From the IMG/VR virus record IMGVR_UViG_3300031839_000574, positions 1 through 23,168 of that record: a DNA stretch of 23,168 nucleotides; one strand, written 5' to 3'. The notes beneath the pieces are model-generated. The model worked only from the letters and a program-made list of their open reading frames with translations, did no database searches and had not been told where the DNA came from. Shown in pieces: positions 1-23,168 of the stretch. Position 1 is the stretch's first letter. Each line of letters opens with the position of its first letter. The translations under genes were made by a program, and so were the position numbers. This DNA is from a virus.

Positions 1-666
1 ATAGAAACCGATGCAATGAAATTTGGAACTGCAGTGCATACTGCAATGCTTGAAAGTGATCAATTTTACAATGACTATCACATTATGCCAAAGGTTGATG
101 GGCGCACAAAAGAGGGCAAGGCACTCAAGGCGCAACACATTGAAAATGCAAAGGGAAAAATTGTGTTGGATGAATACGATCACGAGCGCATCAAAACCAT
201 TATGGAAAACTTAAAAAATAATGAATTAGCGCAAAAGTATTGCAATGGTGAAATTGAAGTTTCACATTATGGGCAAATGGATGGTGTTGATATTCGTGTT
301 CGACCTGATTGCAAAAACTCAATTGCGGGATGGGTTTCGGATGTTAAAACTTGTCAAGACAATTCACCTGAAAAGTTTAGATTGGATGTGCTTAAATATA
401 GATACGATATTCAAGCGGCATTTTATTGTGATGCATTGGGATTTGATCCAAAAGAATTCCGTTTTATTGCGGTTGAAACAAATCATCCATTTTCAATTGA
501 GGTGTATGGTTTGAGTGATGAAATGATTGAACTTGGTCGTAATGGCAACGCATACAAAATGGGATACAAACAGGCACTTGACAATTGGAAATTCTATAAG
601 GAAACCGATGTGGCACTGGGATATGAATCAACAAATCGAAATGAAGATGGGAGTATCATTATCTAA
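1..666 (+). CDS. RecE-like PD-(D/E)XK exonuclease (5' end cut off by window)
   Basis: The reading frame is open to the left edge, so the true start is probably outside; the first ATG inside is at 16. Counting from that ATG, the pattern is that of the RecE/exodeoxyribonuclease VIII-like family (Cas4/RecB nuclease fold): a GTAVHTAML block with H8, an acidic residue D98 in RVRPD, the D109-x-K111 pair in VSDVKTC, and Q133 in DIQAAFYCDAL. Such enzymes resect 5' strands of double-stranded ends so that a single-strand annealing protein can recombine them. No RecT/Erf-type partner is present downstream; it may lie upstream of the window. The stop overlaps the start of the next gene. The nuclease family is confident; the specific RecE role is inferred. 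Confidence 0.8.
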   Translation: METDAMKFGTAVHTAMLESDQFYNDYHIMPKVDGRTKEGKALKAQHIENAKGKIVLDEYDHERIKTIMENLKNNELAQKYCNGEIEVSHYGQMDGVDIRVRPDCKNSIAGWVSDVKTCQDNSPEKFRLDVLKYRYDIQAAFYCDALGFDPKEFRFIAVETNHPFSIEVYGLSDEMIELGRNGNAYKMGYKQALDNWKFYKETDVALGYESTNRNEDGSIII

Positions 667-1132
667 AAAATTGACTTTAAAAGAAGTTGCAATGAATGAA
701 AAACGTAAACTTGTTGAAAAGGTAAATTATTCAAACATTGTCAAATCATCTATTCACGATTTTTTCAAAATTGATATCAATCAAAAAACCCGCAAACGTG
801 AAGTAGTGGAGGCACGTTTTATGTTTTATGAATTATGTCGCAGAAATAGAATGAGTTTGTCGCAAATTGGTCGTTTTGTTGGTAAGGATCACGCAACAGT
901 ATTGCATGGAACAAAACGTTTTGAAATACTTTGTGAAGTTGATGTTGATTTTGAAAAGAATTTTCAAGCGTTGAAATCAATTGTTGATTTTAGATCATCA
1001 CGAAAAGTTGTGCCAAAATTAAGCGGAAAATCACTTTCACATCAACTTGCTGATGCTTTGAATTTAATTGAAAAACTGGAAAATGAAATTGACACTTTGA
1101 GAATTCAAATTGCAAAATGTGAAAATCAATGA
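641..1132 (+). CDS. DnaA domain IV-like DNA-binding protein
   Basis: The centre closely follows the C-terminal, DnaA box-binding domain of bacterial DnaA. A basic segment RKREVVEARFMFYELCRR is followed by a helix-turn-helix ending in GKDHATVLHGTKRFE, matching the DnaA signature (G-x-[RK]-D-H-[ST/A]-T-[LIVM]) at about residues 76-90. No AAA+ ATPase is present, so it could bind DNA but not oligomerise with ATP like DnaA. The C-terminus (LIEKLENEIDTLRIQIAK) is a short coiled coil that could dimerise it. Possible starts are ATG 641, 647 or 692; 641 fits the overlapping style of the operon, while 692 has a purine-rich leader. It sits between nuclease genes and just upstream of the initiator-like gene, which suggests a role in replication control or in competing for host DnaA sites. 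That role is inference. Confidence 0.75.
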   Translation: MKMGVSLSKKLTLKEVAMNEKRKLVEKVNYSNIVKSSIHDFFKIDINQKTRKREVVEARFMFYELCRRNRMSLSQIGRFVGKDHATVLHGTKRFEILCEVDVDFEKNFQALKSIVDFRSSRKVVPKLSGKSLSHQLADALNLIEKLENEIDTLRIQIAKCENQ

Positions 1133-1539
1133 TATTTTTTCCTAATTTTGTTAAAACCGCAACAAAAATGGCAAAGGGATTCCATAAATATTTGGGCAAT
1201 GAGGACAAATTGCAACATCAGGTGATGAATTTTATTGAATTGCAATATCCTGATGCGTTATGTGCGCACGTTCCCAATGAAGGGAGGCGCACTCCTTTTG
1301 AGCGGTTTAAATTCAAATATCTTGGTGGCAAATCGGGGATTCCAGATATATTGATTTTTGATTGCAACAATGATTTCAATGGTTTGGCAATTGAATTAAA
1401 AGCGGGAAACAATAAAGCAACAAGGAATCAATTGATTTGGCTTGATCGTTTGAATGCAAAAGGATGGGCAACGTATTGCCTCAATGATTTTGAAAAGGTT
1501 GTTGATGTAATAAAAAAATACTTTGGTAATGAAATATAG
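1129..1539 (+). CDS. VRR-NUC domain nuclease
   Basis: This 136-residue protein has the compact VRR-NUC form of the PD-(D/E)XK fold. It shows GIPDIL (D73) and AIELKAG (E89-x-K91), then a conserved-looking Q101 and W in NQLIWLDRL, and a KGWATY strand. Free-standing VRR-NUC proteins are common in phage replication regions and are thought to cut branched or structured DNA; the domain is also the nuclease of eukaryotic FAN1. ATG 1129 overlaps the stop of the preceding gene (ATGA), implying translational coupling. A second in-frame ATG at 1168 (MAKGFHKYLG) would give a more typical VRR-NUC N-terminus. The fold is confident; the substrate is unknown. Confidence 0.8.
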   Translation: MIFFPNFVKTATKMAKGFHKYLGNEDKLQHQVMNFIELQYPDALCAHVPNEGRRTPFERFKFKYLGGKSGIPDILIFDCNNDFNGLAIELKAGNNKATRNQLIWLDRLNAKGWATYCLNDFEKVVDVIKKYFGNEI

Positions 1540-1771
1540 AAACGTTTATTTTGATGAGGAAAATCAAAAGGTGCGATGGACAATGAATAACACTGCGGAT
1601 CTTGCGGTTTCGTATGAATATCTTGGCACAATGTCAAGGGTTGAAATTGATTTGCTTGTTGAAATTCTTTGGGAATTGTATGGTGATAATAACATAACTT
1701 TTTTGGAGTTTGCCAAAACGTTTGGTGACCTCCGCACATTTTGTGATCAATTGAAACAGATCACGAGTTAA
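1529..1771 (+). CDS. Hypothetical small acidic protein
   Basis: An 80-residue protein with no domain I recognise. I start it at ATG 1529 (MKYRNVYFDEEN) rather than the TTG two codons earlier; it overlaps the VRR-NUC gene by 11 bases. The N-terminal third reads as beta-strand-like (YRNVYFDEENQKVRW). The rest is predicted helical and hydrophobic/acidic (VEIDLLVEILWELYG, FLEFAKTFGDLRTFCDQL). There is no signal peptide or membrane segment. The overlap and strand place it in the replication operon. Function unknown. Confidence 0.6.
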   Translation: MKYRNVYFDEENQKVRWTMNNTADLAVSYEYLGTMSRVEIDLLVEILWELYGDNNITFLEFAKTFGDLRTFCDQLKQITS

Positions 1772-1791
1772 TAATTTAGAAACAGAAAAAA

Positions 1792-2667
1792 ATGGTTGTA
1801 AACAGAATTTACAAACCTGATCATTTTGATAGGTTTGCGGTTATTCCGACCGATATATTTAGAAAAAAGGGAATCACGATGTCTGCATCTGGATTGTATT
1901 GTTGGCTATTTTCACACGATGCCAAACAAAAAATGACAATGGCATTCATTCAAGGGCATTTCAAGGATGGAAAGGATGCCATCACTTCAAAAATAAAGGA
2001 ACTGGAATCACTTGGGTTTTTAAAACGTGAGGAGGTGCGTGAAAATGGAAAGTTTTCAGGATACAATTTTCGGATGATTGTGCCAACCGTAGCGGAAAAA
2101 ACCGTTGCGGGAAAAACCGTCGCGGTTAATCCGCACCAAAGTAATATATATAATATACAAGATCATGTACAAGATCATATACAATATCATAATAAAAGTA
2201 ATAATATACCACAAAGCGTTGAAACCGCTTTGCAGCATTTTATTTTGTTATTCCCAAAAAAGTATCAACCAACAACCGATGCGCAAAAATTAAAGTGGGC
2301 GGAATGCCTTGAGCGCATTGAAAGGATTGATGGATACAATTTGCGTGAAGTGTATCAAATGGCAAAGAAACTGCGTGAGGATCAATTTTGGAGTGGCAAT
2401 TTCCTTTCACTATTAAAATTGCGAAACAAGGATAAAAATGGCATTTTGTACATTCACCGCTTTATGGATGGGCAAAAAACAGAAAAGCCACAAGCGTACA
2501 AGTTGATCCCAAACCTCATCAAGTTTTACAAATACAATGATCCTGCGGGAAAACCAATGATTGGCGCAATCACTAAAAATGCGGAGTTGGATGATTTCGC
2601 ACTGGTGTACAAACTTGGCACAACGGAATATGAAAATTTAAAAAAATATCTTGATGCAAAAGGATAA
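1792..2667 (+). CDS. Winged-helix replication initiator / replisome organiser-like protein
   Basis: The N-terminal ~100 residues look like the HTH_36-type winged helix of phage replisome organisers: FAVIPTDIFRKKGITMSASGLYCWL, then a helix-turn-helix (DGKDAITSKIKELESLGFLKR) and a wing ending in YNFRMIVP. A low-complexity linker (about residues 98-140) follows, encoded by tandem DNA repeats and an AT-only stretch. The C-terminal ~150 residues resemble the helicase-loading half of DnaD/lambda O-like proteins only in position and length. In lambda O and in several Gram-positive phages the origin lies inside the initiator gene, between its DNA-binding and helicase-loading halves, as the repeats do here. 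The primase-helicase lies about 0.8 kb downstream. An A-rich leader precedes ATG 1792 and no Shine-Dalgarno is visible. Family assignment is moderately sure. Confidence 0.7.
   Translation: MVVNRIYKPDHFDRFAVIPTDIFRKKGITMSASGLYCWLFSHDAKQKMTMAFIQGHFKDGKDAITSKIKELESLGFLKREEVRENGKFSGYNFRMIVPTVAEKTVAGKTVAVNPHQSNIYNIQDHVQDHIQYHNKSNNIPQSVETALQHFILLFPKKYQPTTDAQKLKWAECLERIERIDGYNLREVYQMAKKLREDQFWSGNFLSLLKLRNKDKNGILYIHRFMDGQKTEKPQAYKLIPNLIKFYKYNDPAGKPMIGAITKNAELDDFALVYKLGTTEYENLKKYLDAKG
2085..2129 (+). repeat. Three tandem 15-bp repeats (candidate iterons)
   Basis: Three head-to-tail 15-bp units occupy 2085-2099, 2100-2114 and 2115-2129. The shared core is AACCGTnGCGG. Each unit encodes five residues (TVAEK, TVAGK, TVAVN) of the initiator-like protein's linker. 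The GC-rich core stands out against AT-rich flanks. They look like binding sites for a replication initiator. Confidence 0.7.
2130..2200 (+). other. Candidate replication origin core: AT-only block plus 12-bp repeats
   Basis: A 16-base A/T-only block (2142-2157) follows the 15-bp repeats. It is followed by three near-identical 12-bp units: 2158-2169 (CAAGATCATGTA), 2170-2181 (CAAGATCATATA) and 2182-2193 (CAATATCATAAT). The layout of GC-rich repeats, AT-rich block and second repeat array inside an initiator-like gene is what an iteron origin with a DNA-unwinding element would look like. No DnaA box (TTATNCACA) was seen in this segment. Confidence 0.5.
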
Positions 2668-3169
2668 AACATATTTTTTAGATGAGTGGGAAAGCGATTT
2701 GATACGTTTTCACGCAAAACAAAGGCAAATAAACAAGGAACGCAGTGGCATTGATGGTTTGGGTACTGTGAATGATAATAGTGGCTTAGAACTCAATTAT
2801 GTGGGTTTTGCTGCGGAATACATATTTTGTAGGGAAATGAATTTGATGCCTGATTTTAGTGTTGGCAACACTTCAAAGATAAAAGGTACGGACAAATATG
2901 ATGCAACGTGGAATGGATGGAGCGTTGATGTAAAGTGTTCACGAAATATCAACAATCCAATGATGATTCCAAAGTACTCAATTTGTGATGTGGATATATT
3001 TGCCTTTTTTCAAGGTAATAACAGGAGGTTTGAGTTTAAAGGATTTGCAACCAATGGGATGGTTTTCAATGAAAAACGTTTGAGGCACACTCGTGTTTTG
3101 TCTTACGTGCTTGAGCCATTTGATATGCTTACAATGGATGAACTAATTTTTTTAAAAACTAAAATATGA
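2654..3169 (+). CDS. PD-(D/E)XK nuclease-like protein (resolvase-like)
   Basis: 171 residues from ATG 2654 (a TTG lies one codon earlier); it overlaps the initiator-like gene by 14 bases. Features of a PD-(D/E)XK nuclease fold are visible: an early glutamate in NYVGFAAEYIFCREM, an aspartate in KYDATWNGW, and the catalytic-type D-x-K in SVDVKCS. A beta-rich tail follows (CDVDIFAFFQG, FEFKGFATNGMVF). This arrangement matches a family of phage proteins usually annotated as restriction-endonuclease-like or Holliday-junction-resolvase-like. In this position, between initiator and primase-helicase genes, a role in processing branched intermediates is plausible but not shown. Confidence 0.6.
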   Translation: MQKDKTYFLDEWESDLIRFHAKQRQINKERSGIDGLGTVNDNSGLELNYVGFAAEYIFCREMNLMPDFSVGNTSKIKGTDKYDATWNGWSVDVKCSRNINNPMMIPKYSICDVDIFAFFQGNNRRFEFKGFATNGMVFNEKRLRHTRVLSYVLEPFDMLTMDELIFLKTKI

Positions 3170-3396
3170 AAGAACAGGATTTGATAAATTTAGGATTCAA
3201 TAAGGAATTTGGTGATGGTTTTTATTATTATGTTTATGACTTTGCAAAGGGTTTCTCGTTAATAACAAACGCTAATGATGAACTAATAAATGGGGGGTGG
3301 GTTGTTGAGGTATTTGAAACAAGCGATAAGATACAATTCATAAACATAGACAACGTAAAGAAATTAATAAATTTAATTAATAAAACAAAAAAATGA
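3166..3396 (+). CDS. Hypothetical small protein
   Basis: A 76-residue protein whose ATG overlaps the preceding stop (ATGA). It begins MKEQDLINLGFNKEFGDGFYYYVYDF, a pattern I associate with small conserved phage proteins of unknown role. It alternates aromatic beta-strand-like segments (FYYYVYDF, GWVVEVFE) and ends in a lysine/asparagine-rich helix (NVKKLINLINKTKK). There is no membrane segment. The frame is intact and fits the operon, so it is probably real. Function unknown. Confidence 0.6.
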   Translation: MKEQDLINLGFNKEFGDGFYYYVYDFAKGFSLITNANDELINGGWVVEVFETSDKIQFINIDNVKKLINLINKTKK

Positions 3397-3506
3397 AACT
3401 AAACAGAAATCAAAAATTCATAATGAAAGCGGGAATTTATTTTGCGATTATTTATGCACTTACTATTCAAATGATGATAATCGGATTAAATTATTTTTTA
3501 AGTTAG
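3393..3506 (+). CDS. 37-residue single-pass membrane microprotein
   Basis: ATG 3393 overlaps the stop of the preceding gene (ATGA) and the frame ends TAG at 3504-3506, five bases before the primase gene. The product has a basic N-terminus (MKLNRNQKFIMK) and one hydrophobic helix rich in I, A, M and L (about residues 13-33), so the predicted orientation is N-terminus inside. It fills the only gap between two certain genes without leaving noncoding DNA. Homology cannot be judged at this length. Confidence 0.5.
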   Translation: MKLNRNQKFIMKAGIYFAIIYALTIQMMIIGLNYFLS

Positions 3507-3510
3507 CAAA

Positions 3511-5187
3511 ATGAAACAGAAACTTGAAAACCTTGGAATTGTCCTGAAAAAACAATCAGGATACGAAAAAACAACTTGTCCTAAATGCTCACACACACGC
3601 AAAAAGAAAAATGATCCTTGTTTGTCGGTTACGATTGATGAAGGTGTGTACAATTGCCATAACTGCGGATGGAGCGGGAGCGTAAAGTTTGAGCGCAAAA
3701 AAGAATACATCAAACCTCCAAAAGTGAGTGTTGATTTGAATGATCGTGTTGTGGATTGGTTTGCACAACGTGGAATCACTGAGCCAACATTAGCGCACTG
3801 GAAAATTGGTGAATCACTTGAATATATGCCACAAGTGCAAAAGAAAAGGCGGTGCATCAACTTCAATTATTTTCGTGGAGGTGAACTCATCAATGTAAAA
3901 TTTAGGGATGCGGAAAAGAATTTCAAACTCGTTTCGGGTGCTGAATTGATTTTTTATGGCATTGATAATTTAAAAGATGTTGATCGGTGTTACATTGTGG
4001 AGGGTGAAATGGATGCGCTTTCATTGCACGAGGCGGGATTGTATTCCGTTTGCTCCGTTCCAAATGGTGCATCAAAGGGCAATCAAAAACTTGAATACCT
4101 TGATAATTGCTTTAAGTACTTTAAAAACAAAAAGGAAATCATTCTTTGCACTGATAATGATGATGCGGGATTGCAGTTGCGTAATGAATTAGCAAGGCGG
4201 TTTGGCAACTATCGTTGCAAATACGTTGAATTCGGGCAATACAAGGATGCGAATGAGGTATTGATATCAAAAGGAGCGGAAACGCTGCGAAACATCATCA
4301 AGGATGCGAAAAACTTTCCTTTGGAGGGGGTGTTGAATATAAATAACATTTGGGATAATGTTTTATCCTACAATGAAAAGGGCATCAAAAACTATTCACT
4401 TGGAATGGGTGAATCGGATTCGTATTTCAAAATTGCAATGGGTGAATGGAGCGTTGTCACTGGGATTCCCAATTCGGGAAAATCGGATGTTGTGGATCAG
4501 GTGCTTTGCAACTTGGCCACGAAATATGATTTTAGATGCGCAATGTTTTCACCTGAATCATTTCCCTATGAAGGGCATATAAAACGAATTGCCAACAAAC
4601 TAAATGAAAAAATGTGCAATTCGGATGACTTAAACAACACAAAGGATTTCATTGAGGATCATTTTTATTGGATAAAAATCGACCTTGAAAACCTTACATT
4701 GAAAGGTATTTTGGATGCGTTTCGGGAATTGGTATTTCAAAAGGGAATCAACGTTTGTGTGATTGATCCTTGGAATATGCTTGATCATTCAGCGCAAAGG
4801 GATTTCAGCTACATTGGGCGGGTGCTTTCAGAAATTACGCAATTTTGCCAACAAACAAACACGCATCTTTTTTTGGTGGCACATCCACGAAAAATTGAAT
4901 CGGTTGAGGGTGTATATAAAAAACCAACTTTGTACGATATTTCAGGAAGTGCGGATTTTTTTAATAAGGCATACAATGGAATTGTTGTGTATAGGTGTAT
5001 TGGGCAAAAAACCAAATACAAATCCGATGCGGTGCGCTTGTACATTGAAAAGGTGAAACGCAAGGAAAACGGGCAATTGGGGGATTTTGAAGTTGCTCCA
5101 GATTTCACAAATGGCGGGGTGTATAAACCGCTTGAGGCGGAAAACAAAAAATTTGAAGTGATAAAAGATACAAATGTTCCATTTTAA
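3511..5187 (+). CDS. Bifunctional DNA primase-helicase (T7 gp4/Twinkle type)
   Basis: 558 residues with three clear parts. First, a four-cysteine zinc finger (C23, C26, C49, C52; TCPKC and NCHNCGW) as in DnaG/T7 gp4 primases. Second, a TOPRIM domain with VEGEMDAL (E164, E166) and TDNDDAG (D215, D217). Third, a RecA-fold DnaB-like helicase with Walker A GIPNSGKS (318-325), Walker B CVIDPW (416-421) and an H3-like HLFLVAHPRK (452-461). It would unwind the fork and prime the lagging strand, giving the phage independence from host DnaB/DnaG. The size matches T7 gp4 (566 residues). No phage DNA polymerase is seen in the window, so host Pol III or a gene outside it must serve. Confidence 0.95.
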   Translation: MKQKLENLGIVLKKQSGYEKTTCPKCSHTRKKKNDPCLSVTIDEGVYNCHNCGWSGSVKFERKKEYIKPPKVSVDLNDRVVDWFAQRGITEPTLAHWKIGESLEYMPQVQKKRRCINFNYFRGGELINVKFRDAEKNFKLVSGAELIFYGIDNLKDVDRCYIVEGEMDALSLHEAGLYSVCSVPNGASKGNQKLEYLDNCFKYFKNKKEIILCTDNDDAGLQLRNELARRFGNYRCKYVEFGQYKDANEVLISKGAETLRNIIKDAKNFPLEGVLNINNIWDNVLSYNEKGIKNYSLGMGESDSYFKIAMGEWSVVTGIPNSGKSDVVDQVLCNLATKYDFRCAMFSPESFPYEGHIKRIANKLNEKMCNSDDLNNTKDFIEDHFYWIKIDLENLTLKGILDAFRELVFQKGINVCVIDPWNMLDHSAQRDFSYIGRVLSEITQFCQQTNTHLFLVAHPRKIESVEGVYKKPTLYDISGSADFFNKAYNGIVVYRCIGQKTKYKSDAVRLYIEKVKRKENGQLGDFEVAPDFTNGGVYKPLEAENKKFEVIKDTNVPF

Positions 5188-5198
5188 AAATCAGGAAA

Positions 5199-5327
5199 AT
5201 GAAAAGAAACTACACAAAAACAATAGCGTGGGCAATCATTGCAGCAATCACAATTGGAGTGTGGGTTTGTGCTTACAATGTAATAACAATTTTTTATGAA
5301 GCGATTCAAGTTTGCTCCAACGGGTGA
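5199..5327 (+). CDS. 42-residue single-pass membrane microprotein
   Basis: The frame starts at ATG 5199, preceded by CAGGAAA, one of the few Shine-Dalgarno-like leaders in the window. It reads MKRNYTKTIAWAIIAAITIG and onward, with one hydrophobic helix (about residues 8-33) and a short C-terminus containing C39. The basic N-terminus predicts an inside orientation. Its last 32 bases overlap the next gene. It has no recognised family and may be a host-envelope modifier or simply an unknown phage microprotein. Confidence 0.45.
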   Translation: MKRNYTKTIAWAIIAAITIGVWVCAYNVITIFYEAIQVCSNG

Positions 5328-5523
5328 AATGCAAAAGGCAATGAGTTGGTGCTTTAAAAATGGCATCAAGCAATATGTTGTGCCTCGCAAAAACGAGTTC
5401 TGGATTGTGCTTGATCACAAAGGAAACAAACGCAATTCACCAAAGGCATACGCAAAAATTGATGAAGCGCATCAAAAGATTTGGGAAATATATTTGTACT
5501 TTTACAAAAAACACAAGGGATGA
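5296..5523 (+). CDS. Hypothetical small basic protein
   Basis: 75 residues, basic, starting at ATG 5296 inside the end of the previous microprotein gene. It contains MKRFKFAPTGEMQKAMSWCFKNG at the N-terminus and an aromatic-rich C-terminus (IWEIYLYFYKKHKG). The sequence looks like a compact soluble alpha/beta fold (IKQYVVPRKNEFWIVLDHKG could form two strands). It has no membrane segment and no family I recognise. The next gene starts in its stop codon (ATGA). Confidence 0.55.
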   Translation: MKRFKFAPTGEMQKAMSWCFKNGIKQYVVPRKNEFWIVLDHKGNKRNSPKAYAKIDEAHQKIWEIYLYFYKKHKG

Positions 5524-5696
5524 ATCTTGCAATCACTTTTTTTCCAATATATGGTTTAACCATTGGCATTAACTACATTGATTCCGATTTGCAAGGGATT
5601 GAACGTACTGATGGAATGCGTGAACACGTTTTTCAAATACTTTTGTTTGTGTTTGGTTTCAACATCATTTGGTATTCTTATGAGGCGGAAAGTTAA
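5520..5696 (+). CDS. 58-residue hydrophobic small protein
   Basis: ATG 5520 sits in an ATGA overlap with the preceding stop; a longer reading from an upstream ATG at 5481 would run through the previous gene and is less likely. The product has two hydrophobic stretches (MNLAITFFPIYGLTIGI and VFQILLFVFGFNIIWYSY) separated by a polar loop (SDLQGIERTDGMREH). This fits a two-helix membrane hairpin. It overlaps the start of the ParB-like gene by 17 bases. Function unknown. Confidence 0.5.
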   Translation: MNLAITFFPIYGLTIGINYIDSDLQGIERTDGMREHVFQILLFVFGFNIIWYSYEAES

Positions 5697-6120
5697 TATC
5701 GCATCAATCAAACCGAATCCAGACAATCCACGATTTGTCAAGGATTCAAAATTCAAAAAGTTAGTAAAATCAATCAAGGAATTTCCTGAAATGCTTGAAA
5801 AGCGACCAATCATCGTTGATGAAAATATGGTTGTATTGGGTGGCAATATGCGCCTCAAAGCGTGTAAAAGTGCGGGATTGTTTGAAGTGTGGATTGATAA
5901 GGCAATTGGATGGAGTGATGAAAAGAAAAAAGAATTTATCATCAAGGACAATGTTGGATTTGGTGAATGGGATTGGGATATATTGGCAAACGAATGGGAT
6001 GCCAATGATTTGGATGATTGGGGTTTGGATGTGTGGCAAGATGCTACACAAAATGATGATCAGGATGATTCACCAAAAGAAAACGAGCCAAAAGAATTTT
6101 GTGAATACTGCGGAAAATGA
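5680..6120 (+). CDS. ParB/sulfiredoxin-like domain protein
   Basis: I start this at ATG 5680 (MRRKVNIASIKPN); the frame is open further upstream but that part overlaps a better microprotein gene. Residues 1-75 follow the ParB N-terminal/sulfiredoxin-like pattern: SIKPNPDNPRF, a KLVKSIKEF helix, RPIIVDENMVVLGGNMRLKA (the GGNMR nucleotide-binding-type motif at 54-58). An acidic tryptophan-rich tail follows (GEWDWDILANEWDANDLDDWGL). Phages often carry such domains alone or fused to DNA methyltransferases; some bind CTP or act as nucleases. The protein ends in CEYCGK, half of a zinc-knuckle with no second half. The role is uncertain. Confidence 0.75.
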   Translation: MRRKVNIASIKPNPDNPRFVKDSKFKKLVKSIKEFPEMLEKRPIIVDENMVVLGGNMRLKACKSAGLFEVWIDKAIGWSDEKKKEFIIKDNVGFGEWDWDILANEWDANDLDDWGLDVWQDATQNDDQDDSPKENEPKEFCEYCGK

Positions 6121-6284
6121 AAACATACTTTGAAACAAACGAAACCAAAATTGGAACTTTCATATTTGGATTCAACAAACATCACCAAACATTCATTAAG
6201 AAAAACACATTTTTTGCAAATGATGAATACCATTTTACCATCGCTGCAATAGGGTTTTTCATCTTATGGATTAAAAAAGTTTAA
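6117..6284 (+). CDS. 55-residue small protein with C-terminal hydrophobic segment
   Basis: ATG 6117 overlaps the ParB-like stop (ATGA) and the frame closes with TAA at 6282-6284. The N-terminal part is polar and aromatic (MKTYFETNETKIGTFIFGFN, then HHQTFIKKNTFF). The C-terminus is a possible membrane helix (FTIAAIGFFILWIKKV) ending in lysines. It is the last gene before the promoter at 6302, so it probably ends the early operon. No family recognised. Confidence 0.45.
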   Translation: MKTYFETNETKIGTFIFGFNKHHQTFIKKNTFFANDEYHFTIAAIGFFILWIKKV

Positions 6285-6301
6285 TTTTTTTTACTTTTTA
6301 C

Positions 6302-6332
6302 TTGTGGGAAAGAATTTTTTCTCATATATTTG
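6302..6332 (+). promoter_or_regulatory. Bacteroidota-type promoter with internal near-palindrome
   Basis: A -33-like TTG (6302-6304) is followed after 20 bases by TATATTTG (6325-6332), a perfect match to the -7 consensus TAnnTTTG. Between them lies GGGAAAGAATTTTTTC (6306-6321). Its last 14 bases are an inverted repeat with one mismatched pair, and the identical 16-mer occurs in the promoter at 15392-15422. A palindrome between the two promoter boxes is where a repressor would bind. Confidence 0.7.
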
Positions 6333-6353
6333 TATCAACAAAAACAAACAGAT

Positions 6354-6569
6354 ATGAAACTTCAAGCAACAGATTTAAAATTCGGACAAACAATTCAATA
6401 CGTTGATATGGCAAACCCTAACACAAAATATAAAGTTTTGGGAGCAACAAAAAAATACCTTTATGCAAGAGGTTTGGAAACTAATTTCCTTGAAAGAATT
6501 GAATTGCACAATACATTTGTTGAAAATAAAAGTTTAACAGATGGATTCAATAGATGGTGTTTAGCATAA
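6354..6569 (+). CDS. Hypothetical 71-residue protein in its own transcription unit
   Basis: Starts at ATG 6354 (MKLQATDLKFGQTIQYVDMA), 22 bases after the -7 box at 6325-6332, with an A-rich leader. An upstream TTG in the same frame (6330) lies inside the promoter and is rejected. The protein is small, soluble and mixed: KYKVLGATKKYLYARGLE suggests beta strands, perhaps a small SH3-like or KOW-like barrel, but this is only an impression. It is bounded by a promoter and a strong terminator, so it is expressed alone. The promoter palindrome suggests regulation. Function unknown. Confidence 0.65.
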   Translation: MKLQATDLKFGQTIQYVDMANPNTKYKVLGATKKYLYARGLETNFLERIELHNTFVENKSLTDGFNRWCLA

Positions 6570-6590
6570 CCAAAACCAATTCAAAAAAAT

Positions 6591-6618
6591 AGCCATCCAA
6601 TAGGGTGGCTTTTTTTTT
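6591..6618 (+). terminator. Rho-independent terminator
   Basis: AGCCATCC (6591-6598) pairs with GGGTGGCT (6603-6610), 8 bp with one G:T wobble, across an AATA loop; T8 (6611-6618) follows. It ends the 6354 unit. A -7-like TATTTTTG follows two bases after the T-run. Confidence 0.85.
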
Positions 6619-6619
6619 A

Positions 6620-6627
6620 TATTTTTG
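6620..6627 (+). promoter_or_regulatory. -7-like element TATTTTTG upstream of terminase
   Basis: TATTTTTG matches TAnnTTTG and lies 5 bases before ATG 6632, directly after the terminator. No TTTG is found at the expected -33 position, so a promoter is possible but incomplete. If used, the transcript would be nearly leaderless. Confidence 0.35.
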
Positions 6628-6631
6628 TAGT

Positions 6632-6988
6632 ATGGCAAATAAGCAAAATTCGACACTAAAAAAAGCAATGATCGCTGCATTGGAAAAATCCCTTTGCGTT
6701 GTTACAACCGCTTGCAAAACAGTGGGCATTGATAGGCAAACGCATTACAACTGGATGAAGGCAGATCCTGAATACAAAAAGGCGGTTGATGATTTGCAAG
6801 ATATCACACTTGACTTTGCTGAATCACAACTCCACAAGCAAATCAAAGAAGGCAATACAACTGCAACAATTTTCCTATTGAAAACCAAAGGCAAAAAGCG
6901 TGGATACATTGAGCGCAGTGAAGTGCAAATTGATGGTGAAGTTGAAAGCAAAATCATTGAATGGCATCCATCGAAAAAAGAAAAGTAA
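6632..6988 (+). CDS. Terminase small subunit (HTH, phBC6A51-type)
   Basis: 118 residues from ATG 6632, just after the terminator. The N-terminus carries a helix-turn-helix (LEKSLCVVTTACKTVGIDRQTHYNWMKADPEYKKAV) of the type seen in phBC6A51-family small terminases. It is followed by a helical segment (DFAESQLHKQIKEGNTTATIFLLKTKGKKRGY) that in this family ends in the same KTKGKKRGY-like motif. The small subunit binds the packaging site and hands DNA to the large subunit. The gene overlaps the large-subunit gene by 28 bases, as expected for the pair. Confidence 0.85.
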   Translation: MANKQNSTLKKAMIAALEKSLCVVTTACKTVGIDRQTHYNWMKADPEYKKAVDDLQDITLDFAESQLHKQIKEGNTTATIFLLKTKGKKRGYIERSEVQIDGEVESKIIEWHPSKKEK

Positions 6989-8139
6989 CGGAATATTGCA
7001 ACATCCAATTCTATCAAGCCATTGAGGCAAAGGAACGGATCAAAGTATTTCAAGGGGGAACAAGGAGCGGGAAAACGTATGCGCTTTGCCAGTACCTCAT
7101 CTATTTACTTACAACACGAAAGGATGCATTGGTGATTTCAATCGTACGGAAAACACTCCCTGCATTGAAAGGATCAGTGCAAAGGGATTTCATTTCATTA
7201 TTGCAAAAACTTGGATTGTATTATCAAGGGGTGCATAACAAATCCGAAAACACATTCAAATACAAAAATCATTTGGTTGAATTTTTAAGCGTTGATGATA
7301 GCCAAAAGATACGAGGGCGCAAACGCACACATTGTTTTTTGAATGAAGCGAATGAATTGTTTTATGAGGATTTTAGCCAAATCAATATGCGTACAACGGA
7401 GGAAATTTTAATTGACTTCAATCCATCCGATCCAGTGCATTGGTTATATGATGAAATCATTGATCGTGATGATTGTTTCCTTTCGGTTACAACTTACAAG
7501 GATAATCAGTTTTTGCCATTGGAACTCGTGAAGGAAATTGAGCGCATCAAATATCGTGATCCCGATTATTGGCGGGTGTATGGTGAAGGGCAACGTGCGG
7601 TGTTTAGTGATAGGCAAATATTCCAAAAGTGGGAATACATTCCATTCAAGGAGTTTCCCGAATTGGATTGGCATCTTGGATGTGATTTCGGATTCTCAAA
7701 TGATAGCACCGCAATTGTGATGGTGGCAAAAAAGAATGATAAACTTTATGTGCATGAAATCCTTTATGCCAAAGGAATGACGAATCGTGATATTGCTGAA
7801 TTCCTAAAACGTGAGGGGAAAAATCAAATGCTGATGTATTGTGATAGTGCCGAGCCGAAATCAATTGAGGAATTGCGCCAAATGGATTGCTTGGCAAAGG
7901 CAGCCATAAAAGGTGCGGGATCAATCAATGCGGGAATTAGTTTGATTAAGGAGTTTGATGTGATTGTTTCAAGCGAATCAAAGAACTTGCAAAAGGAGCA
8001 ACAAATGTATTTTTGGGAGGAATTAAAGGATGGAACGATCATCAACAAGCCAATTGATAAATTCAATCACTTGATGGATGCATTGCGATACGCCACATAT
8101 TCAAGATATAAAAACCGCAATGATTTTTTTGTGATTTAA
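6961..8139 (+). CDS. terL: Terminase large subunit
   Basis: 392 residues. The ATPase half has Walker A GGTRSGKT (32-39), Walker B plus catalytic glutamate in HCFLNEANE (124-132), and a coupling motif near SVTTYKDN (175-182). The nuclease half has the RNase H-like acidic triad: D242 in GCDFGFSND, D295 in MYCDSAEP and D373 in HLMDALRYA. This is the Terminase_3/PBSX-type motor that translocates DNA into the prohead and cuts the concatemer. All catalytic residues are present and the length is somewhat short but typical for phages of this type. It follows the small subunit directly and precedes the portal. Confidence 0.95.
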   Translation: MASIEKRKVTEYCNIQFYQAIEAKERIKVFQGGTRSGKTYALCQYLIYLLTTRKDALVISIVRKTLPALKGSVQRDFISLLQKLGLYYQGVHNKSENTFKYKNHLVEFLSVDDSQKIRGRKRTHCFLNEANELFYEDFSQINMRTTEEILIDFNPSDPVHWLYDEIIDRDDCFLSVTTYKDNQFLPLELVKEIERIKYRDPDYWRVYGEGQRAVFSDRQIFQKWEYIPFKEFPELDWHLGCDFGFSNDSTAIVMVAKKNDKLYVHEILYAKGMTNRDIAEFLKREGKNQMLMYCDSAEPKSIEELRQMDCLAKAAIKGAGSINAGISLIKEFDVIVSSESKNLQKEQQMYFWEELKDGTIINKPIDKFNHLMDALRYATYSRYKNRNDFFVI

Positions 8140-8145
8140 AATTTG

Positions 8146-8153
8146 TATTTTTG
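8146..8153 (+). promoter_or_regulatory. -7-like element TATTTTTG upstream of portal
   Basis: TATTTTTG matches TAnnTTTG, 16 bases before ATG 8170. The nearest TTTG (8128-8131) is only 14 bases upstream, too short for the consensus spacing. It lies inside an AT-rich inverted repeat (AAAATTT at 8138-8144, AAATTTT at 8157-8163). Confidence 0.3.
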
Positions 8154-8169
8154 AATAAATTTTTTATTG

Positions 8170-10092
8170 ATGGCATCCATACTCGATAGATTCAAAAATC
8201 TTATTTCAAAGAACGCACAACAAACCGCAGCGGAATATAACAAAGCCATATATCAATTTTTGGGTGAATCCATTGTTTGGAATCCTGAGAATGATGATAG
8301 TTACATTCAGGAGGGTTATAGAAAAAACGCAACGATTTATTCCCTTGTAAACATCATCACAAATGCTGCAACAACAATTCCTTTTCAAGTTTATGAAAAG
8401 GTGAATGAAAACGAAGTGAAGCGTTACAAGGCACTCACAAGCGGATCAGTGGATGCCAATTCACTTTACAAGGCAAACCTCATTCGCAAAAATGCAATGG
8501 TTGAATTGGAAGGAACGGAACTCCATAAGCTATTGGAGCGACCGAATGCAGCGCAATCATATTCAAGTTGGATCACTGAACTCATTGCTTTTGGTAAACT
8601 TACGGGAAATCGTTACATCTATGGCATTGCACCTGAAACGGGAATCAATCAAGGGAAATATAAAGAACTTTATGTGATGCCATCACAAATTATGGAAATT
8701 GTTTCGGGTGGTATTATGCAACCCGTTCAAAAATATCGCATTGAATATCAAGGTGCTTATGATATCCCTGCGGATGATATATGCCACATCAAAGATTTCA
8801 ATCCTTATTATGATGGCACTGGATCACATTTGTACGGGCAATCACCATTGAGGGCGGGATTGCGCTCCCTTACAACCAACAATGAAGCGGTGCAAACGGG
8901 TGTGAAATACTTACAAAACCAAACCGCACGTGGAATCCTTACAAGTGATGAAGGGGATATTAATGAAGTGCAAGCGCAACAATTGAAAGATAAATTCCGC
9001 AAAAACTTTCAAGGTGCGGACAATGCGGGTGATATTATCATCACTCCAAAAAAATTATCTTGGGTAAACTTTGGATTGAATGCATCGGATGTTTCATTAA
9101 TTGAGCAATACAATGCATCCATTAAAGATTTGTGCAACATTTATGCAGTGCCAGTGCAACTCCTAAACAATACGGAATCGGCAACCTACAACAATATGAA
9201 GGAGGCAAAAAAAGCATTGTATCAAAATTGTGTGATTCCTGAACTCAACAAAATTCGTGATGAATTAAACAGATGGCTTGTGCCAAAGTTTGGTGATAAA
9301 CTATTCATTGATTTTGATTATTCCGCAATCCCTGAATTGCAAGAGGAAAATGAAAAGGTTGTTGATCAACTTTCAAAGGCGTGGTGGGTTACTCCAAACG
9401 AAAAAAGGCGTGTGATGAATTATGGTGTGGATGATGAAAACATTGCATTGGATAATTATTACATCCCTGCAAACCTTATTCCTATTGAAACAAACGAAAT
9501 GCCAATTCCTGATCCAATTGATGAAATGAATATCAATGAGGAAAAGCAACTTATCAAGGAGGCACTTTGGAATATAGAAGTGAAAGCCGAAGTGCAAGGA
9601 ATGGCAGATGTGTACACAACCATTGATGAAGCCATTGCACGTGCCAATGAATTGGGCGGTGATGGGTATCACGAACACGAATTTGATGATGAGGTTGTAT
9701 ATATGCCATTTGAAACGCATCAGGAATATGAGGATGTTGTTGAATCAATGGATGAAAGCAAAGCTGAAATGTATGATGATTATCCTCAAACCGCATCCAA
9801 TAACGCAAAGCGAATGATTGAGTGGCGGGAAAAGTACGGAAGGGATGTTGTAAAAGGCGGAACGGAAGTGGGATGGCAACGTGCCAATCAACTTGCAAAG
9901 CGTGAGCCAATCAGTGCTGATGTAGTTTCAAGGATGGCACAATTCAATAGACATCGTGACAATGCAACCATTGCAGATGAGTACAAGGATGAGCCATGGA
10001 AAGATCGTGGATTCGTTGCTTGGAACTTATGGGGTGGCACTGCGGGTGTAGATTGGGCAATCAAAAAAATGGAGGAATTGCGCAATGGCTAA
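8170..10092 (+). CDS. HK97-family portal protein with C-terminal extension
   Basis: Start at ATG 8170 (a TTG lies one codon before). Residues ~1-440 follow the HK97 portal family: YRKNATIYSLVNIITNAATTIPFQVYE, HKLLERPNAAQSYSSW, GNRYIYGIAPETG, the YGQSPLRAGLRSL segment, and ASDVSLIEQYNASIKDLCNIYAVPVQLLN. Twelve copies form the DNA entry ring. Ordinary HK97-type portals are about 400-450 residues, so the remaining ~190 are an extension in two parts: VYTTIDEAIARANELGGDGYHEHE with YMPFETHQEYEDV, and a tail (NNAKRMIEWREKYGRDVVKGG, then AWNLWGGTAGVDWAIKKME). I recall both segments from other phage head proteins, where they occur fused to proteases or minor head proteins. That recollection could not be checked here. 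Confidence 0.92.
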   Translation: MASILDRFKNLISKNAQQTAAEYNKAIYQFLGESIVWNPENDDSYIQEGYRKNATIYSLVNIITNAATTIPFQVYEKVNENEVKRYKALTSGSVDANSLYKANLIRKNAMVELEGTELHKLLERPNAAQSYSSWITELIAFGKLTGNRYIYGIAPETGINQGKYKELYVMPSQIMEIVSGGIMQPVQKYRIEYQGAYDIPADDICHIKDFNPYYDGTGSHLYGQSPLRAGLRSLTTNNEAVQTGVKYLQNQTARGILTSDEGDINEVQAQQLKDKFRKNFQGADNAGDIIITPKKLSWVNFGLNASDVSLIEQYNASIKDLCNIYAVPVQLLNNTESATYNNMKEAKKALYQNCVIPELNKIRDELNRWLVPKFGDKLFIDFDYSAIPELQEENEKVVDQLSKAWWVTPNEKRRVMNYGVDDENIALDNYYIPANLIPIETNEMPIPDPIDEMNINEEKQLIKEALWNIEVKAEVQGMADVYTTIDEAIARANELGGDGYHEHEFDDEVVYMPFETHQEYEDVVESMDESKAEMYDDYPQTASNNAKRMIEWREKYGRDVVKGGTEVGWQRANQLAKREPISADVVSRMAQFNRHRDNATIADEYKDEPWKDRGFVAWNLWGGTAGVDWAIKKMEELRNG

Positions 10093-10219
10093 ATTAACAA
10101 TCATTGAAACTGGGTTTGATAAACCAAAAAAGAAACGCAAGGGAGTTCATTCAAAGAACGCATCCAAAGGACAAAACGGGTACAAAAAAAAGAATCGTGG
10201 TCAAGGCAAAAGAAAATAA
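10085..10219 (+). CDS. 44-residue highly basic small protein
   Basis: ATG 10085 overlaps the end of the portal gene by 8 bases; stop TAA 10217-10219. The product is about one third lysine/arginine (KPKKKRKGVHSKNASKGQ, then YKKKNRGQGKRK), with no hydrophobic core. The motif KGVHSKNASKG...YKK..RGQGK is one I associate with small proteins beside portal genes in Bacteroidota phages. It may be a nucleic-acid-binding or virion-packaged peptide. Family recognition is from memory and uncertain. Confidence 0.6.
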   Translation: MAKLTIIETGFDKPKKKRKGVHSKNASKGQNGYKKKNRGQGKRK

Positions 10220-10325
10220 AATCAAATGTTGCGCAAAAAAATTGTGTGATAAAATCAAAAGCGGATTGAAAAAATTCATCAATGGATTTTTAAAAGCGTT
10301 TTTCGAGTTCAATGATAGTTGGTAA
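10197..10325 (+). CDS. Possible 42-residue basic amphipathic protein
   Basis: The frame is open from a TTG at 10104, but that would sit wholly inside the basic-protein gene. A GTG at 10197 gives VVKAKENKIKCCAKKLCDKI and an amphipathic basic helix (SGLKKFINGFLKAFFEFNDSW). Three cysteines (CC, C) lie in the first half. The stop overlaps the start region of the next gene. Without an ATG and with this length it is only a possible gene; an amphipathic membrane-active peptide is one option. Confidence 0.35.
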   Translation: MVKAKENKIKCCAKKLCDKIKSGLKKFINGFLKAFFEFNDSW

Positions 10326-10326
10326 A

Positions 10327-10704
10327 ATGAAAAAAGGCATTAACAAATTCAAGGAATTGTTTTGGTATTCAGATAGTGAGCCAAACGAGGTTTTGATTGC
10401 GCTTTGCCACATCATTTGTTTACCCGCTGCCTTGCTTGTTGAGTTTCACAATCCATCAATCATTTTCATTATTGGAGGAATGGCATCAGGGTTGTTTCAA
10501 CTTTGGGCGGTTTTATGGAGTGGGCGTTTGCGATATCGTTTGATAGCGGTGCAAGTTGCTGCAATCATTGCATTAACAACAATCATAAACCTATCAATGG
10601 CGGGATTGATGGAAGGAAGTCGAACGGGGTGGATCATCATTTTAGGTTTTGCCATTTGGAATGCAATTAGAGTATTTAAAGAAAAATTAGAGCGTTATGA
10701 TTAA
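10327..10704 (+). CDS. Membrane protein A of a paralogous pair
   Basis: 125 residues from ATG 10327 (an ATG five codons upstream at 10312 is also possible). A short basic/aromatic N-terminus (KFKELFWYSDSEPNEV) is followed by three or four hydrophobic segments (ALCHIICLPAALLVEF, FIIGGMASGLFQLWAVLW, LIAVQVAAIIALTTIINLSM, GWIIILGFAIWNAIRVF). The next gene encodes a recognisably similar protein of the same length. Placement between portal and minor head protein is odd for a membrane protein. Options are a holin-like pair, superinfection exclusion, or immunity to the downstream MuF fusion; none is shown. Confidence 0.7.
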   Translation: MKKGINKFKELFWYSDSEPNEVLIALCHIICLPAALLVEFHNPSIIFIIGGMASGLFQLWAVLWSGRLRYRLIAVQVAAIIALTTIINLSMAGLMEGSRTGWIIILGFAIWNAIRVFKEKLERYD

Positions 10705-11074
10705 AAGATTGAAAAACATTTGGTCATATAGCGATTCACAACCAACGGAAATCACGTTGGCATTGGCAAATATATTCTTGACACACGTTGCAATTGGAAT
10801 TGAAATTGGTGAACATTACGTTTTTAGGTTTGTTATATTATTGAGCGGATTTTATCAACTTTATTGTGTTTCGAAAAATGATGTTTTGTGTAGATTAAAA
10901 GCGTCATTAATCACCTTTTCTGTTTATTTAATATCAACATTCATATATTTAAAATCTATCGGTTTGCCAACTCCAACGCACTACGGATGGATTGTGCTTT
11001 CATTTGCATCATTTGGAAGTGTGCGAAGATTAATTTTAGAAAAAATACACAAACAAATTAGAAAAAATGGATAA
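10697..11074 (+). CDS. Membrane protein B, paralogue of the preceding gene
   Basis: 125 residues, overlapping the previous gene by 8 bases. It shares with it the N-terminal YSDS[EQ]P[NT]E block, the [AL]ALx[HN]I start of the first hydrophobic segment, G-x-[FY]QL in the middle, and GWI[IV]L-x-FA near the C-terminus. It has about four hydrophobic segments (ANIFLTHVAIGIEIG, FRFVILLSGFYQLYCV, ASLITFSVYLISTFIYL, YGWIVLSFASFGSV) and a basic tail (RRLILEKIHKQIRKNG). The two genes look like an old tandem duplication that has diverged strongly. Function unknown. Confidence 0.7.
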   Translation: MIKRLKNIWSYSDSQPTEITLALANIFLTHVAIGIEIGEHYVFRFVILLSGFYQLYCVSKNDVLCRLKASLITFSVYLISTFIYLKSIGLPTPTHYGWIVLSFASFGSVRRLILEKIHKQIRKNG

Positions 11075-11378
11075 TATCACTCAAATCATTATCACACTGG
11101 CAACCGTTGCGGGATCTGCTGGGATATGGAAGTTCCTTGAGGCACGATTGAAAACAAGGGCGGAAAGCAAAAAAAACGAACTTGAAAATAATGATGGTGT
11201 GCAATATAGGGATGACTTAAAGCATCGAGTTAGAAACCTTGAGGCGTTATTATCACAAGCGAGTGATGACAAAGATGAACTTCGAAATCAAGTTTTGGAA
11301 TTAACCGCAGAGGTCAACGCACTTCGTGTGAAGGTTGAATTTCTTGAAAAGGAAAATGATCGTCTAAAAAACAAATAA
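11067..11378 (+). CDS. Membrane-anchored coiled-coil protein
   Basis: 103 residues, overlapping the previous gene by 8 bases. One N-terminal hydrophobic segment (ITQIIITLATVAGSAGIWKFL, about residues 4-24) is followed by a long charged coiled coil (about residues 45-103) with heptad-like leucines, ending VEFLEKENDRLKNK. This is the shape of an inner-membrane spanin or of small holin-associated proteins, but no lipobox partner is seen. Its stop is directly followed by the ATG of the MuF gene. The role is unknown; a spanin-like or toxin-immunity role would be speculation. Confidence 0.65.
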   Translation: MDNITQIIITLATVAGSAGIWKFLEARLKTRAESKKNELENNDGVQYRDDLKHRVRNLEALLSQASDDKDELRNQVLELTAEVNALRVKVEFLEKENDRLKNK

Positions 11379-13376
11379 ATGCCAACTCCACGTGAAAACG
11401 AAACGCAAAGCCAATTTGTGGCACGTTGCGTGATTGATGATGAAGCAACAAGGGATTTCCCCGATATCGATCAACGCATTGCATTTTGTTATTCCCAATA
11501 TGAAAGGGAACAAAAAAACAATATCATTTCAAAACAAGTGAAAGCCAATTGGCAGGGTGCATTCGAAAATGAAAGGCGCAAAGCTGAAAAGGCAATCATC
11601 GGATCCGTGCAAAGGTTTTATCAATCGGAATATGAAAAGGGAGTTGATGCGTTTATAATTGATAGCACAATTCAATTGGATGGTATATTCACAACAAAAG
11701 GTTTTGAAAAAATATATCGTGATTTATACGTGCAAACTGGAATGAGGTTTGCCAATTGGTATGCGAGAAACTTTGACAAATTTTTAAAAAAAGGAATTAA
11801 CCCAAATCAATATCAAACTCAATGGCAAAACCTATTCGGGCAATTCGCTCAACAAAATGCGGGTGCAAAAGTTGTACTTGTTCAAGGAACTGCAAAGAAA
11901 ACATTGCAAAGGATATTGAGTGCCAATATGAACGATCCTGCATTTGCTGCGCTCGGAGCAAGGCAAAAGCGTGATGTAATACTACGTCAAACAAATTTAT
12001 ATTCAAGGAATCAAGCATTGCGATTGGTGCGTACAGAGGCAACCGCAGCTGCGAATTATGGCACATTGCAATCCGCAACAACTATATTTCCCGCACAACA
12101 AATGATGAAACAATGGGTTTCGGGCAATGATGGGCGCACACGGTCCATTCCTCCAAACGATTTTGATCACGTTGTGATGAATGGCAAACAAGTGAAATAT
12201 GAGGATACATTCAGCGTTCAAGGGCAACAAATGCGTTTTCCTGCGGATTCATCATTGGGTGCATCAGCGGGAAACATTGTGAATTGCAGATGCAGCGTGT
12301 TTCCATTCCCAATGGAGGAGGCACAAGCAATCGGACAATTTGAAAGTATTGGATTTGGCATTGGTGCGGTGCAACCCGTATTGGCGGGAACTGAAACGAT
12401 TGCAGCAACACAATCATTTGCAACACAAGCAACACAAGCAACAACCGCTGCGATTGATTATTCAGCATTCAGGGCAAAAAGCAAAGCACAAGCGCAAAAG
12501 ATTGCTAATGATTTAGGAATTAAAAACTTTGATTTTGATGGATTGAATATGAATATCACGAATGAATATCTTGTTGGATCAGCAAAAATAAAAGATCGGT
12601 TTGGTTTTGTTTTAGATACGCTCTCATCAGGAAAGGGATTGCGTAATATGATTTACAACAATACGTTTGATGATTTATTCAAACAATCAAAGGAGTTGCG
12701 TGATTTAGTTGAAAAATATGGAATGACTGTTGTTAAAAAGAAAATAAATTCAGCAATAAAATCAAGGTTTAAGTTTAGGAGCAGAGGAAAAACGAAAAAT
12801 TTACTCAATGATCATGGTATTGCCAACTTTTCATTGTTTCCTGAAAGTAGATTTATTTCAATACAGGGTCAAATTTATAAATTTAATGTTGGTCAATACA
12901 CTGGAATCAGGCATTCAATGGATTATAAGAACGTGCAAAGATTGATTGAAGCAATAAAAAATCAAAGATCACGTGGTTTCTTTGCGCAAGGTGTTGATTC
13001 GGTTGAATATATCGTGATGCACGAATTCGGACACGCACTGGATCACGCAGTTGGATTTGCCAAAAGCAAAGTATTCAGGGATCTATTGGCTAAATATAGG
13101 GCAAATGGGGATGATTGGATTGCTAAAAATTTAAGCAGCTACGGAGTTTCAGATATTGCAGATGATGCATCAGAACTTATTGCAGAGGCATTTGCGGAAT
13201 ATATGACATCACCAAACCCACGTTTGATTGCACGTGAAGTTGGTGAAGCGTTGGAAAAGTATTTCAAATTAAACAAAAAGAATATGGATATTAGCGCACC
13301 AAAAAAGCAAACTGAAATACCAAAACAAACAATTCCGTTCGTTTTATCACCGCAGCAACTTAAAAAATATATTTAG
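11379..13376 (+). CDS. MuF-type minor head protein fused to zinc-metallopeptidase-like domain
   Basis: 665 residues in three parts. Residues 1-45 carry ENETQSQFVARCVIDDEA, then DQRIAFCYSQYE, a short cysteine-containing motif seen at the start of several phage head proteins. Residues ~60-310 are the SPP1 gp7/Mu F-like head morphogenesis domain, ending with the typical FPADSSLGASAGNIVNCRC (C near 302). After an Ala/Gln/Thr-rich linker (~335-365) comes a ~290-residue C-terminal region with HEFGH (548-552) and ELIAEAFAEYM (glutamates 603 and 607). This is the HExxH-plus-downstream-glutamate signature of zincins such as the anthrax lethal-factor-like family. MuF proteins sit inside the head near the portal and some carry C-terminal toxin domains delivered with DNA. 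Peptidase activity is inferred from the intact motif. Confidence 0.88.
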   Translation: MPTPRENETQSQFVARCVIDDEATRDFPDIDQRIAFCYSQYEREQKNNIISKQVKANWQGAFENERRKAEKAIIGSVQRFYQSEYEKGVDAFIIDSTIQLDGIFTTKGFEKIYRDLYVQTGMRFANWYARNFDKFLKKGINPNQYQTQWQNLFGQFAQQNAGAKVVLVQGTAKKTLQRILSANMNDPAFAALGARQKRDVILRQTNLYSRNQALRLVRTEATAAANYGTLQSATTIFPAQQMMKQWVSGNDGRTRSIPPNDFDHVVMNGKQVKYEDTFSVQGQQMRFPADSSLGASAGNIVNCRCSVFPFPMEEAQAIGQFESIGFGIGAVQPVLAGTETIAATQSFATQATQATTAAIDYSAFRAKSKAQAQKIANDLGIKNFDFDGLNMNITNEYLVGSAKIKDRFGFVLDTLSSGKGLRNMIYNNTFDDLFKQSKELRDLVEKYGMTVVKKKINSAIKSRFKFRSRGKTKNLLNDHGIANFSLFPESRFISIQGQIYKFNVGQYTGIRHSMDYKNVQRLIEAIKNQRSRGFFAQGVDSVEYIVMHEFGHALDHAVGFAKSKVFRDLLAKYRANGDDWIAKNLSSYGVSDIADDASELIAEAFAEYMTSPNPRLIAREVGEALEKYFKLNKKNMDISAPKKQTEIPKQTIPFVLSPQQLKKYI

Positions 13377-13402
13377 TAAATTTGTACAAAATAGTTTTAC
13401 TA
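13374..13402 (+). promoter_or_regulatory. -7-like element inside an inverted repeat before the protease gene
   Basis: TAAATTTG (13377-13384) matches TAnnTTTG, but no TTTG lies at the -33 distance. It is embedded in a 7-bp inverted repeat, TAGTAAA (13374-13380) and TTTACTA (13396-13402), whose right arm touches the start codon at 13402. It could be a weak regulated promoter or an RNA hairpin masking the start. Confidence 0.3.
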
Positions 13403-14079
13403 TGGCAATGATTTACAAGGCATCACCAATGGGTGAAATTGCTGACATCGATGAAAAAATGGGAATCGTAAAAGGTTACGGATCGTATTTTGGCAACAAG
13501 GATTCCGATGGTGATGTGATTGCAAAAGGAGCGTATCAAAAAACCATCAAGGAAAATGGGGAACGTGTTCGCTACTTATGGCAACACAAAATGGATAAAC
13601 CCATTGGAAAAATAAAAGAAATGTATGAGGATGACAAAGGTTTGATGTTTGTCGCTGAAATACCAAAAACAACACTTGGCAATGATGCGCTTGAATTAAT
13701 GAAAGCGGGAATCGTAACGGAAAACTCCGTTGGTATATTGCCAATCCAAAAACAAATGAAGGATGGTTTTCGTGAAATAACGGAGGTCAAACTTTACGAA
13801 ATATCCGCAGTAACTTTGGCAGCCAATGATCAAGCAAAGATTTTGGATGTGAAGGGGAAAATGGATATTGAAAACGAATTCAAGCGTTTCGATGCATTGG
13901 CAAAACTTATCCGCAAGGGCAAGATTTCCGATGAAATGGGATACGCTATTGAAGCCGAAATACTAAAATTGAAGTCATTTTTTATTGATTTCACAAAGCC
14001 GACTGATGAGGTCACTTTGCCGAAAAAAGATGATGCGATTGAGGTGTTCTCATATTTATCAAATAAATTAACTAAATAA
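13402..14079 (+). CDS. Prohead maturation protease (HK97 gp4-like, U35)
   Basis: 225 residues. The fold pattern fits peptidase family U35/S78-like herpesvirus-type assemblins. It shows GYGSYFGNKDSDGDVIAKGAY, the histidine in YLWQHKMDKPIGKI (H62), and the serine in TENSVGILP (S109), then KLYEISAVTLAANDQAKI. The remaining ~70 residues are a helical tail (FKRFDALAKLIRKGKI) that is probably removed or acts in assembly. The enzyme cuts the scaffold-like N-terminus from the capsid protein encoded next and then itself. The length is normal and both catalytic residues are present. Confidence 0.93.
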   Translation: MAMIYKASPMGEIADIDEKMGIVKGYGSYFGNKDSDGDVIAKGAYQKTIKENGERVRYLWQHKMDKPIGKIKEMYEDDKGLMFVAEIPKTTLGNDALELMKAGIVTENSVGILPIQKQMKDGFREITEVKLYEISAVTLAANDQAKILDVKGKMDIENEFKRFDALAKLIRKGKISDEMGYAIEAEILKLKSFFIDFTKPTDEVTLPKKDDAIEVFSYLSNKLTK

Positions 14080-14098
14080 CTTTTAAAAATTTTCAATT

Positions 14099-15292
14099 AT
14101 GAATGAAAATGTAAAAGCGCAATTGGATCAACTTGGCGATTTAATCGATGCCAAACTTGAGAAAGCGCAAGGTCAAGCAATTGATTCTGCAACTGGAAAA
14201 GCGGATGAAATGCTAAAAAGTGAGATAAACAATCTTACTACACAATTCAATGAGCGTTTTGATGCAATGGAAATTGCAAACAAAAAACACTTTGAAGCAA
14301 AACAAGATGTTTCTTTCAAAGGTGCTTTAAAAAATGCCATCAATGATGGTGCAATTGAAGGCATCGTAAAAGGAAACGCAAGATCTGCATCTTTCGAGGT
14401 TAAAGCCGATATGACTGTTGCTGCTGATTTCACTGGTGAGGTTATTCCAGCGGATAGAGTTGCGGGGTACAAGTTTGATCCAACTCGTTCGGTACACGTT
14501 AGAAACTTGATTCCACAAGGATCAACTTCATCTGATGTTGTTCGTTTCGTAAAAGAATCAGGATATTCAAATGGCGCTGCTCCTGCAGCTGAAGGTGCTA
14601 CAATTGCACAATCTGATTTCGATATGACTGCATCTGATGCGAACGTTCGCAAAATAGCGACCTATTTTAGAATCAGTGAGGAAATGATGGCGGATACTCC
14701 ACAACTTACATCATACCTTTCAGCACGTGCGCCTGAAAAACTACTTTCAGTTGAGGATACACAAATCCTTTCTGGAAATGGCACTGCGCCAAACCTTTCA
14801 GGTATCATCACTGATGCTGCGGATTTTGATACAACTTCAGGAGGTGCATTCTATCAAAGTGTAGAATCAGCCAATGAATTTGATGTGCTTGTTGCTACAT
14901 TAAACCAATTGGCATTGAGTGAATATCAAGCGGATTACATTATGCTTAATCCAACTGATTTTCACAAAATCCTTTTATTGAAAGATAGCCAAAATAGCTA
15001 TTTGAAAGATCAGGTTTATGCTGGATTACAACCTGCATTTATGGGTGTTCCTGTTGTAGTTAATACTGCAATCACTGCGGGAACTTTCCTATGTGGAAAC
15101 TTTGGTGTTGGAACTCAACTTTGGGTGCGTGACAACGTGGGTGTTGAATTCTTTAGAGAAGATGGAACAAATGTCAGAGATGGCTTTTTAACAGTTCGTG
15201 TATCTGAGCGCATCGCATTGACAAACTACTTGCCAAATGCATTCGTAAATGGTACATTCTCAACTGCAAAAGCTGCACTTGAAACTCCCTAA
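14099..15292 (+). CDS. HK97-fold major capsid protein
   Basis: 397 residues. The N-terminal ~75 form a helical delta/scaffold domain (AQLDQLGDLIDAKLEKAQ, then EMLKSEINNLTTQFNERFDAM). The shell domain follows from about SFEVKADMTVAADFTGEVIP. Family features include VHVRNLIPQG, APAAEGATIAQSDFDMTA, FRISEEMMADTP, LSGNGTAPNLSGI, ADYIMLNPTDFHKILL and the C-terminal GVGTQLWVRDNVGVEFF with LTVRVSERIALTNYLP. The protease gene lies immediately upstream. The cleavage site was not assigned. The leader is A/T-rich without a Shine-Dalgarno. The gene ends in a tandem stop, TAA TGA (15290-15295), and two hairpins follow. Confidence 0.95.
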   Translation: MNENVKAQLDQLGDLIDAKLEKAQGQAIDSATGKADEMLKSEINNLTTQFNERFDAMEIANKKHFEAKQDVSFKGALKNAINDGAIEGIVKGNARSASFEVKADMTVAADFTGEVIPADRVAGYKFDPTRSVHVRNLIPQGSTSSDVVRFVKESGYSNGAAPAAEGATIAQSDFDMTASDANVRKIATYFRISEEMMADTPQLTSYLSARAPEKLLSVEDTQILSGNGTAPNLSGIITDAADFDTTSGGAFYQSVESANEFDVLVATLNQLALSEYQADYIMLNPTDFHKILLLKDSQNSYLKDQVYAGLQPAFMGVPVVVNTAITAGTFLCGNFGVGTQLWVRDNVGVEFFREDGTNVRDGFLTVRVSERIALTNYLPNAFVNGTFSTAKAALETP

Positions 15293-15301
15293 TGAGTAGA
15301 A

Positions 15302-15325
15302 AAAAGTAAACAATTATTTACTTTT
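15302..15325 (+). other. AT-rich stem-loop after the capsid gene
   Basis: A perfect 9-bp inverted repeat: AAAAGTAAA (15302-15310), loop CAATTA, TTTACTTTT (15317-15325), starting nine bases after the capsid stop. The T-rich right arm could give weak termination, or the hairpin could protect the 3' end of the capsid mRNA. A stronger terminator follows 15 bases later. Confidence 0.5.
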
Positions 15326-15339
15326 CACAATCAATGAAA

Positions 15340-15372
15340 GGGGTGAGCATATTCGTTCACCTCTTTTTTTTT
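15340..15372 (+). terminator. Rho-independent terminator after the capsid gene
   Basis: GGGGTGAGC (15340-15348) pairs with GTTCACCTC (15355-15363), 9 bp with two G:T wobbles, across a six-base loop; T9 (15364-15372) follows. It separates capsid transcription from the downstream small-gene unit. Confidence 0.85.
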
Positions 15373-15391
15373 GCATTTTTTTTGATATTTG

Positions 15392-15422
15392 TTTGGAGGG
15401 AAAGAATTTTTTCCTATCTTTG
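15392..15422 (+). promoter_or_regulatory. Consensus Bacteroidota promoter with shared near-palindrome
   Basis: TTTG (15392-15395), 19 bases, then TATCTTTG (15415-15422): both boxes and the spacing match the Bacteroidota sigma-A consensus. The spacer contains GGGAAAGAATTTTTTC (15398-15413), identical to 6306-6321 at the earlier promoter. It drives the 15451 small-gene cluster, 28 bases downstream. Confidence 0.8.
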
Positions 15423-15450
15423 GGGTGTTGAAACATTAAAGCTTGAAACA

Positions 15451-15567
15451 ATGAAACGGAAAATTGAAAACTTTATTTTTGACTGTATTATATATTTGGC
15501 AGTGTTTGGTGCAATGTGTACCTTTTGTCAACTAATGGCTCACGCTGATAAATGGATGGGATTATGA
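15451..15567 (+). CDS. 38-residue membrane microprotein
   Basis: I start at ATG 15451 (MKRKIENFIFDCIIYLAVFG). The same frame is open back to 15334, but that would run through the terminator and promoter. One hydrophobic helix spans about residues 8-30 and includes two cysteines (MCTFCQLMAH); the C-terminus is short (ADKWMGL). It is the first gene after the strong promoter. The next gene overlaps its stop (ATGA). No family recognised. Confidence 0.55.
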   Translation: MKRKIENFIFDCIIYLAVFGAMCTFCQLMAHADKWMGL

Positions 15568-15719
15568 AAAAGAAGGAAACAAAAATCAACAAGGGATTAC
15601 TCGGGTGGCTTTTCTTTTTAGTTGGCGCACGTACAATTTACCTTTTCAATGATACTTTTACGGGGGTTTTTTTGATCCTCATTGGATTTACAATGATGCT
15701 AAACAGAAACGAAAAATGA
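15564..15719 (+). CDS. 51-residue two-segment membrane microprotein
   Basis: ATG 15564 overlaps the previous stop (ATGA) and the frame ends TGA at 15717-15719, overlapping the next start. A lysine-rich N-terminus (MKKKETKINK) precedes two hydrophobic stretches (GLLGWLFFLVGARTIYLF and GVFLILIGFTMML) with a short FNDTFT turn between them and a charged end (NRNEK). This predicts a membrane hairpin with both ends inside. Function unknown. Confidence 0.5.
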   Translation: MKKKETKINKGLLGWLFFLVGARTIYLFNDTFTGVFLILIGFTMMLNRNEK

Positions 15720-15853
15720 AACATTTGGATGCAGATTACAAAAGATATTTACAACTGTTGGATGCAAAGGAATTTGGCAGATTGCCATTATCAAAACAAT
15801 TGATGGTGTTAAAGGAACTCGGGGAACTCGAGAAAAAAATTGCTCAATCTTAG
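15716..15853 (+). CDS. 45-residue small soluble helical protein
   Basis: ATG 15716 overlaps the preceding stop (ATGA); TAG at 15851-15853. The product is probably almost all helix (MKHLDADYKRYLQLLDAKE, then LPLSKQLMVLKELGELEKKI) with regularly spaced leucines, so it may dimerise. It is the last of three coupled small genes and is followed by a terminator. No recognised family. Confidence 0.5.
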   Translation: MKHLDADYKRYLQLLDAKEFGRLPLSKQLMVLKELGELEKKIAQS

Positions 15854-15886
15854 GGCATATTTTCATAGTTTGTTTTAGTTGAAAAG

Positions 15887-15915
15887 GGCAATCATTTTTG
15901 GTTGCCTTTTTTTTT
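15887..15915 (+). terminator. Rho-independent terminator
   Basis: GGCAATC (15887-15893) pairs with GGTTGCC (15900-15906), one wobble, six-base loop ATTTTT, then T9 (15907-15915). It closes the three-gene cluster. The next gene starts only 13 bases later, so it needs readthrough or its own nearly leaderless promoter. Confidence 0.85.
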
Positions 15916-15928
15916 GTACTTTTATTAT

Positions 15929-16300
15929 GTGGATACAAATCAACGGGGTTGCTTTGCGGAATATAAATTCGGCACAATAGCAATGCAAAATGGATTCAAT
16001 GTGTCAATGCCATTGCTTGATGCATCACCTTATGATGCCATAATTGAAAAGAATGGGCAACTTTTCAAGATCCAAATCAAATATATTTCTGAAGATCGTA
16101 AAAAAAACAAAAGTAGCATTCACCTTTCATTGACCAGAACGGGAAAAGGGTATTTGGAAAAATACGTTGATTACTTTGCAATCTACTTTGTTGAATTGGA
16201 TGGGTTTTATATTATTAAGAATAAAGGGCAAAAAGCGATAAGATTATCAACAACGGGAATATATAAAGATAATTTCAATAACTTTGCATTAATTCTGTAA
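15929..16300 (+). CDS. PD-(D/E)XK endonuclease (group I intron/homing-endonuclease-associated type)
   Basis: 123 residues from GTG 15929 (MDTNQRGCFAEYKFGTIAMQ if read with initiator Met); no in-frame ATG precedes the core, and farther-upstream TTGs lie in the terminator. Core pattern: E in CFAEYKFGTIA, D in MPLLDASPYDAIIEKNG, and Q-I-K in FKIQIKYI, then a beta-rich tail (YFAIYFVELDGFYII). This matches the small PD-(D/E)XK proteins related to the I-Ssp6803I homing endonuclease. It has terminators on both sides and sits between capsid and connector genes, so it looks like an independently mobile element. Whether it cuts specific DNA is unknown. Confidence 0.75.
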   Translation: MDTNQRGCFAEYKFGTIAMQNGFNVSMPLLDASPYDAIIEKNGQLFKIQIKYISEDRKKNKSSIHLSLTRTGKGYLEKYVDYFAIYFVELDGFYIIKNKGQKAIRLSTTGIYKDNFNNFALIL

Positions 16301-16328
16301 AGGATTTCTTTCTGTTTCAACTTTAAAG

Positions 16329-16358
16329 GAGGCGCATTCAATGTGCCTCTTTTTTTTT
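16329..16358 (+). terminator. Rho-independent terminator
   Basis: GAGGCGCAT (16329-16337) pairs with ATGTGCCTC (16341-16349), 9 bp with one wobble, across a TCA loop; T9 (16350-16358) follows. It ends the endonuclease unit. TAACTTTA (16358-16365), one base off TAnnTTTG, follows and may start the connector operon, whose ATG is at 16381. Confidence 0.85.
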
Positions 16359-16380
16359 AACTTTACACAAAATAAAAGCA

Positions 16381-16893
16381 ATGAGGCAAATCAAAGTTAA
16401 TTCCACAACTGGAAATGAAATCATCACGATTCAGGATGTGAAGGATTATGCACGTATTGATACATCAGCGGATGATTCATTGATCACGTTGATGATTGAA
16501 ACCGCTCGTGTATGGTGCGAGAATTACATTTCAAGGGATATTGTGCCAAAAAATAGAACGTATTATTTAGATTCAACCACAACAGGATTGATTGATTTGC
16601 CATTTTCACCAGTGGCATCCATTTCAAGCGTTACAATCAATGATGAAGCTGCAACATACACAATACTCGGTTTGAATAGTGAATCAATCGAATTGGATGG
16701 AGGTGCTGCGGAAAAGGTAAAAATCACGTACATAACGGAGGGCATCAACAATGCGCTAATTAAACAAGCAATGTTGCAAACAATTTCAACGTATTACGAC
16801 AATCGTGCTGATTTTATTACTGGGCAATCATTGCATTTGATTCCAACTGATGCCAAAACAATACTTTCATCTTACAAATCAATGTTCGTGTAA
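16381..16893 (+). CDS. Head-tail connector protein (HK97 gp6-like)
   Basis: 170 residues. N-terminal IQDVKDYARIDTSADDSLITLMIETARVWCENYI is the typical opening of gp6-like connectors: a helix recognisable by the LK-xH/YLRI-D-x-DD-x-LI pattern. A strand-rich insert follows (YYLDSTTTGLIDLPFSPVASISSVTI) and a final helix (ALIKQAMLQTISTYYDNRAD). These proteins form the ring below the portal and link it to the closure protein. Starts 22 bases after the terminator with an A-rich leader. Ends one base into the next ATG (TAATG). Confidence 0.88.
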   Translation: MRQIKVNSTTGNEIITIQDVKDYARIDTSADDSLITLMIETARVWCENYISRDIVPKNRTYYLDSTTTGLIDLPFSPVASISSVTINDEAATYTILGLNSESIELDGGAAEKVKITYITEGINNALIKQAMLQTISTYYDNRADFITGQSLHLIPTDAKTILSSYKSMFV

Positions 16894-17216
16894 TGGATGC
16901 GGGGCGGTTAAATAAAAGAATCAAGGTGTTGCGCCTTACAAAAACCGCTGATGGGTTTGGTGGCTTTACAAGTTCCGAAACCATTGTGCATACATTTTGG
17001 TGCGCATACAAGGAAAATTCGGGGGAAATAACGCAGGAAAACGGAATAAGGGAGCAACGCACCGCAATCGAAATAATAATGCGGGAAAAGGCAGCAAATC
17101 AAATCCTTTTGAGTGATGTATTGGAACTTGAATCATCAGGTGAAAAATACCGCATCAATGACAAGTTTGATTCCACGATTGATAAGTACACAACAATCAA
17201 AGCGGTTACAATATGA
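16893..17216 (+). CDS. Head closure / head-tail joining protein (SPP1 gp16-like)
   Basis: 107 residues starting at ATG 16893, overlapping the previous stop by one base. It begins MDAGRLNKRIKVLRLTKTADGFGGFTSSE, the standard opening of the phage head-tail joining family (RL..RI.i....t.dgfGg). It continues with a tryptophan strand (HTFWCAYKE), TAIEIIMRE, and an EKYRINDKFD segment. It plugs and seals the connector after packaging. Its position in the order gp6, closure, gp10, terminator is the expected one. The stop overlaps the next start (ATGA). Confidence 0.85.
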   Translation: MDAGRLNKRIKVLRLTKTADGFGGFTSSETIVHTFWCAYKENSGEITQENGIREQRTAIEIIMREKAANQILLSDVLELESSGEKYRINDKFDSTIDKYTTIKAVTI

Positions 17217-17704
17217 AAGCGGGTGTGAAAATCAATCAAGCGGATTTGGTAAAGTTGAATAAAAAACTTGCAATGCTAAAAAAGTTTTCAAAGCAGGAAC
17301 TTTCAACTGAAATTGGGAGGGGTGCGCAGGAAATTGTTGGCAGGGCAAAGCAATCCGCTCCTTATGATAATGGTGATTTGCGAAAAAGTATCAATTCAGA
17401 AGCATCGGGAAAAGGTGTTGATGTATTTGCAAATGCTGAATATGCGCCTTATGTTGAGTTTGGAACGGGATCAAAAGTGAGTTTAACGGATATGAAGGAA
17501 CTTGGCATTCCTGATTCGTATGCTGCGCAATTCAAAGGCAAAGGATTTACGGGAAAAATTCCCGTTGAGGTTGAAAAAAACAAATGGAGGATGGTGCAAT
17601 TTCCAATTAACCTTTCACCACGACCATTTTTCTTTTCATCCGCAAGGGTGGGTTTCAATAATATGTTGAAACGCATTGATAAAAAACTTAAAAAATTAAC
17701 ATGA
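17213..17704 (+). CDS. HK97 gp10-like tail completion protein
   Basis: 163 residues. The motif A-K-Q-S-A-P-Y-D-N-G-D-L-R-K-S-I (about 42-60) followed by VDVFANAEYAPYVEFGTG is diagnostic of the HK97 gp10-like family. C-terminal FPINLSPRPFFFSSARVG is also typical. These proteins act at the head-tail joint of siphoviruses and are sometimes called neck type 1. The start lies in an ATGA overlap with the closure gene, and the next gene overlaps its stop, so the connector genes appear translationally coupled. Confidence 0.88.
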   Translation: MKAGVKINQADLVKLNKKLAMLKKFSKQELSTEIGRGAQEIVGRAKQSAPYDNGDLRKSINSEASGKGVDVFANAEYAPYVEFGTGSKVSLTDMKELGIPDSYAAQFKGKGFTGKIPVEVEKNKWRMVQFPINLSPRPFFFSSARVGFNNMLKRIDKKLKKLT

Positions 17705-18186
17705 AAGAAGTTATTCATCGCATACGAAAAGCCATCATTGATCGTTTAACAAACGAAGTTTCATTGCGTGGCAATATCGTGCCAATTTATGGCAGAGTGC
17801 CATCAAATGCAACGTATCCATTTGTACGGGTGTATTCACTTACAAACAACGAAGTGGATCAAAATCAAACAACATTCAATTCCGAAGTGATTACAAGGAT
17901 TGAAGTGGTTACAAGATTTGAATCGGATAATGGTGGGGAACTCGATTGCAACCTCATTGTGGATGAATGTTTATCTTTGTTGCGCACACGATCAGCAAAT
18001 TATTTTGATTTGAGCGCACAAGGATTTAATGTGTACACATCACAAAATGAGGGCATTCAGTACATTGAGCAAGATTTGAGTGATCACACATATTTCAGGG
18101 CAATCATTGAATTATCCAATCGTGTTGAACAAATGCCTCCATCGGGTGGATTACAAGCGGAATTACAATTTGAATTACAATCATAA
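17701..18186 (+). CDS. Tail terminator-like protein (DUF3168/gp17-type)
   Basis: 161 residues, ATGA overlap with the previous gene. It contains IRKAIIDRLTNEVSLRG, the IYGRVPSNATYPFVRV segment (the P.d..yPyv.ig pattern of this family), then a long paired-strand region and YFRAIIELSNRV at the C-terminal side. Tail terminators cap the growing tail tube and fix its length. Position after the gp10-like gene agrees. The last residues are glutamine/leucine-rich (LQAELQFELQS). Family match moderate to good. Confidence 0.75.
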   Translation: MKEVIHRIRKAIIDRLTNEVSLRGNIVPIYGRVPSNATYPFVRVYSLTNNEVDQNQTTFNSEVITRIEVVTRFESDNGGELDCNLIVDECLSLLRTRSANYFDLSAQGFNVYTSQNEGIQYIEQDLSDHTYFRAIIELSNRVEQMPPSGGLQAELQFELQS

Positions 18187-18776
18187 TGGCAAAAATTAAT
18201 TTTACAAATAAAACGGACAATCAAACATCGGAACTTGCGGAAATCTACAAAGTGACCGCATCCAATGTGAATGAAATCAAAACAAGCGTAAATGCGCTAT
18301 ATGATACACTTGGGGGGTTTGCATTCTATGAGGATGCCACAACTGAAACAACTCCGATTCAAGTCACTGCGGATACGTGGGTTGATTTAACCAATGACAA
18401 AGCGGGATCGGGTACACTTACAACTTACAAGCCAACATATATCACTGGGGATTTGTGGGATTCAGCAACCAACACAATTGATTTGGATGAAATTGCCAAT
18501 GGAAAAGTTGTTGTTGTTAGAACGGATTTTGAGTACACTCCCGATTCAAGCAATCAGCACGTTGATGCAAGATTGTATTTTTCAGATATTTCAAAGGAGT
18601 TGCATTTTTTACACGCTGATTTAGGCAGTGAGCATGGCGCACATCATTACGTGAATACTATGCAATTTTATGTTGATAGCAACATCCAGACAAGTGATGT
18701 AAAAATACAATTTCAAGCATCTGGATCTGGTGATTTGAAAGTGAATGGTTTTATGATTACAATTTTGAGTTTCTAA
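18186..18776 (+). CDS. Putative tail fibre / virion surface protein
   Basis: 196 residues, overlapping the previous stop by one base (TAATG). The N-terminus (FTNKTDNQTSELAEIYKVTA with SNVNEIKTSVNALYDTLGG) reads as a short helical trimer-type stalk. The rest is a strand-rich domain with Thr/Asp-rich loops (TTPIQVTADTWVDLTND, FLHADLGSEHGAHHYVNTMQ, SDVKIQFQASGSGDLKVNGF), consistent with a jelly-roll head domain like C1q/TNF-type phage fibre tips. There are no catalytic motifs. Its neighbours are lysis genes and a LamG-type fibre gene. A fibre or decoration role is inferred from shape only. Confidence 0.5.
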   Translation: MAKINFTNKTDNQTSELAEIYKVTASNVNEIKTSVNALYDTLGGFAFYEDATTETTPIQVTADTWVDLTNDKAGSGTLTTYKPTYITGDLWDSATNTIDLDEIANGKVVVVRTDFEYTPDSSNQHVDARLYFSDISKELHFLHADLGSEHGAHHYVNTMQFYVDSNIQTSDVKIQFQASGSGDLKVNGFMITILSF

Positions 18777-18777
18777 A

Positions 18778-19131
18778 ATGAAGCATTTTGAAATAAGCGA
18801 ATTTGATTCACATGATGAAGTTGGGAGCGGTGAACGTATGAATTCCGAAGTGCTGCAAATGATTGACAAAGCACGTGAATTGTTTGGCAAACCAATACGC
18901 ATCAATTCGGGAGTGCGCACGATTGCTCACAATGATAAGGTTGGCGGATCGAAATCATCAAGCCATTTGAAAGGTTATGCAATTGATGTGAGTTGCGACA
19001 ATTCAGCGGATCGGTTTCGTTTGGTTGAAATTTTGATGCTTGTTGGCTTTAATCGATTAGGGATTGCCAAAACGTTTATTCACGTTGATAATGATCCTGA
19101 TAAAAGTAAAAATGTAATTTGGGTGTATTAA
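18778..19131 (+). CDS. Peptidase M15-type endolysin
   Basis: 117 residues, the compact single-domain M15_3 form. Zinc-site residues are visible: H63 and D70 in SSHLKGYAIDV, and H102 in FIHVDND. SGVRT (44-48) matches the SGYRS motif of VanY/DD-carboxypeptidase relatives. It would cut peptide bonds in peptidoglycan stem peptides during lysis. It has no signal peptide or membrane segment, so it needs the holin encoded next, which overlaps its stop by one base. The zinc ligands are all present. Confidence 0.85.
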   Translation: MKHFEISEFDSHDEVGSGERMNSEVLQMIDKARELFGKPIRINSGVRTIAHNDKVGGSKSSSHLKGYAIDVSCDNSADRFRLVEILMLVGFNRLGIAKTFIHVDNDPDKSKNVIWVY

Positions 19132-19517
19132 TGAAAGGATTGATTGCAAAATTGTTGGGGTTGAATAATGGTGGCAAATCATCACTTGGTGAATTTGCAA
19201 AGGATTTGCGTGAAGCAATAAAAGGCAAGGAAATTGATCCTGATAAAATGATGGAACTTGTAAAGGTACAAAGCGAAATCAATAAGATGGAGGCACAACA
19301 TCGGAGCGTATTTGTTGCGGGTTGGCGGCCATTCATTGGTTGGATTTGTGGGGTTGCACTTTTGTACAACTTCATCATTCGTGATGTGATTGCTTGGGCA
19401 TCACCAAACATTATGCCTCCCGCAATTCAAATGGATCAACTCATCACCATACTATTGGGAATGCTTGGATTGGGTGGATTGCGTACCTTTGAAAAAATAA
19501 AAGATAAAACCAAATAA
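19131..19517 (+). CDS. Holin, 3TM superfamily
   Basis: 128 residues from ATG 19131, overlapping the endolysin stop by one base. The C-terminal half has the signature of the 3TM holin family: FVAGWRPFIGWICGVALLYNF and LLGMLGLGGLRTFEKIK. There are two or three membrane segments (about 62-90 and 100-122), preceded by a charged helical region with a KVQSEINKMEAQHRS segment just before the membrane. Related holins are found in gene transfer agents and many phages. It would release the M15 endolysin to the periplasm. Confidence 0.85.
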   Translation: MKGLIAKLLGLNNGGKSSLGEFAKDLREAIKGKEIDPDKMMELVKVQSEINKMEAQHRSVFVAGWRPFIGWICGVALLYNFIIRDVIAWASPNIMPPAIQMDQLITILLGMLGLGGLRTFEKIKDKTK

Positions 19518-20756
19518 ATGGGAGTTAAGGACACTGCAAATTTGGCAATGATTCCCGCAGCGTATGCGGAGGACAAAGTTTATTCCGTTTTGCCATCCGA
19601 TGGTGATGGGGATTTCACATTCACACGAACTGGATCAGGCACACGCATAAACAAAGGCGGATATATTGAAACAATGGCAGAAAACGTGCCTCGTTTGAAT
19701 TATCGTTTGGATGCGGATGGCAATCCAACTGGGTGCGCTGAATTACTTTTGGAGGAATCGAGAGCAAACTTTTTAGCAAGATCAGATGAATTTAATTTGT
19801 GGGGTGATTCGGGTGTCACAGTTACCGCAAATGATACTGTTGCACCATCGGGCGCAAAAACCGCTGATTTACTCACATCAAGCGCAAACAATTGGAGGCG
19901 CAGTCAAGGCGCAACAATTACAAATGGCGGTGGTTATGTGTTTAGTTGCTTTGTAAAAAAACACACAACAACAAACAAAATTAGATTTGAACTTTACAAA
20001 GGTGCAAGTGCATCAAATTTGGATTTTGAATTTGGTATAAATAATTTGACCGCATCTGATTCAACTCTTACAAATTTGAAAGTACAAAAATATCCAAATG
20101 ATTGGTATCGTGTAAGTTGTAAATTAACTGCAAATGGAACGAATTTTATTTGTTATGCTTATCCTTCACAAGGATATGGAACTTCAGGAAGCGCATATTT
20201 TTGGGGTGCGCAATTAGAACAGGGTGCGGATTTTCCAACATCCTACATCCCAACAAGTGGATCAGCGGTAACACGCAACAAGGATTCCGCATACAATCAA
20301 CCATTCGGTGATTTAGCAAGTGATTATCCAATCACTGTTTATTGGAAAGGGCAAATCACAAATTACAATGGAAACAACACAGGGTTTTCAATTTATCAAA
20401 ATGGGTATGGATCAAGATATTTGATGATAACATTCAACTCAACATCACAATTATTATTAAGGCGCAGGGATTCGGGCGGTGAGGATTTGGATTACATAAG
20501 TTATACAACACAAGTTGGTGATGTGAAAAAAATTGCCATAAAATTCACAAGCAACACATCCGCAAAAGTTTTTGTTGATGGATTGGAGGTTTTAAATTTA
20601 AGCGGTGGCACTGATATTGATTACAGTTACGATTGTGTGAACATTGGCACACGCTCAATTGCAGGTGATACAAATTTGAGGAATCCCGCTGATGAATTAT
20701 TTGTGTGGAACAAGGCACTCACTGATGCGGAAATGGTTGAAATAACAACTCCATAA
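19518..20756 (+). CDS. LamG/concanavalin-like tail fibre or adhesin
   Basis: 412 residues, starting on the base after the holin stop. Residues ~20-100 contain FTFTRTGSGTRINKGGYIET and LLEESRANFLARSDEF, the recurrent opening of phage carbohydrate-binding fibres. Residues ~100-250 form a CBM-like sandwich ending in YFWGAQLEQGADFPTSYIPT. Residues ~270-412 resemble a LamG/concanavalin lectin domain (ITVYWKGQITNYNG, KIAIKFTSNTSAKVFVDG, ELFVWNKALTDAEMVEI). These domains bind glycans on the host surface. It is probably a receptor-binding or decorating virion protein; no enzyme motif was seen. Confidence 0.75.
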   Translation: MGVKDTANLAMIPAAYAEDKVYSVLPSDGDGDFTFTRTGSGTRINKGGYIETMAENVPRLNYRLDADGNPTGCAELLLEESRANFLARSDEFNLWGDSGVTVTANDTVAPSGAKTADLLTSSANNWRRSQGATITNGGGYVFSCFVKKHTTTNKIRFELYKGASASNLDFEFGINNLTASDSTLTNLKVQKYPNDWYRVSCKLTANGTNFICYAYPSQGYGTSGSAYFWGAQLEQGADFPTSYIPTSGSAVTRNKDSAYNQPFGDLASDYPITVYWKGQITNYNGNNTGFSIYQNGYGSRYLMITFNSTSQLLLRRRDSGGEDLDYISYTTQVGDVKKIAIKFTSNTSAKVFVDGLEVLNLSGGTDIDYSYDCVNIGTRSIAGDTNLRNPADELFVWNKALTDAEMVEITTP

Positions 20757-20769
20757 AATAAAAAATAAA

Positions 20770-21090
20770 ATGAGCCATATATTTAAGAAATACGAATTCC
20801 CTGATGAAGCAACTGCGAATTCATTGATTGATGCTTTGCCATCGGAGGAAATTGATGGGGAAACATTTCCATCACACAATCACGTGATCGTGAAGTTGCA
20901 CCATCCAATCGTGGAGCAACCCGTTTATGATTCGGAGGGCAATATCGAAACCGATGCAGTTTTGGCGGATAATTTTTCCGTTGATGTACTTTGGCAGGGT
21001 ATTGAAGCGCAACCAGAGGATTGGGAACAATACGAAATCACATTGACTGATAATGGTGTGCATACCTTTTTTGGCATCGATTATGTATAA
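20770..21090 (+). CDS. Hypothetical acidic protein
   Basis: 106 residues starting after an A-rich leader. It is acidic and strand-rich (HNHVIVKLHHPIVEQPVYDS, FSVDVLWQGIEAQPEDWEQY, YEITLTDNGVHTFFGIDYV) with no membrane segment. It follows the LamG fibre gene and precedes the promoter-like site of the major tail gene, so it may be a fibre accessory or an unknown virion protein. No family recognised with confidence. Confidence 0.6.
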   Translation: MSHIFKKYEFPDEATANSLIDALPSEEIDGETFPSHNHVIVKLHHPIVEQPVYDSEGNIETDAVLADNFSVDVLWQGIEAQPEDWEQYEITLTDNGVHTFFGIDYV

Positions 21091-21100
21091 AAAAAAATAG

Positions 21101-21108
21101 TATATTTG
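21101..21108 (+). promoter_or_regulatory. -7-like element TATATTTG before the major tail gene
   Basis: A perfect TAnnTTTG match, 25 bases before ATG 21134, in a gap free of genes. The nearest TTTTTTG lies 27 bases upstream, longer than the usual 19-21, so the -33 half is unclear. A separate promoter for the abundant tail tube protein makes biological sense. Confidence 0.45.
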
Positions 21109-21133
21109 TATAGAATTAAAAAATTAAAAAGCT

Positions 21134-21544
21134 ATGCCAACATCGGGTGTATTTAACGGAACAAACCTCGTACTTTCAGTAGAGGGAACAAATCTTGGGC
21201 ATACAACATCATGCTCATTAACATTATCAACTGATTTGCCAGAGGCAACAACAAAAGATTCAAACGGATTTCAAGAAGTGATTGCGGGTGTGATGAGCGG
21301 TGAAATTTCATTTGATGGATTGGTAACTTATGATGATACATCAAACGTTACTGAATTAGCTGATTTCCTTTTGGCACGTACACAATTAACTTGTGTATTT
21401 GGAACTGAAACAACGGGTGATCGCATTTTCACTGCGGAGGGTTTCCTTTCATCACTTGAGCAAAGTGCGGAAATGGAATCACCAGTTTCATATTCAGGAT
21501 CAATCACATTGACTGGAACAATTACTGCATCAGACAAAGCATAA
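21134..21544 (+). CDS. Major tail protein (TP901-1-like tail tube)
   Basis: 136 residues. The opening (MPTSGVFNGTNLVLSVEGTNLG), STDLPEATTKDSNGFQEVIAGVMSGEISFDGLV, and the C-terminal MESPVSYSGSITLTGTIT fit the TP901-1 major tail protein family, including the conserved E-A-T-T-K-D-S-G-x-x-E pattern. Hexamer rings of it form the tail tube. It is the expected neighbour of the tail chaperone and tape measure genes downstream. A hairpin follows its stop. Confidence 0.88.
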   Translation: MPTSGVFNGTNLVLSVEGTNLGHTTSCSLTLSTDLPEATTKDSNGFQEVIAGVMSGEISFDGLVTYDDTSNVTELADFLLARTQLTCVFGTETTGDRIFTAEGFLSSLEQSAEMESPVSYSGSITLTGTITASDKA

Positions 21545-21549
21545 TGATT

Positions 21550-21590
21550 TGAGCGCAATTTGAGGGGATTGCGCTCACTTACTTTTTTAC
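21550..21590 (+). terminator. Strong hairpin after the major tail gene (terminator or attenuator)
   Basis: A perfect 10-bp inverted repeat, TGAGCGCAAT (21550-21559) and ATTGCGCTCA (21568-21577), with an eight-base loop, is followed by CTTACTTTTTTAC. The T-run is interrupted, so termination may be partial, reducing chaperone and tape measure expression relative to the tube protein. Confidence 0.7.
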
Positions 21591-21591
21591 T

Positions 21592-21975
21592 ATGGCAAAC
21601 AAACAAAGGGGATACTATTCCATAAAACTTGGCGGGAAAATGCGCACTTTGCATTTTTCAATGAATTTTTGGGCAAACTTTACTGATACATTGGGCATTT
21701 CGCTTGACAAGATTGGTGATATATTTACAGAGGGCATTTCACTTGGCACAATTCGTGCGCTTATTTATTCCGCAATCCTTGCAAATGATCAAGAGAAAGG
21801 CAATGAAATTGACTACAATGAATTCAAAGTTGGAATGTGGCTTGAAGATCTTGAAGCTGAAAAACTTGAAGATATCGTGAATGCAATGATGGAATCACGA
21901 GTGCTTGGAAATGATCTTAATATGGGTGTGAAACGTAACGATCCTAAAACTCCACAAAAAAAAACACAAGCGTAA
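21592..21975 (+). CDS. Tail assembly chaperone, upstream frame (lambda G-like)
   Basis: 127 residues, directly between the major tail gene and a second chaperone frame, as in nearly all siphoviruses. It begins MANKQRGYYSIKLGGKMRTL, followed by HFSMNFWANFTDTLGISLDK, then IRALIYSAILANDQEKG, the usual compact helical fold of these proteins. It ends in a lysine-rich tail coded by nine consecutive A residues (21956-21964), where a -1 frameshift would join it to the next frame. It coats and guides the tape measure during tail assembly and is not in the virion. Assigned mainly by position, frameshift signal and sequence style. Confidence 0.75.
   Translation: MANKQRGYYSIKLGGKMRTLHFSMNFWANFTDTLGISLDKIGDIFTEGISLGTIRALIYSAILANDQEKGNEIDYNEFKVGMWLEDLEAEKLEDIVNAMMESRVLGNDLNMGVKRNDPKTPQKKTQA
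21957..21963 (+). other. Candidate -1 programmed ribosomal frameshift site
   Basis: A AAA AAA in the zero frame, within a run of nine A residues (21956-21964). After a -1 slip the new frame reads N-T-S-V-T-N-T-Q-L-T-W-E-T-L-M-D-Y and continues without stop to 22325, giving a fusion of about 244 residues. This is the layout of lambda G/GT-type chaperones. Confidence 0.65.
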
Positions 21976-22325
21976 CAAATACGCAACTCACTTGGGAAAC
22001 ACTGATGGATTATTTCATCGGTCAAGTGGGCATCAATCCTGATAATTTTTGGCGCAACACTTGGAAAGAAAACCATCTTTTGGGTGAAGCATATTACATC
22101 AACCACAATAAGGAATGGGAACGCATTCGCTATTTGGCAACAATGGTGTACAATGTGAATGCACAAAAGAAATCCCAAATGATCACTCCAGAAAAGTTAT
22201 TTGAACTCCCGCAGGATATTTATGCTAAAATGGAACGTGCCAAACCAAAATCCACAAGGGAGCAATATGATTCCTTTATGGAAAAGGTAAAATCAAGCAC
22301 TTTTGACAAAAAATTAAAGATGTAG
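21963..22325 (+). CDS. Tail assembly chaperone, frameshifted extension (lambda T-like)
   Basis: This frame is open from before the A-run, and codons upstream of its first ATG (22005) read as sensible protein (TQLTWETLMDYFIGQVGI). It is therefore probably expressed as the C-terminal part of a -1 frameshift fusion rather than alone. The ATG-started version would be 106 residues. It contains NPDNFWRNTWKENHLLGEAYY and HNKEWERIRYLATMVYNVN, helical and aromatic-rich, and ends in a lysine-rich segment. It lies directly upstream of the tape measure gene, where its product would recruit tail tube subunits. Confidence 0.65.
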   Translation, partial: NTSVTNTQLTWETLMDYFIGQVGINPDNFWRNTWKENHLLGEAYYINHNKEWERIRYLATMVYNVNAQKKSQMITPEKLFELPQDIYAKMERAKPKSTREQYDSFMEKVKSSTFDKKLKM

Positions 22326-22346
22326 GATTTTTGTATTTTTACATCT
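22318..22346 (+). promoter_or_regulatory. Inverted repeat with TATTTTTA element before the tape measure gene
   Basis: AGATGTA (22318-22324) and TACATCT (22340-22346) form a perfect 7-bp inverted repeat with a 15-base spacer. The spacer and arm contain TATTTTTA (22334-22341), one base off TAnnTTTG. It overlaps the chaperone stop and lies 11 bases before ATG 22358. Operator or mRNA hairpin cannot be told apart. Confidence 0.3.
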
Positions 22347-22357
22347 AAATTATTCCG

Positions 22358-23168
22358 ATGGCAAATAATGAATTGAGAGTTACCTTATTGGGTGATGCAT
22401 CCAAACTAAATGCAACACTCAAAACCGCATCAGGGCGGTTGAAATCATTCGGGAAAAGCACACAAGCAGTTGGAAGATCATTGCAAACACGATTAGCATT
22501 GCCATTGGCGGTGGCGGGTGGTGCTGCAATCAAAATGGCAACGGATTTCGATAAGTCAATGACAAAAATCAAAACACTTGTTGGTATTGCGAGTGATGAG
22601 GTTGATGAAATGGGCGTTGGTGTTAAAGCAATGGCAAAGGAATTTGCGATTTCAAGTGCTGATGCAGCTGATGCACTATTCTTTGTAACATCAGCGGGTT
22701 TACGTGGCAAAGATGCAATGGAGGCGTTGGAAGGTGCAATGAAGGCATCTGCAATTGGAATGGGTGAAGCCAAAACAATTGCGCAACTTACATCCGCAGC
22801 AATGAACGCATACGGATCAGATACGCTGAATGCATCTGATGCAACCGATGTATTAACCGCTGCAATTCGTGAGGGATCGATTGAATCTGATGAATTGGCA
22901 TCTGTGATGGGACAAGTTTTGCCAGTTGCATCCAATATGGGAATTGCATTTGATCAGGTGGGTGCTGCATTCGCTGCGATGAGTAGAACGGGAACTCCCG
23001 CTGCACAAGCAGCAACGCAATTGAACTCCATCATGATGGGGATTATGAAGCCAACTCAATCCGCTGCGGATGCAATGGAGTTGATGGGATTAAGCAGTGA
23101 AGGATTAAGGCAGCAAATCAAAGATGAGGGATTACTTTCAGTACTTAATACATTAAAAGAAGGAGCAA
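22358..23168 (+). CDS. Tape measure protein (3' end cut off by window)
   Basis: ATG 22358 starts a frame that stays open to the right edge (270 codons visible). After MANNELRVTLLGDASKLNAT and a helical lead (LKTASGRLKSFGKSTQAVGR), the region LALPLAVAGGAAIKMATDFDKSM begins the TIGR01760/PhageMin_Tail core. This continues with KAMAKEFAISSADAADALFF, TSAGLRGKDAMEALEG, ASNMGIAFDQVGAAFAAMSR and GTPAAQAATQLNSIM. The protein sets tail length and is threaded through the tube; it is usually among the longest genes of a siphovirus, so most of it lies outside. Alanine/methionine-rich helical composition is typical. Confidence 0.93.
   Translation, partial: MANNELRVTLLGDASKLNATLKTASGRLKSFGKSTQAVGRSLQTRLALPLAVAGGAAIKMATDFDKSMTKIKTLVGIASDEVDEMGVGVKAMAKEFAISSADAADALFFVTSAGLRGKDAMEALEGAMKASAIGMGEAKTIAQLTSAAMNAYGSDTLNASDATDVLTAAIREGSIESDELASVMGQVLPVASNMGIAFDQVGAAFAAMSRTGTPAAQAATQLNSIMMGIMKPTQSAADAMELMGLSSEGLRQQIKDEGLLSVLNTLKEGA

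Follow-up and report, generated by a model that had tools for sequence, protein, structure and literature searches.

We propose that positions 2085-2210 of the window, by which we mean the whole 23,168-base virus record that was analysed, are likely to be a phage replication origin lying inside the gene of its own initiator. This reading draws on comparison with relatives and on analogy with known systems. The window carries tailed-phage genes (terminase, portal, primase-helicase). Among the nearest phage matches of the primase-helicase are phages of Cellulophaga, Tenacibaculum and Flavobacterium, and one relative of the C-terminal domain of the initiator was found in Aquimarina; to judge from these relatives, the host is probably a member of the Flavobacteriia. 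The features on which the argument turns are as follows.

692-1132, plus strand: linked gene for a protein consisting of DnaA domain IV only (Bac_DnaA_C, E 1.7e-12)
1792-2667, plus strand: rep, replication initiator, 291 aa (phrog_270 'replication initiation protein', E 1.9e-10)
1792-2076, plus strand: predicted winged-helix DNA-binding domain, residues 1-95 (AlphaFold2 and VIA fold matches)
2087-2095, unstranded: iteron 1, CCGTAGCGG (core repeat positions)
2102-2110, unstranded: iteron 2, A-tract and CCGTTGCGG (core repeat positions)
2117-2125, unstranded: iteron 3, A-tract and CCGTCGCGG (core repeat positions)
2128-2145, unstranded: junction element AATCCGCACCAAAGTAAT, of which the CAAAGTAAT part is kept at the DNA level (AGT codon bias)
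2137-2210, unstranded: A+T-rich block, presumed DNA unwinding element (A+T content)
2142-2157, unstranded: AT-only run of 16 nt (sequence)
2153-2191, unstranded: three 12-bp units with RTACAA at 2155, 2167 and 2179 (TRF)
2209-2664, plus strand: conserved C-terminal domain, residues 140-291, presumed replisome-recruiting part (AlphaFold2, O-like PHROGs)
3511-5187, plus strand: fused primase-helicase (Toprim and DnaB-like), candidate recruit of Rep (phrog_239, E 1.1e-86; Toprim_2, DnaB_C)

Rep and its domains

The window's Rep matches the HTH_36 profile (PF13730) with an E value of 5e-5 and 23.4 bits, slightly below the 25-bit cut-off, and a Pfam profile search found an HTH_36 N-domain in 37 of 39 rep family members (best 2e-14). 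In an AlphaFold2 model made with 39 relatives as input (mean pLDDT 80.8), the 10-residue blocks of the winged helix mostly score about 80-93, with a minimum of 71, and linker residues 100-136, which coincide exactly with the repeat-coded part, fall below 50; the C-domain begins at residue 141. The C-domain modelled alone (2206-2664) has a pLDDT of 90.8. The repeats are predicted, then, to encode a disordered linker that joins the winged helix to a conserved C-domain.

The best fold match of the winged helix in VIA was RctB domain 1 (Z 9.9), and the plasmid initiators 4pql (Z 8.5, rmsd 3.4 over 88), 5kbj (Z 8.0, rmsd 3.2 over 88), 4pt7 and 4pta gave Z scores of 7.9-8.5; we take 4pql and 5kbj to be RepA_N proteins, the entry titles giving just initiator, Rep or DNA binding protein. 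Primosomal DnaB (5wtn) scored Z 8.9 over a longer alignment with poor superposition (rmsd 13.8). The winged-helix fold of solved RepA_N initiators is matched, though not exclusively, Z being similar for RctB and DnaB, and the modelled fold is nearest to those of plasmid and chromosome-II initiators. A PDB sequence search with the N-domain returned general transcription regulators only.

The C-domain has short matches to 'replication initiation O-like' PHROGs (47 C-terminal residues for phrog_391). It is conserved and confidently predicted, yet we found no credible fold for it among solved structures (Foldseek best E 0.04; VIA best Z 6.3), and a PDB sequence search gave one weak, unrelated match only.

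Two repeat families in the window

The first-pass annotation had described three 15-bp repeats, a 16-nt AT-only block and three 12-bp repeats in the linker-coding part of this gene, and both TRF and a core search recovered them in place. The 11-nt core AACCGTnGCGG lies at 2085, 2100 and 2115 (91% identity to the first copy); TRF reports the 15-mers at 2085-2125 (period 15, 2.7 copies) and the 12-mers at 2153-2191 (period 12, 3.2 copies), the first 12-mer sharing 5 nt with the AT-only run. One correction is needed, in that all three 15-bp cores are present but the third unit consists of the core only, with no A-tract after it.

When 1153 windows of 120 nt were scored for repeats of 9-30 nt, the two families ranked as the top two of the record (20.0 and 18.5; next 15.0). 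Against 5000 codon shuffles both families gave p 0.0002, and against synonymous recoding the 15-mers gave p 0.026 and the 12-mers p 0.005. Within the window, the peptide accounts for part, not all, of the repeat DNA identity; the excess over recoding is modest there, and the decisive evidence for repeats at the DNA level comes from the relatives. We note that other tandem repeats of the window lie inside predicted ORFs, at 12420-12443 (9 bp) and 17884-17922 (18 bp).

Relatives keep the DNA signal whatever the reading frame

A scan of IMG/VR and GTDB contigs yielded 252 loci with 175 distinct rep ORFs, from which 154 linkers could be extracted (the other 21 ORFs were truncated, or missed by the extraction pattern), and these linkers fell into 39 clusters at 85% linker identity. 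Among the relatives, the 15-bp unit is made up of an A-tract and the inverted repeat CCG-N3/4-CGG. At the 39 cluster loci this inverted repeat occurs 61 times in 4,095 nt of linker versus 26 times in 296,490 nt of flank. Elsewhere in the window it is found as single copies at 5024, 8225, 11104 and 23061, and in 12 longer phage records tandem arrays of the motif occur at rep only (in 8 of the 12 by the strict pattern). An unbiased search for 9-mer clusters at the representative loci found nothing common beyond the rep-linker repeats.

The copies do not keep to one codon phase. In the 23 linker clusters that bear iterons, 52 copies occupy phases 0, 1 and 2 in the ratio 21/23/8, and 10 of the 23 representatives mix phases within one gene; across all 154 linkers there are 216 copies in 92 genes (phases 67/118/31), 39 of which mix phases. 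As one example, successive iteron copies of locus L068 translate as NRGG, TAAV and PGPV. The first-pass annotation had remarked that the repeat lengths are multiples of three and so preserve the frame; this is true of the window, but spacings in the 23 clusters are 15 (17 cases), 14 (6), 16 (5) and 30 bp (1).

Out-of-phase repeats, with lags that are not multiples of three, scored above synonymous recodings (p<=0.05) in 16 of the 39 clusters and above codon shuffles in 14, and in-phase repeats did so in 21 and 30 clusters respectively; the clusters are interrelated and permutation tests remove kinship incompletely, so that combined p-values are a loose guide. Five clusters (L036, L212, L105, L122 and L208) failed all four repeat tests at p<=0.05, so an array can dwindle until one or two good sites are left. 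Of the three regions, the linker is the least conserved within the window's HTH class (identity 0.39, versus 0.62 and 0.46).

The signal is thus kept in different reading frames, which argues that evolution preserves the DNA and not the peptide. The expectation that related phages would keep repeats in linker DNA while its amino acids vary is borne out, even across reading frames, and the out-of-phase copies sustain the original suggestion that, as in lambda O, a winged-helix initiator carries DNA-level sites in its linker.

Several further observations concern individual loci. In the linkers of L035-L038, L041 and L044, one inter-iteron spacer is TTTTT in place of AAAAA (Lys to Phe), and the A-tract there seems able to face either way. 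L192 carries at least three copies of a AAATAAACTTTGTTT-like sequence clustered about 3.4 kb upstream of rep. L088 and L090 are phage contigs binned into Woesearchaeota and Rhodobiaceae MAGs respectively, and they look like mis-binned phage DNA; the L090 contig measures 19,158, as does IMG/VR record 2786546945_000001 (L189).

Iterons follow the DNA-binding domain

Across 741 pairs of representatives, iteron similarity correlates with N-domain similarity when the C-domain is held (partial r 0.68, permutation p 0.0005), and hardly with the C-domain (partial r 0.10, p 0.066). Without a divergent class D the values are 0.27 (p 0.0025) for the N-domain and 0.08 (p 0.14) for the C-domain. By this comparison, iteron sequence follows the DNA-binding domain and not the C-domain.

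Class D comprises L175, L183, L185, L189 and L192, whose N-domains look unrelated, being 14-19% identical to those of their nearest C-domain relatives. Its iteron differs: L175, L192 and L189 have the CCTATTGA(C/A)GAAAAG type, whereas L183 and L185 carry degenerate forms, and it too occupies two codon phases. On the N-domain tree class D is a single clade (100/100), while on the C-domain tree an AU test rejects that clade (p 7e-60); the DNA-binding part must therefore have been exchanged more than once. The C-domain tree also rejects group E (L093, L116, L212) as a clade (p 7e-8). This carries less weight, since the three are not joined with support on the N-domain tree; the group was defined after its members' iterons had been seen.

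The borders of one exchange can be followed in the DNA. L189 and L041/L044 are about 89-91% identical until 25 nt before the ORF, have nothing alignable across the winged helix, the iterons and the AT block, and are 93-94% identical again from position 354; between L189 and L041 the C-domain is 97% identical and the N-domain 14%. This alignment shows a recent joint exchange of winged helix, repeats and AT block between phages that are about 90% identical. The pair L192/L036, at 78-81% identity, has nearly identical exchange borders.

The junction element, the A+T-rich block and the 12-mers

After the last iteron comes CAAAGTAAT, and then A+T-rich DNA. In the 34 representatives that encode Q[SN]N, the Ser codon is AGT in 33, compared with 23% AGT in the remainder of the genes. 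In all 34 representatives with the element, the 60 nt from CAAAGTAAT exceed the remainder of the ORF in A+T content (mean 0.846 versus 0.707). In the window the block is 80% A+T over 80 nt and comes only fifth when 80-nt windows are ranked, which means that base composition by itself would not be enough to pick it out.

RTACAA-like 12-mers were found in 17 of the 154 linkers, all in group-A genes (the window's lineage) and with 2-7 copies each, and their 12-nt spacing in none of the other 137. Within the 12-mers of these 17 genes Ile is always ATA (56/56) and Val always GTA (38/38), each codon making up 40% elsewhere in the same genes. Judged by this codon usage, the 12-mers are real DNA elements, restricted to the window's lineage.

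The DnaA-domain gene, DnaA boxes and GC skew

A strict signature search placed a DnaA-IV homologue upstream of rep in 34 of the 115 loci with enough sequence, and an HMM made from those 34 family members raised the count to 109 of 115. The gene is part of the replication module. Where the origin was exchanged, in the L189/L041-L044 pairs, it remains 85-86% identical. The 39 loci show no enrichment of DnaA boxes (11 versus about 24 expected by base composition in 300,585 nt), and the window has no exact TTATNCACA; by these two counts the boxes of a DnaA-dependent origin are not seen here. The linkage of the DnaA-IV gene to rep, despite the lack of box enrichment, is worth recording in its own right; the target of its product might be the host oriC, its own promoter or some other site.

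GC skew, which the first-pass annotation had put forward as a guide to the origin, shows no switch at the site in the window, nor in three longer relatives (33-35 kb, each with 1-2 negative windows of 500 nt), and this neither supports nor refutes an origin.

Proposed mechanism and alternative explanations

We suggest that the winged helix of Rep would bind the iterons, each an A-tract with CCG-N3/4-CGG, at a spacing of about 15 bp. The identity of the iterons and their pairing with the winged helix come from comparison, and from these we infer physical binding. Several Rep molecules on the array might then, by bending the DNA and putting it under strain, open the neighbouring A+T-rich block from CAAAGTAAT onward, as in lambda O, RK2 TrfA and pSK41 Rep, on which this step is modelled. 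In the window's lineage, the same Rep would most likely also read the RTACAA 12-mers in the A+T block, which would act as strand-specific unwinding repeats in the manner of the RK2 13-mers. The C-domain, tethered via the disordered, origin-coded linker, would have the presumed role of bringing in the phage primase-helicase. Since flexibility is all that the linker has to provide, its peptide could take any sequence that the iterons happen to encode, in any frame. The winged helix and the origin would form one exchangeable in-frame unit, with the C-domain and the flanking genes staying with the phage lineage.

Other explanations of the same repeats deserve consideration. Rep-binding sites could serve copy or expression control, as an operator or titration array within the gene, with replication starting elsewhere. 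All of the DNA-conservation evidence points to binding sites and not to an origin as such, and the missing GC-skew switch is in keeping with such an array; we nevertheless consider it unlikely, given that a conserved element and A+T-rich DNA follow the array in every representative with CAAAGTAAT, that the 12 longer records hold no second tandem array of the motif, and that the same place within the gene is a proven origin in lambda and in pSK41 (available text of PMC7466680 and PMC5703833). The idea of the first-pass annotation that two proteins share the site, Rep reading the 15-mers and the upstream DnaA-domain protein the 12-mers, agrees with the linkage of that gene to rep and with the DNA-level constraint on the 12-mers within their lineage. 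We think it very unlikely, for the 12-mers are confined to a small minority of linkers whereas the DnaA-IV gene is near-universal, the gene was retained where winged helix, iterons and AT block were swapped, and DnaA boxes are not enriched.

Selection could instead act on a repeat peptide in the linker (for example TVAGK or IQDH), the DNA repeats being a by-product of slippage. Both families of the window are in frame, and synonymous recoding reproduces part of their score, as such selection would have it. The out-of-phase copies contradict it: within L068 one DNA unit is read as three different peptides. The linker, moreover, is predicted to be disordered and is the least conserved of the three regions in the window's HTH class, and we regard this explanation as extremely improbable. 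An origin read by Rep inside its own gene is the explanation that we prefer.

Wider occurrence and significance

Beyond the close relatives, we examined 19 phages chosen for host diversity among the matches listed in two phage searches (40 and 39 rows). Eleven of the 19 have at least two CCG-N3/4-CGG sites in nt 240-450 of the rep ORF, a count whose chance level is raised by GC-rich hosts, and three of them (AS73P1, phiCD27 and Matzah) mix phases. In all 19 the strongest internal repeat of the whole ORF lies at residues 94-163, and in 18 it beats codon shuffling at p<=0.05. In the other eight there is no more than one such site, and the best repeat is of another kind; in VanLee and LL-H the strongest repeat is not iteron-like and no convincing site was found. 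Among six plasmids, chosen from 30 of the 177 plasmid records matched, five have a significant internal repeat, the Streptomyces case not being significant. Two of the six, pSNJS102 and a Brevibacillus plasmid, have at least two CCG-N3/4-CGG sites in nt 240-450, one with mixed phases (the Streptomyces plasmid was set aside in the site count as GC-rich). The signal is thus also present in isolated phages and plasmids of several phyla. The window's HTH class includes Bacteroides BK649P1, Enterococcus fHoEfm07, C. difficile phiCD27, the Brevibacillus plasmid and others, whose C-domains and neighbour genes are unlike the window's.

A broader proposal, which we regard as evenly balanced between right and wrong, is that a single origin grammar is common to the HTH_36 initiators of phages and plasmids from several bacterial phyla: A-tract and CCG-N3/4-CGG at 14-16 bp, followed by an A+T-rich opener, coded in the linker and free of frame. 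Repeat peptides such as TGKP, EKPL and ENP, which many annotated replication proteins contain, would then be origin DNA in translation and have no role as peptides, and the winged helix and its origin would travel between phages as a self-contained, in-frame cassette of about 400 nt. If so, the cassette would give a genome a new compatible replicon while its own replisome-recruiting domain is retained. The internal origin proposed here would itself account for the variable repeat peptides of phage replication proteins, and it offers a simple rule for locating origins of uncultured phages from sequence, namely linker repeats in any frame within an HTH_36-type initiator gene. Natural swaps predict which domain reads which sites, which opens replicon compatibility, origin-based phage interference and phage-plasmid exchange to direct tests.

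Comparison with known systems

In lambda, the iteron region codes the stretch of O between its DNA-binding and partner-binding parts. Iterons with A-tracts, followed by an A+T-rich tract, lie in mid-gene in O of lambda and its Stx-phage relatives (available text of PMC7466680). The window is alike in having A-tract iterons and then an A+T-rich tract within the initiator gene, and differs in iteron sequence and spacing and in the DnaA-IV gene linked to rep. Its Rep has no match to the Phage_rep_O Pfam profile at E<=0.1, just the short C-terminal matches to O-like PHROGs, and its helicase would be the phage primase-helicase and not a host DnaB loaded by a P-like protein.

The RK2 origin lies outside the rep gene and has DnaA boxes, and Rep proteins of the TrfA kind have two winged helices. 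RK2 oriV combines iterons with four AT-rich 13-mers, and one initiator, TrfA, binds both (excerpted text of PMC4081077). The view of the first-pass annotation that two repeat families beside an AT block are unusual is hard to maintain in the light of this case, which the window resembles in that its iterons adjoin an A+T-rich element holding short repeats of its own; unlike RK2, the window's system has no enrichment of DnaA boxes.

Searches of the open-access literature listed no work describing iterons independent of the reading frame in phage initiators, nor any on phage origins of the HTH_36 type. The general placement of origins may reportedly have been anticipated by Weigel and Seitz (2006) in their treatment of phage replication modules. 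The portions available of PMC8951638 only name HTH_36 proteins in phages.

The plasmid initiator pSK41 Rep has its Rep boxes centrally in rep and binds A-tract sites through a winged-helix N-domain; its origin-coded linker is dispensable as protein, and its C-domain serves the replisome (PMC5703833, as far as the available text goes). The same partial text describes pPR9, in which about 500 bp of N-domain and origin are replaced by a pfam13730 HTH and the mini-replicon works. The window differs from pSK41 in being a phage, in iterons of the CCG-N3/4-CGG kind, in a C-domain with no confident structural match and in having no RepA_N (PF06970) match, which was also absent among the 39 rep members at E<=0.01. 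It shares with pSK41 Rep the repeats within rep and a winged-helix N-domain, the predicted fold being close to those of the plasmid initiators noted above. It shares with pPR9 an HTH of Pfam family pfam13730, and the L189/L041 swap is of the same kind. By profile a member of neither Phage_rep_O nor RepA_N, the window's initiator would, by analogy, work like lambda O and pSK41 Rep.

Follow-up and report, generated by a model that had tools for sequence, protein, structure and literature searches.

A near-palindrome as probable operator common to the early operon and two accessory-gene cassettes in uncultured Bacteroidota phages

The operator of phage 434 is a 14-bp site in which conserved 4-bp arms enclose a freer, A/T-rich centre of 6 bp. 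Indirect readout of the central operator bases has been described in both 434 and P22 (PMC3317979). Operators of another kind are the L5-type stoperators of mycobacteriophages, asymmetric 13-mers that number more than 20 per genome, depend on their orientation, and are predicted to bind a repressor monomer (PMC9283540). Many sites of this type are not at promoters. Moron loci are accessory genes of prophages that are often highly expressed in lysogeny (PMC7067206).

Here we describe a 14-bp near-palindrome in the uncultured phage represented by IMG/VR contig IMGVR_UViG_3300031839_000574, the entire record of which (23,168 bases) is referred to below as the window. We consider it likely, from sequence comparisons, that the element is an operator for a Cro-like early repressor, which would autoregulate the early operon and switch two cassettes of small genes with it. 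Like Cro and CI of 434 and lambda, the candidate regulator is a small protein with a predicted Xre-type helix-turn-helix (HTH) fold whose gene lies behind its own operator, and the 14-bp site shares with that of 434 the conserved 4-bp arms and the freer A/T-rich 6-bp centre. Unlike in 434 and lambda, the operators are spread over ~17 kb, on an early promoter and on two cassette promoters in the late region. Neither a divergent repressor gene nor an OR/OL pair was identified, and the carriers are uncultured phages with Bacteroidota-type promoters. The L5 system is similar in that a single repressor has several sites dispersed through the genome, at promoters and in intergenic gaps among other places, but the sites described here are near-symmetric, occupy three places that are all promoters, and differ between clades in the orientation of their core.

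The cassettes in turn resemble morons, being small variable genes among late genes with a promoter and terminator of their own (judged by sequence signals only), with cargo swapped among close relatives and one clean empty slot (L102 versus L089). They differ from morons in that no integrase was found and in that their promoters carry the operator of the early operon, which argues against lysogenic expression independent of the lytic programme. Taken singly, Cro-like protein, operator, and accessory cassettes should be familiar to a specialist; together they would resemble a Cro regulon of the 434/lambda kind that also takes in moron-like cassettes. The unusual point is the linkage of late-region cassettes to an early operator, which recurs, with another shared element, in one phage of a second clade.

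Two promoters with a probable operator and their cassettes

The window carries on its + strand a replication/recombination module and terminase, portal, capsid, and tail genes, some of them named by sequence inspection. Comparison with relatives indicates that the early region is missing, since the record starts inside a RecB-like gene. A blastn search for named phage relatives gave no match, and in a protein search for such relatives all matches were below 60% identity. Relatives were gathered by terminase and capsid searches, and the larger contigs were read whole. One contig of 35,483 bp (G005; loci L227 and L228) contains the capsid-to-tail region twice, with differing cargo in the post-capsid slot, and is probably a circular genome of ~27.5 kb read beyond its start across two strain variants.

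The 16-mer GGGAAAGAATTTTTTC is present on the + strand at exactly the two positions reported in an earlier sequence-only reading of this DNA, and its 14-bp core, GAAAGAATTTTTTC, is, as described there, an inverted repeat in which a single pair does not match (positions 5/10). Both copies are also situated where that reading placed them, between the -33 and -7 boxes of a Bacteroidota-type promoter (Table 1), for which the -7 consensus is TAnnTTTG (PMC9723704). The operator is absent from other probable promoters in the window, for instance those at 6620, 8146, 13377, and 21101. The first of these, a TATTTTTG box, is a probable late promoter with a leader that is almost absent: the start codon of terS follows 4 nt past the box, which itself lies 3' of a terminator. 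Most relatives with a TerS of only 57-68% identity still keep this arrangement, and it suggests an almost leaderless late terS transcript.

Table 1. Positions of operator copies, promoters, cargo genes, and terminators in the window
Feature	Position	Strand	Remark
Cassette 1 promoter: TTG 6302-6304, 20-nt spacer with operator, TATATTTG 6325-6332	6302..6332	+	
Operator copy 1 (site 1), GAAAGAATTTTTTC, 14-bp near-palindrome in 16-mer 6306-6321	6308..6321	+	
Cassette 1 cargo gene, 71 aa	6354..6569	+	no Pfam match
Intrinsic terminator ending cassette 1 (8-bp stem and T-run)	6591..6619	+	conserved in relatives
Operator-free TATTTTTG box just before terS start codon (ATG 6632)	6620..6634	+	conserved in relatives
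Terminator after major capsid gene (13-bp stem and T-run)	15336..15372	+	upstream insulation of cassette 2
Cassette 2 promoter: TTTG 15392-15395, 19-nt spacer with operator, TATCTTTG 15415-15422	15392..15422	+	
Operator copy 2 (site 2), GAAAGAATTTTTTC, in 16-mer 15398-15413	15400..15413	+	
Cassette 2 cargo, ORFs 15451-15567 (38 aa), 15564-15719 (51 aa), 15716-15853 (45 aa)	15451..15853	+	
Terminator ending cassette 2 (14-bp stem and T-run)	15881..15917	+	

What had been called isolated small-gene units are better described as interchangeable cargo cassettes, apparently insulated by terminators within the late region. The order before terS is operator promoter, differing small genes, hairpin, operator-free TATTTTTG box, and terS; after the capsid gene it is terminator-like hairpin, operator promoter, phage-specific small genes, and second hairpin. 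Unrelated small genes occupy the position of the cassette 1 cargo in other relatives, and in other phages further unrelated ORFs are found between the cassette 2 promoter and its three small ORFs. In the loci examined, the cargo of the two slots could be grouped into 31 ORF families. Almost all of those searched had no known function; the exceptions are a protein similar to C5 cytosine methylases and a single weak match resembling a restriction endonuclease. In the clean empty slot, cassette 1 (1,014 bp with operator promoter, cargo, and terminator) is wholly absent: the flanks of L102:4135 and L089:8625-9658 are ~90% identical, the L102 junction falls in a T-run, and the L089 unit lies between two T-runs.

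Two further features of the cassette 2 neighbourhood deserve mention. A PD-(D/E)XK endonuclease-like gene (15926-16300; Pfam PF11645, E=9e-16) adjoins the cassette in the window and is present in relatives too. In a pair of more distant relatives (L231, at G007 C1:2970-3390, and its counterpart L233), two extra TANNTTTG boxes are found between the capsid terminator and the site 2 promoter, preceding apparently non-coding stretches with inverted repeats that are possibly small structured RNAs.

Conservation of the probable operator at three places

Exact identity of the 16-mer is in itself weak evidence, since 43% of dinucleotide-shuffled windows also hold at least one repeated 16-mer (mean 0.7), and it was dropped as an argument; the window itself contains five different repeated 16-mers. 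When all viral contigs were scanned for the exact 16-mer, 71 stretches were recovered, about half of them at the same promoters in relatives of the window phage and the other half without promoter context. The case for an operator rests instead on conservation in relatives.

There the core GAAA-N6-TTTC is found at three places: the early-operon promoter (site 0), the promoter before the pre-terS small genes (site 1), and the promoter right after the capsid gene (site 2). Six close relatives carry it at all three, always on the coding strand. The sequence-only reading had found no third copy, which holds for the window (none with up to two mismatches) but not for relatives, whose third copy lies ~1.3-2 kb upstream of the gene in which the window begins; it is missing from the window because the record lacks the early region.

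Column conservation over motif-picked sites is biased, and counts were therefore anchored on genes (capsid, terS, HTH) and not on sites chosen by the motif. Relatives keep the palindrome along with the promoters, so that the outcome named in the sequence-only reading as refuting it did not occur: GAAAN6TTTC is present in all 25 post-capsid regions of close relatives (0.6 of 23 in shuffles) and in 20 of 22 pre-terS regions, the two exceptions being L079, with only 532 bases upstream, and the empty slot of L102. Upstream of the HTH gene the core was found at 25 loci, representing 16 distinct sequences. The composite GAAAN6TTTC+TANNTT[TA]G, in which a -7 box begins no more than 4 nt after the operator, is expected ~0-0.02 times per genome; every close relative has two to four on its coding strand and none on the other. 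In more distant relatives (TerL 58-68% identical), the copy at the early promoter cannot with confidence be assigned to the motif seen at the other two places.

Across sites the core takes the forms GAAAGAATTTTTTC, GAAAAAATTTTTTC, GAAAAAAT[C/G/A]TTTTC, GAAAGATTTTTTTC, and GAAAAAAAATTTTC. The outer arms, GAAA and TTTC, are constant and the centre is variable, with all four bases occurring at position 9 of site 2, a pattern that would be expected of a site for a dimeric HTH protein. In the clade of the window (clade A), the operator directly abuts the -7 box at site 0 (gap of 0 nt), and the two are separated by 3 nt at site 1 and by 1 nt at site 2; because the distance varies in this way, the operator does not count among the constant elements of the promoter.

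In a second clade (clade B; capsid 82-85% identical), the phage G015 has promoters before the HTH gene, before terS, and after the capsid gene that all share AAATTAAAA[AT]AATTCTTT. Its 33.8 kb contain this element exactly three times, and the placement relative to the -7 box is unlike that in clade A. Other clade B contigs match this element less well, and G015 is thus one clear case and not a general law. The 12-mer core of clade B, AAAAAATTCTTT, is the reverse complement of the clade A core AAAGAATTTTTT; the core is forward in 15 of 23 clade A regions and reversed in 20 of 25 clade B regions (~0.1 in shuffles). Such a flip is tolerable for a near-symmetric protein-binding site, and should not be tolerated by an RNA or a directional promoter element.

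These observations also bear on the idea that the element is a feature of the core promoter, an A/T-rich spacer that raises strength and has been selected at strong promoters with no dedicated regulator. It is indeed A/T-rich, the T-runs upstream of it resemble UP elements, and the genomes are G+C-poor, and part of the conservation of the A/T-rich core could reflect DNA bending or promoter strength. As a full account we regard this as quite unlikely, given that only three promoters per genome carry the element although others exist, that the outer G and C are kept while one inner base takes all four letters, that the distance to the -7 box varies, and that the core is reversed between clades. 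A pac site for TerS was also considered and is unlikely, as the copies sit on promoters at three distant places.

Should a host transcription factor read the site, cassettes and early genes would follow the state of the host, and the -7 boxes do agree with the sigma-A type of the host. Among 84,980 species genomes scanned, in contrast, 102 stretches were recovered, one per contig, across many phyla, with no Flavobacteriia regulon visible from the record titles, and the shared element differs between phage clades. We hold this reading to be very improbable.

A candidate regulator at the early promoter

Site 0 is followed directly by the gene of a 61-aa HTH protein (MEFNTYFNSELERLELTRKKVCQALGMTIPTLRSRVNNCGTFQVDEIKKLQSLGFDLNRLI in L240, encoded at 195-377), which is absent from the window's own record. 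The gene is first in the early operon not only of close relatives but also of those whose TerL is no more than 58-68% identical, and homologues of its product are also encoded on clade B and C contigs. The presence of a dyad operator with conserved arms at the gene's own promoter, the third copy of the element, makes the protein a plausible regulator, and the near-palindrome is probably its control switch, common to the early genes and to both cassette slots. A single repressor for both units had been proposed from the window alone; conservation favours one repressor, and its scope is to be widened from two units to include the early operon.

An AlphaFold model of the protein (pLDDT 91) shows a four-helix HTH fold, with helices at residues 3-14, 18-25, 29-37, and 44-52. 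Its Foldseek neighbours include Stl, fragments of the lambda and 434 repressors, SinR, HipB, and C.BclI, at E ~0.2-0.8 with no PDB match below E=0.1, so the predicted fold points to family resemblance only. The PHROG family 'transcriptional repressor' was matched marginally (E=0.027), no Pfam match exceeded the cut-off, and PDB sequence searches returned nothing usable. A ParB-like gene located immediately 5' of site 1 was considered as a source of the site reader and rejected, its product matching only the ParB N-terminal domain and nuclease/partition families.

The mechanism that we favour is as follows. GAAA-N6-TTTC would be the operator of this phage-encoded Cro-like protein, which, as the first product of the early operon, would be made early. 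A dimer would bind to its own promoter and to both cassette promoters and, seated between the -33 and -7 boxes, would block RNA polymerase, shutting down the early operon and both cassettes together. The cassettes would in this way be timed like early genes through the common operator, though late genes surround them. Binding, dimerisation, repression, and early timing are all steps that we infer. Repression is preferred on account of the location of the site, between the boxes or abutting the -7 box.

The same protein might instead activate, the three promoters forming an early or middle class that it switches on, its own promoter included through a positive loop. Regulon membership would then be identical, and it is chiefly the early promoter that speaks for activation: its -7 box is TATATTAG or TATATTTG, and no clear -33 TTTG is seen at the usual distance. 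A further A/T-rich stretch, AAATAAATTTTTTC, is present at this promoter in G001-G003, G005, and G010. Located 25 nt 3' of site 0, past the -7 box but before the start codon of the HTH gene, it looks like a second operator of weaker form. MerR-type activation from within the spacer requires a larger protein and an over-long spacer, whereas the spacers here are 19-20 nt; an operator between the boxes or 0 to 3 nt from the -7 box is in an occluding position, and a positive loop would still need basal activity. Activation is on balance unlikely.

A different role for a repressor would be that of the immunity repressor of a temperate, perhaps plasmid-like, phage, with the three sites as lytic operators. 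The Cro/CI-like fold would suit such a role, as would the ParB-like gene immediately 5' of site 1. The relatives gave no match to a tyrosine or serine integrase family, and no motif-bearing prophage turned up among the 84,980 species genomes scanned. Both results lower the likelihood of an immunity repressor, though the phage might still persist in a plasmid-like state. A regulator encoded first in the operon that it controls is, moreover, typical of Cro and of autoregulators, while immunity repressor genes are usually divergent, and the HTH gene is placed first in the operon that it would control. We give this version little credence.

Implications for the phage family

With these results, an uncultured family of Bacteroidota phages gains a testable circuit of one regulator gene, one operator, and three promoters. 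Two cargo slots are marked, and their small genes, nearly all without a family match, become candidates for host takeover or counter-defence. In its broadest form, which we put forward tentatively and with less than even confidence, the proposal is that the 61-aa Cro-like protein runs a three-promoter regulon, that the two slots in the late region, fixed in place and insulated, hold exchangeable, early-timed genes for host takeover or counter-defence, and that the slot operators track the regulator of each clade. If this is true, operator and slot position alone would predict the location of such genes in many uncultured phages.

What the first reader, a model, noticed from the sequence alone, without database searches (positions are those of the whole stretch)
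11379..13376. MuF head protein fused to an intact HEFGH zincin domain
The C-terminal ~290 residues carry HEFGH (548-552) and glutamates at 603/607, a full zincin metal site. They are attached by a low-complexity linker to a MuF-type minor head protein. Such proteins sit in the head at the portal and could be ejected with DNA, so this may be a protease effector delivered into the host, or a head-maturation enzyme.
Basis: partly seen in the sequence, partly recalled or inferred. Interest (0 to 1): 0.75.

Follow-up and report, generated by a model that had tools for sequence, protein, structure and literature searches.

The report
Optional protease on phage head protein
A phage carries a protein-cutting enzyme fused to the end of a protein that sits at the DNA gate of its head; almost identical phages lack the enzyme, so it looks like an optional weapon or helper delivered into the bacterium rather than a building part of the virus.

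Summary
In detail: ORF 11379-13376 (665 aa) is a MuF minor head protein with a C-terminal HExxH zincin. The zincin half models confidently (pLDDT 88.6) and has the fold of lethal-factor-type (M34/ATLF) metallopeptidases; H548, E549, H552, E599 and E603 are invariant in 38 aligned domains, so the third ligand is probably E599, not 603/607. MuF-metallopeptidase fusions are already known (Jamet 2017; PHROG 324). It is thus not needed to build the head; a separate S78 prohead protease lies 25 bp downstream. (2) In 64 of 72 other virus loci with this zincin a small gene of one of two families follows; sought on its own, family A lies behind a zincin in 80 of the 80 loci returned. It looks like a dedicated partner, perhaps an inhibitor. 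(3) The window's clade lacks that partner (0 of 7) and has a conserved 42-43-residue C-terminal tail instead. Best reading: a virion-delivered accessory protease acting on a host protein. Activity, delivery and substrate are untested.

The parts
11379..13376 (+). MuF-zincin fusion gene, 665 aa
11547..12353 (+). MuF minor head protein region (residues 57-325)
   Evidence: PF04233 E 3.7e-8, phrog_2468 E 4e-28, own MuF profile 57-325
12354..12470 (+). Ala/Thr/Gln-rich linker (residues 326-364)
12359..13364 (+). stretch absent from zincin-less relatives (about 1 kb cassette)
   Evidence: BLASTN breakpoints of L002 (100% identical in these proteins) against L013
12471..13292 (+). lethal-factor-type zincin domain (residues 365-638)
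   Evidence: AF2 pLDDT 88.6; VIA-align Z 10.7; profile vs PDB E 2.7e-7
12651..12890 (+). segment that differs strongly between the window, L009 and L026 alleles (residues 425-504), possible substrate-recognition part
13020..13034 (+). HEFGH motif (residues 548-552)
13173..13187 (+). second metal-site helix, E599 (likely ligand) to E603
   Evidence: invariant in 38 of 38
13293..13373 (+). disordered C-terminal tail with conserved end (residues 639-665)
   Evidence: pLDDT under 50 from model residue 275; tail lengths; conservation
13402..14079 (+). S78 prohead protease, next gene, 25 bp downstream; relatives outside the clade have the small partner gene at this place
   Evidence: PF04586 E 3.5e-29; coordinates, same gap in relatives

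Best explanation
The gene makes a MuF head protein that should sit in one or a few copies at the portal inside the head, carrying a lethal-factor-type zinc protease as its C-terminal cargo. On infection the protein, or its protease part, enters the cell with the DNA and cuts one or a few host proteins, for example a defence or regulatory protein, which helps infection in some hosts only. Shown: MuF plus intact zincin; zincin optional in near-identical phages and under purifying selection; separate maturation protease. Inferred: presence in the virion, ejection, proteolytic activity, a host target.
For: Intact lethal-factor-type zincin. Optional cassette: L005 with zincin against L013 without, 99.3% identity over 1870 bp upstream and 98.2% over 2078 bp downstream, with 1008 bp against 37 bp between; at least 5 changes of state on the MuF tree of 15 rows. 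Selection: dN/dS 0.051-0.130 in the 10 pairs among five close members. A segment that differs between three alleles beside a conserved catalytic core suits changing targets. Jamet et al. already proposed that MuF peptidases act mildly in the new host, including against cellular defences.
Against: No direct evidence of activity, virion presence or ejection. The zincin could act inside the particle. The low dN/dS outside the variable segment is not what a fast arms race at the catalytic core would give. In the closer pairs (window against L003 and L005) the segment is not variable. The host is only guessed: portal and MuF are nearest to Cellulophaga phages, but the capsid protein is nearest to unrelated phages.
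Confidence: 0.6

Rival explanations
1. Virion-internal or self-processing protease: the zincin cuts the MuF protein or another head protein to free the cargo or ready the particle, as proposed for zincins in polyvalent proteins such as P1 DdrB.
For: Iyer et al. argue autoprocessing for phage zincins (PMC5512222 passages); a flexible linker joins the two parts.
Against: Near-identical phages without the zincin have the same portal, MuF, protease and capsid genes, so no shared head protein needs it; in them there would be no cargo to free.
Confidence: 0.17
2. MuF polymorphic toxin for competition between bacteria: prophage-encoded, strongly toxic, with an immunity gene downstream.
For: Same architecture class; 20% of 191 MuF toxins carry a metallopeptidase and 89.4% a small downstream ORF (PMC5576092 sections 7 and 8). 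In 64 of 72 loci outside the clade a small partner gene does follow.
Against: No partner gene in the window's clade: 0 of 7 loci, and in six frames of the clade's contigs only weak family A matches (best E 0.044, nearly all on the minus strand) and none for family B. No PF00589 or PF00239 recombinase in any of 8 records, one of which runs through more than a full genome unit. About a tenth of Jamet's MuF toxins also lack a small ORF, so this is not decisive.
Confidence: 0.1
3. Head-maturation enzyme of this phage.
For: It lies in the head module; phrog_595, one weaker match of the whole protein, is named head maturation protease.
Against: S78 prohead protease next door; zincin-less siblings; the phrog_595 match covers residues 127-310, the MuF part, not the zincin.
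Confidence: 0.04
4. Entry helper acting on the cell envelope or on a surface protein during DNA passage.
For: Structural matches include secreted PPEP proteases (that they cut surface proteins is recalled).
Against: MuF proteins are tied to the portal inside the head rather than to the tail tip (for SPP1); no envelope-binding part was named by Pfam, though no dedicated search for signals was made.
Confidence: 0.06

Closest known systems
PHROG 324, MuF-zincin head morphogenesis family
   Same: MuF around profile 268-314 and zincin at 515-621 in one chain; the window matches both.
   Different: The window clade has a C-terminal tail, no downstream partner gene and an on/off zincin; whether other PHROG 324 members do was not examined.
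MuF polymorphic toxins with metallopeptidase domain (Jamet et al. 2017, PMC5576092)
   Same: N-terminal MuF, C-terminal metallopeptidase; short and extended MuF forms exist.
   Different: There 89.4% have a small downstream ORF and no virulent phage had a MuF with a known toxin domain; here no such ORF, and no recombinase found in fragments.
Flavobacterium phage lotta8-1/8-2 gp028 and gp029
   Same: Isolated phage with a MuF-zincin (516 aa, HEFGH) annotated as structural protein with PF04233, by sequence similarity.
   Different: It has the family A gene directly downstream; my own MuF profile did not detect its MuF part; different head module. It comes from a study of 38 virulent phages (PMC7077304 abstract and passages).
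Lethal factor catalytic domain and Pro-Pro endopeptidases (PPEP-1, PPEP-3)
   Same: Fold and HExxH site: Z 10.7 over 173 residues for the first.
   Different: About 18% identity; PPEP Z values of 6.9 and 6.5 are no higher than those of other rows in the list; no relation in delivery or host is shown; the window domain alone is not called by Pfam ATLF.
Zincin-like MPTase domains of polyvalent phage proteins (Iyer et al. 2017, PMC5512222)
   Same: Phage zincin cargo; MuF fused to effectors (passages).
   Different: Those are multidomain proteins; here a single cargo on MuF.
Bxa, Bacteroides MuF-ADP-ribosyltransferase (PMC11699363)
   Same: MuF fused to an enzyme, in a Bacteroides prophage (passages).
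   Different: Different enzyme, prophage, with two cognate immunity proteins.

Membership tests
Phage MuF minor head proteins (PF04233) | Match above the gathering score | tested here: met
   34.5 bits against cut-off 29.6
Lethal-factor-type zincins (M34/ATLF) | HExxH plus downstream Glu, conserved | tested here: met
   H548 E549 H552 E599 E603 invariant in 38 of 38; partly built in by the scan patterns, and one distant profile match, L048, has no HExxH
Lethal-factor-type zincins (M34/ATLF) | Fold of the catalytic domain | tested here: met
   All 22 listed rows with Z above 8 are lethal factor, best 10.7; Foldseek ranks 1-47 are lethal factor or PPEP, but none has E at or below 0.001
Pfam ATLF PF07737 | Profile match of the window protein | tested here: not met
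   None for the window domain at E 0.01, nor for the full protein at E 1; 14 of 38 members match
MuF polymorphic toxins | C-terminal toxin-type enzymatic domain on MuF | tested here: met
MuF polymorphic toxins | Small immunity-type ORF directly downstream | tested here: not met
   S78 protease 25 bp downstream; 0 of 7 clade loci have family A or B
MuF polymorphic toxins | Carried by temperate phages | tested here: inconclusive
   No PF00589 or PF00239 in 8 of 8 records, but these may be fragments
MuF polymorphic toxins | Toxic to bacteria | not testable with these tools
   needs expression
Prohead (maturation) proteases | Needed by the phage's head module | tested here: not met
   Absent from near-identical phages; S78 protease present
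PHROG 324 | Matches in both MuF and zincin parts | tested here: met
   zincin 3.8e-11, MuF 6.3e-5

The most novel reading that the evidence does not exclude
Phage-delivered lethal-factor-type zincins form a protease-inhibitor system of their own. Most are held inactive during head assembly by a dedicated small inhibitor encoded directly downstream (family A with three invariant Cys and one His, or family B). The window's clade has replaced the separate inhibitor by a conserved C-terminal tail of its own chain that inhibits in cis until ejection, and trades the whole protease module on and off between near-identical phages according to host.
Probability: 0.25. Interest if true: 0.75.

Novelty: new variant of a known kind. 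Interest (0 to 1): 0.55.

Why it matters
Proteases carried in phage heads have been predicted before, and none of the papers seen here tests one. This is a natural experiment: phages almost identical but for the protease domain, in which its benefit can be measured. The partner families give a testable handle on how a phage keeps such an enzyme harmless before release, and the isolated phages lotta8-1/8-2 carry the pair.

Tried and rejected
Head-maturation role: rejected. Dead or decaying domain: rejected by invariant site and dN/dS. The small hydrophobic-looking and coiled-coil genes at 10312-11378 as immunity genes: found besides the window only in L002 and L009, not in zincin-carrying L003, L005, L006 and L007, so rejected. 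Partner gene elsewhere in the clade: the best family A scores were E 0.044 and weaker, nearly all on the minus strand, and family B gave none. Structure of the family A protein: poor model (pLDDT 61.8, pTM 0.38), not used. Foldseek by itself is weak (best E 0.011, TM 0.35); the fold claim rests on Z and profile scores. Whether repeats flank the cassette was only looked at by eye; none is claimed. Papers: searches are listings; supplements were not read, so whether Jamet's small ORFs include family A or B is not known.

Full report
What is there. The ORF 11379-13376 encodes 665 aa. Residues 57-325 are a MuF minor head protein, and an Ala/Thr-rich linker leads to a C-terminal zincin. The neighbours are terminase, portal, four small ORFs, this gene, an S78 prohead protease 25 bp downstream, and a capsid protein of the Phage_capsid family. 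The record is a 23,168-base virus record whose first and last ORFs are cut. The host may be a Bacteroidota bacterium: portal and MuF are nearest to Cellulophaga phages, although the capsid protein is nearest to unrelated phages.

The fold. Thirty-eight C-terminal domains were aligned (the window, L005 and 36 of the 42 representatives picked, multi-zincin and truncated chains left out). H548, E549, H552, E599 and E603 (window numbering) are invariant in 38 of 38 and Y588 in at least 90%. The scan patterns asked for HE-GH or AEAF-EY, so part of this is built in; one more distant profile match, L048 of Nonomuraea, has no HExxH. AlphaFold2 on this alignment gave pLDDT 88.6 and pTM 0.84, with only the last 27 residues under 50. 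Against solved structures the 22 listed rows with Z above 8 are all lethal factor, matched over its residues 560-778 (best Z 10.7, 173 residues, 3.4 A); Pro-Pro endopeptidases follow at 6.9 and 6.5, mixed with other rows such as edema factor at 6.6. Foldseek puts lethal factor and PPEP in ranks 1-47 but weakly (best E 0.011). In the library of predicted viral proteins the best matches are mostly phage minor capsid proteins and phage proteins named lethal factor (best E 4.6e-6, six at or below 0.001). The sequence profile finds a lethal factor fragment at E 2.7e-7. Pfam ATLF is called for 14 of 38 members, not for the window itself. This is a statement about fold, not about toxicity to animals.

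It is an optional cassette. A scan with the whole protein gave 23 virus loci. Nine carry the zincin (L002-L009 and L020, some cut by contig ends), 12 end shortly after the MuF part with a short tail of their own (GFGLS...), L023 has a broken MuF frame and no zincin, and L024 is too short to tell. L026, found later, also carries it. L005 and L013 are 99.3% identical over 1870 bp up to the junction and 98.2% over 2078 bp after it; between lie 1008 bp in one and 37 bp in the other. L006 and L011 are 97.3% identical over 5143 bp upstream. A MuF DNA tree of 15 rows (of 24 loci; nine were left out as incomplete, broken or near-copies, and 14 rows are different) needs at least 5 gains or losses; the label is no more clustered than in shuffles (284 of 500 as low), and recombination could add to the count. 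So the zincin cannot be needed to build the head.

It is nevertheless selected. dN/dS of the zincin is 0.051-0.130 in the 10 pairs among the window, L003, L004, L005 and L008. In the six pairs where MuF was also measured, it is lower than MuF in four and slightly higher in two. More distant pairs give 0.16-0.24 (with L026) and 0.29-0.37 (L009 with the five close ones). Between the window, L009 and L026, residues 425-504 share only 5-50% in 20-residue windows (gaps counted as differences) while residues 545-624 share 70-95%; in the close pairs window-L003 and window-L005 the segment is 80-100% identical. A changing substrate-recognition segment is a possible reading.

The wider family and its partner gene. 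A scan with the catalytic part gave 86 virus loci, of which the best 80 were kept. In the 72 outside the window's clade, my MuF profile finds MuF in the same ORF in 53. The gene directly downstream is a small protein of one of two families: 53 of 72 have family A, 11 family B, 6 neither, and 2 are too short to tell (nine re-fetched or isolate loci and the 11 genome loci were left out, and some of the 72 are near-copies). The small proteins are mostly 47-76 aa, one 135. Family A has invariant C8, C11, C21 and H39, no convincing Pfam match and in PHROGs only families of unknown function. Sought on its own in the virus collection, family A gave 102 loci, best 80 kept, and 80 of 80 have a zincin ORF upstream, 79 within 25 bp and one at 154, median 3. 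In 78 the HExxH is visible; in two (L183, L196) only the end of the zincin is on the contig. Twenty-five of the 80 overlap loci fetched before; in the 55 new ones it is 53 of 55 with visible HExxH, and among all 296 stop-to-stop ORFs of 150 aa or more in those loci just 53 contain HExxH at all. The 80 fall into 39 clusters at 80% identity. The query was made from zincin-linked copies, so the set leans towards close relatives. MuF was detected in 50 of the 80 upstream ORFs; of the other 30 some are truncated, some show MuF-like stretches by eye, and Pfam named no head domain in the five tested. So family A goes with the zincin, whether or not MuF is recognised. Family B gave 37 loci, 32 with a zincin upstream; of the five others one (L237) has almost no upstream sequence. 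Against this: Brevibacillus phage Jenst has a weak family A relative (E 0.006) with no zincin annotated next to it.

The window clade is the exception. None of 7 clade loci has a partner (the window and its copy L002 have none either), and none was found elsewhere on their contigs better than E 0.044. Zincins with a partner end 9-15 residues after the last conserved Gly (49 of 53 for A, 11 of 11 for B; the other four A cases have 159-1020), while the clade has 42-43 there (7 of 7). Of the eight without a detected partner, L055 has 45, L056 31, the pair L057/L058 10, and L067, L069, L083 and L115 are long or cut chains. The clade's tail ends in a conserved IPFV-S-QLKKYI-type stretch. That the tail replaces the partner is a guess.

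Lifestyle. No PF00589 or PF00239 recombinase was found in 8 of 8 records, the window included. G003 (35.5 kb, a zincin-less relative) repeats its first 7.9 kb at its end at 91-98% identity, so one unit is about 27.4 kb and neither recombinase lies in it; it has holin and endolysin genes. The phages look virulent, but other integration routes were not searched and absence in metagenome records is not proof. Jamet et al. found no MuF with a known toxin domain in virulent phages, though their association of toxin genes with temperate phages was not significant (p 0.055). Flavobacterium phages lotta8-1/8-2, from a study of 38 virulent phages, also carry a MuF-zincin plus family A gene.

How it most likely works. 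[quoted passage not shown] Inferred: the fusion is packaged, enters the cell and cuts a host protein. The on/off pattern in near-identical genomes with purifying selection fits a host-dependent benefit such as counter-defence. Jamet et al. already suggested such a role for MuF peptidases, so the idea is not new; the optionality in near-identical phages and the two partner families were not met in what I saw of the papers (searches; PMC5576092 sections 7 and 8 and passages; passages only of PMC3482391, PMC5512222, PMC11699363 and PMC7077304).

Noticed in passing
L059-L126 and L131-L243, directly downstream of the zincin genes: Two small protein families (A: three invariant Cys and one His, about 60 aa; B: about 55 aa) follow phage zincin genes in most loci seen; possible inhibitors or immunity proteins.
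   Followed up: yes
L082:2399-9226, L083, L067:4954-9792, L069: Very long phage proteins (1612-2275 aa; L083 cut) with two to four HExxH zincin repeats, in L082/L083 in one chain with MuF.
   Followed up: no
L045-L047, L049-L052: Nocardia ORFs of at least 2826-4103 aa (they run off the loci) with several zincin repeats of the same kind.
   Followed up: no
window 13377-13391: TAAATTTGTACAAAA between the zincin gene and the prohead protease, similar in relatives and like the Bacteroidota promoter motif (recalled); 23 of 100 shuffles have at least one match at one mismatch.
   Followed up: partly
window 10312-11378: Two related small hydrophobic-looking proteins and a coiled-coil-like protein between portal and MuF, found besides the window only in L002 and L009 of the relatives.
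   Followed up: partly
L127:1-7947 against L012:11686-19734: Record G003 wraps round its genome with 91-98% identity between the two copies, as if two strains were assembled into one contig.
   Followed up: partly
L023:1124-1606: A zincin-less relative whose MuF frame is broken.
   Followed up: no
window 15902-16300: A PD-(D/E)XK nuclease (PF11645, E 1.1e-15) a little behind the capsid gene.
   Followed up: no
window 527-1132: A phage protein with a DnaA-type DNA-binding domain (PF08299, E 2.3e-12).
   Followed up: no
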